A DNA stretch of 64,000 nt from the NCBI GenBank assembly GCA_029259745.1, contig JAJDEO010000024.1:124001-188000 (forward strand), written 5' to 3'. This stretch comes from Planctomycetota bacterium. GTDB taxonomy: Bacteria > Planctomycetota > B15-G4. Shown here one piece after another: positions 1 through 64,000 of the stretch (positions within the stretch are counted from its first letter, which is position 1; every line of letters begins with the position of its first letter). Below the pieces are notes generated by a model. It had not been told where the DNA came from, made no database searches, and saw nothing but the letters and a program-made list of their open reading frames with translations. Both the position numbers and the translations under genes were made by a program.

Positions 1-2021
1 GTGGAGTTGCCGGCGCCCCACGTCGCAGGCAGATCGACGTCGTGGTCGCTCAGAGGCTGCGGGTTTGGGCCGCGCTCGTCGCGCGCCTGGACGAGGTACG
101 GCGACAGGGGCATCCGGTCGGAACGGATGTCGGAGCGCGCAACGACAGGCAAGTTCGTGTCGCCCGTCAGCCGCGACTGCTGCTCGACGACGTGCGCCGA
201 ACCCGCATGGAGCTGGGCCGGAAGGATGAAGCGCGCCGCCACCAAGCCGCCGTCTTCTCCGACGGCCGTGAGCGCCACGGCCACGGCACGCTCGTCGCCG
301 TCGATGACGACACGCGCGCGCCCGTCGACTTCACTGAGCGTCAGCAGATCGTTCGCCGCCACGGCCCCTTCCACGGCCAAGGTCGCCGCGACACCGTCGA
401 TCAACGCCATGCCGACCGCCTGCGGCGTCACATCGTGATCCGTGGCGACACCGAGCTCGTCGACGGCTCCGATCACGACCGCCCACGAAGCGGTGTCGCT
501 CGTCGCCCGCCGCGCCGCAAGCAGCGGATGCGCGCCGAAGCTTCGCACGTCGTCGAAGGCCGAGAGTTCCACGAGGTCGCCGTGCTCGAGCGGGACGCCG
601 TCGACGCTGACGATGAGCGTCTGTCCGGCGGGGACATGCCACGCTGCACCGTCGCGCGGCGCCTCTTCGAGCTGAGCCTGGGCCGACGCCGGTAGCGGTC
701 CCGCGGTCGTGACGTCGGTGACCCTGAGTTCGCTCCAGAGCACGCCCGCGAGCACAGCCGCCCCGACCGCAACCGCGCCCACTTCGAGCCCGCGGCGGTG
801 GCGCCGCACGCTGCGCTGTGCGCGATGGAGCACGGAAGGCCGCTGCGCGAGCACGGGCTCGCCGAGCAGGAAGCTGCGCAGGTCGGAGGCAAGGTCGAAC
901 GCTGTGGCGTAACGCCGTGTGCGTTCGTGTTCGAGAGCGCGCGCGAGGATCCAGTCGAGCGGCCCGCGCAAGTCGCGCACGAGGGCCTTCGGGTCGGTGC
1001 GGCGCTGAGTGGCCACGCGCTTGGCGCTCCGACGCAGACGGCCGTAGCGCACGCTGGCGAGCGGCACCTCGGCGTCGGAGAAGAAAGCGCGTACGGCCGT
1101 CTCGCTGCAGCCGCGCACGTCGCGGAGGTCGAGCGGAAGCAGCCCGGACAGAAGGCGGTACAGGACGACCCCGAGCGAGTAGACGTCGCTGCGCGCGTCG
1201 ATCCCCCCGGCAGCGTCAAGCGCCTGCTCGGGGCTCATGTACTCCGGTGTGCCGACGAGCTGGCCCAGGCGCGTGAAGACCGTGCCGTGCCCTTCTTGAC
1301 GACCGGTGGCTTTCGCGACACCGAAGTCGATCACCTTCGGGACGGGCTGACCGTCGATGCATGAGACGAGGATGTTCGAGGGCTTGAGGTCGCGATGGAC
1401 GATGCCCTGGGCATGCGCGTGCTGCACGGCTTCGCAGACCCGCACGAACAAGCGCACGCGTTCGGCGAGGCCGAGACGCTCGTGGTCGCAGTAGTCGGTG
1501 ATGCGCTGGCCGTCGACGTACTCCATGACGAAGTACGGACGCCCGCGGTCGGTTGTCCCGGCGTCGAAAACAGCAGCGATCGATCCGTGGTTCAGGCTCG
1601 CGAGTGCGCGGCGTTCGGCGTCGAAACGCGCGACGACTTCGCGCGTATCCATACCGGCCTTGATGACTTTGAGCGCGACGCGGCGGCGCAGCGGTTCGGC
1701 TTGGTCGGCGAGGTAGACCGTCCCCATCCCGCCTTCGCCGAGCACAGACACGATCGTGTACGGCCCCACGGCTTGTCCGACGAGCGACGCTTCGGGCTCA
1801 GACGCCACGTTGTCGGCCAGGCCCCAGGCCGGATCGTCGAACGCACTGGGCGCACCACCGTGGGCGTCGAGCAACTCGAGCACTTCGTCGCAGAGCGCCT
1901 GATCACCGCCGCAGGCGTCGGTAACCCAGCCGCTGCGCTTGTCGGGCGCGAGGGCCAGGGCCTCGTGGAAGAGGGCCTCGACGAAGTCCTCGTCATCAGT
2001 CTCGAAGGTGGGTTTTGTCAT
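1..2021 (-). CDS. Membrane-anchored Ser/Thr protein kinase, Pkn type (C-terminus off the left edge)
   Basis: The reading frame opens with ATG at 2021-2019 and stays open to base 1, so the C-terminus lies outside the window and about 673 residues are visible. A short N-terminal acidic helix region typical of planctomycete kinases precedes the kinase domain. The domain shows a glycine loop (LGEGGMGTVY), the catalytic lysine in VALKVI, the catalytic loop HRDLKPSN, DFG, and the P+1 region GTPEYMSPEQA. One hydrophobic segment (around plus-strand 735-785) follows, with a predicted extracytoplasmic part of about 250 residues in which I recognise no sensor domain. Hanks-type kinases phosphorylate Ser/Thr on cytoplasmic targets. 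The start overlaps the stop of the upstream sigma-factor gene by 4 nt (ATGA), so the two are translationally coupled, a common planctomycete pairing. The kinase call is secure; the ligand and target are unknown. Confidence 0.93.
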   Translation of the reverse strand, partial: MTKPTFETDDEDFVEALFHEALALAPDKRSGWVTDACGGDQALCDEVLELLDAHGGAPSAFDDPAWGLADNVASEPEASLVGQAVGPYTIVSVLGEGGMGTVYLADQAEPLRRRVALKVIKAGMDTREVVARFDAERRALASLNHGSIAAVFDAGTTDRGRPYFVMEYVDGQRITDYCDHERLGLAERVRLFVRVCEAVQHAHAQGIVHRDLKPSNILVSCIDGQPVPKVIDFGVAKATGRQEGHGTVFTRLGQLVGTPEYMSPEQALDAAGGIDARSDVYSLGVVLYRLLSGLLPLDLRDVRGCSETAVRAFFSDAEVPLASVRYGRLRRSAKRVATQRRTDPKALVRDLRGPLDWILARALEHERTRRYATAFDLASDLRSFLLGEPVLAQRPSVLHRAQRSVRRHRRGLEVGAVAVGAAVLAGVLWSELRVTDVTTAGPLPASAQAQLEEAPRDGAAWHVPAGQTLIVSVDGVPLEHGDLVELSAFDDVRSFGAHPLLAARRATSDTASWAVVIGAVDELGVATDHDVTPQAVGMALIDGVAATLAVEGAVAANDLLTLSEVDGRARVVIDGDERAVAVALTAVGEDGGLVAARFILPAQLHAGSAHVVEQQSRLTGDTNLPVVARSDIRSDRMPLSPYLVQARDERGPNPQPLSDHDVDLPATWGAGNS

Positions 2022-2626
2022 TCCGACTGCTCCGAACGCTGGATCTCGCGATTCAGCCATGCTTTCGCGAAATCCCAGTCGCGCTTCACGGACGCGGGGG
2101 CGACACCGAGAACCTGCGCTGTCTGTTCAATCGTCAACCCGACGAAGAAGCGCAAGTTCACGACCTCGCATTTGCGTGCGTGCTTGCCCGTGGCGGCCAG
2201 CCGCTTGAGCGCGACGTCGAGGGCCTCGAGATCGAGCTGCACCTCGTCGAGCATAGCCCAGGCGCCCGCGCCGTGGCACTGCTCGTCGGCCAGCACGTGC
2301 GTCATCGACACCCGACCACGGCCGCCGCCCTTGCGCGCGGTGTTCCGGCGGCGAGCGTGGTCGACGAGGATCCGACGCATCGCCTCGGCTGCCACGCCGA
2401 AGAAATGCGCTCGGCTTTCCCACTGGGCCTCTGCGCCGGCCAACAGCCGCACGTAGACCTCGTGGACGAGCGCCGTCGGCTGCAAGGTGTGACCCGCACG
2501 CTCACGACGCATCTGGCTCGCCGCAAGACTGTGGAGTTCGTCGTAGACGAGACTCCAGAGACTGCGGCGGGCGTCGTCATCGCCACCGCTGCTGCGCTGG
2601 ATGAGATGTGTGACGGCCAAGGACAC
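2018..2626 (-). CDS. ECF-like RNA polymerase sigma factor (Sig-70_X6 / TIGR02999 type)
   Basis: The protein resembles the planctomycete/acidobacterial ECF group that sits next to Pkn kinases: an opening like VTHLIQRSSGGDD, then region 2 (LVYDELHSLAASQM, TLQPTALVHEVYVRLL, RAHFFGVAAEAMRRILVDHAR) and region 4 with a helix-turn-helix (LTIEQTAQVLGVAPASVKRDW). With a GTG start at 2626 it has 202 residues, the usual length. The frame is open upstream to 2860, but that extension has no family similarity and would run into a strong hairpin at 2854-2881, so I reject the long start; an ATG at 2686 is the alternative. No clear Shine-Dalgarno sequence is visible for either. The gene is coupled to the downstream kinase by an ATGA overlap, suggesting they act in one signalling route. 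Confidence 0.87.
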   Translation of the reverse strand: MSLAVTHLIQRSSGGDDDARRSLWSLVYDELHSLAASQMRRERAGHTLQPTALVHEVYVRLLAGAEAQWESRAHFFGVAAEAMRRILVDHARRRNTARKGGGRGRVSMTHVLADEQCHGAGAWAMLDEVQLDLEALDVALKRLAATGKHARKCEVVNLRFFVGLTIEQTAQVLGVAPASVKRDWDFAKAWLNREIQRSEQSE

Positions 2627-2853
2627 GTGTGCGCATCCGGAACGAAATGCGGAAAAGATGAGCCGGTCGGGGACGACTCCTCGCATGTCAGTGTAACCGA
2701 GTCGCGGGACAGGCCCGATCAGCTTCCCCGCAACTCGGTATGTCGGCCGACCGAGGTCGCAACGCTCGGCACCACCACCCAAGGCGACCGCGTCGTCTCT
2801 CCCGATTAGACGCTGTCGCTGGAGCGTTTCGGCTCCCGTCCCGTCCTGAAGCA

Positions 2854-2885
2854 CGTCCACGCCTCCTCGGGGGCGTGGACGTTTT
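2854..2885 (+). terminator. Terminator-like perfect hairpin
   Basis: A perfect 10-bp stem (2854-2863 with 2872-2881), an 8-nt loop, then TTTTC on the plus strand. The flanking genes run on the minus strand, where the stem is preceded by AAAA but not followed by a T-run. It sits 37 bp beyond the stop of the carboxylesterase and could end that transcript as a bidirectional hairpin. It also argues against a long N-terminus for the sigma factor. Confidence 0.55.
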
Positions 2886-2917
2886 CAGTTCCCCTCGAGA
2901 CAGCGAGGCGCGCGGAC

Positions 2918-3607
2918 TCAGGTGGACGCGTTGACGGCCGGAAAGGCCGTTTCCATCCACTTGGCGAGGTCGTTGAACTCTTCGGCACACACCTCGTGCT
3001 GCATCGCGTATCGACACTCCTCCACCGGTTGTCCCCACTTGCGGAGCGTCTCAGCGAGATGCGCGCCACGCTCCGGGGTGACCATCGGGTCGTGGGTGCC
3101 GTGACCGGCGAAGACGGGCGTCTCACGATTGGCCGCGGAACGCGACTTCGCGAGATCATCCTCGAGGACGAGATACGTCGAGAGGGCCACGATGCCGGCG
3201 AGGCGCTCGGGGAAGCGCAGGCCGACCTGGACCGCGATGGCTCCGCCTTGGGAGAAGCCCGCGACGGCGATGCGCTCGTAGGGCAGGCCGCGCTCGTGTT
3301 CACGGCGCACGAGGGCCTCGACGGCCTTGATCGAGCGGCGGATGCCCTCGGCGTCCTGGGGCGAGCCGCTGCCCATGCCCAGGATGTCGTACCAGGCGGG
3401 CATGACGTAGCCGCCGTTGATCGTCACGGGCATCGAGGGCGCGTGGGGAAACACGAAGCGCGTCTTCGGGCGCCGCAGCATCGGCACCGCGGGGACGAAG
3501 TCGTGGCCGCTGGCGCCGAGGCCGTGCATCCAGACGATCGCGTAGTCGGCGTCGTCCCCCGCGGGACCGACTTCTTCGCAACGCAGCAGTTCGTTCGATG
3601 TGCTCAT
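2918..3607 (-). CDS. Carboxylesterase / phospholipase, alpha/beta hydrolase (Abhydrolase_2)
   Basis: A 229-residue cytoplasmic alpha/beta hydrolase resembling small bacterial carboxylesterases and lysophospholipase/acyl-protein-thioesterase-like enzymes that hydrolyse short acyl esters. The catalytic triad is visible: nucleophile Ser119 in GFSQGG, Asp173 in HGTHDPMV, His204 in MQHEVC. An early WMHGLGASGHDF stretch supplies the oxyanion-hole region. There is no signal peptide. The length matches the family (about 220). The gene stands alone between the sigma-factor gene and a decayed hydrolase fragment on the opposite strand. Class is confident; the natural ester substrate is not predictable. 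Confidence 0.92.
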   Translation of the reverse strand: MSTSNELLRCEEVGPAGDDADYAIVWMHGLGASGHDFVPAVPMLRRPKTRFVFPHAPSMPVTINGGYVMPAWYDILGMGSGSPQDAEGIRRSIKAVEALVRREHERGLPYERIAVAGFSQGGAIAVQVGLRFPERLAGIVALSTYLVLEDDLAKSRSAANRETPVFAGHGTHDPMVTPERGAHLAETLRKWGQPVEECRYAMQHEVCAEEFNDLAKWMETAFPAVNAST

Positions 3608-3646
3608 GGGGGCAGACGATAGCAGGCGCCTCGCGCGGCGTCAGGC

Positions 3647-3682
3647 GACGTCCCGACGAGGCCGGACGTCCCGACGAGGCCG
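3647..3682. repeat. Two perfect tandem copies of an 18-nt unit
   Basis: The unit at 3647-3664 is repeated exactly at 3665-3682, just upstream of a hydrolase fragment and inside otherwise non-coding sequence. It probably arose by slippage or local duplication; no function is evident. Confidence 0.8.
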
Positions 3683-3745
3683 GTCGCTGTTGCCTCGAAC
3701 ATATCGCTGTCCCGTGGAGGAACTGCCACTTCGTCGCGCGAGCCG

Positions 3746-4015
3746 ACGACGATCCGCCCCGACAACTGGCTCGTCGTCCAGCCGCTGCTCCACCGCTCGG
3801 GAAACGCCTCGATCCAGCTCGACCGCTTCGACGACGACCGCACGAACGTCGAGTTGTGGGGCGTCAACGATCCGATCTTCCCCACCCCCGGCGCCCACCC
3901 CGACCTGCGCAACCTGCCTGACGCGGAACTCCACCTCCTCGACACGGGCCACTTCGCACTCGAGGAAGACGGAACGTGGATGGTCGAATGCATCCGCGCC
4001 TTCTTCACCAAGTGA
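3746..4015 (+). pseudogene. Remnant of an alpha/beta hydrolase (C-terminal fragment, internally deleted)
   Basis: About 89 codons in one frame, ending in TGA at 4013-4015, resemble the C-terminal third of an alpha/beta-fold hydrolase: a cap-like piece (DNWLVVQPLLHR, DRFDDDRTNV), then WGVNDPIFPTPGA (third-acid loop) and HLLDTGHFALEE (catalytic His), ending in a helix (CIRAFF). The N-terminal half with the nucleophile elbow is missing, there is no credible start, and the sequence jumps from RTNV directly to ELWGVNDP where intact family members carry about 15 extra residues. I read it as a gene relic on the opposite strand from the intact esterase. Confidence 0.6.
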
Positions 4016-4122
4016 ACGACGCGCCGACGGGCTTCCCCGGATTGGCGTCCGGGGGCGCCCGTTGCGGCCGACGACGGCGGCGGCGCGCGAGCTCGTGAAG
4101 CTCGGTGCTACGATCTCCGGCC

Positions 4123-5583
4123 ATGTTCGAGTCGCCTCGCACCTTTCCGCTCCCGCGCCTCGCGGCCTTCCTCGTGGCCGCCGTCGTCGCTACGTCGTGC
4201 TCCGATGAGCCGACGCGCACGAGCGCGGACGGCCCCGGCGGGACGATCCCGTCGCCGGACCTCGAGGCCCTCGATCCACTCGTGGCGCGGGCTGTCGGCG
4301 AGGCACTCGCAGCCGTGCGCGGCGCGCCGGACAACGCCGCGACGTGGCGCACACTGGCACTGACCGCCGATGCGAACGCCCTCTTCCCGCTTGCCCGCGC
4401 GTCGTACGAGGCGCTCGTCACCCTCGCGCCCGACGCGGCCGACGCGTGGGCGCACCTCGCCCGCGTGCAGCACGAACTCGGCAACAAGGCCGCCGCCGAC
4501 GAGGCCCTCGCGCACAGCCTTGCGCTTGCCGACGACCACGCGCCGAGCCACGCGCGCCGCGGCAACTGGCATCTCGAGGACGGCGACCTCGCGTTGGCCG
4601 CAGCCTCCTTTCGACGCGCCATCGATGTCGACGCCACGCTCGCGGCCGGCTGGATCGGGCTCGCGCGCACAGCGCTGCAGAGCGATGACCTCGACACGGC
4701 CGACGCCACGCTGACGACGTGGCTTGCTCGTCGCCCCGATGACCTCTACGCGACTTGGCTGCTCGGCACGCTGCGGCGCAAGCAGGGTCGCGCCGACGAA
4801 GCCGCCGCGCTGCTCGCACGCGGCGCAGGCGCCCAACCCGCGTGGCGCGACCCTTGGATGGACGACGTCGCCGCGCATCTCGTCGGCTACAACGCCATCA
4901 TGGACCGCGCCGTCGCGCTCGGGCAGCAGGGCCGCGGCGCAGAGGCCCTCGAGTCGCTGACCTTCCTCGCCGAGGCGCGGCCCGACGACCTCGCGGTGCT
5001 CGAAAAGCTCGTCGGCGCACTGCTCGACGCCGACAACCACGCGGGCGCACTGGCACGCCTCGCCGACGCCGGCACGCGCTTCCCCGACCACCCGCGCGTC
5101 GACTTCCTGCGCGGCCTCGCGCTCGAGCAGGCCGGGCAGCTCGACGACGCCCACGCCGCCGTCACGCGCTCGGTCGCAGGCCACGCGTGGCCGCCCGCGC
5201 TCGCCCTCCTCGCGCGACTCCACTGGCGACTCGGCGACATCCCCGGCGCGGCGACGCACCTCGAGCGGCTCATCGAACTCGACCCCGACGACCTCGCCTC
5301 GCGCGTCAAGCTCGCGCGCGCCTACGTCCTCACCGAGCGCGCCGACGAGGCCGCGGCTGTGCTCGATGGCGCACTCGAACAGTTCCCCGCGTCACCCGAC
5401 ATGCTCGCCCAGCGCGCCGAACTGGCCATGAACGCCGGCGACCGCACGCTCGCGTGGACGCTCATCGGCCGGGCTCTCGCCGACCCGGCTGCGACACCGC
5501 TCGTCGCCCGCACGCTCGCCGGCCTGCGCGCCGCCGACCCCGACGGCGTCCCCCTCGCACCATCCCCGACCGACGACCGATGA
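4123..5583 (+). CDS. Tetratricopeptide-repeat lipoprotein
   Basis: About 486 residues from ATG 4123 (a GTG at 4105 is possible but less likely). The N-terminus is a lipoprotein-type signal ending in VVATSC, with Cys as the likely lipidated residue, although the lipobox is imperfect. The rest is a run of TPR-like helical pairs (for example ALAHSLALADDHAPSHARRGNW, and HLERLIELDPDDLASRVKLARAY). TPR domains mediate protein-protein contact, so a periplasmic scaffold role is likely. The stop overlaps the start of the following CRTAC1 gene (ATGA), and TPR proteins commonly accompany CRTAC1 proteins in planctomycetes. Confidence 0.88.
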   Translation: MFESPRTFPLPRLAAFLVAAVVATSCSDEPTRTSADGPGGTIPSPDLEALDPLVARAVGEALAAVRGAPDNAATWRTLALTADANALFPLARASYEALVTLAPDAADAWAHLARVQHELGNKAAADEALAHSLALADDHAPSHARRGNWHLEDGDLALAAASFRRAIDVDATLAAGWIGLARTALQSDDLDTADATLTTWLARRPDDLYATWLLGTLRRKQGRADEAAALLARGAGAQPAWRDPWMDDVAAHLVGYNAIMDRAVALGQQGRGAEALESLTFLAEARPDDLAVLEKLVGALLDADNHAGALARLADAGTRFPDHPRVDFLRGLALEQAGQLDDAHAAVTRSVAGHAWPPALALLARLHWRLGDIPGAATHLERLIELDPDDLASRVKLARAYVLTERADEAAAVLDGALEQFPASPDMLAQRAELAMNAGDRTLAWTLIGRALADPAATPLVARTLAGLRAADPDGVPLAPSPTDDR

Positions 5584-7292
5584 ACCGACGCTTCACACTC
5601 GCCCTCCTCGCCGCCGCGTTCGCCGGCGCATGCAGCGAGCCGCAGAACTCCGCAACGTCCGACGAGGAGCCCGCCGCCGACACCACCGCGTGGTTCGTCG
5701 ACGAGGCCGCCTCGCGCGGGCTGCAGTTCGTGCACGTCTCGGGTCAGATCCCGGAGCGTTGGTTGATGCCCGAGATCATGGGCGGCGGCGGCGCACTCTT
5801 CGACGCCGACGCCGACGGTGACCTCGACGTCTACCTCGTGCAGGGCGGCAGCGTGACGGACACACCCGCAAATCGGCCGGGCAATCAACTCTTCATCAAC
5901 GACGGCACGGGACGCTTCACCGACACCACGCGCAGCAGCGGCGCGGGCGATCGCGGCTACGGCATGGGCGTGGCCTGCGGCGATGTCGACAACGACGGCG
6001 ATGTCGATCTGTACGTGACGAATGTCGGGCCGAACGTGCTGCTGACCAACGACGGAGACGCGACGTTCACGGACGTCAGCGCCGCTGCGGGCGTCGACCA
6101 CGGCGGCTGGGGCACGAGCGCGGCGTTCGTCGACGTCGACGCCGACGGGTGGCTCGACCTCTACGTCGTCAACTACCTCGAGTGGAGCGCGGCCAGCGAA
6201 ACCTCGTGCACGAGTGCATCCGGCACGCGCGACTACTGCAGTCCGCAGAGCTACCAGGCGCCGGCGCGCGACGTGCTCTACCGCAACCTCGGCGGCCAAG
6301 GGCAACCCGGCGTGTTCGAAGACGTGAGCGTCTCGTCGGGCGTGGCATCGATCCCGGGCACGGGGCTCGGCATCGGCTGCGCGGACGTCGACGGCAACGG
6401 CACTCCGGAGATCTTCGTCGCCAACGACGGCATGCCGGACCTGCTCTGGATGGGCGGCGCCGACGACCCGTGGACGCTGACCGACGGCGCGCTCCTCGCC
6501 GGCTGTGCCGTCGACCACTCCGGGCGCAGCAAGGCCGGCATGGGCGTGGCGCTGGCCGACATCGATGACGACGACGACGTCGACCTCATCGTCTGCAACC
6601 TCGACCGTCAGTCGGACTCATTCTTCCTCAACGACGGCACGGGCCTCTTCGACGACGCCACGCCGCGCGCTGGCCTCGCCGCGACGAGCCGCCCATTCAC
6701 GCGCTTCGGCATGGGTTTCCTCGACGTCGACCACGACGGGCGCCTCGACCTCTTCCAGGCCAACGGCCGCGTCGCCGAGACAGCGCGGGAACACGACGGC
6801 GACCCTTACGCCGAGACGAACCTCGTGCTGCGCGGCGTCGAGGGTCCGCGCTTCGAGCCCGTCGAGACGGCCGACGGCACGGCGTCACCCGACGTCGCGA
6901 CGAGCCGCGCGGCCGTCTTCGGCGACGTGGACGGCGACGGTGCGATCGACGTGCTCGTCGTGAATCGTGACACGCCGGCGCAGCTGCTCATGAACGTCGC
7001 CCCGAAGAACGGCACGCACTGGTTCGGTGCCGCGCTCGTCACGCGCGACGGCCGCCCGGCCCTCGGCGCCACGCTGCGCGCAACGGTCGCAGACCGCGTC
7101 TTCCGCCGCGATGCGCGCGCCGCCTCGAGCTACCTCGCGAGCAACGACCCGCGCGTCCACATCGGCCTCAGCACTGCCGACGCGGTGAGCGACATCACGG
7201 TGACCTGGCCCGACGGCCAACGCGAGAGCTTCGGCGCCCTCGGTGTCGACATGTGGCACACGCTGCGACAGGGAACCGGCGAGACGCGCTGA
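5580..7292 (+). CDS. CRTAC1-family lipoprotein (FG-GAP/VCBS propeller with ASPIC/UnbV C-terminus)
   Basis: 570 residues from ATG 5580, which overlaps the upstream TPR gene stop by 4 nt. The signal peptide ends in FAGAC (lipobox). The body holds repeated FG-GAP/VCBS blades with Asp-rich calcium-binding loops (DADADGDLDVY, DVDNDGDVDLY, DVDADGWLDLY, DIDDDDDVDLI, DVDHDGRLDLF, DVDGDGAIDVL) and blade phrases such as QLFINDGTGRF. The C-terminus (WFGAAL to VTWPDGQRESF) is an ASPIC/UnbV domain. Such proteins are exported, calcium-stabilised seven-bladed propellers of uncertain role, probably binding partners or carbohydrate. The last 14 codons and the stop are duplicated 4.1 kb downstream, beyond the cyanophycin genes. 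Confidence 0.93.
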   Translation: MNRRFTLALLAAAFAGACSEPQNSATSDEEPAADTTAWFVDEAASRGLQFVHVSGQIPERWLMPEIMGGGGALFDADADGDLDVYLVQGGSVTDTPANRPGNQLFINDGTGRFTDTTRSSGAGDRGYGMGVACGDVDNDGDVDLYVTNVGPNVLLTNDGDATFTDVSAAAGVDHGGWGTSAAFVDVDADGWLDLYVVNYLEWSAASETSCTSASGTRDYCSPQSYQAPARDVLYRNLGGQGQPGVFEDVSVSSGVASIPGTGLGIGCADVDGNGTPEIFVANDGMPDLLWMGGADDPWTLTDGALLAGCAVDHSGRSKAGMGVALADIDDDDDVDLIVCNLDRQSDSFFLNDGTGLFDDATPRAGLAATSRPFTRFGMGFLDVDHDGRLDLFQANGRVAETAREHDGDPYAETNLVLRGVEGPRFEPVETADGTASPDVATSRAAVFGDVDGDGAIDVLVVNRDTPAQLLMNVAPKNGTHWFGAALVTRDGRPALGATLRATVADRVFRRDARAASSYLASNDPRVHIGLSTADAVSDITVTWPDGQRESFGALGVDMWHTLRQGTGETR

Positions 7293-7365
7293 GGCGTCAG
7301 CGGTCGGCAGGCTTCGAGGAGAGGTCGGCGGCCATCAGTGCGACAGCTCGTCTTCGCGGTGGCTC
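7250..7365. repeat. Left direct repeat bounding the cyanophycin cassette
   Basis: Block A (7250-7300) covers the last 14 codons and stop of the CRTAC1 gene and matches 11377-11427 at 49 of 51 positions, the first 34 without mismatch. Block B (7346-7365) matches 11436-11455 at 18 of 20. The spacer between the blocks is 45 nt here and 8 nt in the right copy. Block B lies in the last codons of cphA, whose extreme C-terminus (TSHREDEL) therefore looks derived from the end of the lipoprotein gene at 11350-11745 (VSHCEEEP, same frame). Confidence 0.9.
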
Positions 7366-10022
7366 GTCGACGACGACGTCGCGCGCTCGTCGGCAGGCTG
7401 CACGTCGGTCCCTACGCGACTCACGATCCGGTCGAAGTACTCCATCACGCGGCTCATCATCGGCTCGACGTCATCGACCTGGATCACGATGAGATCCCCC
7501 GGCCCCACCAACTCGAAGGCTCGGTCGACAGCTTCGAGTGGATCCATGACGACCTCGACGCTGGTCTCCGGAATCCCGGCGTCCAAGGCACCACGACGCA
7601 TCAGGTCCGTCGTCTCACCGAGCTCGCGGCCACGCGGATCAACCTCGGCGATGATGATGTGGTCGTAGATGGAAGCGAGGGCCGCTCCGAAGTCCTTGAT
7701 CCGACCCTCCACCCGACTCCCTGTTCCGTGCGCCACGACGATCTGGCGCCCCACGGTGAGCAATGCCAAGGCCTTGCCCAGAGCCTGAACCGCGGGCACG
7801 TTGTGTCCGTAGTCGAGGATCACTTTGAAGGTCAGGAAATCGATGACGTTCATACGCCCCGGGTTCTGCGTGACGCTGGGATGGAACGTGCGGATCCCGT
7901 TCCGGATCAGGTCGACAGGAACACCCAACCCGTGCAGAGCGGCCACGGCGGCGAGAACGTTCGCGGTGTTGAAGGTCACGACGCCTCGCAGAGTGATCGG
8001 AGCTTCGACGACCGGCAGGACGTGAAGCGCGGGGCGAGGCGAACGGATCACGACGGAGCCGTGCTCGAGAACCACCGCGGTGCCACCCGCATCGAGGTGT
8101 CGACACACGATCGGGTTGTCCGCCTGCATCGAGAAGTAGATCACCTCACCGCGGGCGCGATCACTCAACCCCACGACGATCGGGTCATCCGCGTTGAGGA
8201 TTGCGGATCCCGACTCTTTCACGACCTCGATCACCGTAGCCTTGACGAGCGCGAGCTCCTCGACGTCCTCCACGCCGTCGGTGCCGATGTGATCCTCACC
8301 GACGTTGAGAAGGATCCCGACCTGGCACTCGGCGAACCCGAGCCCGCGGCGGATGATCCCACCACGTGCGACCTCGATCACCGCATGGTCGATGGTCGGT
8401 TCGCGCAGGACGATGCCAGCTCCGCCTGGGCCACTGTAGTCGCCCGAAAGGACGGCCACTGCGTCGATCTCGACTCCCGTCGTGCCTGCGAAGCCGACGA
8501 CCGCGCCACCGAACTTAAGCGAGTGCGCGATGAGTTTCGCCGTCGTCGTCTTCCCGTTGGTGCCGGTGATCGCGACGATCGGCACGTCGAAGCTCGTGTC
8601 CGAGGGAAAGAGCATCTCGACGAATGCGCGCGCGACATGGCGCTTGCGGCCTTCCGTCGGTGCGACGTGCATCCGGAAACCTGGTGCGGCGTTGACCTCG
8701 ACGATTCCGCCCGTCCGGGGGTCCAAGGGCCGATCGAGCGTGGGAGCCACGATGTCGATGCCGATGCAGTCGAGCCCGATGATGCGTGCGGTGCGTTCGC
8801 ACATCGACCGGACATCCTGGTGCACTTCATCGGTGACATCCCGCGCCGTTCCGCCCGAACTCAGGTTCGCGGTCGACTTGAGGTAGACCTTCTCACCGCT
8901 GGGAAGAATGTCGTCGACGGCATGTCCGTGGAACGCGAGGAGTCGCTCCGTCATCTCGTCGATCGTGACGGCCGTGAGCTCCCGCTCGTGCCCGATGCCG
9001 CGGCGCGGATCGCGGTTGACGGCAGCGATCAGCTCGCGGATGGTCGCCGTGCCGTCACCGGTGACGTGCGCGGGTTCACGCAGCGCAGCAGCCACCATCT
9101 TGCCGTCGATGACGAGCGCGCGGAAGTCAGACCCAGACAGACTCCTCTCCACGATCACGTCCGAACACACCCGCTGCGCCGAGACGAACGCGGGTTCGAC
9201 GGCGCTCCGGTCAGAGACGCTTGCAGTGATGCCGCGACCGTGGTTGCCGACGTTCGGTTTCACGGCCACCGGATAACCGAGTGCGTCGGCGGCGGTGTAC
9301 GCGGCGTCGAGGGTTCGCACGAGCGAGCCGGAGGCAGCGGGGATTCCTGCACGACCCAAGAGTGCCTTCGTGCGGGACTTGTCGTCGGCGATCTCGACCC
9401 CGAGCGCGCTCGTCCGATCCGTCATCGTCGCCTGGATCCGCCGCTGCCTGACGCCGTGACCAAGCTGCACGAAGCTGTCGTCGTTCAGGCGTAGCGTTGG
9501 GATCCCTCGCCGCTGCGCCTCTTCGGCGATACTTGCCGTGGATGGCCCGAGCATCCCGTTCTCGCGCAGCGCCACGAGTCTAGCGATGACCGCATCAACG
9601 TCGAAGTGTTCACCTCGGATGCAAGCCTCGACGAACGCCACGGATTCCCGCCCCGCAGCGAGACCGGCGGCCTCCACGCGGTAGCGATAGGCGACCTTGT
9701 AGACGCTGCGCGCCGGTGTCCCGATCGTCTTTCCGTAACCGACGTCCATGCCGGCAAGGCACTGCAACTCAAGAGCCACGTGCTCCACGATGTGGCCGGC
9801 CCACGTTCCGCGTTGCAGACGCTGGATGAAGCCACCCGGTGCGCCGATCGAGCATCCGTGGCCATCGAGCGTCGGAAGCTGCTCGACGAGCCGTTCGCAC
9901 AGACCGGGGATCTTGTCGGATGGGCGATCCTCGAGGTCACCGATGTCGAGCAACATCAGGATCGTGGGATAGCGGCTGTAGCGATTCGGCCCGCGCAGCG
10001 CGCGATGCTCGAGGATCTTCAA
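7335..10022 (-). CDS. cphA: Cyanophycin synthetase
   Basis: An 895-residue cytoplasmic enzyme that polymerises Asp and Arg into cyanophycin with two ATP-dependent ligations. The family N-terminus is recognisable (MKILEHRALRGPN; GTWAGHIVEHVALELQCLAGM, residues 72-92). An ATP-grasp domain spans about 215-470, with VEVNAAPG at 441-448. A Mur-ligase-like domain follows with the P-loop GTNGKTTT at 487-494 and later HPSVTQNPGRMN. The intact P-loop fits CphA1 rather than CphA2. The start codon is TTG (10022-10020), preceded by a weak GGTGA; it is chosen because it places the initiator at the family-conserved N-terminus. The last codons appear borrowed from a duplicated flanking sequence. It is divergent from the cyanophycinase gene, giving a synthesis and breakdown pair for nitrogen storage. 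Confidence 0.96.
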   Translation of the reverse strand: MKILEHRALRGPNRYSRYPTILMLLDIGDLEDRPSDKIPGLCERLVEQLPTLDGHGCSIGAPGGFIQRLQRGTWAGHIVEHVALELQCLAGMDVGYGKTIGTPARSVYKVAYRYRVEAAGLAAGRESVAFVEACIRGEHFDVDAVIARLVALRENGMLGPSTASIAEEAQRRGIPTLRLNDDSFVQLGHGVRQRRIQATMTDRTSALGVEIADDKSRTKALLGRAGIPAASGSLVRTLDAAYTAADALGYPVAVKPNVGNHGRGITASVSDRSAVEPAFVSAQRVCSDVIVERSLSGSDFRALVIDGKMVAAALREPAHVTGDGTATIRELIAAVNRDPRRGIGHERELTAVTIDEMTERLLAFHGHAVDDILPSGEKVYLKSTANLSSGGTARDVTDEVHQDVRSMCERTARIIGLDCIGIDIVAPTLDRPLDPRTGGIVEVNAAPGFRMHVAPTEGRKRHVARAFVEMLFPSDTSFDVPIVAITGTNGKTTTAKLIAHSLKFGGAVVGFAGTTGVEIDAVAVLSGDYSGPGGAGIVLREPTIDHAVIEVARGGIIRRGLGFAECQVGILLNVGEDHIGTDGVEDVEELALVKATVIEVVKESGSAILNADDPIVVGLSDRARGEVIYFSMQADNPIVCRHLDAGGTAVVLEHGSVVIRSPRPALHVLPVVEAPITLRGVVTFNTANVLAAVAALHGLGVPVDLIRNGIRTFHPSVTQNPGRMNVIDFLTFKVILDYGHNVPAVQALGKALALLTVGRQIVVAHGTGSRVEGRIKDFGAALASIYDHIIIAEVDPRGRELGETTDLMRRGALDAGIPETSVEVVMDPLEAVDRAFELVGPGDLIVIQVDDVEPMMSRVMEYFDRIVSRVGTDVQPADERATSSSTSHREDELSH

Positions 10023-10451
10023 GACATCACCGTGGTGACTCGGTTTCCACCGTGTTCACCGCGTCTCCTCGAAGGACCAACACCCTGCGCGATGCACCCA
10101 GCGCTGAAGACTGTGACGTCAACGGGCCGCGCGACCCCGCGCGCGCTCGCCGCTCTCTCGCCGTTCGTTGCATCCGAAGCTGAACTTCCATGACAAACGA
10201 CGATCTTCATTCCCCAAGTGATAGCTCAGCGCGTCTCCGGCGTACACTTCCAACGTGAAGTTCTCCTGACGAACGCTCGGACCTCACGACCACGATGGGA
10301 TCGGCAGAACGGACGTCTCACGGGTCGCAGAGGCCACACCTCGATGGTTTGCACGTCGAGAGTCGTCCGTCACGACGAGTAGAAACCAAACACGCGACCG
10401 CTCCTGCGGGGTGCGCTCCCGACCGGCAAGCAGAGAAGATCGTCCCGACTG
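10023..10451. other. Divergent intergenic region between cphA and the cyanophycinase gene
   Basis: 429 bp without a supportable gene. It must hold the promoters for both divergent genes. Short open frames on either strand have no recognisable content. I see no strong operator palindrome or arginine-box-like repeat by eye. An AGAGAAG motif about 11-17 nt before the cyanophycinase ATG is a weak ribosome-binding candidate. Confidence 0.5.
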
Positions 10452-11309
10452 ATGGCACGCATCCTGATCCCGATCGGTGGCAATGAAACTCGCTCTCCTG
10501 GCTCTCAGATCTTCCGGAAGATGGTGGAACTGGCGGGCGGGACGAAGGCGAGGATCGTCGTCGTTCCCACCGCGAGCGAAACTCCGAGCGAGCGCGCACG
10601 CGACTACGAGGAACTCTTCGCCGAGTTTCGTCCCGCGAGCATCAACACGGTGCACATCGCCGAGCGCCCGGATGCCAGTGACCCCGCGCTGATCAAGCTC
10701 ATCGGGGAAACCACGTTGTTCATGTTCGGGGGAGGCGACCAGCTGCGACTCTCGTCCCTGATCGGTGGCACGCCGTTGCATTCCGAACTCTTGCAGCGTT
10801 ACCGCACGGAGGGGTGCGTCGTCGCCGGGACCTCGGCAGGTGCAGCCGTGATCCCAGAGACCATGATCTTTCAGAACAACCGCTTTCAGTCGTGCCGCAA
10901 GGGCGGCATCGAGATGACCAAGGGGTTGGGACTCATCCAAGACGCGATCTTCGACACGCACTTCGTGCAGCGTGCGCGGATCTCGCGCCTCATGCATGCC
11001 GTGGCGACGAACCCGGCACTGCTCGGCATCGGCATCGAAGAAGACACCGGCCTGTGTATCGAAGACGAAAGCCGCGCGACGGTCATCGGCACCGGCACGG
11101 TGATCATCGTGGACGGCCGCGATATCGAGATCAACCACATCGGCTATGCGAAGAACCAGGATCCCTTCACGCTCACGAACGTTCGCTACTCCGTGCTCAC
11201 GGCGGGAGTCGTCTACGACATCGCGAAGCGAGTCGTGCTCGACCCGGGACCAACGGCTCCTCAGGGGAGCATCATCCCGCGAATAGAAGAACGTTCCGGG
11301 CCGACGTGA
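10452..11309 (+). CDS. cphB: Cyanophycinase (peptidase family S51)
   Basis: A 285-residue serine peptidase that cuts cyanophycin into beta-Asp-Arg dipeptides. Family motifs are in order: GGNE near the N-terminus (9-12), GGGDQ at 93-97, the nucleophile elbow GTSAGA with Ser128, and DTHFVQR with His170. There is no signal peptide, so it is the intracellular type that mobilises the cell's own reserve rather than an exported scavenger. It is divergent from cphA with 429 bp between, and both lie inside the same pair of direct repeats. Length is close to the usual 270-290. The dipeptidase that would complete the breakdown is not in the window. Confidence 0.96.
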   Translation: MARILIPIGGNETRSPGSQIFRKMVELAGGTKARIVVVPTASETPSERARDYEELFAEFRPASINTVHIAERPDASDPALIKLIGETTLFMFGGGDQLRLSSLIGGTPLHSELLQRYRTEGCVVAGTSAGAAVIPETMIFQNNRFQSCRKGGIEMTKGLGLIQDAIFDTHFVQRARISRLMHAVATNPALLGIGIEEDTGLCIEDESRATVIGTGTVIIVDGRDIEINHIGYAKNQDPFTLTNVRYSVLTAGVVYDIAKRVVLDPGPTAPQGSIIPRIEERSGPT

Positions 11310-11349
11310 CCTCGACCGCGCAGGGCGTCACGACGCCCGCGGCTCGCGA

Positions 11350-11745
11350 TCACCCCAGGAACACGCGCGATGTCTGCATGTGGCACACGCTGCGACAGGG
11401 AACCGGCGAGTCGCGCTGAGACGTCAGCTCCGGCGGCTCCTCTTCGCAGTGGCTCACGAGCGTGACGTGCGGGTGCCGATCGCCGAACACGGCGTCGCGT
11501 TTGAAGACCGACTGCGCGGCGATGACCGTCGCGAGCTTGGCGAACTCGGCGGCGACGAAACCACCGACCTCGCGCCCCTCACGGCGGGCCGCCGTCCCAT
11601 CGGGTGCGAGCGTGACGTCGTGGCGATAGACCGGACACAGACACGACTCTTCCCACGCGATCTTCACGACGGGGTCGGCAGCGTCCCCACCGCAAGCCAC
11701 GACAGCGAGCGCAACGAACAAGACGACGACTGCACACCGGGTCAT
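11350..11745 (-). CDS. Small lipoprotein of unknown function
   Basis: 131 residues with a clean signal peptide and lipobox (VVACGGD). The mature part contains CLCPVYRHDVTLAPDGTA, which loosely resembles the CPVY..G.G motif of DUF6438-like proteins; that assignment is tentative. The last 20 or so codons run through the right-hand copy of the duplicated CRTAC1 3' end, antisense to it, so the present C-terminus (PCRSVCHMQTSRVFLG) was probably created by the rearrangement that placed the cyanophycin genes here. The gene starts 13 bp after the stop of the preceding gene on the same strand, so it is the last gene of a four-lipoprotein operon. Confidence 0.75.
   Translation of the reverse strand: MTRCAVVVLFVALAVVACGGDAADPVVKIAWEESCLCPVYRHDVTLAPDGTAARREGREVGGFVAAEFAKLATVIAAQSVFKRDAVFGDRHPHVTLVSHCEEEPPELTSQRDSPVPCRSVCHMQTSRVFLG
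11377..11455. repeat. Right direct repeat bounding the cyanophycin cassette
   Basis: Block A' (11377-11427) copies the last codons and stop of the CRTAC1 gene (7250-7300) with two mismatches, but here it is not attached to any CRTAC1 reading frame. Block B' (11436-11455) matches 7346-7365 with two mismatches. The sequence is read antisense as the end of the small lipoprotein gene. Confidence 0.9.
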
Positions 11746-11758
11746 CGTCGCGTCTCCG

Positions 11759-13336
11759 TCACTTCGGCGTGATGAAGACGGGTGTCGCGCCGATCGTGAG
11801 CTCGAGCGTGCCGCTCTTCGTCGCGACGCGCTTCGACTCGTCGGTTGGTGTGGTGCGGACGGCCGTCACGTCGGCCGCGCTCGCCGCGATGTCGAGCGTG
11901 ATGCGCTTGCTCGGGACAGCGTCGCCGGGGAGGAGCAGACGCTGTGGGTCGAGCCAGGCGCAGAAGGTGCCGCCCGTGTTGCCGGTGATCTCGTAGACGC
12001 GCACGCGCTCGTCGGCGTAGGCGATGCGTCGCACGGAGCGGTAGTTGTCGAGATGCTCCATGAGCTGCGTGATGGCGTGGAAGAGCGGGTGACGCATCGT
12101 GACGCGGTTGCCGCGCCACTCGAGAGCACCGGCCCAGGCCGTGAGCCCGGCGCCCGCGCGGGCGACCTTCCACGTCAGCAGCGGCAGGTCGACGTTGAAG
12201 GCGAGGTTGATGCAGGCGACACGCTGCTCGGCCGCGATGAGCGTGCGCTGGACGGCGTCGGCGGCGATGAAATCGCGAGCCCAGGCATGGGTGGCCGCGT
12301 CGTCGTCGACCATGCGCGTGAAGAACGCGGCGAGGCGCTCGCGGTCGGCTTCCACCGCCGGCTCGACGATGACGCCGAGCTGGTGCGGCTTGCCCTTCGC
12401 CGTCGTCGCGGGGCCCCAGGCGATGAACGTCGTGGCGAGCGTGTCGCTGACGAGGATCGGCTTGTCGTACCCGCGCTGCCCCATCTCGAAGCGCAGCCAG
12501 CGACACGCGTCTTCGAGTTCGTAGGGATCGGCCAAGGCGTGGTAGTTGACGACGTCGAAGAGCTCGGGTCGATCGAGCACGGCGTGGATCGAGGCAAGTC
12601 GATGTTCGGGATTCACGCGCGGGCTCATGTCGGCGAAGGCGCGTTCGTAGTTCGTCTCGCTCGGCGTTGGATGATCGCGAAAAGCCGTTGTCGTCAAGAA
12701 CGCAGCGTGGGCGACGAGGATGCTTGGCGACGCGGCGTGCGCGGCCTTGTAGGCGACTTCGAGCGTCTCGAGATACTCGGCGATCGGCTCGGGTTGGTAG
12801 CTCGAGAGTTCCGAGCCGATCTCGAGGTAGCGCACCGGCCAGCGCAGCCCGTCGAGGTCGTCGACGCCATCACCGTCGTAGCGTTCGACGACCGAGCGGA
12901 TCCACGTCGCAAAGAGTTCGTGGTGCTCACGCTTCGGGCTCGGGTTCTTGATGCCGATCAGCGCGACCTCCCGCGCGGCCCACCTTGCGTGTGGCTTCAG
13001 GCACAGCACGAGTTCCCCGAAGCCCGCCGCCTGGTAGTGCCGCACGTAGTTGTCGAGACGCGTGAAGTCGATCGCCGCCCGCGGACCCGACTGCATCTCG
13101 CCCCACTCGACGTGCTCGGCGTAGTGCTTCACGGCCGTCAGTCCGGTTTCGGCAAGCGCCTGGGCCTCGACCGGAATCCGCGGCGCCTTGTCGATGAAGA
13201 CGTACTCGATGCCTACGGCCGTCGTCCCCGGTCGCGCGGCACGGCGTGGGAGCGGATCGGTCACGAGCGGCGAGGCCGGCGCTGCGCAACTCGCGAGCGA
13301 CGCCACCATGAAAACAGCCAGTGCGATCGGGTTCAT
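11759..13336 (-). CDS. Lipoprotein with a probable glycoside-hydrolase-like TIM-barrel domain
   Basis: 525 residues from ATG 13336, which overlaps the stop of the upstream gene (ATGA). The signal peptide ends in LASC (lipobox). The mature sequence reads like a (beta/alpha)8 hydrolase: VGIEYVFIDKAP, a barrel strand ending VRYLEIGSELSSYQPEP where Glu could be catalytic, then VVNYHAL and KPILVSDT; the C-terminus is beta-rich (GTFCAWLDPQRLLL). This arrangement recalls clan GH-A enzymes such as GH39-type proteins, but I cannot fix a family or substrate. It is third in an operon of lipoproteins, so it is probably anchored facing the periplasm or cell surface. Function is inferred only from fold-level resemblance. 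Confidence 0.72.
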   Translation of the reverse strand: MNPIALAVFMVASLASCAAPASPLVTDPLPRRAARPGTTAVGIEYVFIDKAPRIPVEAQALAETGLTAVKHYAEHVEWGEMQSGPRAAIDFTRLDNYVRHYQAAGFGELVLCLKPHARWAAREVALIGIKNPSPKREHHELFATWIRSVVERYDGDGVDDLDGLRWPVRYLEIGSELSSYQPEPIAEYLETLEVAYKAAHAASPSILVAHAAFLTTTAFRDHPTPSETNYERAFADMSPRVNPEHRLASIHAVLDRPELFDVVNYHALADPYELEDACRWLRFEMGQRGYDKPILVSDTLATTFIAWGPATTAKGKPHQLGVIVEPAVEADRERLAAFFTRMVDDDAATHAWARDFIAADAVQRTLIAAEQRVACINLAFNVDLPLLTWKVARAGAGLTAWAGALEWRGNRVTMRHPLFHAITQLMEHLDNYRSVRRIAYADERVRVYEITGNTGGTFCAWLDPQRLLLPGDAVPSKRITLDIAASAADVTAVRTTPTDESKRVATKSGTLELTIGATPVFITPK

Positions 13337-14217
13337 TTCACGGGTTTCCATTCGGCTTCGGCGTCGATGCCCTTGATCGCCAGGAGCATCGCAGAGAGCT
13401 CGGGGAGTCCGTCGAAAGCGAACCATCGAATCGTCTGAACCCGTCCGTCGCGGCGCTCGATGACGATCTCCTGCCAAGAGTTACGGAATCCTCTGAGGTA
13501 CGAAACACTCACGTCGAAGGCTTCCTCCTGCTCGAGGTACCGAAACAGGTCGTGGACGACTTCGGGAAGCGCTTGTCCGTAGAGCTTCTTCGAGGGTCGG
13601 CTACGGCGGTTGTCGATCTTCCAGAGCGAGCCGTCGCGGCGCACGTCCACGAGGAAGTGTCCGTGCAGATAACCCGACCATGCCTCCTCGAAAGATGCGG
13701 ACACGATCGTGTCGTCCCACTCACCCGCGGGCTCGGGCGGTGGCTCGCGTTGCCACTCAGCAGAGCCGTCGATCGCGGCCAGGAACTCGACGAGCTCCAT
13801 GAACGGCGAGGCTTCGAGCTCGCCGTTGCCCAAGGCCGCGTAGGAGACACGGCCCCGTGCACCGACACCGATCCACGCGTGCATGCCCGCGACCTCCACG
13901 GGATCGTTGTCGTCGAACGCGATCATGCCCGTGAGTTCGCAGGCACGCTCCCATTGCGCTCGCGAGATTGGCGCGACGAAAGGGCCGCCGATGCCGTCTT
14001 GCCTCGACGACGTCGCGACGAGCGACGCGCTGACCGTCACCTGCTTCGCGTCGACGGACCGGGAGTGCCTGATGTCTGTCCACGTCACGCTCTCGATGTC
14101 TTCCGCCGCGAGGTGCACGGGACCTTCGATGCCCGTCGCGTCGAAAACCTCGAGCTTGGGCTCGTCGCGCGAGCAGGCGCTGAGCGTGAGGGCGATCACC
14201 GCGTGCGTCGACTTCAT
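13333..14217 (-). CDS. Lipoprotein of unknown function, paralogue 2 of a tandem pair
   Basis: 294 residues from ATG 14217, overlapping the stop of its upstream paralogue by 4 nt. The signal peptide ends in LSACS. It aligns along its length with the preceding gene: a VHLAAEDIESV segment, an acidic DDNDPV stretch where the paralogue has SENNDGV, then WDDTIVSASFEEAW, and the shared ending IKGIDAEAEWKPVK. The reading frame is open upstream across the paralogue, but that extension is an antisense-like artefact of codon bias. No known domain is recognised. Coupling on both sides indicates a single transcript with the hydrolase-like lipoprotein downstream. Confidence 0.8.
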   Translation of the reverse strand: MKSTHAVIALTLSACSRDEPKLEVFDATGIEGPVHLAAEDIESVTWTDIRHSRSVDAKQVTVSASLVATSSRQDGIGGPFVAPISRAQWERACELTGMIAFDDNDPVEVAGMHAWIGVGARGRVSYAALGNGELEASPFMELVEFLAAIDGSAEWQREPPPEPAGEWDDTIVSASFEEAWSGYLHGHFLVDVRRDGSLWKIDNRRSRPSKKLYGQALPEVVHDLFRYLEQEEAFDVSVSYLRGFRNSWQEIVIERRDGRVQTIRWFAFDGLPELSAMLLAIKGIDAEAEWKPVK

Positions 14218-15122
14218 CGCACGGGGCGCCAGGTCGTTTCGGAGTCGATGCCCTTGATCGCTTCGAGCGCGACGACGATCTCGAACGGAATGTTCGGCCC
14301 TTCGCCTCGCACCACCTGCACACGGCCGTCTGCGCGTTCGATCTCGAGCGAGCGGACGACGTTGTGGAAACCAGCGCTCGCGTAGCCGGCGTCGGCGGCG
14401 AAGGTCTCGGAGTTCATGAGGAAGCGCAGAAGCTGCTGGGCGTCCTTCGGTCTCACGCTGCCCTCGAACACACCGCGCTCGTGGTCGCCGCGCTCGCGTT
14501 GGTCGTTTTTCCAGATCTCGCCGTCGGCGCCGAGGCGCACCTTGTAGTCGCTCTTCGTGTGACTGTCCCACCACTCGCGGAACTCCACGGCGATGATCGT
14601 GTCGGACGTCTCGCGCGGCGGGACGGGGATCTCTTGGCGCTTCCAGGAGACGAGGCCGTCGAGGCCACGGAGCGCGAATTCCAACTCGGAAAGGGGCGAC
14701 GGCCCGCCTGTATCGGTGCCGTCCGCGGTGAAGATCGCATGGTCGACTGTCGTCACGAGCAGCGACGCGCCGGAGCCCGAGAGCGCGACGCCGTCGTTGT
14801 TCTCGCTGAACGGGATCTTCCCGACGAGTTCGCAGACGCGCGCCCAGTGCTCTGGAGTGACCGTGGCGTAGTAGTCGCCCTCGACGCCGTCGTGGCTCTC
14901 CTTGTTCGCCGTCCCCATCTCGTCGACGGTGATCCGATACCAGTCGACGATGCCCACGCCGAGGTTGCGGAAGTCCGAGTCTTGCAGCTCGACAGTTCGG
15001 ATCTCGTCCGGCTGCAGGAAGACGCGCTCCCCCGTCCCGCTTGCGTCGTGACGCTCGGGCCCCGCATCGCCAGGACCGCACGCCGCGAGCACGAACCCGA
15101 GCCACATCGTCGCGATCTTCAT
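14214..15122 (-). CDS. Lipoprotein of unknown function, paralogue 1 of a tandem pair
   Basis: 302 residues with a signal peptide and lipobox (LAACGPGD). It is the first gene of the four-gene lipoprotein operon 15122-11350. It shares architecture and several motifs with the next gene (FLQPDEIRTV, a central SDTIIAVEFREWW, and the final IKGIDSETTWRPVR), so the two are a tandem duplication. There are no membrane segments after the signal and no known catalytic motif. It is presumably held on a membrane facing the periplasm. It starts 71 bp from the divergent MOSC gene, and the promoters must lie in that gap. Confidence 0.82.
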   Translation of the reverse strand: MKIATMWLGFVLAACGPGDAGPERHDASGTGERVFLQPDEIRTVELQDSDFRNLGVGIVDWYRITVDEMGTANKESHDGVEGDYYATVTPEHWARVCELVGKIPFSENNDGVALSGSGASLLVTTVDHAIFTADGTDTGGPSPLSELEFALRGLDGLVSWKRQEIPVPPRETSDTIIAVEFREWWDSHTKSDYKVRLGADGEIWKNDQRERGDHERGVFEGSVRPKDAQQLLRFLMNSETFAADAGYASAGFHNVVRSLEIERADGRVQVVRGEGPNIPFEIVVALEAIKGIDSETTWRPVR

Positions 15123-15193
15123 CCGCCCCTCTCCGTCTCGCCTCGGCCTGTTAGCCTAATCGCCCTCGCGCCACCTGCCGGATCTCCGAGCCC

Positions 15194-15670
15194 ATGCACG
15201 CCACCGTCCGACATCTTCACCGCTCCGACCAGGGCATGCCCAAGCTGCCTGTCAGCTCGATCGACGTTCAGGTCGAGGGAATCGTCGGCGACATCCAGCG
15301 CGATCGCCGTTATCACGGTGGTCCGCAGCGCGCCGTTTGCATCTTCTCGTCAGAGGTCATCGATCAGCTGCGCGATGCCGGACATCCGATCACGCCCGGC
15401 GCAACCGGTGAGAACGTCACGCTCGGCGGCGTCGACTGGAGCGCGCTCGGGCCGGGGACGACGCTGACCTTCGACGGCGGCGTCGTGCTCGAAGTCACGT
15501 CCGACGCCCCGCCCTGCCCGACGATCGAAGCGGCCTTCACGGACGGCGCGTTCAAGACGATCGCCGAGAAGGAACACCCGGGGCGCAGTCGGCTCTACTG
15601 CAAGGTCATCACCACGGGCACGATCGCCGTTGGTGAACGCGTCGCCATCTCGACGGCGGCACGCGCGTGA
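15194..15670 (+). CDS. MOSC domain protein
   Basis: 158 residues comprising a stand-alone MOSC domain, the fold of the molybdenum cofactor sulfurase C-terminus and of YiiM-like proteins, which bind or transfer sulfur bound to the cofactor. Visible hallmarks are the N-terminal GDIQRDRRYHGG with RAVCIFS, the GENVTLGG segment, and the conserved cysteine in PPCPTI (Cys108). Similar single-domain MOSC proteins act in detoxification of N-hydroxylated bases or in metallo-sulfur handling. Its stop overlaps the start of the fluoride channel gene by one nucleotide (TGATG). Confidence 0.9.
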   Translation: MHATVRHLHRSDQGMPKLPVSSIDVQVEGIVGDIQRDRRYHGGPQRAVCIFSSEVIDQLRDAGHPITPGATGENVTLGGVDWSALGPGTTLTFDGGVVLEVTSDAPPCPTIEAAFTDGAFKTIAEKEHPGRSRLYCKVITTGTIAVGERVAISTAARA

Positions 15671-16065
15671 TGCCCACCGGCGCGGCCTTCCTCGCCGTGG
15701 CCGTCGGCGGTGCGACGGGCGCGTGTCTGCGGTTCGCGACCGTGCGCTGGATCGCGACGTCGACGCAGAGCGCCTTTCCCTACGGCACACTCGTCGTCAA
15801 CGTCGTCGGCTGCTTCGCGATCGGCGTCGTCGCCACGCTCGCCGTCGACGCCTGGGAGCTCAGCGACGCGGCCCGCGCCGGGCTCGTCGTCGGCGTGCTC
15901 GGCGGCCTCACCACCTTCTCGAGCTTCGGCCTCGAGACGCTGGAACTGCTGCGCGAGGAACGACTCGGCGCCGCGATCGGCAACGTCGTCGCGAACAACG
16001 TGCTGGGGCTCACGGCAGCATGGCTCGGCCTGCGCCTTGCCCAGCGGCTCGTCAGCCAGACATGA
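15670..16065 (+). CDS. crcB: Fluoride efflux channel Fluc/CrcB
   Basis: 131 residues with four transmembrane helices, forming a dual-topology dimeric channel that exports fluoride. Diagnostic motifs are present: GGATGACLRF near the start, GTLVVNVVGCF, and TTFSSFGLE (the phenylalanine box and polar track). The ATG at 15670 overlaps the upstream stop; a GTG at 15667 would add one residue. I looked for a fluoride riboswitch ahead of the operon and did not recognise one. The pairing with a MOSC gene is translational and may be coincidental. A strong hairpin follows. Confidence 0.95.
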   Translation: MPTGAAFLAVAVGGATGACLRFATVRWIATSTQSAFPYGTLVVNVVGCFAIGVVATLAVDAWELSDAARAGLVVGVLGGLTTFSSFGLETLELLREERLGAAIGNVVANNVLGLTAAWLGLRLAQRLVSQT

Positions 16066-16070
16066 CGAAC

Positions 16071-16098
16071 GCCCGCCCCGCATCGCTGCGGGACGGGC
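16071..16098. terminator. Bidirectional terminator hairpin between convergent genes
   Basis: A 12-bp GC-rich stem with one mismatch (16071-16082 with 16087-16098) and a 4-nt loop lies 6 bp after the crcB stop and 28 bp from the stop of the subtilase on the other strand. There is no strong U-tract on either side. Confidence 0.65.
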
Positions 16099-16125
16099 GC
16101 TCATTGCACACAAGTTCCTGAGTGA

Positions 16126-17874
<1,749 letters not shown>

Positions 17875-17950
17875 CGGGATGCCTGACGTCGGGAGAGAGA
17901 GAGAGTGGGCGTCGGATGTACCCGAAGGATACGCCGACATCATCAATCCG

Positions 17951-19324
17951 TCATCCGAGGTCGCGGCCCTTGGCGATCCTGCGCGCCGCGCCCGGCGGAT
18001 TAATCGCATATTGAAGCACTCGGCAGTCGATCGGGCCGTTTTTCACGGGCCAGCGTTCGGTCGTCTTCATGCCAAGTTTGCGCGAGAGTTCCGGAGCGCC
18101 GCACAGAATGTTGGCCGTGGCGCCGTTGCACTTGGTCTTCAGGAAGTGCCCAAGCTGGAACCAGGTTTCCTCGAGATCCTCGCCCTCACCGAGACGCTCG
18201 CCGTACGGCGGGTTCGTCACGACGAAGTCGGGCGTGAACGGCGGCTGAGCCTTGCGGATGTCGGCGATCTCGAATGCGATCGCGTGGGAGACGCCGGCAG
18301 CACGCGCAGCCTCCTTCGCCATCGTGATCGCCGGTTTGTGACGATCCGACCCCCAAATCGTCGGCGCACCGCGATCGCGGGCCGCACGGCGCTCCGCCAC
18401 CTCGAGCGCGTCGTTCACGAGCGCGTCCCAGAGGTTGGTGTCGACGTCGGGCCAGCTCTCGAAGGCGAAGCGTCGACCCAAGCCCGGTGCGAGGTCCGCC
18501 TCGCGCGCAGCCGCCTCGATCAAGAACGTGCCCGACCCGCACATCGGGTCGACGAGCGAACGCCCGGGCTTCCACCCGACCAGGCGCAGGATGCCGGCCG
18601 CCGTCGACTCGTTGAGCGGGCTGATGAGCTGCTTGGGACGGTAGCCGCGCTTGTGCAGCGACATGCCGCCGAGATCGCGGCTCACCGTGAGTTCGCGCCC
18701 AAGCAACACGACCTTGATCGGCAGCGTCGGCGCCGCGGTGTCGACACTCGGACGCAGGCCGTCGCGCGCACGGAAGCGGTCGCAGATCGCGTCCTTCGTC
18801 CGCAGCGCGACGTAGCCGGAGTGGGTCATGCACGAGTCGCGGATCGACGCGTCGACGGCGAGTGTGTCCTCGACCGTCATCCAGTTTTCCCACGGCATCG
18901 CGTGCACCGCTTCGTAGAGCTGCGCCTCGTGCTCGACGTGCCCACGCGTCAGCACTTCCATGACACGGATCGCGGTGCGCAGCCACAGCACGGCGCGGTA
19001 GCCCACCGACAGATCGCCCGCGAACGCCGCGCCACCGGGACGCACATGGATGTCCTCGGCGCCGATCTCGACGAGTTCCTCGACGAGCGCCGGCTCGACG
19101 CCGCGCGTGCACGAGGCGTAGAAGTCGAGCGCCCCATCACTGCGCGGGCGCCCATGCGACTTCGGCTCCGGGCGACGCGCCGGACCGCGCTTGTCACCGC
19201 GCTTGTCGCCGTGCGAACCACGCCGGTCTTTCGGCGAGCCCTTCCGCCGCTGCGACTCGTCGCGATCACGGCCTTCCCGGCGCAGCTTCGCTTTGTCCCA
19301 CGGATTGACGCGATCTTCGTGCAT
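17951..19324 (-). CDS. THUMP-domain class I SAM-dependent RNA methyltransferase (RlmL-like)
   Basis: 457 residues from ATG 19324, which overlaps the stop of the upstream haem-protein gene by one nucleotide (TGATG). A strongly basic, disordered N-terminus (about 55 residues) comes first. Next is a THUMP domain (from DFYASCTRGVEPALVEEL) and then a Rossmann methyltransferase domain with DPMCGSGTFLIEAA (SAM binding) and NPPYGERLG (catalytic N-PP-Y of N-methyltransferases). The family methylates guanine N2 in 23S rRNA (G2445 in E. coli RlmL). The second methyltransferase domain of E. coli RlmKL is absent, as in many short homologues. The target base is inferred from the family. Confidence 0.9.
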   Translation of the reverse strand: MHEDRVNPWDKAKLRREGRDRDESQRRKGSPKDRRGSHGDKRGDKRGPARRPEPKSHGRPRSDGALDFYASCTRGVEPALVEELVEIGAEDIHVRPGGAAFAGDLSVGYRAVLWLRTAIRVMEVLTRGHVEHEAQLYEAVHAMPWENWMTVEDTLAVDASIRDSCMTHSGYVALRTKDAICDRFRARDGLRPSVDTAAPTLPIKVVLLGRELTVSRDLGGMSLHKRGYRPKQLISPLNESTAAGILRLVGWKPGRSLVDPMCGSGTFLIEAAAREADLAPGLGRRFAFESWPDVDTNLWDALVNDALEVAERRAARDRGAPTIWGSDRHKPAITMAKEAARAAGVSHAIAFEIADIRKAQPPFTPDFVVTNPPYGERLGEGEDLEETWFQLGHFLKTKCNGATANILCGAPELSRKLGMKTTERWPVKNGPIDCRVLQYAINPPGAARRIAKGRDLG

Positions 19325-22300
19325 CAGAGTGTCTTCAGGTAGGCGATGAGATTGCGCATCTCGGTACGCGTGAGGTTGGTGGCGAGATCTTCGGGCATCG
19401 CGGAGAGGCCGGTGCGGCGCTCGTCGATGTCCGCGAGCGGCAGCGTGTGACGCTCGCCCTCGGCATCTTGCAGGACCAGGTGCTCTTCGTCTTCCTCGAG
19501 GACGCGGCCCGTGAGAACGTCGCCGTCGGTGAGGAAGACGTTCGTGCCGCCGTAGCCCTTCACGATGTGTCGATTCGGCGCGACGATCGACTCGAGCAAC
19601 GACACGACCGAGCGGCGCTCGCCCAGCTCGACGAAGTTGGGACCCACGCGCTCGGACGCTGCGTCCCACGTGGCGTGGCAGCGCGAACACGACAGCGCCG
19701 CACGTCCGAAGACCTCCGAGCCCTCATCGGCATCGCCGCCGTGAAGCGTGTCGAGCCACGGGCCGAGTTCCTCGTCGGCACTGCGACGATCGCTCAGCTC
19801 CTCGAGTGCGTTCGAGATCCGCGTGACGACTTCGGCGTCCGGCGCCGTCTCCAACGAGCGCATCGTCGTGACATCGAGGTCGTCGACGACGCGCGCCTCG
19901 GCCGCGAGCACGAGTTCGAGCGCGAGCTCGTCGGGGAAGGTTCCGATGACGTGCTGTTCGATGTGGTCGGCGACGAGCTCGTCACCCAGGGCGCCGCTCA
20001 GGCGACTGAGCATCTCGAGCGCGACGCGCTGCTCGGCGAGGTCGCCGTCGGCAAGCACGGCCGGGAGCCGTTCGAGGGCAGCCTCGGGCGAGAGGCGTTC
20101 GAGAGCCGGCAGGGCGACGGCGCGCAGCTCGGGGATCGAGCTGGCGAGGGCGCGGTCGACGCGATTGTTCCAATCGGGGAAGTCGGCGAGTTCGAGTGAC
20201 TCGAAGGCCGCAACGCGCACGGAGTCGAAGCCGCGGTCGCGCTCGACGTCGCCGTCTTCGCTCTCGACCCAGGCGACGAGGCGCTCCGTGAACGACGCGC
20301 GCGTCCAGCTGTCGAGCGGCGGTGCGCCGTCGAGCGCGTGACGTTCGAAGGCCGCCGCGACGGCATCGACCCAGGCATGGGCAACCGCGCGGGGCGCGGC
20401 GTCGATGCCTTCATGGGCAAGGGCAGCGAGCTGATCGGCGACAGGCGCGGCATCGCGCGGATCGATCGGACGCCACGCGTGGTGCACCGAGTCGATCGCC
20501 GACGGCGCGTCCCAGGTGCCGAGCATCTCGAGCGCGTCGACGCGCAGGAACTCGGGCCGCGAGTCGTCGAGCGCAAGCTGCGCGACACGCCGGCTGTGCC
20601 AGGGATGACCCAGGCGCAGGTTTGCGGCAAGCGCGCGGCGCAAGACGGCGTCGTCCTCGATGTCCGCGCGGTCGAGCAGCGCGGCGAGCGCCGGCAGACC
20701 TTCGACGAGCCCTTCGTCATGGATCGCGCGCGCGGCCTCGGTGGCGACGAACGGGTCGGCGTCGGAGAGGAACATCGTGAGCGCCGGGCTGTCGAGACGC
20801 CGCCAGACGAGCAGCGCGCCGAGGCGCACGTGCGGCGACGGGTCGGCCGCGAGACGATGCAGCGCGCTGCCGTCCGCACAGCCGAGCAGGCCCATGACGG
20901 CCCCGTGCCGCAGGGTCGGATCGTCGTGGCCGGTTTCGTCGAGCAGGCGCGCAAGCGGTTCGACGGCCTCCGCGATCTCGAGTCGTCCGCAGCCGATCGC
21001 CGCCGCGAAGCGCACGCGCGCCGAGGGATCGTCGAGCCCCGCGAGCAGCACGTCCGCGGCGCCCGGCGCGCGTTCGTCGCCGAGCACGCGCAGCGCCTGG
21101 GTGCGCACCTCGTCGTCACCGGCCACGCCAGCGAGCTCGATGAGGTCGCTCCACGCAGCGCCATCACGGCGCCCAGCGATGCCGAGCCCCCAAACGCCGT
21201 GCAGCCGACTCAAGCGCGCCACGTGATCGCTGGCCGACCCGTCGAACGCCGCGTCACGCAGAGCCTCGCGCCCCACCTCGTCACGCCCAGCGAGCTCGAA
21301 GTGCGCCGCCTGACGCACGCGCCGGTCGGCGTGAGCGAGCAGCGCCGCGAGTTCATCCACGTCGCGCCCCGGCATGCCGTCAGCGAGCAGCGCCGCCGTC
21401 TCGTGCGCGACGTTCGCCTTGTCGACGAGCCGGTAGATGCGGCCCTTGCCCGTCATCCCCCAGCCCTCGACCCAGTCGAGCAGGTACATCGAACCGTCGG
21501 GCCCGAAGTCGAAGTCGGTGCCGAGCGCGCCGTAGACGAACCAGTCGACCTCGCCGAGTTCGAAGCCTGCGCCCTGCTCGTGCAGCTTGAACGTGTGGAC
21601 GCCCGAGACCGACGGTGCGCCACGGAAGTCGCAGAGGAAGAAGTGGCCGCGGTAGCGCTCGTCGAGACCTGTGCCTGGGTAGTGCGTCAGCCCTGATGGA
21701 CCGTTGCCGAGGTTCGCGATCGGCGGCACCGTGTCGGCCGGGCGTCCGTCGTGCTGCGGCCTCCACAAGCCCTCGTTGTGCCAAGGGCCGCGGTCGTGGA
21801 TCCACTGGTACGGCGAGCGCCAGCCGCTGTCGCCACCGGGCACGATGTGCACCCAGCGCGCCTGGTCGGCGCCGTCGGAGTTGTTGTCCCCCGTGAAGAG
21901 GTTGCCGTGATCGTCGAAGGCGAGCTCCTGCGGGTTGCGCAGGCCGCGGTGGACGATCTCGAGGTTCGTGCCGTCGAGATTGCAGCGGAAGACCGCGCCG
22001 TCTTCGGGGCCGCGCAGGACGTCGCCGTCGGGCTGGATGATGTGGAAACCGCGGTCGCCGACCGAGAAGTAGAGCCGCTGATCGGGGCCGACGATGAGGC
22101 CGTGGAGATCGTGGCCGAGCAGCGTCGTGCGGACGCCGAAGCCGGTTGCCAAGGCGTCGCGTTCGTCGGCCACGCCGTCGCCGTCGGTGTCGCGCAGCGC
22201 CCAGAGCTCGGGGATGCAGGTGTAGTAGACGACGCCGTCATGGCTGAGGACGCCCGAGCCGAGCCCCGCCATCGGATCGTTGAAGCCGTCCGCGAAGACG

Positions 22301-22731
22301 AACGACACGTCGGCGCGGCCGTCGCCGTCGGTGTCGCGGATCAGGCGCACGCGATCGTGCTCGGTGCCGTAGCTCGCGTAGTCTTCGCCTTCGAAGCGCT
22401 CGTACATCTCCGCGCGGTCAGCGACGGTCCACGTGTCGAGCTCGGCGTCGAGCCAGTCCATGTGCTCGCGCATGTCCGTGACGCCGGCATGCAGGCGGAA
22501 GGTCTCGGCGACGTAGACGTCACCCTGGGCGTCGATGTGCAGCGCGATCGGGTTCGCGACGTCGGGCTCGGCCGCGAAGAGCGCGGCCTCGATGCCGTCG
22601 GCAAGCGTGATCGTGTCGACCATGCGCTCGGCCTCCGGCGACGCCTCGGCGACGTACGGCGTGTACTCCTGCGCACCGGCAACCGATGCGAGGGCGAGAC
22701 CAAGCGTGGCGAGCGAGCAAGGACGAGCCAT
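19324..22731 (-). CDS. PVC-type haem-binding CxxCH protein with dehydrogenase-like propeller and HEAT repeats
   Basis: 1135 residues from ATG 22731, with a signal peptide ending near VAGA-QE. The N-terminal half is a soluble-dehydrogenase-like beta-propeller typical of planctomycete membrane-bound dehydrogenases (VANPIALHIDAQGDVYVAET, NPQELAFDDHGNLFTGDNN, DFDFGPDGSMYLLDW). A long middle section has HEAT-like helical repeats, and a C-terminal cytochrome-c-like domain carries the haem motif CSRCH at about residue 1015; the Met in LSAMPE (about 1112) could be the distal ligand. The combination matches TIGR02604/TIGR02603 proteins, found mainly in the PVC superphylum, and suggests a periplasmic oxidoreductase of unknown substrate. 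It is translationally linked to the rRNA methyltransferase downstream. Confidence 0.94.
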   Translation of the reverse strand: MARPCSLATLGLALASVAGAQEYTPYVAEASPEAERMVDTITLADGIEAALFAAEPDVANPIALHIDAQGDVYVAETFRLHAGVTDMREHMDWLDAELDTWTVADRAEMYERFEGEDYASYGTEHDRVRLIRDTDGDGRADVSFVFADGFNDPMAGLGSGVLSHDGVVYYTCIPELWALRDTDGDGVADERDALATGFGVRTTLLGHDLHGLIVGPDQRLYFSVGDRGFHIIQPDGDVLRGPEDGAVFRCNLDGTNLEIVHRGLRNPQELAFDDHGNLFTGDNNSDGADQARWVHIVPGGDSGWRSPYQWIHDRGPWHNEGLWRPQHDGRPADTVPPIANLGNGPSGLTHYPGTGLDERYRGHFFLCDFRGAPSVSGVHTFKLHEQGAGFELGEVDWFVYGALGTDFDFGPDGSMYLLDWVEGWGMTGKGRIYRLVDKANVAHETAALLADGMPGRDVDELAALLAHADRRVRQAAHFELAGRDEVGREALRDAAFDGSASDHVARLSRLHGVWGLGIAGRRDGAAWSDLIELAGVAGDDEVRTQALRVLGDERAPGAADVLLAGLDDPSARVRFAAAIGCGRLEIAEAVEPLARLLDETGHDDPTLRHGAVMGLLGCADGSALHRLAADPSPHVRLGALLVWRRLDSPALTMFLSDADPFVATEAARAIHDEGLVEGLPALAALLDRADIEDDAVLRRALAANLRLGHPWHSRRVAQLALDDSRPEFLRVDALEMLGTWDAPSAIDSVHHAWRPIDPRDAAPVADQLAALAHEGIDAAPRAVAHAWVDAVAAAFERHALDGAPPLDSWTRASFTERLVAWVESEDGDVERDRGFDSVRVAAFESLELADFPDWNNRVDRALASSIPELRAVALPALERLSPEAALERLPAVLADGDLAEQRVALEMLSRLSGALGDELVADHIEQHVIGTFPDELALELVLAAEARVVDDLDVTTMRSLETAPDAEVVTRISNALEELSDRRSADEELGPWLDTLHGGDADEGSEVFGRAALSCSRCHATWDAASERVGPNFVELGERRSVVSLLESIVAPNRHIVKGYGGTNVFLTDGDVLTGRVLEEDEEHLVLQDAEGERHTLPLADIDERRTGLSAMPEDLATNLTRTEMRNLIAYLKTL

Positions 22732-22869
22732 GGCGAAGACACCCGAACGGGGAGACCGGCGCGCGCGGTGCGCCAGCGAGGGAGTCGCCATCGTAGCGTG
22801 AGGCCGTCATCGCTCGCCGGCGAAGTTCGCTCGGGATCGGCTGCGTCCTGCGCTCTCACGACGAGAGTC

Positions 22870-22933
22870 GGGCGGCCCCGGGCGTCTGACCAACACCCGG
22901 GAGCGCCGTCATGCTGACTTCGGAGGGCCGCCC
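22870..22933. other. Nested inverted repeats between two minus-strand genes
   Basis: An outer 9-bp arm pair (22870-22878 with 22925-22933) encloses a shorter palindromic pair (22877-22882 with 22896-22901), so two alternative foldings are possible. It lies about 96 bp beyond the stop of the membrane protein gene and about 140 bp ahead of the haem-protein start. It may act as a terminator for the first or a leader structure for the second. Confidence 0.4.
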
Positions 22934-23029
22934 CCCATGCTGCGCATCCTCTCGCGCTGCTCGTTCAGGATCGACGAAAACTCACGCGGCTCTGCCGCTG
23001 CGAGAGCTCGACGACGCTTCACTCGACGT

Positions 23030-24739
23030 TCAGTGAGGCGACGAGAACTCGATGTGGACTTCGTGCGGCGAGTAGTCACGGAGCGGGATCGGGTCCTCGA
23101 CGCCGACCGCCTGTCCGTCGATCGTGACGTCGATGCCGACCGTTGCGCGCACGAGTTCGAGCGTGAGCAGGGCGACGGCGAGGATCAATGCGTTGCGCTC
23201 CGTCGACCACTTCTGCAAGGCGAGCGCGAGGAGCACGGCCACGGCCGGCGCCGCCGTGGCCCCGAAGCGCGCGTAGCCGAATGCGATCGCAGCGATGACG
23301 AGCTGCGCGCCGAGGAAGAGCACCCAGGGCGCCGTGCGCGCTCCGCCACGCCAGGCCCCGACGACGACGAGCAGGAAGAGCACGACGCACCAGACGTCAG
23401 CGCGTGTGCCGCGCGTGACGACGAGGTCAACGCTTCCGCGCGTCCCCGAGATGCCGAGCGGGAGCGCGAAGCCTCCGAAACCGCTCGCGGCACCGCGCCA
23501 GGCGTGGACGGCGCGCAGCAACCCGCGCTTGCTCGCCACGACGGCGAGCGCGTCGGCGGGGGTGACATCCGCACCGGCAAGCAGCGCGAGATGCGGGAGG
23601 TAGTCGAGCGAGAGACTCGCGGGCGGGATGCCGGTGACGAGTTCCGCCGGGTAGCGCGACGGGCCGCCGGCGAGCAGGGGCGGGTCGTCGAGGAGCTGGC
23701 GCTGGAAGCCGACGAAGAAGGCGCGCTCGTCCGTGGACAGCGCGAGATTGAGCGGGCCGTAGAGCGACACGAAGAAGCGCGCCGGCAAGGCGACGGGCCG
23801 CGTGTCGAAGGCCTCATCGAGGATCGCGACGTCGCCCGGCTCGACGCGCGTGCGACCGCGGTGCCGCACCGTATCGGCGACGAACGCCGCGGCCGTCCGA
23901 CGCACGAACGCTGGCCACGCGTCACGCTCAGCCGCCGCCTCGTGACTCCACGTCACACGCGCCGAGCGCTGCTCGATCCGCGTCAGCGCCTCTTCGGCCG
24001 CCGCGTGACGCGGTGCGTCGGTTGCCATCACCGCCGCCGTCCGCTCCCACGCGTGCAGGTGCCACGGCGCAAGCACGACGACGAACCCGACGAAGGCCCC
24101 GGCCGCGACGGGCACACGCCGTCCCTCGGGTCGCGTCAGTCCCCACAGCGCGAGCAATGCCACCACGACGATGTGCTCGACGCGGAAGAGGCAGGCCGCG
24201 CCGTGCAGTAGTCCGCGCCCGAATCCGCCGGCGAGCCCGCGCGCCGGCAGGGCGAAAGACGCCATGACGAGCACGAGGTACGGCGTCTCCGATTCGATGA
24301 CGGTCGACAGCAGCAGCGGCCCCGTGATGAACGCCGCCAGCACACCCGCCCCGCGCGCGAGTCCCTCGGAGAAGTCGCGTCGAATCGCGAGGTACGTCAA
24401 CGGCGCGACCAGGGCGCCGAGCACGCGCCAGACGTGGCGAAGCACGCCGACGTCGGCCGACGTCACGTCGTTCCAGAGCAGGTCGACGAGCCAGACCATC
24501 GCCGGCGGGCGCAGCGGCAGGCCCGCGAGTTCCGGCGTGCCGAGCCGCGACGACGCCACGGCGGTGAACCACTCGAACACGTCGCCCTTGTAGACGACCG
24601 AGTGCGGCCAGGTCTCGTCGGGCATTGCCGCGACGAAGAGGGCGCGCGCGAGCCACGCGACGAGAAACAAGATCAGCGCGATGACGATCGGCGGTTCGCG
24701 GCGGGCTGGCTTCGGTTCGGTCGTCACGGCGGGCAGCAT
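23030..24739 (-). CDS. Polytopic membrane protein, glycosyltransferase-39/ArnT-like
   Basis: 569 residues from ATG 24739, with roughly ten hydrophobic segments and an extracytoplasmic stretch of about 150 residues in the middle. The opening (a transmembrane helix, then a loop with DETWPHSVVYKGD) and the following alternation of short loops and helices (RPPAMVWLVDLLW, ESETPYLVLVMASFALPARG) resemble the PMT/ArnT GT-C superfamily, which transfers sugars from polyprenyl-phosphate donors outside the inner membrane. The acidic first loop (DE, KGD) would carry the catalytic Asp. I cannot identify the acceptor. The gene lies 23 bp downstream of the sulfatase gene on the same strand and may be co-transcribed. 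Confidence 0.65.
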   Translation of the reverse strand: MLPAVTTEPKPARREPPIVIALILFLVAWLARALFVAAMPDETWPHSVVYKGDVFEWFTAVASSRLGTPELAGLPLRPPAMVWLVDLLWNDVTSADVGVLRHVWRVLGALVAPLTYLAIRRDFSEGLARGAGVLAAFITGPLLLSTVIESETPYLVLVMASFALPARGLAGGFGRGLLHGAACLFRVEHIVVVALLALWGLTRPEGRRVPVAAGAFVGFVVVLAPWHLHAWERTAAVMATDAPRHAAAEEALTRIEQRSARVTWSHEAAAERDAWPAFVRRTAAAFVADTVRHRGRTRVEPGDVAILDEAFDTRPVALPARFFVSLYGPLNLALSTDERAFFVGFQRQLLDDPPLLAGGPSRYPAELVTGIPPASLSLDYLPHLALLAGADVTPADALAVVASKRGLLRAVHAWRGAASGFGGFALPLGISGTRGSVDLVVTRGTRADVWCVVLFLLVVVGAWRGGARTAPWVLFLGAQLVIAAIAFGYARFGATAAPAVAVLLALALQKWSTERNALILAVALLTLELVRATVGIDVTIDGQAVGVEDPIPLRDYSPHEVHIEFSSPH

Positions 24740-24762
24740 ACGCAAAGCCGCCGCCCGGTTCG

Positions 24763-26616
24763 TCAGCTCCCTACGACGACGGTCTGCTCGAGCAGCACAC
24801 GCAGACCGTCGTGAGCCGCTTGCTGCTCGGGCGTGAGCGTGCCGAGCAGCAGGTCGCTCGATTCCGTGGGATCGACCGAGAGGTCGTAGAGCTGCTCTTC
24901 GCAGCTCACCGTGTTCAAGATCAGCTTGTAGCGGCCGTCACCGATGGCGCGGCGATCGAGCGGGTAGTAGTCAGCCCGCACGGCGTTCGTCACGGACCAA
25001 CCGCCAACCTGCAGCGGGTCCTGGATGAAGGCTTGGTAGTAGAGGCTGCCGAAACCGAGTCCGCCGAAGATCTCTTCGTGATATTCGCCGAAGGCGTCCG
25101 TCACGAAGCCGAGCAGCGTGAAGTTCGGGAAGGGCACGAGGATGCCACCCTGGAACGGCGTGGGATTCGACTCCGTGCCGTAGAAGAGCAGCCCCGACGC
25201 GTCGGGCGGAGCGCCGGCAACGGTGAGATCGGCGATCGTGATGCCGTAGAGCGCCTCGCCGCAGATCGAGAGCGTCGTCGTGCCGGGACCGCCGAAGCCG
25301 ATGTCAGGCTGGCAGACGAATCCCGTGGGAACCGTGCAGGGCAGCGGCCAGGTCGGGGGCGCAGCGCCGTTGGGATTGAACTGCTCGGTGAGGAGCACCG
25401 TGCGCGTAGAAGGCGCGGCCGAGTTTGCGAGCTGCGGCGCAAAGCTGACGGAGTCGTGGACGAGTGTCGGGAACGTCGCCGCGAGGTCGACACCGGCGAG
25501 CTCCGCGATCGTCGCGAAGATGTCTGTCGTGTTGACGAGCGCCTCGCTGACCTTCCCCGTGCGCTCGACGGCCGGCCCCGTGACGATCAGCGGCACGTGC
25601 ACGCCGCCGTCGTAGACCGTCCCCTTGGCCTTCGTCGGGTCGGCGCCGGCTGCCATGACCGTCCCCGGCGTGCCGTTGTCACCGAGGAAAAGTACGTTCG
25701 TACGATCGAGCACCGCACCCGAGATCCCCGCGAACAGCCGCCCCATCTCCGAGTCGAGTGCCTCGACCATCGCCTTGTACTTCGAGCGGTCGTCGTCACC
25801 TGACAGATCGACGCCGTGCAGTTCGGCTGGGGGCTCGTGGAACGGCGAGTGTGGCGCCGTGAACGCGAGGTAGCAGAACCACGGCTCGGGCACGGAGTGG
25901 ATGAAGGCGAGCGCGTCGTCGACGTTCTGCGTCGTGACATAGACGGTCGACAGCGCGGCATCGCCGTTCTCGACGCGCTCCCAGTTGTAGTAGTCGCCGC
26001 CGCCGCCGAGGTTCGTGAGCGCACCGGCGTAGTGACCGTAGCCGGCCATGTTCGGCGCAAGCGGTCCGCCGACGCCCGTGGTTCCGAGATGCCACTTGCC
26101 GATCGCCGCGTGGGCGTAGCGCCCACTCGTGCCCGCGTCGAGCATCTCGGGCAGCGTGACTTCGTCGAGCGCAAGGGCATCGACGGTTTGTCCGAACGAC
26201 TGGTCCAGGTCGATGATCGACCCGATGCCCGTGCGGAAGGCATAGCGCCCCGTCTGGATCGTGGCGCGCGTCGGCGAACACGTCGGGTTCGACCAGGCAT
26301 TCGTGAAGCGCACGCCGTCGTTCACCATGCCTTCGATCGTCGGCACGTTCGGGAGATCCGAGCCCACACCGTAGGACGGGATCATGTCGACGCCGAGGTC
26401 GTCCGCGACGATCACGAGCACGTTGTCGGGACGTGGCGGCGCGAACTCGCGGACCGGCGGCGGCGGGCTCGTCGTCGGCACGCGTCGCCCGGGCTTCGTC
26501 GTCACGGTCGGCCCCGGACCCGGCGTTCCCCCGCCAGGCACGCTGATCTGGCCGTGAGCCTCAGCGGCCCCCAGCGTCATCAGCAGGAAAAGGGCGATCC
26601 CACGTAACGTCGTCAT
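24763..26616 (-). CDS. Secreted sulfatase with an inserted beta-rich domain
   Basis: 617 residues with a signal peptide (AEAHGQ near 24), a Pro/Thr-rich linker (about 25-60) and a type I sulfatase domain. The formylglycine site CSPTR is at 113-117, and the metal-binding start VIVADDLG is at 69-76; later TAPHSPFHEPP and LGDNGTPG (metal ligands) are present. After the TEQFNPNG strand, about 120 residues interrupt the fold. They match the tail domain found in other exported proteins here (TPFQGGILVPFP, LYYQAFIQDP, VTNAV). The normal sulfatase end then resumes (DGRYKLIL, LYDLSVDPTESSDL). The enzyme probably removes sulfate from polysaccharides outside the cytoplasm; a maturase is not in the window. 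Confidence 0.93.
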   Translation of the reverse strand: MTTLRGIALFLLMTLGAAEAHGQISVPGGGTPGPGPTVTTKPGRRVPTTSPPPPVREFAPPRPDNVLVIVADDLGVDMIPSYGVGSDLPNVPTIEGMVNDGVRFTNAWSNPTCSPTRATIQTGRYAFRTGIGSIIDLDQSFGQTVDALALDEVTLPEMLDAGTSGRYAHAAIGKWHLGTTGVGGPLAPNMAGYGHYAGALTNLGGGGDYYNWERVENGDAALSTVYVTTQNVDDALAFIHSVPEPWFCYLAFTAPHSPFHEPPAELHGVDLSGDDDRSKYKAMVEALDSEMGRLFAGISGAVLDRTNVLFLGDNGTPGTVMAAGADPTKAKGTVYDGGVHVPLIVTGPAVERTGKVSEALVNTTDIFATIAELAGVDLAATFPTLVHDSVSFAPQLANSAAPSTRTVLLTEQFNPNGAAPPTWPLPCTVPTGFVCQPDIGFGGPGTTTLSICGEALYGITIADLTVAGAPPDASGLLFYGTESNPTPFQGGILVPFPNFTLLGFVTDAFGEYHEEIFGGLGFGSLYYQAFIQDPLQVGGWSVTNAVRADYYPLDRRAIGDGRYKLILNTVSCEEQLYDLSVDPTESSDLLLGTLTPEQQAAHDGLRVLLEQTVVVGS

Positions 26617-26706
26617 CGACTACCTCTGACCAAGATTCGGGCGCACTCGATCCAGTGCCCGGGATGGCTCGCTGGATCTCATCTCGGGACACCCGAGGAC
26701 CCCCAC

Positions 26707-26727
26707 CCCTTCACTGAAGGGTTAACC
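26707..26727. other. Small hairpins downstream of the sigma-factor gene
   Basis: A perfect 6-bp stem with a 3-nt loop (26707-26721, followed by TTAACC on the plus strand) sits just after another 6-bp hairpin at 26684-26698. Together they occupy the 277-bp gap between the sigma-factor stop and the sulfatase start on the minus strand. Either could be a weak terminator or leader structure. I see no other feature in this gap. Confidence 0.3.
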
Positions 26728-26893
26728 GACGATTGGCGCTCCGACAAGTCGATTCACCACACGGTCACGTGAGGGGTCCGGCCTCGAGGGACGCACGCCG
26801 ACGGCGGCATCCGACGCGAAGCCTGCTCGCGCGACGCTCCGCCGCCCTCACGCGCGGCCGCGGCGCCCGGCCAGATCGCTGACGACAAACCCG

Positions 26894-27499
26894 TCACGAG
26901 GAGGCGAGCACGATCTCCTTGAGGCGTCGATGGCCGCGACTCTTGACGTTGTAGACCGTCGTGCGCCGGACGCCGTAGCGCGTGGCGACATGCGCGGGAG
27001 TCTCGTTGTGCAGCGCGACGTGGATGTAGATCCCGAACGCGTGCGGCTCCATCTCGCGGCGGAGGCGCCGGAGCGCCTTGCCGAGATTCGTGCGGATCCA
27101 CTCGCGATGCCAGCCGGCTCGGAGCGCCTCGTCGTCGCAGCCCTGGCCGTCGAGCAGCGCATCGTCACACGTTCGGACATGGCGCTCGATGCACTCGCGA
27201 GAGCGCCGCAGACGCGCGACCTTGTGACGCGCGATCCCGCGCACCCAGCTGTGAATCGTTCCTTGCTCGGGATCGAACTTGCCGGCCTCCAGCGCGAGAA
27301 ACGCCGCGATGAGCGTGTCCTGCACGACGTCATCGGCGTCGACATGCGACAAGCCGCGACTGCGCGCGAAAGTGAAGATCGACGCGAACTGCGCCGCGCT
27401 CATCACTTCGTGCAGCCAACTCCGCCTGACCCTCTTGCTGAACCGAGAGCCCCTGCCCTCACCATCATCACTCTCTTCTTCATGCTTCCCATGCTGCAT
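26894..27499 (-). CDS. ECF-family sigma factor
   Basis: 201 residues from ATG 27499; the start is chosen because AGAGGGTGG lies directly upstream and the 17 extra residues of the longer frame are not family-like. Region 2 is visible (IFTFARSRGLSHVDADDVVQDTLIAAFLAL, then GTIHSWVRGIARHKVARLRR), and the C-terminal region 4 holds a helix-turn-helix (THPAHVATRYGVRRTTVYNV in modified form, then KSRGHRRLKEI). The linker is longer than usual and Cys-containing. It is the nearest upstream gene of the sulfatase and membrane protein genes and could drive them, but no promoter comparison was possible. Confidence 0.82.
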   Translation of the reverse strand: MQHGKHEEESDDGEGRGSRFSKRVRRSWLHEVMSAAQFASIFTFARSRGLSHVDADDVVQDTLIAAFLALEAGKFDPEQGTIHSWVRGIARHKVARLRRSRECIERHVRTCDDALLDGQGCDDEALRAGWHREWIRTNLGKALRRLRREMEPHAFGIYIHVALHNETPAHVATRYGVRRTTVYNVKSRGHRRLKEIVLASS

Positions 27500-28217
27500 G
27501 TCCACCCTCTCTCTCAGAGCAGGGCACGCCGAGGACCGCACCCCACACACATCGGGGTGATCACGCCGCTATCGGAGGTGTGCAGCTACGGTTGCGTCCG
27601 AGACGCGCGTGGACATCGCATGCGTGATGCGAGAGCTACGCGGGCCGGCGGAACTGCATATCGGGACATGTCGACCGCATGGCGATCTTCAATCGGGAGG
27701 AACCGTCACAGGCGCTTCGCCCGACGGCACCATGGCCGAGCGAGACGCTTGCCGCAGCAGCCGGGACGCGTTCGAGGAACCGGAGTCACGGACAGGCGCT
27801 GTACCCTTCGGGGGGGACGAACGCCGCGATCAGACCGTGGCCCTGGCGCCCGAGCGAGTCGGGGCCCTGCAAGCCGGCATCGGAGGTGTGGGAGTGATGG
27901 ATGAGGTACGGAGGGCGACCGCCGCGCTTTTCGGGACGCAACGATCTCGTGCCGTCAAAAGGCCCACCGCAGCTCTGATTCGACGCTCTCCGCGCGTGCT
28001 GACGCCCTCGCTCTCGACACGTGGAAGCTCGCCGAATCCACGTGATTCGCCGAGCAGCCACGCACGGTGAGGAACACCCGACCGCGCACATCGCATCCGA
28101 AGCAGCGCTTCGATGCACCGATGAAGTATTGCCGTGAACTCGCCGCGATCTCTGATCGGACTGCCGAAAATCTCCTAAAATCTGTCCGACCGCCGCCGAA
28201 CCGCCGTTCCCTCGCCC
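27500..28217. other. 718-bp stretch without a supportable gene
   Basis: Open frames exist on both strands because of the GC bias, but none has a recognisable domain, signal peptide or ribosome-binding site. Composition near 28100-28190 is less GC-rich and includes a short direct repeat (AAAATCT twice, 28165-28181), a plausible promoter area for the metalloprotease gene. The rest could be a decayed gene; I cannot identify it. Confidence 0.4.
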
Positions 28218-30500
28218 ATGTCGAGCTCGCCCGTGACTCTCCGAACGCTCGCCGCGTGCGCTGGACTTGCGTCCGTGATCGGCCTCGTCCACGCCGTCGC
28301 GCAGCCCGCAGCCACCGTCGCGTACTCGACGATCGGCGGCAGCCTCGGGACCTCGCAGCGCGGCTTTCGCGCGGTCGACAACTTCCCCGGCGCGGCAGCC
28401 AACGACGACACGGCCCCGTCGGCACTCTTCCCCGGCGCCGTGAGTTCGTCCCGCGCGATCATGAAGGCCCACGCCGAGTGGGGTTCGGGCCTCTGGGCGG
28501 GCACGGGCAACGGCGACCCGGTCCAGGGCGCCATCGGCAGCGGCGGCGCGAACTTCGACACGGTCTTCCTCGGCGAAACACCTTTCAACGGCGGCGTCAA
28601 CGGCAACGTCCACTCGTACACGGCGGCGAGCGGCGACTTCTGCGGCGCCGGCACCCTCGCCGTCACGCTCTCGCCGATCTCCGACGGCTGGACGATCCGC
28701 TACTGCCCGGGTTTCACCTGGGACGACGGACCGTCCACGCCCGGCGCCGGCCTCATCGACATCCAAGGCATCGCCTGCCACGAGATCGGTCACGCGCTCG
28801 GACTCGGACACAGCACGGCCACCGGCGCAACGATGCGCGCGACGGTCTCCGGCAGCGGCGTGGGCCTGCGCTCGATCGAAGCCGACGACATCGCAGGCCT
28901 GCAGTCGATCTATGGCATCGCCGCGATCTCGAAGCCGCGCATCACGGGCTTGTCGGGGTCGACGAGCATCGGCGCCGCGCTCGTCGTCCAGGGCACGAAG
29001 TTTTCGTCGAACGGGAACGAGGTCTGGTTCACGCCGGCGGGCGGATCGTCGCAGCCTGTGAAGGTGAAGAACCTCGCATCGTCGAACGCCGGTTCGTTGC
29101 TGGCTGTGATCGTCCCCGACGGCGTGACGTCCGGTCAGGTACTGGTGAAGGCGAACGGGTCGGGGGGAGCGAGTCTGTCGAACGCCTGGCCCTTCACGGT
29201 CGGAACGGGGAGTGTCGGCAAGGGCGTCGTGCCCAAGCTGAAGAAAGACACGACGATCCGCGCATCGCTGGGCTTCGGGCAGCTCGAGCCCGATGAGGAC
29301 GTCACGGACGTTGCGCTGAGCGGCAACCGGCGCATGCTCGCCTTTGTCTCCCGATCGAGCGTCATCGCGCCGGGTGACGCCAACGTCGCCGACGACGTCT
29401 TCCTCCGCGACCTCAAGAAGGGCACGACGGTCCGCATCTCGGTCGGGCCAGATGCCGTCGACGGCGACGGACCCAGCGATTCGCCCGCCCTCTCGCGCAA
29501 CGGGCGCTACGTCGCGTTCCGCTCGAGCGCCACGAACCTGCTCGACGAAGCCCAGGCCACGACCCAGATCTACCGCTACGACCGCAAGACCGGTGAACTC
29601 GAACTCGTGTCGCGCAACGACGAAGGCGAGGCCGCGAACAGCGCCTGCAGCAGCCCCTCGATCTCCGCCAACGGACGCCTCGTCACGTACGCCACGGCGG
29701 CGACGAATCTCACGGATGACGTCGATCTGAACGGCGCGGCCGACATCTACGTCACCGACATCAAGAAGGGCACGACGCAGCTCGTCTCGCGCGGCGCCGG
29801 CGGATCGACGCCGAACGGCGCGAGCATCATGTCGTCCCTCTCGGGCAATGGCCGCGTCGCCCTCTTCGTCACGGCGGCGACGGATGTCGAGGTGCTCGGT
29901 GCCGGCGATGGCGACGTCGGCATCCCCGAGGCGTTCAGCGTCTTCGCGCACACGCTGAAGACGGGTGAGATCGCGCTCGTCTCGCGCCGAACGGACGGAT
30001 CGCCGAACGAGTTCGCGGCGTTGCGACCCTCGGCATCGCACAACGGGCGCGTCGTGGTGTATTCCTCGGACGACCCGCTCCTCGTCGAGAACGACACGAA
30101 CAACGTCACGGACGTCTTCGCCGTCGACCTCAAGAAGGGCACGACGACGCGCGTCTCCGTCGCCCCGACACCCGACCCGAAGCTCGCAGACTTCAGCGAC
30201 CTCACCCTCGGACAGCCGGCCGTGTCCGCCAACGGCCGCTACGTCACCTTCTCCTCACCCTCGCCGGACATCGTTCCTGGCGATCCCAGCGCGCACATCG
30301 ACGTGTTCATCTACGACCGCAAGAAAGCCGTCACCCAGATGATCTCGCTGACGGCCGCGAACCTCGTGGGCGCCAACAGCAGCTCGTTCAACTCGACGAC
30401 GTCCTCGAACGGGCGCTTCATCGCGTTTCTCTCGGACGCGACCGACCTCGTCGGCGACGACACGAACGACGTCGTCGACGCCTTCGTCCGCCGCTGGTGA
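28218..30500 (+). CDS. Secreted matrixin-like zinc metalloprotease with IPT/TIG and TolB-like repeats
   Basis: 760 residues. A signal peptide (cleavage near AVAQ) precedes a metzincin catalytic domain with HEIGHALGLGHS, zinc ligands His188, His192 and His198, and general base Glu189. About 30 residues later comes a GIAAISKPRITGL junction into an IPT/TIG-like domain (roughly 235-330). The C-terminal half is a run of TolB/WD40-like blades with recurring phrases (RDLKKGTTVRIS, SRNGRYVAFRSSATNL, TDIKKGTTQLVSR, SANGRYVTFSSPSPD). Matrixins cut extracellular protein; the propeller likely binds substrate or the cell surface. The recurrent KKGTT element is characteristic of this protein. It is monocistronic as far as visible. 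Confidence 0.9.
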   Translation: MSSSPVTLRTLAACAGLASVIGLVHAVAQPAATVAYSTIGGSLGTSQRGFRAVDNFPGAAANDDTAPSALFPGAVSSSRAIMKAHAEWGSGLWAGTGNGDPVQGAIGSGGANFDTVFLGETPFNGGVNGNVHSYTAASGDFCGAGTLAVTLSPISDGWTIRYCPGFTWDDGPSTPGAGLIDIQGIACHEIGHALGLGHSTATGATMRATVSGSGVGLRSIEADDIAGLQSIYGIAAISKPRITGLSGSTSIGAALVVQGTKFSSNGNEVWFTPAGGSSQPVKVKNLASSNAGSLLAVIVPDGVTSGQVLVKANGSGGASLSNAWPFTVGTGSVGKGVVPKLKKDTTIRASLGFGQLEPDEDVTDVALSGNRRMLAFVSRSSVIAPGDANVADDVFLRDLKKGTTVRISVGPDAVDGDGPSDSPALSRNGRYVAFRSSATNLLDEAQATTQIYRYDRKTGELELVSRNDEGEAANSACSSPSISANGRLVTYATAATNLTDDVDLNGAADIYVTDIKKGTTQLVSRGAGGSTPNGASIMSSLSGNGRVALFVTAATDVEVLGAGDGDVGIPEAFSVFAHTLKTGEIALVSRRTDGSPNEFAALRPSASHNGRVVVYSSDDPLLVENDTNNVTDVFAVDLKKGTTTRVSVAPTPDPKLADFSDLTLGQPAVSANGRYVTFSSPSPDIVPGDPSAHIDVFIYDRKKAVTQMISLTAANLVGANSSSFNSTTSSNGRFIAFLSDATDLVGDDTNDVVDAFVRRW

Positions 30501-30596
30501 CCGCGGCTCGACGCCACCACATACAACTCCGAGCTTGTCGCCACGGGTCGGCAACGCCCATCATCCCTTCTCCCTCGTGATGTCACTGGAGACGCG

Positions 30597-31508
<912 letters not shown>

Positions 31509-31509
31509 G

Positions 31510-32976
31510 ATGACGAAAGCACCCGAGACCGTCGACCCGCACGTCTTCGTGCTCTTCGGCGCGACCGGCGACCTCTGCCGTCGCAAGCTGCTCCCGGCCG
31601 TCTTCCGTCTCACGCAGAAAGGGCACCTGCGCAACCGTCACGTCGTCCTCGGTGTCGCCCGCGATGACGGCATGGACGAGCGTTCGTTCCGGTCCTTCGC
31701 GCGCCAAGCCCTCGAGGACGCCGGCTTCAGCGACAGCGAGCTCGACACGTGGTGTGACGCGTGCCTCTTCTACCAACCGATCCAGGGTGACGGCGGCGAC
31801 GACGACTACACGTCGCTGAAGGCACGCATCGAGGAGATCGAAGCGAAGCGCGAGATGCCCGGCAACCGCGCCTACTACCTCGCCGTCCCGCCGAAGGTCT
31901 TCCCGATCGTGATCGACGGTCTCGGTCGCCACGGCCTCAACGAGTCGCCGGGCTGGACGCGCCTGATCATCGAGAAGCCCTTCGGTCACGACCTCGAGTC
32001 GGCCAAGAAACTCAACGCCACGGTGCACGAGTGGTTCAGCGAAGAGCAGATCTATCGCATCGATCACTACCTCGGGAAGGAGACGGTGCAGAACCTGCTC
32101 GTCTTCCGCTTTGCGAACCAGGTCATCGAGTCGCAGTGGAACCGCTCGGCGATCGAGAACGTGCAGATCACGGTGGCCGAGGACATCGGCGTCGGAACGC
32201 GCGCGGGCTACTACGACGGCGTCGGCGCGCTGCGCGACATGCTGCAGAACCACCTCACCCAGGTGCTGACGCTCGTGGCGATGGAAGTTCCGGCGGCCTA
32301 CGACGCGCGCTCGATCCGCAACGAGAAGATCAAGGTGCTGCGCTCGATCCGGAAGATCGACAAGAGCGAAGTCGTGTTCGGTCAGTATGCGGCCGGCGAG
32401 ATCGGTGGAAAGCAGGTGGCGGGTTATCTCGACGAGGACAACGTGCCAGACGGTTCACGCACCGAGACGTTCGTCGCTGCGCGGCTGCACATCGACAACT
32501 GGCGCTGGCAGGACGTGCCGTTCTACGTCCGCACGGGCAAGCGTCTCGCCGAGCGACTCACCGAGATCATCATCACCTTTCGCAAGCCGCCGGTGCAGTT
32601 CTTCAAGAGCATGGAGCTCGATGGCGACGTGCGGCGTGACCAGCTCGTGATCACGCTGCAGCCCGACGAGGGTTTCGCACTTCACGTCGACGTGAAGCAC
32701 CCGGCAACCGATCAGGACCTCGCGAAGGTGCCGCTTTCGTTCCGCTACGAGGAGGCGTTCGGCAAGCTCGCCGACGCCTACGTCACCCTGCTGCTCGACG
32801 TGCTCACCGGTGATCAAACGCTGTTCGTGCACGCCGAAGAGGTCGAGGAGTCGTGGACGCTCTTCGAGCCGCTGCTCGACGGAACGATCGAAGCCGTGCC
32901 CTATGCGTCCGGCGGCTGGGGACCGACCGAGTCGGAGAAGTTGATCGAAGACGACGCGGGAAGGTGGCGCGTGTGA
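31510..32976 (+). CDS. zwf: Glucose-6-phosphate 1-dehydrogenase
   Basis: 488 residues; it oxidises glucose 6-phosphate to 6-phosphogluconolactone, producing reduced nicotinamide coenzyme. The coenzyme loop GATGDLCRRKLLPA (17-30), the conserved IIEKPFGHDL (about 153-162) and the active-site signature IYRIDHYLGKE (181-191) with catalytic His are intact, and the length fits the family. The stop overlaps the GTG start of pgl by 4 nt (GTGA), so translation of the lactonase is coupled to it. Confidence 0.98.
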   Translation: MTKAPETVDPHVFVLFGATGDLCRRKLLPAVFRLTQKGHLRNRHVVLGVARDDGMDERSFRSFARQALEDAGFSDSELDTWCDACLFYQPIQGDGGDDDYTSLKARIEEIEAKREMPGNRAYYLAVPPKVFPIVIDGLGRHGLNESPGWTRLIIEKPFGHDLESAKKLNATVHEWFSEEQIYRIDHYLGKETVQNLLVFRFANQVIESQWNRSAIENVQITVAEDIGVGTRAGYYDGVGALRDMLQNHLTQVLTLVAMEVPAAYDARSIRNEKIKVLRSIRKIDKSEVVFGQYAAGEIGGKQVAGYLDEDNVPDGSRTETFVAARLHIDNWRWQDVPFYVRTGKRLAERLTEIIITFRKPPVQFFKSMELDGDVRRDQLVITLQPDEGFALHVDVKHPATDQDLAKVPLSFRYEEAFGKLADAYVTLLLDVLTGDQTLFVHAEEVEESWTLFEPLLDGTIEAVPYASGGWGPTESEKLIEDDAGRWRV

Positions 32977-33710
32977 GCATCGACGTGCGAGTCGTCGAGG
33001 ATGCCCAGGCGCTGGCCGTGCATGCCGCGCAGGAGGTCGTCGACCAGCTGCGGGCGGCGCTCGAAGCGCGCGGCTCGGCGACGTTGTGCTTGTCCGGGGG
33101 CTCGACGCCACGGACGACGTACGAGCGCATCGCGGGTCACCACCGACATGCGCTGCCCTGGGAGCGCGTCACGTTCCTGTTCGGCGACGAGCGCTGCGTG
33201 CCGGCCGACGACGTGGCGAGCAACGCGCGGATGGCGCGCGAGGCGATGCTCGTCACGCTCGGCGTGCCGCGCGCGCACGTGCTGCGCATCGAAGGCGAAC
33301 ACGGCCCGGCGCTGGCATCGGAGCTCTACGAAGCGCGCCTGCGCGAGACGTTTCCCGGCGTCACGCTGCCGCGCATCGACATGCTGCTCCTCGGCATCGG
33401 CAACGACGGCCACACGGCGTCGCTCTTCCCCGGCGACGCGGCACTCGAGGAACGCGAGCGCTGGGTCTGCCCTGCACGCGCGCCGGATGAGCCGCACGAC
33501 CGCGTCACGCTGACGTTCCCCGTCCTCACGGCCGCACGCCGCGCGCTCGTGCTCGTCTCGGGAGCCGGCAAGACCGCGACGGTCGACGCCTGTCTGCGTC
33601 ACCTCGGCGAGCGCTCCGGCGAGACGAGCGCAACTGTGCCGCCGGCCGCACGCGTCACCCCGACTGAAGGATCCCTGTCATGGTTGATCGACGAAGCCGC
33701 CGCTGGCTAG
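32973..33710 (+). CDS. pgl: 6-phosphogluconolactonase
   Basis: 245 residues from GTG 32973, overlapping the zwf stop; the frame is open further upstream within zwf, but family similarity begins at VSIDVRVVEDAQ. Motifs of the Pgl/NagB-like family: LCLSGGSTPRTTYE, FLFGDERCVPADD and LLLGIGNDGHTASLFPG. It hydrolyses the lactone made by Zwf to give the substrate of Gnd, so all three oxidative steps are encoded contiguously. Its last 31 bases overlap the start of the next gene. Confidence 0.96.
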   Translation: MSIDVRVVEDAQALAVHAAQEVVDQLRAALEARGSATLCLSGGSTPRTTYERIAGHHRHALPWERVTFLFGDERCVPADDVASNARMAREAMLVTLGVPRAHVLRIEGEHGPALASELYEARLRETFPGVTLPRIDMLLLGIGNDGHTASLFPGDAALEERERWVCPARAPDEPHDRVTLTFPVLTAARRALVLVSGAGKTATVDACLRHLGERSGETSATVPPAARVTPTEGSLSWLIDEAAAG

Positions 33711-34678
33711 CTGTCGCGCGGCTCGCGGCATGGTGCTGGCTCGCATGTCTCGTGAGCGCCTGCGGCTCGATGCGCACCGTCACGACAGCGAGCATGCCGC
33801 TCATGTCAGGCACCGTGCCCGTCAACGACACCGAGCTGTTCTTCGAAGAGCGCGGGACGGGCGACACGGTGCTCGTGTTCATCCCCGGCGGCCAGGTCGA
33901 CCACCGCCAGTGGGACGCGCAGGTCGCCGACCTCTCCGACACGTACACGACGCTGCGCTACGACGTCCGCGGCTTCGGACGCTCGGGGCCGACGGGCCAG
34001 CCCTACTCCCACCACGAGGACCTGCGCGCCCTGCTCGATGCGCGCAAACACGAGCGCGTCGTCCTCATCGGTCTCTCGCTCGGCGGGCGCATCGCCGTCG
34101 ACTTCTGCCTCGAGTATCCCGAGCGCGTCGAGGCACTCGTGCTGCTCGGCCCGGGGCTGAGCGGCTACCCGTGGTTGCCCGAGCAGGCCGAGATGTTCGT
34201 CGAGATCGGCGAGGCCGTGGCGCGCGACGACGCGCTGCGCGCCGCCGAGCTGTGGCTCGAGACGCCGTACATCGCGCCGGCCATGGAGCACCCCGACGTC
34301 GCCGACCGCATGCGCGAACTCTCCCTCGCCAACGCCCATGTCTGGACGCGCACTCCGTCGGAAGTCCCCCTCGATCCGCCGGCCTACAGCCGCCTCGCCG
34401 AGATCGACGCGCTCACGCTCATCCTCGTCGGCGAGCGCGACGTCCGCGACATCCAACTCATCGTCGAACACCTCGATGCACACATCCCCAGTTCGTTCCG
34501 CATCGACATCCCCGGCGCCGGTCACATGTTGAACCTCGAAGCCCCCGAACGCGTGACCGCCGAGATCCGTGAAGTGGCGAACAGCATCGAGATGCTCGAA
34601 GCCGTGCGACGGATGCTCAAGGGCAGGCGCGCGGCGAGCTGCCTGGGTGACAGCGGAACGAGTCTGGCGAACGAGTGA
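33680..34678 (+). CDS. Lipoprotein alpha/beta hydrolase
   Basis: 332 residues. A basic N-terminus (DRRSRR), hydrophobic segment and lipobox (LVSAC) mark an exported lipoprotein. The mature domain is an alpha/beta hydrolase with DVRGFGRSG before the elbow, nucleophile Ser133 in GLSLGG, the acid in LVGERDVRD, and His in AGHMLNLE. It resembles esterases, lactonases and haloperoxidase-like enzymes. The substrate is not predictable. Its start lies 31 bp inside the end of pgl, so it may be the fourth gene of the pentose-phosphate operon, although the connection with that pathway is not obvious. A shorter start at an internal ATG would lose the signal peptide. Confidence 0.85.
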   Translation: MVDRRSRRWLAVARLAAWCWLACLVSACGSMRTVTTASMPLMSGTVPVNDTELFFEERGTGDTVLVFIPGGQVDHRQWDAQVADLSDTYTTLRYDVRGFGRSGPTGQPYSHHEDLRALLDARKHERVVLIGLSLGGRIAVDFCLEYPERVEALVLLGPGLSGYPWLPEQAEMFVEIGEAVARDDALRAAELWLETPYIAPAMEHPDVADRMRELSLANAHVWTRTPSEVPLDPPAYSRLAEIDALTLILVGERDVRDIQLIVEHLDAHIPSSFRIDIPGAGHMLNLEAPERVTAEIREVANSIEMLEAVRRMLKGRRAASCLGDSGTSLANE

Positions 34679-34738
34679 TCGGCGGGTCGTCTTGTGCTGC
34701 GCAAACGACGGCCAATCCCAACACGCCGGGCAGCGTTA

Positions 34739-35353
34739 TCATTCGTTCACCCAGAGTTGCATCGTTTTCTCCACCTGCCAACCGTCGTCGACCTTGCGCA
34801 TCAGCAGGATCTCGCCGCGGCGGCCCGTGCTCGTGTAGAGCAGCGCTTCGTCGCGGGTGACGTTGAAGCCGATGTTGGAGACGGCCCAGAGGCCGAGGTT
34901 GTGGCCGTCATCAAAGCCGAGCTCGGTGTAGATCGCCTTGCAGTCGGCGTCGGTGAGTTGGCCGCGGTAGTCGTCCTCATCGATGCGGATGAGGGCGACG
35001 TCGGAGAGCGTGAGCGCGGGGACGTCGTGCTCGACGCGTGACGCTTCGAGGAACGCCGTGAGGAGGTGATCGGCTTCGAGACTTGAACTCGCGAGGCGCG
35101 GAGCGATGGCGGCGTGGAGGACGTCGATGTCGTCGTCGAGCGACAGGCCATGGCGGAGGACGAGGTGCTCGAGACCACTCGTGACCGTGCCGTCGAAGAG
35201 CAGCGCCCGCGCCGTCGCGTCGGGAGCGACGACGTGGCCGTGACGCGCGAGCGCGGCCTCGTAGATCGCGGCCGCGTCGGGATCGACGCGCGCGGTGCAT
35301 GCCGCCACGCACGTCAGCACCATCAGCGCGGCGAGTCGTTTCAACTGATCCAT
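34739..35353 (-). CDS. Lipoprotein of unknown function, paralogue C of a local family
   Basis: 204 residues from ATG 35353; signal peptide and lipobox (CVAACTA). It aligns with the upstream gene and with the broken copy beyond it: AAAIYEAALARHG, ALLFDGTVTSGL, DVALIRIDEDDYRG, WAVSNIGFNVTRDEALLY, LLMRKVDDGWQVEKTMQLWVNE against the upstream SAIYAEVLQQ, VIRVDRDDYRA, MSVSPIGFSDDRRYAAV, LLTRLAPGWRVTGRVQLWIS. I recognise no known domain. Its ATG lies 13 bp inside the end of the upstream paralogue, so the pair is coupled. It faces the pgl-hydrolase operon tail to tail. Confidence 0.8.
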   Translation of the reverse strand: MDQLKRLAALMVLTCVAACTARVDPDAAAIYEAALARHGHVVAPDATARALLFDGTVTSGLEHLVLRHGLSLDDDIDVLHAAIAPRLASSSLEADHLLTAFLEASRVEHDVPALTLSDVALIRIDEDDYRGQLTDADCKAIYTELGFDDGHNLGLWAVSNIGFNVTRDEALLYTSTGRRGEILLMRKVDDGWQVEKTMQLWVNE

Positions 35354-36012
35354 AGCTGAACCCGCCCTGTCACGCGCCACCCCGGAGCAAGCCGCGTGAG
35401 CAGCAACACGAAACCCACACCGCCGTAGTCGACGCCAACGGCTGCGTAGCGACGGTCGTCCGAAAACCCGATCGGCGAGACGGACATGACGCCGACGAAG
35501 CGGTCGCCTTTCACGTCGACACCGAGTTCTTCGAACGTGCGCGAGTAGCCCACGTCGTCGACACGCGCGCGGTAATCGTCGCGGTCGACGCGAATGACGT
35601 CGAGGCGTTCGAGCGCCAGCTCGGGAACCAGCGCATGCTGCTCGCGGTGAGCTGCAACGAGCGCATCGACGACCACGAGCGGCACGCCGGCCCTACGGAA
35701 GTCGCCCGACGTTCCGTCGAAACCGCGCTCGAGGATGCGGCGGGCCAGCTCGTCGACGAACTCATCACGTTCGACCTCTTCGCGCGTCTGGAGCGCGAGG
35801 AGTCCGTTCCTCGCGCGGCTGAACAGCACGGCCTGAAGTCGCCCTTCGGCCGGCGGTGGGCCACCGTGATAGAGGTTCTCCTGCTGAAGGACCTCGGCGT
35901 AGATCGCGGACGCATCACTCGCCGGCCCATCACTCGCGGGCAACTGCACCTCGCCGGCACACGAGCCGAGCAAGAGCACACTCATCATGACGCAGCATTG
36001 GCGAATGGTCAT
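35341..36012 (-). CDS. Lipoprotein of unknown function, paralogue B of a local family
   Basis: 223 residues from ATG 36012, with signal peptide and lipobox (LLLGSCAG). The same frame is open for another 119 codons upstream, but that extension is the tail of a third, broken paralogue (ARLPQGWRV aligns with this protein's own TRLAPGWRV), so the true start is the ATG before the signal peptide. The mature part has no recognised domain; the conserved skeleton of the family is an acidic VDRDDY segment, an IGF turn, and a terminal aromatic strand. Confidence 0.8.
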   Translation of the reverse strand: MTIRQCCVMMSVLLLGSCAGEVQLPASDGPASDASAIYAEVLQQENLYHGGPPPAEGRLQAVLFSRARNGLLALQTREEVERDEFVDELARRILERGFDGTSGDFRRAGVPLVVVDALVAAHREQHALVPELALERLDVIRVDRDDYRARVDDVGYSRTFEELGVDVKGDRFVGVMSVSPIGFSDDRRYAAVGVDYGGVGFVLLLTRLAPGWRVTGRVQLWIS

Positions 36013-36751
36013 GCGGGCATCGTACTTCAGCAGCTGGGATCCGCCACGAAGCGACGACGTCACACGCCAGCCCTGCGGAAGACGTGCGACGAAGACGGTG
36101 TACCCGGCACCAGGGTCGTCGACCTCGTGGTGTGATTCAAAAGTTCGCGAAATGAGTTTTGGGTCATCGTCGTCGCTGGCAAGGCGCATCGCCGCAGGCG
36201 AATTCTTTTGAATCACACCACGAGACGGCCGCATGTTGGCGACCCTCGGTGAAGCCGACCGGCCAGACGGAGAACTCACCGACATGCGCGTCGGGCCGGT
36301 GACCGTGCAAGCCTGCCTCATGAAAGAGCTTCTCCATCTTCTTGGCGGTGTCGTCGTCCGCTCGCGCAAGGCCGAGACGCGCGAGCGCCCACGCGGCGAT
36401 CAGCGGACGTCCGTCGCGGTGCGCAGCGAGGATTGCATCGACACCGGAGCGCGTCACAACCGACGCCTCAGCGTCCATCACGTCCGAACAACGCTCGACG
36501 ATCGTCGTCGCGCGACTGTCGGGAAACGCGTACTCACCGAGACCCGCCGCGTGTTGCAACGTCGCGAGCCCGTTCCGCGAGCGTTCTCAGAGCAAACCGT
36601 GCAGACGTCCGCGCGGCTCGATATGCACCGCGTCGAGGTGATCCTGGTCGTCGCCCGGCGGCACGAGTGCCCGGTCAGCGCAGCGACCAAGCGCGAACAA
36701 GGCGACGACGGCAAGGAGCGCCGAGATGGAATGGAAAGTTCGCGCGGTCAT
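36013..36751 (-). pseudogene. Broken third paralogue of the lipoprotein family
   Basis: From ATG 36751 a signal peptide (ISALLAVVALFALGRCAD) and family-like sequence run to an in-frame TGA at 36589-36587. In the same frame the homology continues (ERSRNGLATLQH aligns with SRARNGLLALQT of paralogue B; FSVWPVGFTEGRQHAAV aligns with MSVSPIGFSDDRRYAAV). It is then interrupted by a palindromic element at 36124-36224, after which the last strand resumes in another frame (VDDPGAGYTVFVARLPQGWRV). Excising about 97 nt would restore AVSVDDPGAGY. The tail then runs without a stop into the start of paralogue B. Two independent lesions indicate a pseudogene, though restart at 36559 cannot be excluded. Confidence 0.8.
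36124..36224. mobile_element. Short palindromic (MITE-like) insertion, 101 bp
   Basis: Perfect 20-bp inverted arms (36124-36143 and 36205-36224), extended inward by five more matching bases after a 2-nt bulge, enclose a short centre. The element splits the third lipoprotein paralogue between two stretches that align with its intact neighbours. No coding capacity and no certain target duplication. Arms are AT-richer than the surroundings, which supports foreign origin. Confidence 0.65.
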
Positions 36752-36972
36752 GAAAGTGGGCATAACCGGCCCTTGAGGACGGATCGCGACCCTCCGCGCC
36801 GCCGCGTGGCCACATCGAGACACCCGTCCCGGATGTTCGACACTTGCAGAGATGCGCAAACCGCACCTAACATCCATCGGTCTTGGTGCATCAGTCATCC
36901 TCTCTCGACGCCGCTGGGCGGGCAGCGACCCGGCGTCCGAGCGCCCGTATCCCGCTGCCTCGGAGGGTCGCG
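36752..36972. other. Divergent intergenic region
   Basis: 221 bp between the broken lipoprotein (minus) and the lamin-tail exoprotein (plus). It ends with a clear GGAGG (36962-36966) placed for the exoprotein ATG at 36973. No other distinct element seen. Confidence 0.5.
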
Positions 36973-38727
36973 ATGCGACTTCTTTCCATCCTTGGTGTTG
37001 CCGCTCTCACGAGCGCCGCCTTCGCACAAACACCTCAACGCGTCGACGTCGAGAACATCACGCACGTCGGTGTCTACCACGTGGCAACGAACACGATCAC
37101 ACCGGCGTCGCAGTTCGAAGGCACGCCGGCTCTCGTCTTCGACAACACGGCGTTCGCTGGCTCGTTCTTCGCGCCGGGCCCCGGCACGAAGAACCTCGAC
37201 TGGGCCGACCTCTCGGCCGTCGGCCAGAACGAGCTCACCGAGTTCGTCCTCGGCTACGCCACGTCGGAACTCGGCACCGTCGACGTCAACGTCGAGTTCC
37301 GCTCCGGCACGGCCGGCTTCAGCGTGCAGGGCGCGCTCGAAGCCGCCTTCAGCCTGACCGGTCTGCCCGGCTCCGTCTCGGGTGGTCCCGAGGCCTTCGC
37401 CGTCACGGTCGACCTGACGGGCGCCGAGTTCGTCCTTCCCGACGGTGACTTCGGCTACTCCTTCGAAGCCCTCGACTCGACGACGGGCCCGCTGCTCGTC
37501 GGCCCGCCGAACCCGGCCGGTGTCGAAGACGCGTGGGACATCTACGACCTCGCCGACACCTACCTCGGTACGAGCTTCTTCGGTGGCACGCCGCTCGCGT
37601 CGTTCTACCTCACGCTCACGGGCCAGCAGCCCGCGCTCGAGCCGACGGCTCCCGCGCGCCTGCTGCTCAGTGAGTTCGCGGTGACGCCGACGGACGGTGA
37701 GTTCGTCGAGATCTTCAACCCGAACAGCTACCCGGTCGACCTCACGGACGTGTACCTCACGGACGGGACGTTCGCCGGCGGCAACACGTACTACTACCAG
37801 ATCGTCGAAGGTGGCGGCGGTGGCGGTGGCTTCGGCGACTTCTACGCACGCTTCCCGGCCGGCGCCTCGATCGGCCCGGGCGAGTACCAGACCGTCGCGC
37901 TGAACGGCTCGATCGCGTTCCTCGCGACCTTCGGTGTCCTGCCCACCTACGAGACGGCCGAAGACGACATCGTCCCGGATGCGATCCCGGAGATGCTCGA
38001 AGCCACGCCGGGTTCGCTCGGCACCGACTTCCAGGGTGGCCTGACGAACTTCGGTGAAGTCGTCGTGCTCCTCTACTGGGATGGCGAAAGCGACCTCGTG
38101 CAGGATCTCGACTACGTCGTCTACGGCGACAAGGTCGAGGCCATCGACAAGACGGGCGTCGCGATCGACGGTCCGGACGTCGACACCGACACGAGCACCT
38201 ACGCCGACGACACGGCGATCATCGATCAGGATGGCGCCGTCGCCGGTGCAACGGGCGGTCACGCCGGTGGCAACTCGTGGCAGCGTCAGCACCTCTCGGA
38301 AGGCTCGGAGATCCGCACGGGCGGAAACGGTGTGACGGGCAACGACGAAATGTCCGAGAACGTGTCGTTCACGTGGGTCGACGATGTCGCCACGCCGAAC
38401 GCTCCTGCGGCCGGCGCCGTCTCGGTGCGTCTTGCTCCGGGTTCGCTCGGTCGCAACACGGTCGAGCTGCGCAACGCGACGCCGGACACGCTCGTGTTCT
38501 TCGTCGCGAGCCTGGCCGAAGGTCTTGTCACGACGAACAAGTGCCCGGGCGAAGGCCTCGGCCTTGATCTCGGCGCGTTCTTGATCGAAGCGATCACGAC
38601 GGATGCAAGCGGCAACGTCGACATCCCGGTCGTGCTGATGCCCGAAGCCGGTGACATCGAAGTGCTCCTTCAGGTCGTCGACCTCGAAGGCTGCATCTGG
38701 AGCAACGTCAACGCGACCAACCTCTGA
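36973..38727 (+). CDS. Secreted protein with lamin-tail-type domain and C-terminal beta module
   Basis: 584 residues from ATG 36973, supported by GGAGG upstream. A signal peptide (AAFAQT) is followed by an N-terminal beta-rich domain of about 200 residues with no match that I recognise. Around 235-430 comes a lamin-tail (LTD) domain: LLLSEFAVTPTDGEFVEIFNPNSYPVDLTDVYLTDG is its diagnostic opening, with long loops including a run of seven glycines. The last 100 residues (VELRNATPDTLVFFVASL to GCIWSNVNATNL) resemble the tail module of other exported proteins here. LTD domains in bacteria are found on exported nucleases and surface proteins; no catalytic motif is visible. A textbook terminator follows. 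Confidence 0.85.
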   Translation: MRLLSILGVAALTSAAFAQTPQRVDVENITHVGVYHVATNTITPASQFEGTPALVFDNTAFAGSFFAPGPGTKNLDWADLSAVGQNELTEFVLGYATSELGTVDVNVEFRSGTAGFSVQGALEAAFSLTGLPGSVSGGPEAFAVTVDLTGAEFVLPDGDFGYSFEALDSTTGPLLVGPPNPAGVEDAWDIYDLADTYLGTSFFGGTPLASFYLTLTGQQPALEPTAPARLLLSEFAVTPTDGEFVEIFNPNSYPVDLTDVYLTDGTFAGGNTYYYQIVEGGGGGGGFGDFYARFPAGASIGPGEYQTVALNGSIAFLATFGVLPTYETAEDDIVPDAIPEMLEATPGSLGTDFQGGLTNFGEVVVLLYWDGESDLVQDLDYVVYGDKVEAIDKTGVAIDGPDVDTDTSTYADDTAIIDQDGAVAGATGGHAGGNSWQRQHLSEGSEIRTGGNGVTGNDEMSENVSFTWVDDVATPNAPAAGAVSVRLAPGSLGRNTVELRNATPDTLVFFVASLAEGLVTTNKCPGEGLGLDLGAFLIEAITTDASGNVDIPVVLMPEAGDIEVLLQVVDLEGCIWSNVNATNL

Positions 38728-38769
38728 TCGCAACGACGACGCGACGTCATCCCTGACGCCGCGATGATG

Positions 38770-38808
38770 ACGAGCCCCGTCGGTTTCGCACCGGCGGGGC
38801 TCGTTTCA
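38770..38808 (+). terminator. Rho-independent terminator after the lamin-tail gene
   Basis: A 15-bp stem with one G-U pair (38770-38784 with 38790-38804), loop TTCGC, followed by TTCATTCC. It lies between convergent genes (stop of the exoprotein at 38727 and of the histidine kinase at 38814) and probably serves both. Confidence 0.85.
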
Positions 38809-38813
38809 TTCCA

Positions 38814-40742
38814 TCAGGCCGGCGCAAACGCGCGCGTCGGGTTCGCGCCGTTCGCATCGGACGCCGTCGCCTGGTGGTCTTCACTCTTCGCGATCGAGAA
38901 GAAGAACGTGGCGCCGAAGCCCTCGCGCGATTCAACCCACACCTCACCACCATGACGCTCGACAACCCGGCGACACACCGCGAGGCCGATCCCCGTGCCC
39001 TCGTACTCGTCGCGGGCGTGGAGGCGTTGGAACACCGTGAAGATCCGCTCGGTGTGATCGGGATCGATGCCGATTCCGTTGTCGCGCACCCAGAGCACCC
39101 AGCGCGTCGACTCTTCGCGCCCGCCGACATGTATCTCGGGTGGCACGTCGCCGCGGAACTTCAGCGCGTTGCCGAGCAGGTTCTGTAGGACCTGCACGAG
39201 CTGGCCGTGGTCGGCCACGATCGTCGGCATCTGCTCGTGAATGATCGTCGCACCACTCTCTTCGATCGCGGCCCGGAGATTCGCGCAGGCTACGTCGACG
39301 ACGTCGGCGAGCTCGATCATGACGGGGCGACGCTCGGCGCGTCCGACGCGCGAATAGGCGAGGAGGTCGTCGATCAGCGCCTTCATGCGTACGGTGCCGT
39401 CGACGGCGAAGTCGATGTATTCGCGCGCTGCTCCGTCGAGTTGGTCCGCGTAGCGCATCTCGAGCAACTGGACGTAGCTCGCGACCATGCGCAGCGGTTC
39501 CTGGAGATCGTGCGACGCGACGTACGCGAACTGCTGAAGCTCGGCGTTGCTGCGCTGCGTGTCTTCGAGCAACTTCGCTGTTTCGTCGTTCTTGCCCTTG
39601 AAGACCGCCGCGGCGCGCGTCATCGCACCGATCTCATCACGGCGCTCGCGGCTCGGGATGGCGACGTCGCGGTTGCCGGCCGCGAGTTCACGGAACGTCG
39701 TCGCGATGGCGTGCAGCGGCTTCACGACGATCTTCGTGATGACGGTCGACGCCGTCAGCCCCGCGATGATCGTCACGATCGAGACCCAGAGGCTGAGATT
39801 CTCGAACCAGCGCTGCGACGCGAGAATGCTCGCGTACGACGCATCGAGCTGCTCGCTCTGGCGCTCGCGGACGCGGTTGGAGAGACGCAGGAGTTCGACC
39901 GTCTCGCCCGCGATCACGACGTTGCCGAGGTGGAGATAGCCGCGCGTGCGGCGGATGAGTTCGTGGAGGAGCTTCTCGTAGTCGCGGAACAACGCCGCGA
40001 GTTCGTCGAACTCGACCGGCTGATCCGACGTCGCGCGCACGCCCAAGAGGCGCTGGCAGGACTCGAGCCGCGCGATCGCCGACTTCACGGACGCATAGTC
40101 GAGGCGGTGGACATACTCGAGAACCTCGGCACGCGCGTTGAGGTACTCCCGCTCGAGTCGGCTTGCCAGCAGCGACATGCGGCGGTCACGCTGCTGCGAG
40201 GCTGTCTCTTCCAACGCGCCGAGCGCGGCGGCGGCCCGTGCTCCGGCATTCACGAGCAGCGTGTTCAAGAGATGATCGCGGCGTGTGCGATCGTCTTCCG
40301 CGAGCGCGAACTCGTCCTCGTAGCGCGCGAGCACGGCGCCCATCGCAACGAGGTCAGGGTTGTTGATGCCGCTCGCCGTCGCGGTCGTGATCCGGACGCG
40401 CAGCTCGTCATGGAGACTCGAGACACGTTCACCGAGCGACCCATGTCCCGCGAACATGTACAGCAGGACATGCTGCTGCAACTCGCGGACGAGCCGGTCG
40501 ATGACCACCATCTCCTCGTTCACGTGACGATCGCGATCGATCAGTTCAAGATTGCCGCGCGCGTTACTGATCCCCACGTGACCGACCGCGGCGACAGCGA
40601 TGTGGAGCGCGAGAACGACTGCGAAACCGAACGCGATCTTCGTGCCCAGACCACTGAACGCGCGCCGTGGTAGCCGCAGGCGAACCTTGATGCGGTCGAA
40701 GCGCCGTCGCATGAGCATCGACCTATGCCGTGAGGAACTCAT
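38814..40742 (-). CDS. Membrane sensor histidine kinase
   Basis: 642 residues. Transmembrane helices lie at about 33-55 and 317-340, enclosing a helical periplasmic sensor region of about 260 residues that I cannot assign. A HAMP domain follows (about 340-390), then a short coiled coil. The HisKA domain has the phosphorylated His411 in YVASHDLQEPLR, and the ATPase has the N box (QNLLGNALKFRG), G1 box (VRDNGIGID) and G2 box (EGTGIGLAVC). The kinase core belongs to the phytochrome-like HPK group. The ATG at 40742 overlaps the end of the solute-binding gene by 20 nt; ATG 40718 is an alternative. It is the last gene of a response regulator - binding protein - kinase operon, implying that the binding protein presents a ligand to this sensor. 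Confidence 0.93.
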   Translation of the reverse strand: MSSSRHRSMLMRRRFDRIKVRLRLPRRAFSGLGTKIAFGFAVVLALHIAVAAVGHVGISNARGNLELIDRDRHVNEEMVVIDRLVRELQQHVLLYMFAGHGSLGERVSSLHDELRVRITTATASGINNPDLVAMGAVLARYEDEFALAEDDRTRRDHLLNTLLVNAGARAAAALGALEETASQQRDRRMSLLASRLEREYLNARAEVLEYVHRLDYASVKSAIARLESCQRLLGVRATSDQPVEFDELAALFRDYEKLLHELIRRTRGYLHLGNVVIAGETVELLRLSNRVRERQSEQLDASYASILASQRWFENLSLWVSIVTIIAGLTASTVITKIVVKPLHAIATTFRELAAGNRDVAIPSRERRDEIGAMTRAAAVFKGKNDETAKLLEDTQRSNAELQQFAYVASHDLQEPLRMVASYVQLLEMRYADQLDGAAREYIDFAVDGTVRMKALIDDLLAYSRVGRAERRPVMIELADVVDVACANLRAAIEESGATIIHEQMPTIVADHGQLVQVLQNLLGNALKFRGDVPPEIHVGGREESTRWVLWVRDNGIGIDPDHTERIFTVFQRLHARDEYEGTGIGLAVCRRVVERHGGEVWVESREGFGATFFFSIAKSEDHQATASDANGANPTRAFAPA

Positions 40743-41982
40743 ACCACTTCACCATGCTGTACTCGTAGGTATCCATCACGGTGTTCCACACGGCCACACG
40801 CGAGAAGCGGCTGAGGTAACTCCCTCCGCGACGCAGCGAACCGGCCGACACACCCGTGCCGCCTTCCACGCCCGGAAGATGCGACCGTGCCACCTGGCCT
40901 TCGTACCAGTAGTCCCATTCATCGGCGCTCAGGTAGCGACGCGCGGGCTCGGCGACCGACATGTAGTAGCCCTGGCGCGCCATCACCGCGCCGGGCCAAC
41001 CCGACAACCACCAGTTCATGTAGCGATAGGCAGCGTCTTCGGTCTCTTCGCTCACCATCGAGGAGAGACACATCACGCCGTGCCAGGCTCGGTAGCCTTC
41101 CTTCGGTGCCGCGTAGTTGACGGCGTGCCCGGCGCTTCGCAGTGCGGACACGCCGGGAGAGAACAAACTCTCGATGACGACTTCGCCACTCTTCATCAGG
41201 GCGACCGACTGCGGCACCGACTGCCACGCCCCGTAGAAGTGTCCGTCGCGCTTCTTCGCGACGAGCAGGTCGAAGAGCGCATCGAGCTCGGAGCGCGTCA
41301 TCGCGCCGATGTCGGCGATCTCGACGAGCCCACTGGCGCGCGCTGCAAGAGCCGCGTCGAAGAGACCGATCGTCGGCTCGTTCACCAGAGCGACGCGACC
41401 GTGCCAGCGGTCGTCGAGCATCCAGGCCCAGCTCTCCGTGCCGTACGGCGTGCCCTCGGGCACGACGCTCGACGAGTAGCCGAACGAGTCGACGTTGTGC
41501 ACGTACGGCAGATAGCTCACGCGCGAACTCACCGTCTTGCCGAGCGTACCGTTGGGTTGCACATAGAGAACCTTGTGCGGTGCATCGCCGCGTCCGATCG
41601 GCGCCGAGGGCACGACCCGGCCCTTCTTCGAGACGTCGTTGATCTTCGACCAGCGCTCGATACGCGTGGTGTCGACGGCGCGAATCGCCTCCGCTTGCCA
41701 GAGCAGCGGGATGGTGTTCGACCACTGCTCGAAGAGGTCGAAACTCTCCGGTCGTGTCGAGGCCTGTTGGAGGACGGCCGCGCTCCCGCCGGGCGCGAAG
41801 ACGAGTTCGATTCCGAGGTCGCGCTCGGCGCGTTGGCGGATCTGTTCTTGGAGCGTGACGTGCGTTCCGAGCACGCGCAGCACGGGGCGACGCTTGGCAT
41901 GGAACCACGGCCCGCGCGCAGCTGGCAGCAGCGCTGCGGCCGCAATGCCGCCGAGCGCAGCGCGCCTGGACGGTTGCGTCAT
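40723..41982 (-). CDS. Tat-exported extracellular solute-binding protein (PotD-like)
   Basis: 419 residues with a twin-arginine signal (PSRRAALGGIAAAALLPAARG). The mature protein has the layout of family 1 ABC binding proteins: VLRVLGTHVTLQEQI first strand, an early PESFDLFEQWSN, and late GYRAWHGVMCLSS and RYMNWWLSGWPGAV, most like polyamine and iron-type (PotD/FbpA) binders. No permease or ATPase gene is adjacent. Instead the gene is coupled on both sides: its ATG overlaps the response-regulator stop by 4 nt, and the histidine-kinase start lies 20 bp inside its 3' end. The most economical reading is a periplasmic ligand receptor for the kinase rather than a transport component. Ligand unknown. 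Confidence 0.85.
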   Translation of the reverse strand: MTQPSRRAALGGIAAAALLPAARGPWFHAKRRPVLRVLGTHVTLQEQIRQRAERDLGIELVFAPGGSAAVLQQASTRPESFDLFEQWSNTIPLLWQAEAIRAVDTTRIERWSKINDVSKKGRVVPSAPIGRGDAPHKVLYVQPNGTLGKTVSSRVSYLPYVHNVDSFGYSSSVVPEGTPYGTESWAWMLDDRWHGRVALVNEPTIGLFDAALAARASGLVEIADIGAMTRSELDALFDLLVAKKRDGHFYGAWQSVPQSVALMKSGEVVIESLFSPGVSALRSAGHAVNYAAPKEGYRAWHGVMCLSSMVSEETEDAAYRYMNWWLSGWPGAVMARQGYYMSVAEPARRYLSADEWDYWYEGQVARSHLPGVEGGTGVSAGSLRRGGSYLSRFSRVAVWNTVMDTYEYSMVKWYEFLTA

Positions 41983-42431
41983 GAGCTCGGGCCTCGCTTC
42001 GGGACGACGGGAAGGTGCGAGGCGCCGAGCCAGTAGTCCTCGATCGCACGGACGACGTCGAAGAATGCCGAGAGGTCGACGGGCTTGTTGATGAAGGAGT
42101 TGGCCTGCAGCCGGTAGCTCTCGCTGATGTCGCGATCCGACGTGGACGTCGTCAGCACGACGATCGGGATCGCACGCAGGTCCGGGTCCGACTTGACCTC
42201 TGCCAGCACTTCGTGTCCGTTCATGCGCGGCATGTTCAGGTCGAGGAGGATGAGGTCGGGGCGCGGGGCGTCCTCGTAGCCGGGCTCACGGCGTAAGAAC
42301 GCCACGGCACGTTCACCGTCCGCCACGATGCTGAGACGATTCGGCGCCACCGACTCACTGAGCGCGACCTCCGTGAGACGCGCGTCACCCGGGTTGTCCT
42401 CGACGAGGAGAATCTCGATCGGTTCGCTCAT
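41979..42431 (-). CDS. Single-domain response regulator (Rcp1-type)
   Basis: 150 residues from ATG 42431; the frame extends upstream but without family similarity. A bare receiver domain: acidic pocket Glu11-Asp12, phosphoacceptor Asp64 in LLDLNMPRMNG, Thr in VVLTTS, and Lys116 in NKPVD. There is no output domain. This class (EILLVEDNPGDARLTEVAL) is the usual partner of phytochrome-like histidine kinases, matching the kinase two genes downstream. It opens the three-gene operon 42431-38814, so the phosphorelay partners are encoded around the binding protein. The output must be via protein interaction. Confidence 0.94.
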   Translation of the reverse strand: MSEPIEILLVEDNPGDARLTEVALSESVAPNRLSIVADGERAVAFLRREPGYEDAPRPDLILLDLNMPRMNGHEVLAEVKSDPDLRAIPIVVLTTSTSDRDISESYRLQANSFINKPVDLSAFFDVVRAIEDYWLGASHLPVVPKRGPSS

Positions 42432-42634
42432 GGCAGATCTCGACGCGAGAGCCCATCGACACCGACGGGAGTCGCTCGGGCGAAGGGAAGGAGGGTCGGC
42501 GGAGGCCGGAAAGACGTGCGTCTCGAAGTGATATATCGACCGATGCTGGGGGCGGGCTGGAGCCCCGCTCGCTGGAAGTCGCACGTCGCCAGCCGCCTGC
42601 GTGCTCGGTTCGTTCAGAGCCTGCTTGCCCCGCG

Positions 42635-43096
42635 TCAGTCGGACAGCGCCAGGCCCAGCCCATGCAAGCCGAACATCACGATCACGAGTGCGAACGCCGT
42701 GATCGGCCGCGGGGGGTCACACCAGGCATCGGGACGCGGACGACCCGCCCGCGCACGGACGACGTCGAAGAGTCCACGGAGCAGTCCCCCGGCCATCAAG
42801 AGACAGCACGGAATCACGCTGAGGAAGAACGCATTCGCGAGAACGTCCGTCGAACTCGTGCTCGTCCAGATCCCGACGAGCGAGGCGCCCGTCATGACGA
42901 CAACGGTCGCGACGGCCGCGAGGTAGCGATGCGAGGCGAGCGCGACGCCGCCCACGAACCACATCCCGAAGGCGGCCCCGGCGTAGACCGCCCCGCCCTG
43001 TTCGTCTCCAGCGTGATCCAGCAGACGCACCGACGCAGCCGTGAGCACGAATGCTCCGAGGGAACCGACCGCGACAGCGCGATCACCGGAGTTCAC
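42635..43096 (-). CDS. Small integral membrane protein of unknown function
   Basis: 153 residues, start GTG, with four predicted hydrophobic helices (about 8-25, 38-52, 60-78, 85-108) plus one at the C-terminus (ITAFALVIVMFGLHGLGLAL) and a basic loop (DVVRARAGRPRP). No family recognised. The start overlaps the stop of the upstream secreted protein gene (GTGA), so the two form a coupled pair. The 203-bp gap beyond its stop holds the promoter region of the response-regulator operon. Confidence 0.7.
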   Translation of the reverse strand: MNSGDRAVAVGSLGAFVLTAASVRLLDHAGDEQGGAVYAGAAFGMWFVGGVALASHRYLAAVATVVVMTGASLVGIWTSTSSTDVLANAFFLSVIPCCLLMAGGLLRGLFDVVRARAGRPRPDAWCDPPRPITAFALVIVMFGLHGLGLALSD

Positions 43097-43959
43097 TTCG
43101 CGCCGATCTCGCTCGTCCGCGCCCAGCGCTCGGCGAACGGCCGCACGACGTCGAGATACTCCCGTCGCGACTCCGCATCGGCACGCGCGGCCAACCCGGC
43201 GGCACGCGCCGACCCCGTGATCCGCGCGAGTCGCTTGCGAGCCTCCGTCAGGCCTTCGTCGGGGTGCGCGGCGATGACGTCGTAAATCGCGCGGCCGTAG
43301 CGCGTGCCGCCGTACTCGCCGATGAGGAAGACGAGCGACTCGAGGTCCTCGGCATCACGGAGCGTCGCGACGATGTCGACGAGCGCTGCCTTGCCCGCAG
43401 ACGAGAGGCGCATGCGCGGCGCTGACTCGCCGAGACGCGGTGTGTGTCCGGCACGTCGGAGCAACATCTGACGAACGGCGCCTTCTCGAAGATACGGATC
43501 CTTCGCCATGTCCAGGAAAAGCGCCTTGAGCTCATCGACGGGCATGTCATTGATACGCGGCGCGAGAGCGTGGAACGTGTCGATGCCGCGCCGCAGCGAG
43601 CGACGCTGCTCGCCGTTGTGTACGACGCGGAAGACGACATCGTTGCCGTTCGGGCGCGGGTCGACGAACGCGAAGACTTCGCGCGGCCTGCCGCTTGTCT
43701 CCTCCATTCGCCGGCCCAACCCGACCGCGAGCAGCGAACCGCGTTCAACGTCCCCGACGATCACCTCCTCGACGAGGAGATCCGCCACCCGCCCACCGAC
43801 GATGCAGCCACTCGTGCCGACAGCGATGTGTGCCTCATCGATCACCCCGCGCACGACGATCGCACGCTGACTCAACTCGACCAAGGTCGGACTGCCCGGC
43901 CCGGCGAGAACCGCCGCGGCGAGCAGGAGCGTGGCAAAGGCTATCGAGAGCGGCTTCAT
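43093..43959 (-). CDS. Secreted protein of unknown function
   Basis: 288 residues from ATG 43959, chosen because it opens a signal peptide (MKPLSIAFATLLLAAAVLAG). Further upstream the frame stays open but overlaps a transposon-like relic and is not credible. The N-terminal third (ELSQRAIVVRGVIDEAHIAV, then VEEVIVGDVERGSLLAV) resembles the beta-barrel-like opening of periplasmic proteins that handle heterologous metal or cell-wall cargo only in general shape. The C-terminal half is helical (HEAT-like turns). No motif allows a function. Coupled to the membrane protein gene downstream. Confidence 0.7.
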   Translation of the reverse strand: MKPLSIAFATLLLAAAVLAGPGSPTLVELSQRAIVVRGVIDEAHIAVGTSGCIVGGRVADLLVEEVIVGDVERGSLLAVGLGRRMEETSGRPREVFAFVDPRPNGNDVVFRVVHNGEQRRSLRRGIDTFHALAPRINDMPVDELKALFLDMAKDPYLREGAVRQMLLRRAGHTPRLGESAPRMRLSSAGKAALVDIVATLRDAEDLESLVFLIGEYGGTRYGRAIYDVIAAHPDEGLTEARKRLARITGSARAAGLAARADAESRREYLDVVRPFAERWARTSEIGAK

Positions 43960-44076
43960 CGTCCCCCATGATGCCCGACGCACGGCGAGCTGCCAGAGTT
44001 TCGCGCGCGCCGCGAGTTGGACGTCACCGCGAGACCCCGGACGCCATCCAAGGCCCGCGCTTCCCGGGTGGCGCTT

Positions 44077-44240
44077 CGAGCCCGTTGAAAAACTCATCCG
44101 GCACGCCGCTCGCGCCCGAGCGCGCCTGTGCGAGCGCGGGAGCACCTCGACGAATCCACCGATTCGCCTGCGTTCCTACACTGTCACAGGCACACTCGGT
44201 CAAGGACGTCGCACTCGGAGCAGTTCTTCAACAGGCTGCT
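44077..44240. mobile_element. Degenerate insertion-sequence or MITE remnant
   Basis: The left end contains CGTTGAAAAACTC (about 44083-44095) and the right end TTCTTCAACAGGCTGCT (44224-44240). As inverted repeats, 44079-44095 and 44221-44237 match at 14 of 17 positions. Ends of the form TTTTTCAACAGCCTG are common in several IS families. The 130 bp between carry no transposase. It lies between divergent genes and directly upstream of msrA. Confidence 0.45.
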
Positions 44241-44281
44241 ATCAGACCCAAGATCGACGCCGCCCCCTCGGATCCCTCATC

Positions 44282-44914
44282 ATGTCCGTCTTGCGCCTCT
44301 TCGCCCTCTGTGCCATCACCCTCATCGGGTGCTCGCGCCCTGTAAGCCCACCCACCGCCGCCACGATCGAGACGTCGATGTCGCCCCCCGAGTCATCCCA
44401 ACAAGAGATCGCCACGCTCGGCGCCGGTTGCTTCTGGTGCGTCGAGGCCGTCCTCCAGCAGGTCGACGGAGTCACCGCCCTGCGCTCCGGCTTCATGGGC
44501 GGACACACCGACAACCCGACGTACAAGGACATCTGCACGGGCACGACGGGCCACGCCGAGGTCGTCGAAGTGACGTTCGATCCGTCCGTGATCACGTATG
44601 AAGAGGTGCTGCGCTGGTTCTGGCAGCTGCACGACCCGACGACGCTCAACCGCCAAGGGAACGACGCCGGCACGCAGTACCGTTCCGCGATCTTCGTCCA
44701 CTCCGACGAGCAGCGCGCCATTGCCGAGGCGTCGCTGAAGCAGCACGACGCCACGGACATGTACGCCGACCCGATCGTCACCGAGATCACGGACGCGAGC
44801 GAGTTCTTCACGGCCGATGACTACCACCAGGACTACTACCAGCAGAACAAGAATCAGCCGTACTGCCACTTCGTGATCGCTCCGAAGCTCAAGAAGCTCG
44901 GACTCGATTCATGA
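44282..44914 (+). CDS. msrA: Peptide methionine sulfoxide reductase MsrA, lipoprotein
   Basis: 210 residues from ATG 44282, where a signal peptide and lipobox (LIGCSRP) begin; the upstream open frame is unrelated. The catalytic domain reduces methionine-S-sulfoxide: active-site GCFWCVEAVLQQ (Cys50), then SGFMGGHTDNPTYKDICTGTTGHAE, GTQYRSAIFVH, and the terminal FADDYHQDYYQ-like TADDYHQDYYQ. A C-terminal YCHFVIAPK carries a further Cys that could be the resolving residue. Being a lipoprotein, it repairs exported or membrane proteins. MsrB is not fused or adjacent. Fused family members are longer; this is the single-domain type. Confidence 0.97.
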   Translation: MSVLRLFALCAITLIGCSRPVSPPTAATIETSMSPPESSQQEIATLGAGCFWCVEAVLQQVDGVTALRSGFMGGHTDNPTYKDICTGTTGHAEVVEVTFDPSVITYEEVLRWFWQLHDPTTLNRQGNDAGTQYRSAIFVHSDEQRAIAEASLKQHDATDMYADPIVTEITDASEFFTADDYHQDYYQQNKNQPYCHFVIAPKLKKLGLDS

Positions 44915-44990
44915 GCGCAGCGACGTCGCCCTCGCTCTGAGGGGCGATGTTCGTTGATACTGGCGGCTCCCTCGGTGTGGAGTCCGTCGC

Positions 44991-46694
44991 ATGATCTCGC
45001 TGTTCTGCAAGGCATGGTTGCTGAGCGCGCTGCTCGCGGCCGCACCGCTGGCTGCACAAGAAACGCCTCCGGGCGAGCCGCCTGCACAAGAAACGACCGA
45101 CGTCGTCGTGGACGACGACCCGGTTGCGGCGTCGGAAACATCGTCGCAATCGACGCTACGGACGCTCCTCGAGGCGCGGCAAGTGCGTGAGAACGCGCTC
45201 ACGGCGCTGCGCGAGACGTTCGAGGCCACGGACGATCCGACCGAGCGCGTCAACCTGCAGAAGGCGATCGACGACGAGAAGGAGGCCATCGCCGACATCG
45301 AGCTGCGCTTCGAGGCGATCGCTGCCGGCGTCGACGTGCAGGCCATCAACGACGCCGCCGGTGGATCGTTCGACCTTCAAGGGGAACTCGAGAGTCTGCT
45401 CGAGCCACTTGTCCAGAAGCTCAAGAGTGCCACGGCAGGGCCACGCCAGATCGAACAACTGCGCACGCAGCGCGACCTCTTCCGACAGAAGCTCGTGCAG
45501 GCCGACGGCGCCATTACGAGCCTCGAGGAGCTGATCGAGGCGACGACGGAGGGCGAGCTCCAGACGGAACTCGACAACGCCCTCGCCGCTTGGAGGGCGC
45601 GCCGCAAGCTCGCCGAGACCGAGCTCGACTACGCCAAGCACGAGCTCGCCCGTCAGGAGGGCGCGCGCCAGCCGCTGCTCGACTCGGCCGGCAGTGTCAT
45701 CAACGACTTCTTCCGGTCGAAGGGCATGAACCTGCTCTTCGCGATCGCGACGTTCGCGGGCGTCTTCATCACGCTGCGTTTCATCCAGCGACGCTTCGTC
45801 GAACCGCTCCGCGTCCGACGCGGGCTGTCGTTCTACGCGCGCCTGACGAACGTGCTCTTCAACATCCTCGTCTTCGTCGCCGCACTCGCCGCGATGATCC
45901 TCGTGCTCTTCTCGGTGAGCGACTGGATCCTGCTCGTCATCGTGCTGATCTTCTTGTTCGGCATCGGTTGGGCGAGCGTCAACATGCTGCCGCAGTTCTT
46001 CGAGCAGATCCGGATCCTGCTCAACCTCGGGTCCGTGCGCGAGAACGAGCGCGTGATCTACGAAGGCTTGCCTTGGCGTGTCGACTCGCTGCGGCTTTAC
46101 ACGGTGCTCCGCAACCCGACACTGACAGGTGGCGTACTACGCATCCCTGTGCAGGACCTCTCGTCGATGCGTTCGCGCCCGTACGGTCCCGAAGAAACCT
46201 GGTTTCCCTGTGACGAGGACGACTGGGTCAGGCTCGACGACGGCATCCGCGGGCGCGTCATCTCGCAAACACCCGACATGGTCGACCTCGCGCTCCCCGG
46301 CGGTGGTAAGAAGGCCTACCAGACCCAGAGCTTCCTCGCCCTCAACCCGCAGAACATCTCGCGTGGCTATCGCGCACGCGTCGTCTTCGGGATCGACTAC
46401 GACCACCAGGCCATCAGCACGACCGAGGTGCCGCCGATCATGGAGGCCGCCGTGCGCGCCGGGCTCGCCAAGACAGTCGACCCGAAGTCGATCGTCCGCG
46501 TCATCGTCGACTTCCGTGAAGCGGGTGCGTCGTCCCTCGACTACGAGATCCAGGCCGACATGACGGGCGCCGCGGCAGCCCGCTACGAAGATGTCCATCG
46601 CGCACTCGCACGCATTCTCGTCGACACGTGCAACGAGCACGGCTGGGTGATCCCGTTCACGCAAGTCACGCTGCACAACGCGCCCAGCGACTGA
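44991..46694 (+). CDS. MscS-family mechanosensitive channel
   Basis: 567 residues. A signal peptide (APLAAQ) leads to a periplasmic coiled-coil region of about 200 residues (many Leu/Glu/Arg heptads, such as QIEQLRTQRDLFRQKLVQ). Transmembrane helices lie near 240-258, 285-305 and 310-330. The MscS beta domain follows with ENERVIYEGLPWRVDSLRLYTVLRNP and IPVQDLSSMRSRP, and a mixed alpha/beta cytosolic cage domain ends the protein. The pore helix (GWASVNMLPQFFEQI) is less glycine/alanine-patterned than E. coli MscS, so conductance is uncertain. Role: release of solutes under membrane tension. The glutamate-synthase-like gene starts 19 bp downstream. Confidence 0.85.
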   Translation: MISLFCKAWLLSALLAAAPLAAQETPPGEPPAQETTDVVVDDDPVAASETSSQSTLRTLLEARQVRENALTALRETFEATDDPTERVNLQKAIDDEKEAIADIELRFEAIAAGVDVQAINDAAGGSFDLQGELESLLEPLVQKLKSATAGPRQIEQLRTQRDLFRQKLVQADGAITSLEELIEATTEGELQTELDNALAAWRARRKLAETELDYAKHELARQEGARQPLLDSAGSVINDFFRSKGMNLLFAIATFAGVFITLRFIQRRFVEPLRVRRGLSFYARLTNVLFNILVFVAALAAMILVLFSVSDWILLVIVLIFLFGIGWASVNMLPQFFEQIRILLNLGSVRENERVIYEGLPWRVDSLRLYTVLRNPTLTGGVLRIPVQDLSSMRSRPYGPEETWFPCDEDDWVRLDDGIRGRVISQTPDMVDLALPGGGKKAYQTQSFLALNPQNISRGYRARVVFGIDYDHQAISTTEVPPIMEAAVRAGLAKTVDPKSIVRVIVDFREAGASSLDYEIQADMTGAAAARYEDVHRALARILVDTCNEHGWVIPFTQVTLHNAPSD

Positions 46695-46713
46695 TCTTAC
46701 GGAGGTTCCGCCC

Positions 46714-48240
46714 GTGGTTTGGCTCTTGATCCTCGGCGCGCTCGTCGCGCTGTTCCTCTACGACATCACGCAGCGCAAGCACACGATCCTGCGCAACTTC
46801 CCGATCATCGGTCACTTCCGCTACTGGTTCGAGGCCGTCGGCCCCGAGCTGCGTCAGTACATCGTCACCGGCAACGACCAGGAGCGACCCTTCTCGCGCG
46901 ACCAGCGCCGTTGGATCTACACATCGGCCAAGAAGACGAACAGCTACTTCGGGTTCGGCACGGACAACGACCTCGAGGGCGACCCGAACACGCTGATCAT
47001 CAAGCACGCGACGTTCCCACTGTCGATCCCGCGCGAGGGTGAGGACGACTACGATCCCACCTGGCCGCTGCCGTGTGCCAAGATCATCGGTGCACCGCGC
47101 GGACGCAAGCACGCCTTCCGTCCCGCGTCGCTCGTCAACGTCTCGGCGATGAGCTTCGGTTCTCTGAGTGGTCCCGCGATCGAGGCGATCAACAGCGGTT
47201 GCGCGGAGTCGAGCTGCCTTCACAACACGGGCGAAGGCGGCATCTCCGTCCACCACCGCCACGGCGGCGGGCTCATCTACCAGATGGGCACGGGCTACTT
47301 CGGTTGCCGCAATCCCGACGGCACGTTCTCGCTGGAACGCCTGCTCGAAACCGTCGCGTCGGCCGACGTGAGGTTGATCGAGGTGAAGCTCAGCCAAGGC
47401 GCCAAGCCCGGGCTCGGTGGTGTGCTGCCCGGCGTGAAGGTGACGCCGGAGATCGCTGCGGCGCGCGGCGTGGACGTGGGTTCCGACTGCATCAGCCCGA
47501 ACACTCACAGCGCCTTCTCCGACGTCAGCTCGATGCTCGACTTCGTCGAACGGATCGCCGACGAGACGGGCATCCCCGTGGGCATCAAGTCAGCCGTCGG
47601 ACAGCCCGACTTCTGGGTCGAACTCGCGTCGACGATCGAGACGACCGACCGCAGTGTCGACTTCATCACAGTGGACGGCGGTGAAGGCGGCACGGGCGCA
47701 GCACCTCTCGTCTACTCCGACAACGTGGCCCTGCCCTTCAAGATCGCGATGAGTCGCGTGCACCGCGCATTCGCCGAACGCGGCCTGCACGAGGATATCG
47801 CCTTCATCGGCTCGGGTCGCCTCGGCTTCGGACACAGCGCGCTGTTGGCTCTCTCACTGGGCTGCGACATGATCGGGCTCGCACGGGAATCGATGCTCGC
47901 CATCGGGTGCATCCAGGCGCAGGTCTGTCACACGAGTCACTGCCCGACCGGCGTCGCGACGCAGAATGCGTGGCTCGCGCGCGGGCTCGACACGACCGAC
48001 AAGTCGAAGCGTCTGGCGCAGTACATGGTGGCGCTGCGCAAGGATCTCTTCTGTCTGGCGCACAGTTGCGGCGTTCCGCATCCATCGCTCGTCACGCACG
48101 ACATGCTCGAACTGCTCGACGAGTCGTTCGGCGCGCGCTCGATCGACGAGGTCTTCGACCATCGCCCCGAGTGGGGTCTGCCATCGGCCGCCGACCAGGC
48201 CTTCCTGCGGTCGAACGGTTCGTTGACGGGCGTCAGTTGA
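46714..48240 (+). CDS. FMN-binding glutamate-synthase-like protein (membrane-anchored)
   Basis: 508 residues from GTG 46714, with GGAGG directly upstream. A single N-terminal helix (VWLLILGALVALFLY) is followed by a glutamate-synthase FMN domain: NVSAMSFGSLSGPAIEAIN, NTGEGGISVHHR, KLSQGAKPGLGGVLPG, ITVDGGEGGTGAAP and a 3Fe-4S cysteine set in GCIQAQVCHTSHCPTGVATQ. The glutaminase domain and the small subunit are absent, so these proteins (the GltB2-like group) are not classical GOGAT; their substrate is unknown. The cofactor sites appear intact. Same strand as the MscS-like gene, 19 bp apart, so probably co-transcribed. Confidence 0.93.
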   Translation: MVWLLILGALVALFLYDITQRKHTILRNFPIIGHFRYWFEAVGPELRQYIVTGNDQERPFSRDQRRWIYTSAKKTNSYFGFGTDNDLEGDPNTLIIKHATFPLSIPREGEDDYDPTWPLPCAKIIGAPRGRKHAFRPASLVNVSAMSFGSLSGPAIEAINSGCAESSCLHNTGEGGISVHHRHGGGLIYQMGTGYFGCRNPDGTFSLERLLETVASADVRLIEVKLSQGAKPGLGGVLPGVKVTPEIAAARGVDVGSDCISPNTHSAFSDVSSMLDFVERIADETGIPVGIKSAVGQPDFWVELASTIETTDRSVDFITVDGGEGGTGAAPLVYSDNVALPFKIAMSRVHRAFAERGLHEDIAFIGSGRLGFGHSALLALSLGCDMIGLARESMLAIGCIQAQVCHTSHCPTGVATQNAWLARGLDTTDKSKRLAQYMVALRKDLFCLAHSCGVPHPSLVTHDMLELLDESFGARSIDEVFDHRPEWGLPSAADQAFLRSNGSLTGVS

Positions 48241-48323
48241 CGCCACGACCTGACAGAATCGTGACGTTTCTCACCACCGTGACGGTGCACAATGGCGCCG
48301 CCCCGTTTCGCTGGAGTCCCCGG

Positions 48324-48764
48324 ATGTCTCGCTCGACACTGCCCTTCGTGTGCGCCGCGCTGCTGGCGGCTTCGATCTTCACCGGCTGCCACACGACACC
48401 CGGCAAGGTGATCCTCACGCCGGTCACCGTCGTGCGCGACGTCGTCGACGCGCCGCTCGTCTCGATCACGAACGTCTTCGAGTACTGGGCCGACGCCTCG
48501 AGTGCACCGAAGCCGAACGTCGGCGTCGGTGTCGGTACCGGCGGCATCAAGCCGAACCTCGGCATCAACCTCGGCTACGTGCTCTGGAAGCCGCTGAGTT
48601 GGATCTTCGGCAGCGTCGACTACATCATCGGCCGTTCGCTGTGGCCGAACTGGCCGGCGGGCATCAGCCCCTGGCGAGCGGAGGGGCAGACGTGGGGATC
48701 GCTTTACTTCCCGAGCACGAAGACGCTCTGGAACGACGATTCCCACCTCGCCGAGAGCGAGTGA
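48324..48764 (+). CDS. Small lipoprotein of unknown function
   Basis: 146 residues from ATG 48324, with GGAG 11 nt upstream. Signal peptide with lipobox (FTGCHTT). The mature part is Gly/Val- and Trp-rich, with NVGVGVGTGGIKPNLGINLGYVLW then WPNWPAGISPW, and ends in an acidic tail. The pattern VVRDVVDAPLVSITNVFEYWA is amphipathic. No domain recognised. It is 83 bp after the glutamate-synthase-like gene on the same strand. Confidence 0.75.
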   Translation: MSRSTLPFVCAALLAASIFTGCHTTPGKVILTPVTVVRDVVDAPLVSITNVFEYWADASSAPKPNVGVGVGTGGIKPNLGINLGYVLWKPLSWIFGSVDYIIGRSLWPNWPAGISPWRAEGQTWGSLYFPSTKTLWNDDSHLAESE

Positions 48765-48862
48765 TCACGCGGGCTTGACCACGTCGGTCGAGCACGTATG
48801 AACGCACCTGGATCGCTCGGCTGTGTGCGCCCACAATGCGTGACCCTTCCCGTGGTCACGTC

Positions 48863-51133
48863 ATGACGCGTCGTTCATCCCCTGCCGTGCTGTCGTCCCT
48901 CGTGCTCGTGCTCGCGGCGGGTGCGGCCGTCGGCGTCGCCGAAGGGGCGATCGACCTCCTCGGTGAGGCATCCGAATCGGAACTCCGACGCGCGCCGGCG
49001 CTGCTCGCCTATGCCGTCGCGACGTGGCTGGTTCCGCTCGCTTTGATCGTCGTTCCCGTCGCGCTGATCGTGCGCTCCATCGGACGCGCGCCGCTCACGA
49101 GTGTCAGCGTGGGCGTCGGTGTCTGGGGTGGACTGGCGACATGGGTGGATGGTTGGGGAGCGCCGAAGTCCTGCGCCGCAGCGCTCGTCTTCGGCGTCGT
49201 GTCCTGGGTGGCCCTGCGGATCGCCGAACGTCTCGGAGTCGTGCGACGCGCCTGGCTGGGTGGCGTGCTCGTTGCGCTCGGGTTCGTCGCCGTGGCCGCG
49301 TCCGTGAGTCTTCCGGCGCCGACGCTTGCGGCCTCGACGTCGAAGAGAACACCCCTGATCGTGCTCAACATCGACACGCTGCGTCGCGATGCTCTGTCGA
49401 TCTATGGCGCCGACGTCGACACGCCGCACATCGACCGCATCGGGCGCGAGGGTTGGGTCATCGACGACGTGCTCGCACCGGCCGGCTGGACGCTGCCCTC
49501 CGTCGTCTCGCTGTTCTCGTCGCGCACACCGCGCACGCACGGCGTCACGACGAAGGAAGCGACGCTTCCCGACGACGTCGCCGTGCTTCCCGAGCACCTC
49601 GCAAGCCAGGGCTACGAGACGGTCGCGGTTCTCGCAAACCCGATCCTCGCCGCAGACCGCGGATTCGCTCGCGGCTTCACGCACCTCGACGAACACAGCC
49701 ACCAGGTCGAGAAGAACTTCTTCTGGGTGGTGCGCCTGCATCGTTTCCTCGCGCGCATCGGCCTCCGTGCCGACGATGGGTCGCCGTCGACGCGCAAGAT
49801 GGTGCTCCCCACCTGGGATCCGCGCGCCGGCTTCGTCATCCGACACACCGGCTACCTCGCGGCGGACGAGGTCACCGACGCGGCGATCGATTGGATCGGG
49901 CGTGCCGACGACAGTGATCTCTTCCTGTACCTCCACTACTACGACCCCCACGATCCCTACCTGCCGCATCCATCCACCCTCGCCTACGCCGACCCTCCGT
50001 TCGACGCCGAGCATGTCGACGAGCAGATCGCGCTGTATCGCGACGAAGTGGCCTTCCTCGACGAGCACGTCGGCCGGCTGTTCGACGTGCTCGCCGAGCG
50101 CAGGATCCTCGAGCGCGCGGTCATCGTCGTGACGTCGGATCACGGCGAGGAGTTCCTCGACCACGGTCGCTGGTTCCACGGTCACTCGCTCTACGATGAG
50201 CTCGTCCGCATCCCGCTGCTGGTGCGCTTCCCCGACGATAGCGACCCCGGCCCGGCACCGCGCGAGACGAGCGTCCTCGACATCGCACCGACGATCCTCG
50301 ACGCCATCGGCGCCGCCGCGATGCCCGAAGCGATGGGACGCAGCCTGCTCGCGAGCAGCAACGTGCCGACACCGCGCTTCGCCGAACACATCGACGACGA
50401 CCAGTGGCAGATCGCCGTGCGCACGGACGGACAACACTGGACCGCGCGCCTGCCGGGCGAGCTCGGCGTCGAACCCGGCGACCTCCGCGCCTTCGGTGAC
50501 AACCTGATGAACCCGCCGACAGCGTTGCGTCGCTGGACGTTCGACGCGTCGCTCGACACCTTCGCAACGTCGTTGCCCGCGGGTGCGAGCTGGAGCGACG
50601 GCGCACTGCGCATCGACGCCCAGCTCGACAAGCCAATCGCCACGCGCCGCTGGACGACGAGCGCAGCGGGCCTGCTGGCCGTCGACTACCACGCGCGCCT
50701 GCAGGGCGAAGGCACGGGGCGCCTCGCGCTGCGCCTCGACCGCCGTGACGGCGAGACATGGTTCCCCATCGCGACGACATCCGTGCTCCCCGATCGCCGC
50801 CAGACGCCGCTCGTCGTGCGCACCGACGAACGCGATGTCTGGCGTCTCGTCGTCACGCGCCCCGACGCGATGCCGTCGACACAAGCGTGGCTCCTCGACG
50901 ACATCACCGTCACCCTCGACGACCCACAACACGCCTTCGACGTCGAGGGCTTCGACATCACGGCCGACCCCGAACAACGCCACGACCTCGCCGACGACGT
51001 CGCCCACCGCGAGCAGCGCAAGCGCGCTCTGGCACTCCTCGTCGAGTACGCCACGTCGCCGAGCCGCACATCGCGTCGCGCGCTGACGACGGAGGATGCC
51101 GAGCGACTGAAAGAGCTCGGGTACCTGAAATGA
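48863..51133 (+). CDS. Membrane-anchored sulfatase-like hydrolase (alkaline phosphatase superfamily) with Thr nucleophile
   Basis: 756 residues from ATG 48863. Four hydrophobic helices (about 8-30, 50-72, 80-95/105-122, 132-150) precede a sulfatase-fold domain: metal-binding VLNIDTLRRDALSIYG (168-182), then WTLPSVVSLFSS, where Thr210 occupies the nucleophile position taken by Cys or Ser in sulfatases. YYDPHDPYLPH and VTSDHGEEFLDHGRWFHGHSLYDE carry the further metal ligands. A C-terminal beta domain of about 200 residues (from RRWTFDASLD) may be a carbohydrate-binding-like jellyroll. With Thr the enzyme cannot form formylglycine, so it is more likely a phosphodiesterase, phosphatase or transferase on cell-envelope substrates. 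The ATG at 48863 is preferred over GTG/ATG upstream. Confidence 0.88.
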   Translation: MTRRSSPAVLSSLVLVLAAGAAVGVAEGAIDLLGEASESELRRAPALLAYAVATWLVPLALIVVPVALIVRSIGRAPLTSVSVGVGVWGGLATWVDGWGAPKSCAAALVFGVVSWVALRIAERLGVVRRAWLGGVLVALGFVAVAASVSLPAPTLAASTSKRTPLIVLNIDTLRRDALSIYGADVDTPHIDRIGREGWVIDDVLAPAGWTLPSVVSLFSSRTPRTHGVTTKEATLPDDVAVLPEHLASQGYETVAVLANPILAADRGFARGFTHLDEHSHQVEKNFFWVVRLHRFLARIGLRADDGSPSTRKMVLPTWDPRAGFVIRHTGYLAADEVTDAAIDWIGRADDSDLFLYLHYYDPHDPYLPHPSTLAYADPPFDAEHVDEQIALYRDEVAFLDEHVGRLFDVLAERRILERAVIVVTSDHGEEFLDHGRWFHGHSLYDELVRIPLLVRFPDDSDPGPAPRETSVLDIAPTILDAIGAAAMPEAMGRSLLASSNVPTPRFAEHIDDDQWQIAVRTDGQHWTARLPGELGVEPGDLRAFGDNLMNPPTALRRWTFDASLDTFATSLPAGASWSDGALRIDAQLDKPIATRRWTTSAAGLLAVDYHARLQGEGTGRLALRLDRRDGETWFPIATTSVLPDRRQTPLVVRTDERDVWRLVVTRPDAMPSTQAWLLDDITVTLDDPQHAFDVEGFDITADPEQRHDLADDVAHREQRKRALALLVEYATSPSRTSRRALTTEDAERLKELGYLK

Positions 51134-51343
51134 CTCAGGCGGCGCATGCCACGTCCACGTGTGGGACAAGCTCGGATCGCGCGTTGAAGCCCGACTTTCG
51201 GTAGGAAGTATGAAGCGTCGTCGCTACGTCCGTCCTCTCTCGACGAAGAGTCACGACGATCTCCGAACATGGGCGTATCCTTTGCTACGACCGCGGACAC
51301 TCCCCCTCCGCGGCGCGTCCGCATCACCCACCGGACCCTCCCC

Positions 51344-52891
51344 ATGCACCACATGCGCTTGGCCTCCGTGCATGCCTTCCTCGCCGCGACCGTTCTGGTA
51401 CTCGGCGCCACGGCACAAGAGATCACAGAGTCATCGACGTTCACGAACCCTGTCGCGTCCAGTCCCGATCGATTCGGAACGGCGATCGCGATCGACACGA
51501 ACCGCGCGGCCGTGAGTCGACTGCAAGACTTCTCGACAGGCAACCCGTCGGGCTTCGGCTTCATCGACATGTACGTGCGCAGCGGCGGCGCGTGGACGCT
51601 CGAGACGACGTTGACCGTCGACGAAGAGCTCGCCGGCGACCGCTTCGGCGCCGCCCTCGCACTCGACGGCGACACGCTCGCCGTCGGTGCCCCGGGCCGT
51701 GACGACTTCGGCCAGAGCTCGGGCGCCGTCTACATCTACACGCACACGACTCCGGGCTGGCACCTGGAAGGCAAGATCGTCGCTCCGGACGCTCAGAGCT
51801 GGGAGCAGTTCGGCAACACACTCGACCTCGACGGCCAGCGGCTCGTCGTCGGCACGAGTTACGGCCTCGGTGGCGCCTATGTCTTCACGCGCAGCGGATC
51901 GTCTTGGTCGCTCGAGCAGCAGCTCGAACCCGCTCTCGGCCCCGACTTCTCCGCGAACTTCGGATCCGACGTTGCGGTCGATGGCAACATCATCGCCGTC
52001 GGCGCGGATGGCTACGACGGCGTCTCGTACGACTCGGGCGCCGTCTACGTGCTCGAGCGCAACGCCGGCGTGTGGAGTGAGACGACGCGCCTCGAGTCGG
52101 CTGACCTCACGATCGTCACGTCGTTCGGACGCAGCGTCGACCTCGCGAACGACAAGCTCCTCGTCGGCGCCATCACGGGTCGCGCCTACGTCTTCGAGCG
52201 ACACCCGGATGGAACCTGGAGCAGCGAGGCGTACCTCGAACCCTGCGCAGACGCGGGCGACTACGGCCTCGGCATGACGGTCGCCTGGAGTGGCGAGCGC
52301 GCACTCGTGCCTTCGCTCGATGACTCGGCGGTGTACGTCTTCGAGGCCAACGCCGCGGTACCGAGCGAATGGGGCGTGACGGCTCGCCTCACGTCCAGCG
52401 TGGGCGCGTCGGGGGACGAGTTCGGTCAGTCGCTCGCCGCAGGTACCGATGAGATCTGGGTGGGAAGCCCGGGCGCGGCGAACGAGGTCGGTGTGGTCAC
52501 GAGCTTCGATCCCGACGACATCAATCCATGGATCGACCTCTGCGGTGGGCTCGCAGGAAGTCAGGGCAAGCCGCAGCTCGAAACGGCGGGCATGCTCGTC
52601 GCGGGCGCACCGGCGACTTTCGAAGTCAGCGGCGCGGCGCCGAGCACGCTCGCCGTGCTCGTGATCGGGCTCACCCAGGTGGACGTGCCCTTCAAGGGCG
52701 GCACGCTCGTGCCCGGCACGGACATCCTGCTCGGGCTCGGCACCGACACGTTCGGCTCGTTCAAGCTGACGGCGCCATGGCCCACGGGCGTACCTTCCGA
52801 CTTCAGTCTCTGGGCCCAGGCCTGGATCACCGATGCCGCGGGCCCGGTCGGCTTCAGCGCGACGAATGCCGTCACGGCGACGACCAACTGA
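51344..52891 (+). CDS. Secreted FG-GAP repeat protein with C-terminal beta module
   Basis: 515 residues from ATG 51344 (ATG 51353 is also possible). Signal peptide (VLGATAQ). The body is a propeller of FG-GAP-type blades marked by recurring FG, SGAVYVY-like and GDTLAVGAPG phrases (ALDGDTLAVGAPGRDDFG, SSGAVYIYTH, AVDGNIIAVGADGYDG, DSGAVYVLERN). The last 120 residues are the shared tail module (LVIGLTQVDVPFKGGTLVPG, then LWAQAWITDAAGPVGFSATNAV). It has no catalytic motif and probably acts in adhesion or binding. A strong bidirectional terminator follows. Confidence 0.88.
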   Translation: MHHMRLASVHAFLAATVLVLGATAQEITESSTFTNPVASSPDRFGTAIAIDTNRAAVSRLQDFSTGNPSGFGFIDMYVRSGGAWTLETTLTVDEELAGDRFGAALALDGDTLAVGAPGRDDFGQSSGAVYIYTHTTPGWHLEGKIVAPDAQSWEQFGNTLDLDGQRLVVGTSYGLGGAYVFTRSGSSWSLEQQLEPALGPDFSANFGSDVAVDGNIIAVGADGYDGVSYDSGAVYVLERNAGVWSETTRLESADLTIVTSFGRSVDLANDKLLVGAITGRAYVFERHPDGTWSSEAYLEPCADAGDYGLGMTVAWSGERALVPSLDDSAVYVFEANAAVPSEWGVTARLTSSVGASGDEFGQSLAAGTDEIWVGSPGAANEVGVVTSFDPDDINPWIDLCGGLAGSQGKPQLETAGMLVAGAPATFEVSGAAPSTLAVLVIGLTQVDVPFKGGTLVPGTDILLGLGTDTFGSFKLTAPWPTGVPSDFSLWAQAWITDAAGPVGFSATNAVTATTN

Positions 52892-52927
52892 CGGAACGCA
52901 GTGCGCCCCCGTCGTCGGTCACGACCG

Positions 52928-52965
52928 CGCCGCCGTCACACCCGTGTGTGACGGCGGCGATCGTT
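52928..52965. terminator. Bidirectional terminator between convergent genes
   Basis: A perfect 14-bp stem (52928-52941 with 52946-52959) with a 4-nt loop, followed by ATCGTTT on the plus strand, placed between the stops of the FG-GAP gene (52891) and the beta-helix gene (52991). Confidence 0.85.
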
Positions 52966-52990
52966 TGGTGAGCCTTGCAGCAGAACCCGA

Positions 52991-54253
52991 TCAGAACGAC
53001 GAGTCGAACAGCGTCAACATCACACCGGGTCCCAGCTGCGTCCCGCTCGGCCCGACATACGCCGGCTGCAGGAACACGCTGACCTGCTCGAAGCCCGGGC
53101 CGAGTTCCGGCACGACGAAGGGCACGTCCGCGTTGCCCGCGCCGACCACGATCGTGCTGATGAACGGTGTCGCGAGCATCAAGACACCCTGGTAGCCGAC
53201 GTACGGGATGAGGTGCGGGGCCAGCGACGTGATGAGCAGTGCCGATTCGTTGGATGCCCCCTGGAGATCGATGTTGCCCGTTTCGCCCTCGCGGAGCGGT
53301 GTCGTCACGGTCATGGCCCGCTTCTCACCGCCGAGGTCGTTGACGGTGCCGGCACCGATGACAGCTTCACCATCGGCGCCGTCGGGGCCGAAATCACTCC
53401 ACCCACCTTCGCCACCGTTCAGCGAGGACGAGCCCATCAGCGTGACCGCCGTGTTCGCGGAGATCACGACGCCTGCACCACCGTCCCCGCCCTCGTGCGA
53501 GATCCCTCCCTGCCCGCCTGACACACGGGTTCCGACGAGGAAGAGCTTCCCGCCCGTCTTGACGACACCGACACCACCCTGCCCGCCGTAGGGCCATCCG
53601 CCGATCAGGTTGCCGCCCCCATCACCGCCATCGATGTAAGAGTCGCTGAGGACGAGCGCGCCAGGACCACTCTGTTCGATCCCCGTCGCACCGTGTCCTG
53701 AGATGACGTTGAGAGCCGGGCTGAACTGCCCGACCCCTCCGTTCACCACCGAGTTCACGAACGCCACCGAGTCACTCTCGATGATCGCGACGCCGATGCT
53801 CCCGTCGGGCATGTCGTTGTCGGCACCGCCCCCGCCGTAGAGGGCGCTGTCCTGGATCCGCACCAGGCTGACGTTGTCTTCGAGAATGAGCGCAGGCGTC
53901 GCAGGCGTGGCCGACGTGCTCGGCGTTCCGTAGAGGCGCACATTCGTGATGGCGACGTTGCGCCCCGGTGCGAGATTCTTGATCACGAGCCCGGGTTGGA
54001 TCTCGACGCTGGGCGCGCCCGCCGCGAACGGCTCGTCGCCGATGATCGACAGGCGCTTGTTGTCGATGACGACGGGCGCGGGTTCGGCGTAGAAGCCGGA
54101 CTTCACGAGGATGACGTCGCCCTGTCCTGCGGCACTCACGGCCGCCGTCAGCGTCGTGAAATCGCCGCCGCCGCCCACATCGACGACAAAGATATCGGCC
54201 TGCGCGAGGGGCGCCGCGAGAACACACGCGAGCACGAACCGGATTCCTTGCAT
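52991..54253 (-). CDS. Secreted right-handed beta-helix protein with C-terminal beta module
   Basis: 420 residues from ATG 54253; AGGAGG lies 7 nt before it and a signal peptide (AAPLAQA) follows it. The opening DVGGGGDFTTLTAAVSAAGQGDVILV is the usual start of planctomycete beta-helix (pectate-lyase-like / DUF1565-like) proteins. Repeated strands rich in Gly and Asp (SVVNGGVGQFSPAL, DSYIDGGDGGGN, TRVSGGQGGISHEGGDGGAG) form the solenoid. The last 90 residues resemble the tail module (DVPFVVPELGPGF, VFLQPAYVGPSG). No catalytic residues can be pinpointed, so structural or polysaccharide binding is as likely as lyase activity. Confidence 0.85.
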   Translation of the reverse strand: MQGIRFVLACVLAAPLAQADIFVVDVGGGGDFTTLTAAVSAAGQGDVILVKSGFYAEPAPVVIDNKRLSIIGDEPFAAGAPSVEIQPGLVIKNLAPGRNVAITNVRLYGTPSTSATPATPALILEDNVSLVRIQDSALYGGGGADNDMPDGSIGVAIIESDSVAFVNSVVNGGVGQFSPALNVISGHGATGIEQSGPGALVLSDSYIDGGDGGGNLIGGWPYGGQGGVGVVKTGGKLFLVGTRVSGGQGGISHEGGDGGAGVVISANTAVTLMGSSSLNGGEGGWSDFGPDGADGEAVIGAGTVNDLGGEKRAMTVTTPLREGETGNIDLQGASNESALLITSLAPHLIPYVGYQGVLMLATPFISTIVVGAGNADVPFVVPELGPGFEQVSVFLQPAYVGPSGTQLGPGVMLTLFDSSF

Positions 54254-54269
54254 GGATCGACCTCCTGCC

Positions 54270-54288
54270 CGAGGCGGTGGGCGCCTCG
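54270..54288. other. Hairpin ahead of the beta-helix gene
   Basis: A perfect 7-bp stem (54270-54276 with 54282-54288) with a 5-nt loop, just upstream of the AGGAGG site of the minus-strand beta-helix gene. It could be a leader structure or a weak terminator of the gene ending at 54402. Confidence 0.35.
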
Positions 54289-54401
54289 AGCAAGCGCGCC
54301 GCTGACCTCGGCAATGTTTCATTCGCTGGGCACGCATCGCGCCCTCCGCAAACTCATCGCATTCGGTGCGCCATTGTCACACAGTTCTCACGAATGGGGT
54401 C

Positions 54402-55133
54402 TCAGCGCCAGAACGCCTGGATCGCCGGCGAGGAAAGCCGCCTGCCGATCTCCCCGGCGATCTCGGCGCGCGAGGCGACGTCGATGACGTCGCGGTGCTG
54501 GTGGATGTGGACCGACCCGTTCTCGAACTGACGCACGAGCACCAGATTTCCGAGATCGAGATCGAGGATGCGCCCGTTGACGATGCCGATCCGCCGACCG
54601 TCCGCGAGCTGCAAGGCCACGCAGTCGACCTCGCCGTCGTCGTTGATGAACGCGCTCTGGAAGAAGTAGTGCGGATGCCCGCGCGTGACGGCTTGCTGGT
54701 CGAGGTGCTCGAGCGGCTCGTCGCCGCGCGCCACGACGACGAGCACGGGACGGATCGGGATCGCCGCGTAGTCGGCGGTGATGCCCTCGCCGTCCTGCCC
54801 GCTCTCGTCGTTGACGAACGCCAACGTTCCGATCAGCGGTTCGGGAAGCGCGAGCGGAGCGACACCGAGGCCCGGCACGGCGCGTCCCGAGAGAGCGTAG
54901 TCAGGTGCAGGGAAGACGACGGTCGAGAACGGCATCCACTCGTTCTGCGCCCGCTCGCGCTGGTGCCGCGCGGCATCGCCGAGCAGCCAGTCGCTGCGCC
55001 AGAGCGACGCGTCGTTGTAGCGGTCGGCATGGGTCGACGCATCCTCGCGCGTCCAGCCTTCGGCGGCGGTGCTCGTCCAGGTGAAGTGCGCGAGGACGAC
55101 GAGCGTCAGTGACGTGAGGATGCGGACGACCAT
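54402..55133 (-). CDS. Secreted protein of unknown function
   Basis: 243 residues with an N-terminal signal (ILTSLTLVVLAHFTWTSTAAE). The mature part has repeated short beta-strand phrases and conserved-looking segments: PLIGTLAFVNDESGQDGEGITADYAAIP, GHPHYFFQSAFINDDGEVDCVALQLADGRRIGIVNGRILDLDLGNLVLVRQ. It contains an internal run of His (HIHQHRD) that might bind metal. I recognise no family. The gene lies between two exported-protein genes on the same strand but with gaps of about 150-170 bp, so operon membership is unclear. Confidence 0.72.
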   Translation of the reverse strand: MVVRILTSLTLVVLAHFTWTSTAAEGWTREDASTHADRYNDASLWRSDWLLGDAARHQRERAQNEWMPFSTVVFPAPDYALSGRAVPGLGVAPLALPEPLIGTLAFVNDESGQDGEGITADYAAIPIRPVLVVVARGDEPLEHLDQQAVTRGHPHYFFQSAFINDDGEVDCVALQLADGRRIGIVNGRILDLDLGNLVLVRQFENGSVHIHQHRDVIDVASRAEIAGEIGRRLSSPAIQAFWR

Positions 55134-55303
55134 GGAGCGCTCCGGATGGCGGGCAAGACAGCACGGCGTGCGTCAACGGCGATGCGCCGCCGGCAGATCG
55201 TGACACGAACGGACGCGTCTGCGCTGCATCGGGACGTCGAGGTCAGCGCCCCAAGTGGAGGCAGCGAGGATCACCGAGCCCGCGACAGGCGTTCACGTCA
55301 CCC

Positions 55304-56515
55304 TCACTGGAACTCCGCGATGACGAGGTTCGAGAGCCGGCATGACGACGCGTCGAACGCGCTGAGGCGAATCGGGATGCCCGCGACAGCCGCCGGCACC
55401 GGCCCGGCGAGGACGACGTCGCCGTTGGCATCGGATGCGAACGGCAGGATCACGATGTCCGAGAAGCCGAGGAACAAGTTCGGACACGGAATGGCCAGCG
55501 ACGCCGGCATGGTGCCGATCGCGACGAGCACGGCGCTCGACGGCGTGGCGCTCTGAACGGTGATCGTCGTCGCGGCGCCGGCGAGTTCGGGCTGCGGGCG
55601 CGAGAGCTGCAGCGACGGATCCGGGAAGACGGCCAGGAACGTCGCGGCCGTGATCGGGCTGCCCGTTGCAGCGACGAGCGGGCCGAGCGGCGTGCCCGTC
55701 GTGCCATCGAAGCGCAGGACGTGGTCGACGTTGTCGCTCGTGACGAGCAGGTCGTTCGTCAGCGGGTCGAAGGCGATGCCGCTCGGGCGCGTCGTCGTCG
55801 CGAAGATCCCGAGGAACGTGCCGTCGGTGTCGTAGCGCAGGATGCGATTGTTGCCCCAGCTCGACACGAACAAGATGCCGTCGCTGCGCCAGGCGAGGGC
55901 GCGCGGGCGCGACAACGTGCCGGCGGCGGGTGGTGCGAAGGTGTCGAAGAGGTCGCCGTTCGTCGCGTCGTAGCGCAGGATGCGGTTGTTGTTGAAGCTC
56001 GGGACGTAGAGCAGGCCGTCGGGGCCGATCGCCATCCCGGCGTCGGGACCGTTGAGGTTCGTCACGCCGGCAGCGACGAAGTCGCCGATGAACGCGCCCG
56101 TCGTCCCGTCGTAGCGCACGATGCGGTCCTGGCCGAAGGACGCGACGGCGAGATCACCACCGGGCAAGAAGATCGCCGCCGTCGGCGAGTCGAGTCCGCC
56201 GCTTTCGTCTTCCGGCGTGAGCGGGTCGTCGCCCACGAAGACACCGAGGAAGGCGCCCGTCACACCGTCGTAGCGCAACACTTCGGCTGACGCTTCAGCG
56301 CACACGTAGAGGTTCCCGTCGGGTCCGTAGCGCACCGACTGCGCGCCCGGCACGGCACCGAGGTCACCGAGCAACGCTCCGCTCACCGCGTCGAAACGCA
56401 GCACCGTGTTGGCCGTGAAATCGGAAACCAGGATCTCGGGCGTCTGCGACGCGACGCACTGACAGGAAAGAGCGACGAGGAGCGCCGTGAGCGCGTGCGA
56501 ATGGCGGAACATCAT
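55304..56515 (-). CDS. Secreted NHL-type beta-propeller with C-terminal beta module
   Basis: 403 residues; signal peptide (CQCVASQ). Six or so NHL/SMP-30-like blades carry the repeated phrase ILRYD preceded by NNR/SAE and followed by TxG (VLRYDGVTGAFLG, IVRYDGTTGAFIG, ILRYDATNGDLF, ILRYDTDGTFLGIF, VLRFDGTTGTPLG). The last 110 residues (ITVQSATPSSAVLVAIG to FDASSCRLSNLVIAEFQ) resemble the shared tail module. Such propellers bind partners or small ligands. The start overlaps the end of the TetR gene by 4 nt (ATGA), so the regulator and this exported protein are translationally coupled, an unusual combination. Confidence 0.87.
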   Translation of the reverse strand: MMFRHSHALTALLVALSCQCVASQTPEILVSDFTANTVLRFDAVSGALLGDLGAVPGAQSVRYGPDGNLYVCAEASAEVLRYDGVTGAFLGVFVGDDPLTPEDESGGLDSPTAAIFLPGGDLAVASFGQDRIVRYDGTTGAFIGDFVAAGVTNLNGPDAGMAIGPDGLLYVPSFNNNRILRYDATNGDLFDTFAPPAAGTLSRPRALAWRSDGILFVSSWGNNRILRYDTDGTFLGIFATTTRPSGIAFDPLTNDLLVTSDNVDHVLRFDGTTGTPLGPLVAATGSPITAATFLAVFPDPSLQLSRPQPELAGAATTITVQSATPSSAVLVAIGTMPASLAIPCPNLFLGFSDIVILPFASDANGDVVLAGPVPAAVAGIPIRLSAFDASSCRLSNLVIAEFQ

Positions 56516-57228
56516 GACTGTTCATCCGGGTGAGGATCGGGAAGGGCTGGTGGGTCGACACGAGGCGTGACGAGTTCGGGATCCGACTCGAGGTACGCGA
56601 CGAGCACGCGTTCGAGTTCGGCGCCGAGCCAGCGCTCGGAGGCGCGCGTGTCGACAGGTTGAGGGTGACCGGACGGACCGGTGAGCATCTGGTCGCGACA
56701 GACGGCCCCGACCAACGACAGGCCGAAGCGCACGGCCGCCTCGGCGTGCGGGTGCGTGATCTCGTCGCGCGCACCGATGAGCGCCGACGCGACGAGACGG
56801 TGAAAGGCCTCGCGGTTCACCATCACCGAGGGGGTGACGCGCTCGGGATGGATGCGCCAGTCGAGTGACAGCGCGCGCAGCAGCCCGCGTTGGCGGCGAT
56901 ACGTCAGCACGGCGTAGCGCACGAGCTTGCGCACACGCCAACGCAGGCTCCGCCCCTCCCACCGTCCCGGCGCGAAGACGCGCACGGACCCGACGTCGAG
57001 CCGCCGCGCATACCGCGTGTGAAGCTCAGGGAGCAGCGCCTCCTTGTTCTTGAAGCGCCCGTAGAACGACCCCACCGACACGCCGGCCTCGCCGAGGATG
57101 TCGGCCAGGGTCAGTTCGTCCATGAGGTGCGTCTCGAGCAGCTTCTCGGTGGCCTCGAGGATGCGGTCGAGCGTGGCCCGACTACGAGCCTGCTGCGGTG
57201 GACGGAGGTCGGTGTCGTCACGGCTCAT
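56512..57228 (-). CDS. TetR/AcrR-family transcriptional regulator
   Basis: 238 residues. The N-terminal DNA-binding domain is canonical: PPQQARSRATLDRILEATEKLL, then the helix-turn-helix LTLADILGEAGVSVGSFYGRFKNKEALL. The C-terminal ligand domain has no family-level match that I can name. It lies 80 bp downstream of the metal-efflux permease gene on the same strand, with its own candidate promoter and a 20-bp palindrome directly upstream, suggesting autoregulation. It may control the efflux operon, the propeller gene coupled to it, or both. Confidence 0.93.
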   Translation of the reverse strand: MSRDDTDLRPPQQARSRATLDRILEATEKLLETHLMDELTLADILGEAGVSVGSFYGRFKNKEALLPELHTRYARRLDVGSVRVFAPGRWEGRSLRWRVRKLVRYAVLTYRRQRGLLRALSLDWRIHPERVTPSVMVNREAFHRLVASALIGARDEITHPHAEAAVRFGLSLVGAVCRDQMLTGPSGHPQPVDTRASERWLGAELERVLVAYLESDPELVTPRVDPPALPDPHPDEQS

Positions 57229-57237
57229 GGACGAAAT

Positions 57238-57257
57238 AGAACACGAATTCTAGTTCT
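57238..57257. promoter_or_regulatory. Candidate TetR operator upstream of the regulator gene
   Basis: A palindrome of form AGAAC-NN-GAATTC-NN-GTTCT (16 of 20 positions symmetric) sits 10-29 nt upstream of the TetR ATG. On the minus strand it includes TAGAAT, a good -10 match, so a repressor here would block its own transcription. The size and position fit TetR autoregulation. Confidence 0.6.
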
Positions 57258-57271
57258 TGTCTACCCAACAA

Positions 57272-57287
57272 GGCCCCGCAATGGGCC
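57272..57287 (-). terminator. Weak hairpin after the efflux permease gene
   Basis: A 5-bp GC stem (57272-57276 with 57283-57287) followed by CTTGTTGGG on the minus strand, 21 bp beyond the permease stop and ahead of the TetR promoter. Small for a terminator, so read-through into the TetR gene is possible. Confidence 0.35.
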
Positions 57288-57308
57288 GTTTCCCGACCAC
57301 CAAGCCAT

Positions 57309-60300
57309 TCAGCCCTCGGCGAGCAGCCTCGCGCGTAGCTCGCTCGACTCGTCTCGCTGCGCGGGCGGAACGGCCCCCGCCCCGAGGCGGGCGAGCAGCC
57401 CCGGAAGCACCACGAAGTCGAGCAGCGTGTTCGTGACGAGCCCGCCGATCATCACGGTCGCGACGGGATAGAGCAGCTCACGTCCGGGTTGGCCCGCCGC
57501 CAGGGCGAGCGGCACGAGGCCGACGCCGCTCGTGAGCGCGGTCATCAACACCGGCACGACGCGTTCACGCGCCGCCTGGGTGAGGACCTCGAGTGTGAAG
57601 CCAGTGCCACGCTGCTGCGCAAGATGCATCGCGTGGTCGACGAGCAGGATCGCGTTGCGCGTGGCGATGCCGAGCAGCGCGATGAACCCGACCAACGTCG
57701 CGACCGACATCGTCTGCTCCGACAGCACGACATAGGCCGCCGCCCCGACGAACGCCACCGGACGCGTCACGAGCACGACGAGCGCGAGGCGCGCCGAGCG
57801 GAAGTGCATCGAGAGGATCATGACGATCAACAGGATCGACAGGCCCGACAGCGCGAGGATCCAGCGCGTCGCCTCCTGCTGCGCCTCGAACTGACCGCTG
57901 ATGCGCACCGCGTAGCCCGGCTTCGACGAAAGACGCTCGCGCAGTGGAGCCAGTGCGGCCGTCACGTCGGCCACGACTTCGGAGAGCGGACGATCGGCGA
58001 CGTTGTGCTGCACGACGATCCGTCGCTGCACGTTCTCGCGCTGGATGCTGTTCGGCGTCTTCGCGAGACGCGTGTCGGCGACGGTCGAGATCGGCGTGAG
58101 CGAGCCATCGTCAGCGCGTAGCGTCAGCACCTCGATCGACGCTGGATGACGCCGCTGGTCGGCCGCCAGACGCACCGTGATCGGGTACGACGCTCGCCCG
58201 GCGAGCCAGCGCGAGACCTCCTCGCCGCCCATCGCGAGCTCGATCGTCTCGCCCAGCGTCGAGGTGCGCACGCCGAAACGCGCGAGGTCGGCGCGCCGCG
58301 GCGTGACGGCCACGTGGTCGATCAGCACCTGCGGCTCGACGTACAGATCCGTGACACCCGCGATGCCCGCGATCGCACTCTCGGCCTCCTTCGCCGCGCG
58401 CCGCAGGATGGCGAGGTCAGGGCCGGAGATCTTGATCGCAACCTGCGCTGTGACACCCGACAGGAGGTGGCTGAGAAGATGCGCGAGCGGCTGCTCGGTG
58501 CTCGTCGCCACGCCCGGGAACGCTTCGCCGAGACGGCTACGGATCTCACCGATGATGGCTTCGCGTGAACGCGGCGACTCGGGATCGAAGTTCACGATCG
58601 CCTCGCTGACGCTGATCGGCATCGCGTGCTCGTCGCCGACACTTCGCCCTGTGCGTCGCGCCACGCCTGAGACCCCTTCCACCCGGCTCACGATCTCCTC
58701 GAGCTGACGCCCGTAGCGATCCGACGTCTCCAGACTCGCGTCGGGCGGGAGCACCACGTTCACCTGTGCCGTGCCTTCGTTGAAGGCGGGGAGGAACGTC
58801 GAGCCCAGCGTGAAGAGGAACGCGCCCGACACGATCACGGCAACGACCGACACCGCGACGATGCGCTCCGTGTGGGCCACGCTCATGCGCACCGACCGTT
58901 CTGCGACGGCGTGCAGCGTCCGTCCGAGCCACCCGCCGTACTCACGCTCGGCCGACTTGCCCACGTGCTTGCCGAGCAGCACGTAGCACATCACCGGCGT
59001 GACGGTCAGAGCGATCGCGGTCGACGCGAAGACACTCACGATGTACGCCAAGCCGATCGGCGCGAAGAGTCGTCCCTCGACACCGCTGAGAAAGAACAGC
59101 GGCAGGTAGACGACCGTGACGAGCAGCGTGCCGTAGACGACCGGCCGCCGCACCTCACTCGAGGCATCGAACAGCACCCACATCGTCGAGTCGGGTGTCT
59201 CGCGCCGTGCGTTCTCGTGCAGCCGCCGGAAGACGTTCTCGACGTCGACGATCGCGTCGTCGACGAGTGTCCCGACCGCGATCGCGAGCCCCCCGAGCGT
59301 CATCGTGTTGATCGACAGCCCGAAGGCATGGAACACGAGTGCGGCGACGGCGACCGACAAGGGAATCGCCGTCAGTGTGATGATCGTCGTGCGGATGTTG
59401 AGCAGGAACAGGAAGAGGATGATGATGACGAGGATGGCGCCATCGCGCACGGCGGCGAGCACGTTGTCGATCGCGCGTTCGATGAACGCCGCCTGCTGGA
59501 ACACACCCGAGTCGACGACGACGTCGTCCGGGAGTTCGGCGCGGATCTGATCGAGCTCGACCTCGACGCGGCGCGTGAGGTCGAGCGTGTCGGCGCCGGG
59601 CTGCTTCGTGATGATGACGAGGATGCCGGGCGCGCCGTTGATGCCCGCTGCGCCCGTCGGAATCGCGGCCGGGCCGAACGTCACCTCGGCGACGTCCGAG
59701 ATGCGGATCGGACGCACCGGATCGGCGCGCACGACGGCGTCTTCGAGTTCGTCGGGCGTCGTGATCAACCCGGACATCGAAACCGTCGGCCCGCGCGCAC
59801 CCACGGCGATCGCAGCTCCGCTCGCGTTCATGTTCGCATCGCGCACCGCGTCGGCCACCTCGATCAACGTGACGCCGTGCGCTCGCAGCAGGTGCGCATC
59901 CACGACGACCTGAAGCTCGGAGGGCTGCCCCCCGATCGTCGTCACCTGAGCCACTCCGGAGAGGGCGAGCAGCCGCGGGCGAACGTCACGATCCACGCGC
60001 CGGCGCAGCTCGAGTTCGTCGAGACTTCCCGCACTCTGGAAGCCGATGATCTGCACCTGACCCATGATCGAGCTGATCGGCGCCAGGATCGGTCGCAGAT
60101 CGTCGGGCAAGTTCGGCGTGGCGAGCTGCAGCTTCTCCGTGACGATCTGACGGTCGATGTAGGGGTCCGTCCCCCACTCGAACTCGACGTAGACCGTCGA
60201 CAGTCCCGCGGCACTCACGGATCGCACGCGTTCGACGCCGGTGGCGCCGTTCATGACCTGTTCGATCGGCCACGTGACGAGTCGCTCGACGTCCTCGGGT

Positions 60301-60470
60301 GTCATCCCGTGAGCATCGGTGAGGATCGTGACGACCGGACGGTTGAGGTCCGGAAGCACGTCGATCGGCATCTTCGTCGCGACGAACAGCCCGTAGGCGC
60401 CGACGACGAGCGCCGCGACGAGCACGATCACCCGATGGCGCAATGACGCAGCAATAATCCGATTCAGCAT
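57309..60470 (-). CDS. Heavy-metal efflux RND permease (CusA/CzcA family)
   Basis: 1053 residues from ATG 60470, with GAGGAG upstream inside the 13-bp gap after the adaptor gene. An inner-membrane proton-driven pump forming the core of a tripartite system: N-terminal helix (RHRVIVLVAALVVGAYG), first periplasmic loop with PVVTILTDAHGMTPEDVE, two sets of transmembrane helices, and the TM4 segment GTLVDDAIVDVENVFRRL. That segment lacks the DFG of Co/Zn/Cd (CzcA) members and is closer to the CusA form, which suggests Cu/Ag, although the key Met residues cannot be confirmed by eye. Length and topology are complete. Last gene of the efflux operon. Confidence 0.94.
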   Translation of the reverse strand: MLNRIIAASLRHRVIVLVAALVVGAYGLFVATKMPIDVLPDLNRPVVTILTDAHGMTPEDVERLVTWPIEQVMNGATGVERVRSVSAAGLSTVYVEFEWGTDPYIDRQIVTEKLQLATPNLPDDLRPILAPISSIMGQVQIIGFQSAGSLDELELRRRVDRDVRPRLLALSGVAQVTTIGGQPSELQVVVDAHLLRAHGVTLIEVADAVRDANMNASGAAIAVGARGPTVSMSGLITTPDELEDAVVRADPVRPIRISDVAEVTFGPAAIPTGAAGINGAPGILVIITKQPGADTLDLTRRVEVELDQIRAELPDDVVVDSGVFQQAAFIERAIDNVLAAVRDGAILVIIILFLFLLNIRTTIITLTAIPLSVAVAALVFHAFGLSINTMTLGGLAIAVGTLVDDAIVDVENVFRRLHENARRETPDSTMWVLFDASSEVRRPVVYGTLLVTVVYLPLFFLSGVEGRLFAPIGLAYIVSVFASTAIALTVTPVMCYVLLGKHVGKSAEREYGGWLGRTLHAVAERSVRMSVAHTERIVAVSVVAVIVSGAFLFTLGSTFLPAFNEGTAQVNVVLPPDASLETSDRYGRQLEEIVSRVEGVSGVARRTGRSVGDEHAMPISVSEAIVNFDPESPRSREAIIGEIRSRLGEAFPGVATSTEQPLAHLLSHLLSGVTAQVAIKISGPDLAILRRAAKEAESAIAGIAGVTDLYVEPQVLIDHVAVTPRRADLARFGVRTSTLGETIELAMGGEEVSRWLAGRASYPITVRLAADQRRHPASIEVLTLRADDGSLTPISTVADTRLAKTPNSIQRENVQRRIVVQHNVADRPLSEVVADVTAALAPLRERLSSKPGYAVRISGQFEAQQEATRWILALSGLSILLIVMILSMHFRSARLALVVLVTRPVAFVGAAAYVVLSEQTMSVATLVGFIALLGIATRNAILLVDHAMHLAQQRGTGFTLEVLTQAARERVVPVLMTALTSGVGLVPLALAAGQPGRELLYPVATVMIGGLVTNTLLDFVVLPGLLARLGAGAVPPAQRDESSELRARLLAEG

Positions 60471-60483
60471 CGCGTCTCGCTCC

Positions 60484-62151
60484 TCAGTGATTGTGACCGG
60501 CGTGCGGGTCGACGGCATCGTCGCGCTGGAGCGCGAGGCTCAACTCGAACGCGCCGCTCTGCACGACACGCGCGCCGGGACGCAGGTCACCGGCGCCATC
60601 GAGTGGGATCACGACGACGGTGTCGTCGCGGTACGACACGACGACGGGCACAGCGAGAAAGGTGTTTTCGTCCTCGGCATAGATGACCGTGTCGGGTCCA
60701 TCCGACGTGACGGCCGAGACCGGGAGCACGTAGACGGCGTCCGTCGTCGCGATCGGAATGTGCACCAGGAAACGCTGGCCCTCGCGGAGCGCCCACGTGC
60801 GCCGTCGGTGTCCGCGCGACGACTCGGCTTCCGAACGCACGGAGTTCTTCACTTCGAGGTACGCGTAAGTCGCGCCGCCGGCAGCGCCATCGACGTAGGC
60901 CACACTGAGACCACCGAGATACGGCGCCGCGCCCATGACGAGCGGCGAGGCCGTGAAGTCGCGATCGCGTTCGGCAGCATCGAGCATGGCAGCGACCTCG
61001 TTGCCGAGTGGCTCGGCGCGCAGAACCAGGCGCTGCGCGTCGTGCAGCAGCACGAGTTCGTCCCCCGCTTCGACGTGTGCGCCGACTTTCGCGTACACCT
61101 GCATGACGTCCCACGCGTCGTTCCCGACGAGCGGCGGCGCGACCACCTCGACGATCGGCTCGAGCGCGCCGAGTGAGTGAAGCTGACGCACGTCGTCGAG
61201 CGAGTGACCATCGAGCAGAAGGACGCCGACGTCGAGAAAGCGATGGCCGACGTCGACCGCCGCGACCCACTCGGCGAGTTCCTGTGACGCGAGTCCGCTC
61301 GCCGTGAGCTCACCAATCGTCGCCGTCGCCCACGGCAGGGATTGAAGCTCAGCCGGTAACGCTTCGAAGAGCGCCTGACCGGCGTCCGACCACAGCCCGT
61401 TCTTGACGAGCGCGCGCTGCCACGCGGCCTGGTCGAACGGCGGCAGGGCCGCACCCGACACGACTGCGGTGATCTGGTCCTCGGTGAGGCCGTGTTTCTC
61501 GAGCTCATGTTCGAACTTCTCGTAGTTCTTCTCGGCCCGCGTGAGGGCGTAGCGCAACTCGATCGCGCGTTGGCGCGGCAGAACTGGCAGCTCGCCGTCG
61601 ACGCTCTCCGTGAACGGCTCGACACGCTCGAGTTCTGCGCGCGAGATCCGGACCTCTTCGGCCGCCGCGCGTAACTCGAGAACGTTGTCGTGCAGACGTT
61701 CCTGGGCGGGCTCGAGCAAGGCTGCCGTGAGCGTGAGCTTCGGGCGTGGCAGCGGGTCGCGCGTCAGTGTCACGACGACCGAACCCGGTTCGACGACGGA
61801 GCCGCGCTCGACCTCGAGGCTCACCACGCGCCCGCCGATCGGCGCGAAGAGCGGCTGGTGCGTGAGCGGCGTCTCGACGATCGTGGCGGCCACGGGCAAC
61901 GTGCGCACGAACGTCTCGGGCGCGAGCGGCGCGATACGCACGCCGAGGTTCTCAAGCGTTGCGGCCGAGAGTTCGGCTTCGTCGTCGCTGTGGTCTTCCT
62001 CGTCGTCATGATCGTGGCCCGAGTGATCGTGGCCGTGGTCGTCATGATCGTCCTCGACACCACCGTCGCCCGCCGTCTTCTGACCGACGATCAACCCGAT
62101 CGCCGTGCAGAGCACCGCAACGATCACCACTTCCCAGCGTGAGGTCTTCAT
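60484..62151 (-). CDS. RND efflux periplasmic adaptor (CusB-like) with His-rich ends
   Basis: 555 residues from ATG 62151, which overlaps the stop of the outer-membrane factor gene (TGATG). An N-terminal anchor helix (VIVAVLCTAIGLIVG) is followed by an extreme His/Asp segment (DDHDDHGHDHSGHDHDDEEDH) and the protein ends in DPHAGHNH, both likely metal-binding. The barrel-sandwich hybrid (LFAPIGGRVVSLEVERGSVV), a helical hairpin of about 200 residues, and the beta-barrel domain (GQRFLVHIPI to AVTSDGPDTVIYA) are in order. The protein is longer than usual (about 400), with the excess in the hairpin. It joins the permease and the TolC-like channel and may collect metal in the periplasm. Confidence 0.92.
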   Translation of the reverse strand: MKTSRWEVVIVAVLCTAIGLIVGQKTAGDGGVEDDHDDHGHDHSGHDHDDEEDHSDDEAELSAATLENLGVRIAPLAPETFVRTLPVAATIVETPLTHQPLFAPIGGRVVSLEVERGSVVEPGSVVVTLTRDPLPRPKLTLTAALLEPAQERLHDNVLELRAAAEEVRISRAELERVEPFTESVDGELPVLPRQRAIELRYALTRAEKNYEKFEHELEKHGLTEDQITAVVSGAALPPFDQAAWQRALVKNGLWSDAGQALFEALPAELQSLPWATATIGELTASGLASQELAEWVAAVDVGHRFLDVGVLLLDGHSLDDVRQLHSLGALEPIVEVVAPPLVGNDAWDVMQVYAKVGAHVEAGDELVLLHDAQRLVLRAEPLGNEVAAMLDAAERDRDFTASPLVMGAAPYLGGLSVAYVDGAAGGATYAYLEVKNSVRSEAESSRGHRRRTWALREGQRFLVHIPIATTDAVYVLPVSAVTSDGPDTVIYAEDENTFLAVPVVVSYRDDTVVVIPLDGAGDLRPGARVVQSGAFELSLALQRDDAVDPHAGHNH

Positions 62152-63554
62152 CACGAATCTCCTTCGTCCGACGCGTCGGCGTCGACGGTCAGTTCAGCGG
62201 GTGGAGCGAGTGACGCATCGCTCGGAAACGTCGTCAACGGAACACCGACGGCTCGCTCGAGTGCGAGCCAGGCCATGTGTTCGGCAAGCTGTGCGTCGAG
62301 TGCCTCGGCGCGCACGGTGCGCAGGCTGCGCGCCGCGTCGAGCAGTTCGAGTGCGCCGGACGCGCCGGCTTCGAGCGAGCGACGCGCGATGTCGCCGTGT
62401 CGACGAGCCGCCGGGAGCACGTCGTGTTCGAGCCACGCGCGACGCTCGCGAGCGCGCTCGATCTGCGCGAGGGCGCGTTCGACATCACTGACGATGCGAC
62501 GCGCCGCCGACTCGTAACGCGTCGCGATCTCGTCGCGTGCCGCGCGTGCCTGGGCGATCGACTGCTCGTTGCGGTCGAAGATCGGCAGCGTCCACCCGAG
62601 TGAAAGCCCGTAGCGCGTCTGGCGTTCGCCGGCCTCGGCACCGAGTGACGTGCCGAGCACGAGGTCGGGGTACTGGCGCGCGATCTCGAGGCGCACGGCC
62701 TGCTCGGCGACGGCGTGTTCGCCTCGAAGGCGGAAGAGCTGGGCATTCTCGGTGACGACGAGTCGCTCGAGTTCGGGCCAGCTCGGCACGGCGCTCGGGG
62801 GCGTCGGGAAGAGCAGCTCGGAGACATCGCCGAGGTCATCCGTCGTCACACCGACGAGACGCGCGACATCGGCAGATGCCGAGACGACCGATGCGAGGGT
62901 GTCGAGAGCGACCCCGCGTTCGCGCGCGAGATCGAGTTCGAACGACGACACGTCGAGCGCCGCGGCCCCGCCGGCAACGACGAGGGCGTTCGACGTCTTG
63001 ACGGAGGCTTCGGCCGCCGCGACGAGTTCGTCACTCAACGCCGCGCGCTCGTGGGCGATCGCCAAGGCGACGAGCCGTCCGCGCAGCTCGAGGAGCACTT
63101 CGCGGAACGTCGCGAGCGCATCGATGCGCGCACTCTCGGCGAGCGCGGCGTGCAGGTCGTCCTGGCGCGCGAGCCGATCGCCGGATGGGATCGTGATCGA
63201 GACGTCAGCGAACGGCACGACCCGGTTCGTATCGACGTTCTTGCCCTGTGCGCCTTCGAGCCCCAGCGACAGCCCCGGGTTGGGCCAGGGCGTCGGGATC
63301 TCGGCCCGCGCGAGGGCCGTGTGGTAGCGCGCGATCGCGTCGCGGACATCGGGGCCGTGAGCCGACATCGATGTCACGGCACGCGCAAGGGTCAGCGGAT
63401 CGCGCGGCGGCGTGCGCGCATCACGCTCGGCAAGCAACGCCGCAACGACGTCCTCCGGGAGCGGCGCGGGCGTGTACTCGGTGGTCGACCGACACGACGT
63501 CAAGGCGACGGCGAGGGCGAACGCAACGAGAGTGTTGTGGTGTGGGTTCTGCAT
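62151..63554 (-). CDS. TolC-family outer-membrane efflux factor (lipoprotein)
   Basis: 467 residues from ATG 63554; signal peptide and lipobox (ALTSCRST). The two repeats of the TolC/OEP fold are visible as long amphipathic helices around beta-strand segments (PNPGLSLGLEGAQGKN with VSITIPSGDR; PDLVLGTSLGAEAGERQTRYGLSLGWTLPIFDRN). It would form the trimeric outer-membrane channel of the metal-efflux complex. It precedes the adaptor gene with an overlapping TGATG, and the small accessory gene at 63615 lies 60 bp upstream on the same strand. Confidence 0.92.
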   Translation of the reverse strand: MQNPHHNTLVAFALAVALTSCRSTTEYTPAPLPEDVVAALLAERDARTPPRDPLTLARAVTSMSAHGPDVRDAIARYHTALARAEIPTPWPNPGLSLGLEGAQGKNVDTNRVVPFADVSITIPSGDRLARQDDLHAALAESARIDALATFREVLLELRGRLVALAIAHERAALSDELVAAAEASVKTSNALVVAGGAAALDVSSFELDLARERGVALDTLASVVSASADVARLVGVTTDDLGDVSELLFPTPPSAVPSWPELERLVVTENAQLFRLRGEHAVAEQAVRLEIARQYPDLVLGTSLGAEAGERQTRYGLSLGWTLPIFDRNEQSIAQARAARDEIATRYESAARRIVSDVERALAQIERARERRAWLEHDVLPAARRHGDIARRSLEAGASGALELLDAARSLRTVRAEALDAQLAEHMAWLALERAVGVPLTTFPSDASLAPPAELTVDADASDEGDS

Positions 63555-63614
63555 GAGACGTTCCGAGAGTCGAGACACATCCCCCAACGGGGAGACGACG
63601 ACACACGGACGATC

Positions 63615-64000
63615 TCAGAGCAGCAGCACGACCGAACGGATCAGCGCGGCGCCACGTGGAACGCTCGCTGCGACGACATCGAGACGACGCCCCGCGTCGC
63701 GCAAGAACACGGGCCACGGCACGACAACAAAGGGCGTCGCCGCCTCGGCCGAGCAGTCGAGCATGAACCTCCCAGCGTCGACATCCAACGACGCCTCGAG
63801 CGGGTCGACGACGACGTCGTGGCACGGACCGTGCTCGTCGACGTCGGGCTCAGGAGCCTCGGACTCACCGGCCCCGGGCTCATGGTCGCAGGGGCACGGC
63901 TCACCGGCCTCACCCAGCTCCACGTGCCCATCGTGCCCGAAACACACCGCCACCCCGGCCGCCGGCGGCATGGCCGCGAACAGCGCGACGACGAGGACGA
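63615..64000 (-). CDS. Secreted Cys/His-rich accessory protein of the efflux operon (5' end off the right edge)
   Basis: The frame is open from base 64000 to the stop at 63615, giving about 127 residues without the true start. The visible beginning is the end of a signal peptide (VLVVALFAAMPPAAGVAV). The mature part has CFGHDGHVELGEAGEPCPCDHEPG, then DEHGPCHDVVV, a Cys/His arrangement that looks metal-binding. Small proteins of this kind often precede Cus/Czc-type operons in planctomycetes, so it probably acts as a periplasmic metal sensor or scavenger. Family name unknown to me. Confidence 0.7.
   Translation of the reverse strand, partial: VLVVALFAAMPPAAGVAVCFGHDGHVELGEAGEPCPCDHEPGAGESEAPEPDVDEHGPCHDVVVDPLEASLDVDAGRFMLDCSAEAATPFVVVPWPVFLRDAGRRLDVVAASVPRGAALIRSVVLLL

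Follow-up and report, generated by a model that had tools for sequence, protein, structure and literature searches.

A third lipoprotein paralogue in a Planctomycetota bacterium, very probably lost through an in-frame stop and insertion of a palindromic MITE most likely moved by an IS630-family transposase

The RUP element of Streptococcus pneumoniae is described, in the available passages of PMC2229807, as a non-coding sequence of about 100 bp with many extragenic copies, terminal repeats that match those of IS630-Spn1 and a TA-containing target. The Correia elements (NEMIS) of Neisseria occur in two size classes of about 155 and 107 bp, which differ by an internal segment (excerpts of PMC2229807 and PMC10969869). 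Among the listings and passages returned by a literature search, no paper was recognised as describing the Planctomycetota family reported here, and the string "planctomycet" has no occurrence in the available portions of a 2024 review of prokaryotic MITEs (PMC10969869).

We analysed a stretch of 64,000 nucleotides (the window), positions 124001-188000 of contig C17 in a Planctomycetota draft genome (G000, hereafter the own genome; 5.88 Mb, 70 contigs, 91% complete). Two genomes of the same GTDB family, G002 and G005, are apparently the MAGs OFTM9 and OFTM49, as identified by matches at identical contig places. In the window, the minus strand carries three small lipoprotein paralogues in head-to-tail arrangement, in the order C, B, A, and transcription proceeds leftwards. 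The features of the cluster are as follows:

About 36763-36013, minus strand: paralogue C, putative lipoprotein pseudogene (one-frame homology to B; weakened coding signal)
36589-36587, minus strand: in-frame TGA, the first lesion (read directly; a gapless position of the alignment with B)
36205-36224, minus strand: left arm of the palindrome, CTCG-TGGTGTGATTCAAAAG (inverted-repeat search)
36124-36224, no strand: 101-bp palindrome, putative internally deleted MITE copy (inverted repeat, fold, dispersed copies)
36166-36164, minus strand: second in-frame TGA, supplied by the palindromic element (read from the sequence)
36124-36143, minus strand: right arm of the palindrome, CTTTTGAATCACACCA-CGAG (inverted-repeat search)
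36009-35341, minus strand: paralogue B, intact (ORF; coding score 0.41 per codon)
35353-34739, minus strand: paralogue A, intact (ORF; coding score 0.66 per codon; homology to B)

Paralogue A and the end of B share an overlap of 13 nt, and the two paralogues are 30% identical (E 1e-17); the part of C downstream of the first TGA shares 47 of 128 positions with B (37%, E 5e-16), and the N-terminus of C is signal-like, with an LGRC lipobox recognised by eye. The duplications are old, because the paralogues are only 30-37% identical. The initial annotation had seen a gene family in the process of duplication and loss: the loss stands, given the lesions in C, whereas the duplication cannot be placed in the present. 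No Pfam family was found for A, B or the pieces of C, and no NCBIfam model matched A or B; the predicted structure of B, based on an alignment of two rows, had a mean pLDDT of 40.6. None of the 13 other genomes of the class matched a profile of the lipoprotein family. A single weak match to B alone in G002 (E 8e-4, 64 residues) was absent with this profile. Within the own genome, a fourth, weak fragment of the family lies on contig C12 at 66678-66842 (E 7e-5). We also observed a 22-nt inverted repeat (36775-36796 and 36961-36982, 86% complementary) in or beside the region that separates C from a divergent plus-strand ORF. A promoter and terminator scan of 35900-37000 gave nothing beyond the level of shuffles.

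When the first TGA of C is read as a residue, the alignment with B spans the stop without a gap (61/197, E 3e-19); taken alone, the 57-residue part upstream of this TGA had no match to B. The frame that follows the TGA terminates at the second TGA, inside the palindrome. We scored removals of 86 to 111 nt against B, and the best score (209) was obtained with exactly 97 nt; removal of 94 or 100 nt gave 198, and out-of-frame lengths mostly 148. The tail of C contains no stop before the ATG of B and enters B in frame. In each segment of C the family frame outscores the other five as coding sequence. However, these segments, which are short, reach only 0.18-0.27 per codon; the 5th percentile of 28 training ORFs, which both A and B exceed, lies at 0.32 per codon. 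Judged from its sequence, paralogue C is a pseudogene. We thus agree with the initial annotation that a third paralogue has been inactivated, by an in-frame stop together with a palindromic insertion: the homology to B that crosses the TGA in frame, the 101-bp palindrome, the removal of about 97 nt that restores the family pattern and the tail running without a stop into B were all recovered. The start that it gave for C, 36751, is the second ATG and needs to be revised; the gene likely starts at the ATG at 36763-36761 or further upstream.

An ORF at 35341-36369 on the minus strand is opened by the element and runs from the remnant of C through the MITE into B. It could be annotated as a chimeric protein, likely a misannotation, and this frame into B is a warning for annotation.

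The palindrome consists of a 93-bp body (36128-36220) and a 4-bp flank on each side. Its 20-bp arms are perfectly complementary (20/20) and provide terminal inverted repeats, and the other copies likewise have conserved ends; the predicted hairpin has an energy of -50.5 kcal/mol, compared with -26.9 +/- 3.4 kcal/mol in shuffles. A search of the window for the 16-mer of the arm, allowing up to 3 mismatches, found just two occurrences, where 0.05 were expected, and Rfam gave no match at E<=1 across six element loci. In the own genome, 60 pieces match the palindrome, and its end has 58 matches (31 and 27 on the two strands) when up to 3 mismatches are allowed; the reversed-pattern control had none. 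We call X the subfamily of the palindrome in C and Y a sister subfamily that has the same centre and different ends (CAGCCCGTTGAARAACT). Allowing up to 2 mismatches, the hairpin centre common to X and Y has 136 matches in the own genome, and none for the control. These elements are short, non-coding and multi-copy, with bodies mostly of 156-160 bp. Compared with the usual 158 bp, the copy in C is short by 65 bp, so that nothing separates its left arm from the right part of the centre, and this deletion is unique among the 30 loci read. The palindrome in C thus belongs, in shortened form, to a multi-copy MITE family. Two features suggest that it inserted into C fairly recently: its right part has 89-100% identity with the next 23 places among the matches listed (L002-L024), and its arms are still perfectly complementary. 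A member of the sister subfamily lies in the window, just upstream of a plus-strand ORF:

44078-44242, plus strand: Y-subfamily element (L106), with the shared centre at 44146-44168

Copies of X and Y are often directly adjacent, with one tetramer in common, frequently CGAG (L002, L005, L010, L020 and L057), an arrangement that resembles MITEs inserting beside or into each other.

The flanks were compared in a duplication test: of 108 collected elements, 46 were dropped, and the 62 with sufficiently clean ends comprised 47 Y and 15 X copies. The left and right tetramers were identical in 18 of the 47 Y copies, as opposed to 5.5 in shuffles, none of 5000 shuffles reaching 18, and ten of the 18 identical pairs were other than CTAG. 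Y copies therefore carry 4-bp target duplications. No direct 4-bp duplication was found in X copies (identical tetramers in 3/15, 2.9 expected), where the second base outward from the end varies in mirror-image fashion, CT[A/C]G on the left and C[T/G]AG on the right. Mirror-image tetramers flank, for example, the X elements L005, L009, L013 and L020. The flanks of the copy in C, CTCG and CGAG, are also a mirror image and not a direct repeat, and the 97-nt insertion, being the 93-bp body plus 4, agrees with a 4-bp duplication only in length. We also looked by eye for a 2-bp duplication beyond the X tetramers and rejected it for its inconsistent pattern; the GT/GT beside the copy in C is therefore taken as chance.

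A candidate source of transposition was found in Co_bin.47, which carries a 1213-bp element with left end TGGTCTGTCGCACAAGTTCGCG, inverted ends and CTAG on both sides. This element encodes a 374-residue transposase of the IS630 family (NF033545, E 3.4e-85; DDE_3, E 2.5e-24), for which no solved structures were found. Of 22 bases at its end, 20 are shared with the MITE end of Co_bin.47 itself and 17 with the end of the palindrome in the window (both counted by hand). Because a relative has an IS630 transposase gene between matching ends, the palindrome family is most likely an IS630-mobilised MITE. OFTM49 has a transposase 61% identical to that of Co_bin.47, and Pan216 has weak relatives of it (28-35%). 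The own genome, at 91% completeness, had no match to the Co_bin.47 transposase and none over the cut-off for NF033545; four IS630-like matches fell below the cut-off (L160, L164, L166 and L168), of which L164 and L166 correspond to short ORFs located at the ends of contigs, presumably IS3-type OrfA. Pan216 contains many two-ORF IS630-like copies (L131, L133, L135, L137 and L138) with CTAG flanks and TGCATCATCCAT/TGGTTCATCTAT ends; CTAG flanks thus recur in planctomycete IS630 elements. By eye, the MITE centres are unlike the interior of the Co_bin.47 IS, so the MITEs would not be simple deletion derivatives of it. IS701 and IS5 produce 4-bp YTAR duplications; they were dropped as a source of the MITEs, the transposase with matching ends having proved to be IS630.

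Coding on the same strand at both sides was found for one of 68 usable clean-ended elements, compared with 60% of 526 random points at the same loci; the count was three elements at a lower coding threshold and zero at a higher one. Gene 3' ends faced the element more often than 5' ends at the middle threshold (20 vs 5) and at the highest (18 vs 3), and this bias weakens at the lowest (19 vs 13). MITE copies are almost always between genes. The copy in C, with coding scores of 0.29 and 0.22 on its sides, would fail the middle threshold. MITE insertions into dispensable genes are known, and the scarcity of copies inside genes suggests that C had become dispensable before the element inserted.

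Could the palindrome instead be a repeat of the REP/REPIN type, with a Y1 (RAYT) transposase as its mobilising enzyme? The many copies, their position outside genes and the hairpin shape would fit, and the available passages of PMC3733652 report REPs in Planctomycetes, together with tyrosine transposases that lie between long inverted repeats. However, Y1_Tnp (PF01797) had 0 matches in the own genome, by a search that was positive in 5 of 14 control genomes, and a Y1/RAYT origin there was rejected on this ground. Moreover, the flanks are CTAG-like and not the GTAG or CGTC tags of those passages, 4-bp duplications are present at Y copies, and an IS630 element with matching ends exists in Co_bin.47. 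We consider this origin very unlikely, and give the same low weight to an assembly artefact, in the 70-contig draft, behind the TGA or the short palindrome. It is true that the ends of contigs C5, C9, C21, C31 and C64 are within or adjoin X/Y-type elements, so that the repeats seem to break the assembly, and that the copy in C alone has the 65-bp deletion; but the locus sits inside a 239-kb contig with unique flanks, and the weakened coding and the missing stop of C are independent signs of decay.

The remaining alternative, that C is still expressed, by read-through of the TGA or as separate short genes with the element as a processed piece of the transcript, seems to us the least credible, and highly improbable. 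Both upstream and downstream of the TGA, the frame of C does score best among the six. Nevertheless, TGA terminates both A and B, which makes recoding of C unlikely; the residue of B aligned to the TGA is not a cysteine, so a selenocysteine site is unlikely; the element itself contributes the second TGA, and the coding score of C falls below the 5th percentile of the training ORFs.

All together, we hold it very probable that this three-gene cluster lost paralogue C through an in-frame TGA and a MITE near the 3' end, most likely moved in trans by an IS630-family transposase. The transposase would recognise the terminal repeats of a member of the Planctomycetota palindromic family with CTAG-like flanks, which would have inserted near the 3' end of C once the gene had become dispensable. 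The 65 bp missing from the centre of the copy in C would have been lost either before it inserted or afterwards, and the remnant of C would be without function. The pseudogene is ordinary, and documents how a three-gene cluster can lose one of its members; the MITE family is the more useful finding and merits a study of its own.

Scanned for exact matches to the centre, a genome collection described as covering 84,980 species yielded 34 stretches, which belong to six named genomes: Pan216 (a complete genome), Co_bin.47, IP29b_bin.26, OFTM9, OFTM49 and bin99p. Five of the six are titled Planctomycetes or Planctomycetota, and Co_bin.47 is titled "bacterium". With up to 2 mismatches, the centre was found in 14 of the 392 genomes of the phylum and reached at least 3 matches in only seven, the own genome (125), G015 (67), G359 (57), G002 (11), G011 (10), G005 (3) and G012 (3); the family is for this reason patchy across the phylum. 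The seven genomes with one match each may be due to chance. An alignment of 22 elements (from 24 prepared, two were omitted as second copies at loci that were already represented) contained compensating changes at 18 of 28 predicted pairs and a nearly invariant centre. It is conceivable, although we rather doubt it, that the family is an ancient one of the Planctomycetota, with the near-constant centre TCGACGAATCCACCGATTCGCC as a selected module, swapped ends, compensating arms and changing transposase partners; if so, the selected centre would be bound by a host factor or required for transposition. The conservation of the centre between distant planctomycete genomes raises the question of what fixes the interior of the MITE while its ends change.

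Compared with known systems, the family resembles RUP and its IS630-Spn1 partner, as described in the accessible part of PMC2229807, in being short, non-coding, multi-copy and extragenic, with IS630-matching ends and a TA-containing target. It differs in that its body is normally about 158 bp, its host is a member of the Planctomycetota, its invariant hairpin centre is common to subfamilies with different ends, and no IS630 was found in its own genome. It shares with the Correia/NEMIS elements, going by excerpts of PMC2229807 and PMC10969869, the occurrence of two sizes (158 and 93 bp here), stable hairpins and TA at the termini; unlike them, its short form is a single copy and its flanks are CTAG-like, and the likeness is one of description. 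Finally, like REP/REPIN and TIRYT repeats, which also include dimers, it consists of high-copy extragenic palindromes; relative to the portions of PMC3733652 at hand, it is set apart by the lack of a Y1 transposase in the own genome and of a GTAG/CGTC tag, by its greater length and by the duplications at Y copies.

Follow-up and report, generated by a model that had tools for sequence, protein, structure and literature searches.

The locus described here lies in a window of 64,000 nucleotides from a Planctomycetota bacterium (contig JAJDEO010000024.1; the window is the whole stretch of DNA that was analysed) and consists of three genes that encode, in order, a response regulator, a solute-binding protein (SBP) and a transmembrane histidine kinase (HK). 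The open reading frames were found, all on the minus strand, as the initial annotation had placed them, coupled by an ATGA overlap and then by a 20-nt overlap, although the start of HK is uncertain and use of a later Met as the start would abolish the second overlap. As had also been noted, no permease or ATPase gene is adjacent to the trio. The genome that contains the window yields a total of three PF13416 hits. One of these (C62) is adjoined by permeases of its own, and a further member of the window SBP family was not found in the same genome. The coordinates of the genes and their features are collected in Table 1.

Table 1. Genes and sequence features of the three-gene locus in the window
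Feature	Position	Strand	Description
Operon	38814-42431	-	Three genes: response regulator, then SBP, then HK
Response regulator	42431-41979	-	150 aa; single-domain, Rcp1/RcpA type; first operon gene; Pfam Response_reg
ATGA overlap	41979..41982	-	Regulator stop / SBP start; from the sequence
SBP	41982-40723	-	419 aa; SBP_bac_8, YdcS/PotF/PotD fold; member of the kinase-linked clade
Twin-arginine motif	41953..41967	-	RRAAL, residues 6-10 of the SBP signal peptide
20-nt overlap	40723..40742	-	SBP end / HK start; from the sequence; absent if HK starts at a later Met
HK	40742-38814	-	642 aa; predicted HBM periplasmic domain, HAMP, phytochrome-type core
Predicted periplasmic HBM domain	39798..40571	-	Between TM1 (~34-57) and TM2 (~316-338); limits estimated from hydrophobicity
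Last periplasmic helix motif	39891..39944	-	RGYLxLVNVVMAGxAxEF (family consensus), HK residues 267-284
HAMP	39612..39740	-	PF00672, E 1.3e-7
HisKA + HATPase_c core	38892..39539	-	PF00512, PF02518; PDB bacteriophytochrome, E 5.4e-38

Pfam recognises a Response_reg domain and no output domain in the regulator, and its close solved matches are RcpA (1k68, E 1.2e-40) and Rcp1 (1i3c, E 6e-38), which bears out its earlier description as an Rcp1-type protein that consists of a receiver domain only. The SBP belongs to Pfam family PF13416, SBP_bac_8 (E 1.5e-12; score 48.3 bits, curated Pfam cut-off 27), and its AF2 model (pLDDT 90.6), which shows the two-lobed fold of an SBP, has YdcS (6nlp) as its best fold match in the PDB (Foldseek E 2e-16), with PotF and PotD also among the closest. 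The label "PotD/FbpA-like" that had been attached to this protein holds for PotD, but YdcS/PotF/PotD-like is the better description by fold and alignment. The Tat signal that had been claimed for it is represented by a twin-arginine (RR) motif, and Tat-type pairs recur in the clade of related SBPs described below (RR in 20/24, window included, and KR in 4/24).

The kinase carries the Pfam domains HAMP, HisKA and HATPase_c, and the bacteriophytochrome matches of its core agree with the phytochrome type assigned to it by the initial annotation. The large periplasmic helical region recognised at the same time is all helical in its AF2 model (pLDDT 90.3) and can now be given a candidate fold. In Foldseek comparisons, the model matches the HBM domain of McpS (2yfa) with a TMt of 0.86 and an rmsd of 2.2 over 237 columns and matches TorS (3i9y) with a TMt of 0.66; the TorS-TorT complex (3o1h) is also matched, with a lower score. 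Judged by this model, the periplasmic region of HK adopts the helical bimodular (HBM) fold. Sequence matches to the Pfam HBM family (PF16591) were obtained for 2 of 17 clade kinases (best E 0.009), the window HK not among them, and the hits of a PDB profile search were for the most part HAMP domains and helical proteins with weak scores, so that sequence profiles scarcely reveal the HBM fold. Seven columns are invariant among the 17 kinases, six of them (Y269, L272, V275, V276, G279 and E283) in the last periplasmic helix and the seventh at the end of HAMP; the kinase core contains no such column. In the first periplasmic helix of the same 17 proteins, Q89 and V92 make up another patch, which is nearly invariant and, by residue counting from the membrane, would lie at a height similar to that of the first patch.

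The search for relatives of the SBP covered one genome collection, 98 relatives of the window genome, 198 genomes from a single order centred on an Alteromonadaceae carrier and 369 genomes from a class centred on a Marinomonas carrier; the genome-wide search matched short patterns exactly and is biased towards close relatives. In 24/24 members of the clade to which the window SBP belongs (a count that includes the window), the SBP gene is followed on its own strand by a gene for a kinase with the same periplasmic domain, the two genes being 0-80 nt apart or overlapping (the long overlaps at L005 and L054 are apparent only, in that their open frames extend upstream of the start). These SBPs come from Planctomycetota (L002, L005 and the window's family), Gammaproteobacteria and Campylobacterota (L014). 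The clade operons homologous to the window trio are free of ABC permease genes, no permease or ATPase homologue having been detected in the fetched flanks of the 24 SBPs. The distant relatives of these proteins, which are full-length and 33-46% identical where aligned, differ from them in their surroundings: 11 of 13 have permease and/or ATPase genes nearby (L016-L018, L020, L021 and L094-L099) and none of these 11 is associated with an HBM kinase, while the contig of L022 ends too soon and L053 has neither kind of transporter gene. In a maximum-likelihood tree of 39 SBPs, the kinase-linked proteins form one side of a branch that has a support of 100/99 and occurs in all bootstrap trees; shuffling the kinase-linkage labels on the tree gives 12 changes on average. 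The sister group of the clade has long branches, and its exact make-up is unsure. Rows from different phyla intermingle within the clade, where the deep forks are weakly supported, and this mixing suggests that clade SBPs have been transferred between phyla.

The same 8 of the 198 genomes carry both a clade SBP and the HBM kinase domain (p ~2e-14, ignoring relatedness), and a ninth has a distant SBP (43%) without an HBM kinase. Each of 13 carrier genomes has one strong copy of the kinase domain, located beside the SBP. The carrier genomes searched have one full-length clade SBP each, which adjoins the kinase and not a remote transporter; an additional partial match occurs in one genome. Carriers make up a small fraction of the genomes around them (8/198 in the order and 2/98 near the window). 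The 24/24 synteny places the arrangement of the trio far beyond chance and, together with the exact co-occurrence in the 198 genomes and the spread over three phyla, it refutes the view that the gene order is an accident without function, to which we assign a negligible probability. The clade SBPs are at least 52% identical to each other (median 62%), and the median for the partner periplasmic domains is 20%. The correlation of distance matrices was tried as a sign of coevolution between SBP and HBM domain and was set aside as uninformative (0.63 for SBP and periplasmic domain vs 0.72 for SBP and kinase core).

We consider it very probable that the three proteins constitute a dedicated co-sensor system, in which the ligand state of the SBP is read by the HBM kinase and signalled to a receiver-only regulator. 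An alternative is that the SBP is bifunctional: besides informing the kinase of its ligand load, in the way that BctC informs BctE (PMC9602780), it would deliver ligand to a distantly encoded permease of the ABC or another type. Outside this clade the family is one of transporter proteins, and some of the ten PF00528 permease hits in the window genome are not beside a recognised SBP_bac_8 protein. We nevertheless regard such a dual role as improbable in view of the absence of permeases near all clade members, the occurrence of the clade SBP as a single copy per genome that invariably adjoins the kinase, and differences from the ABC-linked relatives at probable pocket positions. The last of these arguments draws on 47 SBP positions that are kept (at least 95%) in the kinase-linked group and seldom shared by the ABC-linked one; they include H41, T43, Q45, E85, W87, S88, Y160 and F274, the last being a Trp in all 13 other relatives. 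By analogy with PotD and PotF, several of the 47 should fall in pocket-lining loops. The core conserved in common by the clade and its ABC-linked sister SBPs includes R298, W300 and W324.

What the co-sensor might detect can be narrowed down by the same kind of comparison. In a low-identity alignment, Ser272 and Gly302 of the window SBP occupy the positions of Asp247 and Asp278 of PotF, which we take to be the acids that bind the amines of polyamines; Ser272 is invariant in the SBP family, and the structural alignment gives ~16% identity to PotF. Because these acids are lost and the probable pocket-loop positions differ, a classical polyamine is an improbable ligand, and so is the compound bound by the ABC-linked relatives. 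A polyamine sensor, with an NspS-like SBP coupled to a kinase instead of to MbaA, would be compatible with the co-sensor reading, and it is suggested by YdcS, PotF and PotD being the closest solved folds and by the norspermidine system of Vibrio cholerae, where a PotD-class protein, NspS, is dedicated to signalling and PotD1 transports (PMC5646818). The loss of the acids, the invariant Ser and the low identity to PotF weaken this proposal, and we think it unlikely; the V. cholerae receptor MbaA is a GGDEF-EAL protein and not a kinase. The transporter relatives adjoin genes for hydantoin racemase, amidohydrolase, LamB/YcsF and asparaginase. A guess at the ligand from such neighbours was rejected since the sensor clade and the transporter relatives are unlike at the probable pocket positions, and inspection of the clade loci by eye revealed no ligand-naming neighbour genes that recur across lineages.

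HBM domains can bind small ligands directly, as McpS does, in which case the kinase could do without the SBP. Chemoreceptor HBM domains are known to bind organic acids in this manner, and the best fold match of the HK periplasmic model is McpS with malate or succinate. The HBM domain of the kinase might thus sense the ligand directly and the SBP might buffer or scavenge that ligand or be a leftover. TorS, which has the same fold, works through TorT, and a leftover fits poorly with the strict 24/24 pairing and with the high conservation of the SBP across phyla; we judge direct sensing to be quite improbable.

In the co-sensor that we favour, the SBP would be exported to the periplasm, probably via Tat, and would bind a small ligand there. 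The kinase would read the ligand state of the SBP through its own periplasmic HBM domain, presumably by contact, and the resulting change might pass through TM2 and HAMP to the phytochrome-type core, which would in turn phosphorylate the receiver-only Rcp1-type regulator. With regard to origin, the clade SBP is a member of an ABC-transporter family that has become a fixed sensor partner and may have lost transport. The three-component ligand-sensing system analogous to TorT/TorS that the initial annotation had proposed gains support from the synteny and from the likeness of the HK periplasmic region to the HBM fold of the TorS sensor, which makes the analogy closer than first thought, with binding between SBP and kinase as its predicted element.

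The TorT/TorS system for the sensing of TMAO resembles the window in its combination of a periplasmic binding protein with a kinase that has a sensor of HBM fold. It differs in that the window SBP is an SBP_bac_8 protein of YdcS/PotF fold (the 50 fold matches listed do not include TorT), the window kinase is not a hybrid and the window regulator is receiver-only. The HptA/HptS/HptR system for glucose-6-phosphate in Staphylococcus aureus also comprises a binding protein, a kinase and a regulator encoded by three genes, but it is Gram-positive and its HptR is a transcriptional regulator, unlike the receiver-only protein of the window. The HptS sensor is a double PDC (PMC8534201), whereas the corresponding region of the window kinase is modelled as an all-helical HBM domain. 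Structures indicate that HptA switches its contacts on HptS (PMC8774646, PMC8534201); upon ligand binding, HptA moves to another face of HptS and TM2 untwists (PMC8774646). TorT, LuxP and XylFII, on the other hand, stay bound to their kinases in both ligand states (PMC6321045). CtpL provides an example of an HBM protein that senses indirectly via a binding protein, although it is a chemoreceptor and not a kinase (PMC6321045). BctC/BctE, XylFII/LytS and LuxP/LuxQ are likewise sensor kinases stimulated by SBPs, with other SBP families and other periplasmic domains, and BctC serves a transporter as well (PMC9602780, PMC6321045). About ten SBP-driven sensor kinases had been characterised by 2022 and 13 SBP families had been implicated in signalling, the dual role of binding proteins being called largely unexplored (PMC9602780).

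SBP-driven kinases are therefore already known as a kind, and the use of a family 1 binding protein in sensing, which had been singled out at the outset, stands as an observation but not as a novelty, given the PotD-class or family-1-type precedents of NspS/MbaA and HptA/HptS. The pairing of an SBP_bac_8 protein and an HBM kinase, like the clade that it defines, appears to be undescribed: such a pair, as a clade separate from transporters, was not found in a literature search that lacked most subscription journals. A transporter-type SBP that is inherited as the fixed partner of a sensor kinase in at least three bacterial phyla would amount to a widespread chemical-sensing module. The sensor clade can be recognised from sequence alone, its sister group still transports, and the conversion of a transport protein into a sensor thus becomes a directly testable question, for which the 47 clade-specific SBP positions and the conserved HBM helix motif offer precise targets. 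Named culturable carriers include Marinomonas, Pseudoalteromonas, Psychrosphaera, Teredinibacter and Planctomycetes bacterium Poly30.

The components downstream of the SBP and the HBM domain are not constant across the clade. Kinase cores are non-hybrid in the planctomycetes, hybrid (HisKA with an internal receiver) in most of the gammaproteobacteria, and belong to a PAS kinase in Thiovulum. The receiver is of the Rcp1 type and encoded upstream in the window, takes the form of a downstream receiver-only protein in L054 and L093, and is represented by a second hybrid kinase in L051 and L009. The pairing of an Rcp1-type regulator with a phytochrome-type core, as initially annotated, consequently describes the window but does not extend to the clade as a whole, in which the SBP and the HBM motif stay while kinase cores and regulators vary between lineages. 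There is perhaps an even chance that one ancestral event made a transporter SBP sensor-only and tied it to the HBM domain, and that the resulting unit, sensing one conserved compound, then spread from phylum to phylum, a detachable input module set in front of varied cores and outputs. At L019, where the contig is cut and the kinase is not seen, two receiver proteins with GGDEF or GGDEF-EAL domains are encoded just upstream of the SBP, a hint of c-di-GMP output at that locus.

The receiver-only regulator follows the kinase in two of the loci around relatives of the solute-binding protein (SBP), L054 and L093, and their order SBP-kinase-regulator is a rearranged version of the regulator-SBP-kinase order in the window. 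In the Pseudoalteromonas shioyasakiensis locus (L019), genes for one receiver-PAS-GGDEF-EAL protein and one receiver-GGDEF protein stand directly upstream of the SBP gene, a hint that the output at this locus may run through c-di-GMP.

Among the ABC-linked relatives, L016 and L018 each show two distantly related binding proteins of the SBP superfamily within a single transporter cluster. Since genes for Asp/Glu/hydantoin racemase, LamB/YcsF, FAA hydrolase, amidohydrolase or asparaginase adjoin such relatives (L095, L096, L098, L017, L018), the ligands of these transporters are suggested to be nitrogen-containing cyclic or amide compounds. A distant relative (43%; L053 and L101, genome G205) has neither a kinase nor an ABC permease nearby; its neighbours encode an MFS transporter, a CobW GTPase and an FAD-dependent oxidoreductase.

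The Marinomonas spartinae genome holds a second, partial SBP-profile match (E 1e-14) outside the kinase-linked locus. Convergent to the window operon lies a gene for a large protein with a weak, below-cut-off Lamin Tail Domain match.

Coordinates of the features described
Feature	Location
Regulator after kinase	L054:7134-7574
Regulator after kinase	L093:7075-7557
GGDEF gene pair	L019:1914-4939
ABC cluster, two binding proteins	L016:3216-11231
ABC cluster, two binding proteins	L018:2800-9191
Partial SBP match	G104:C24:3921-4313 (L036)
Large convergent protein	window 36967-38724
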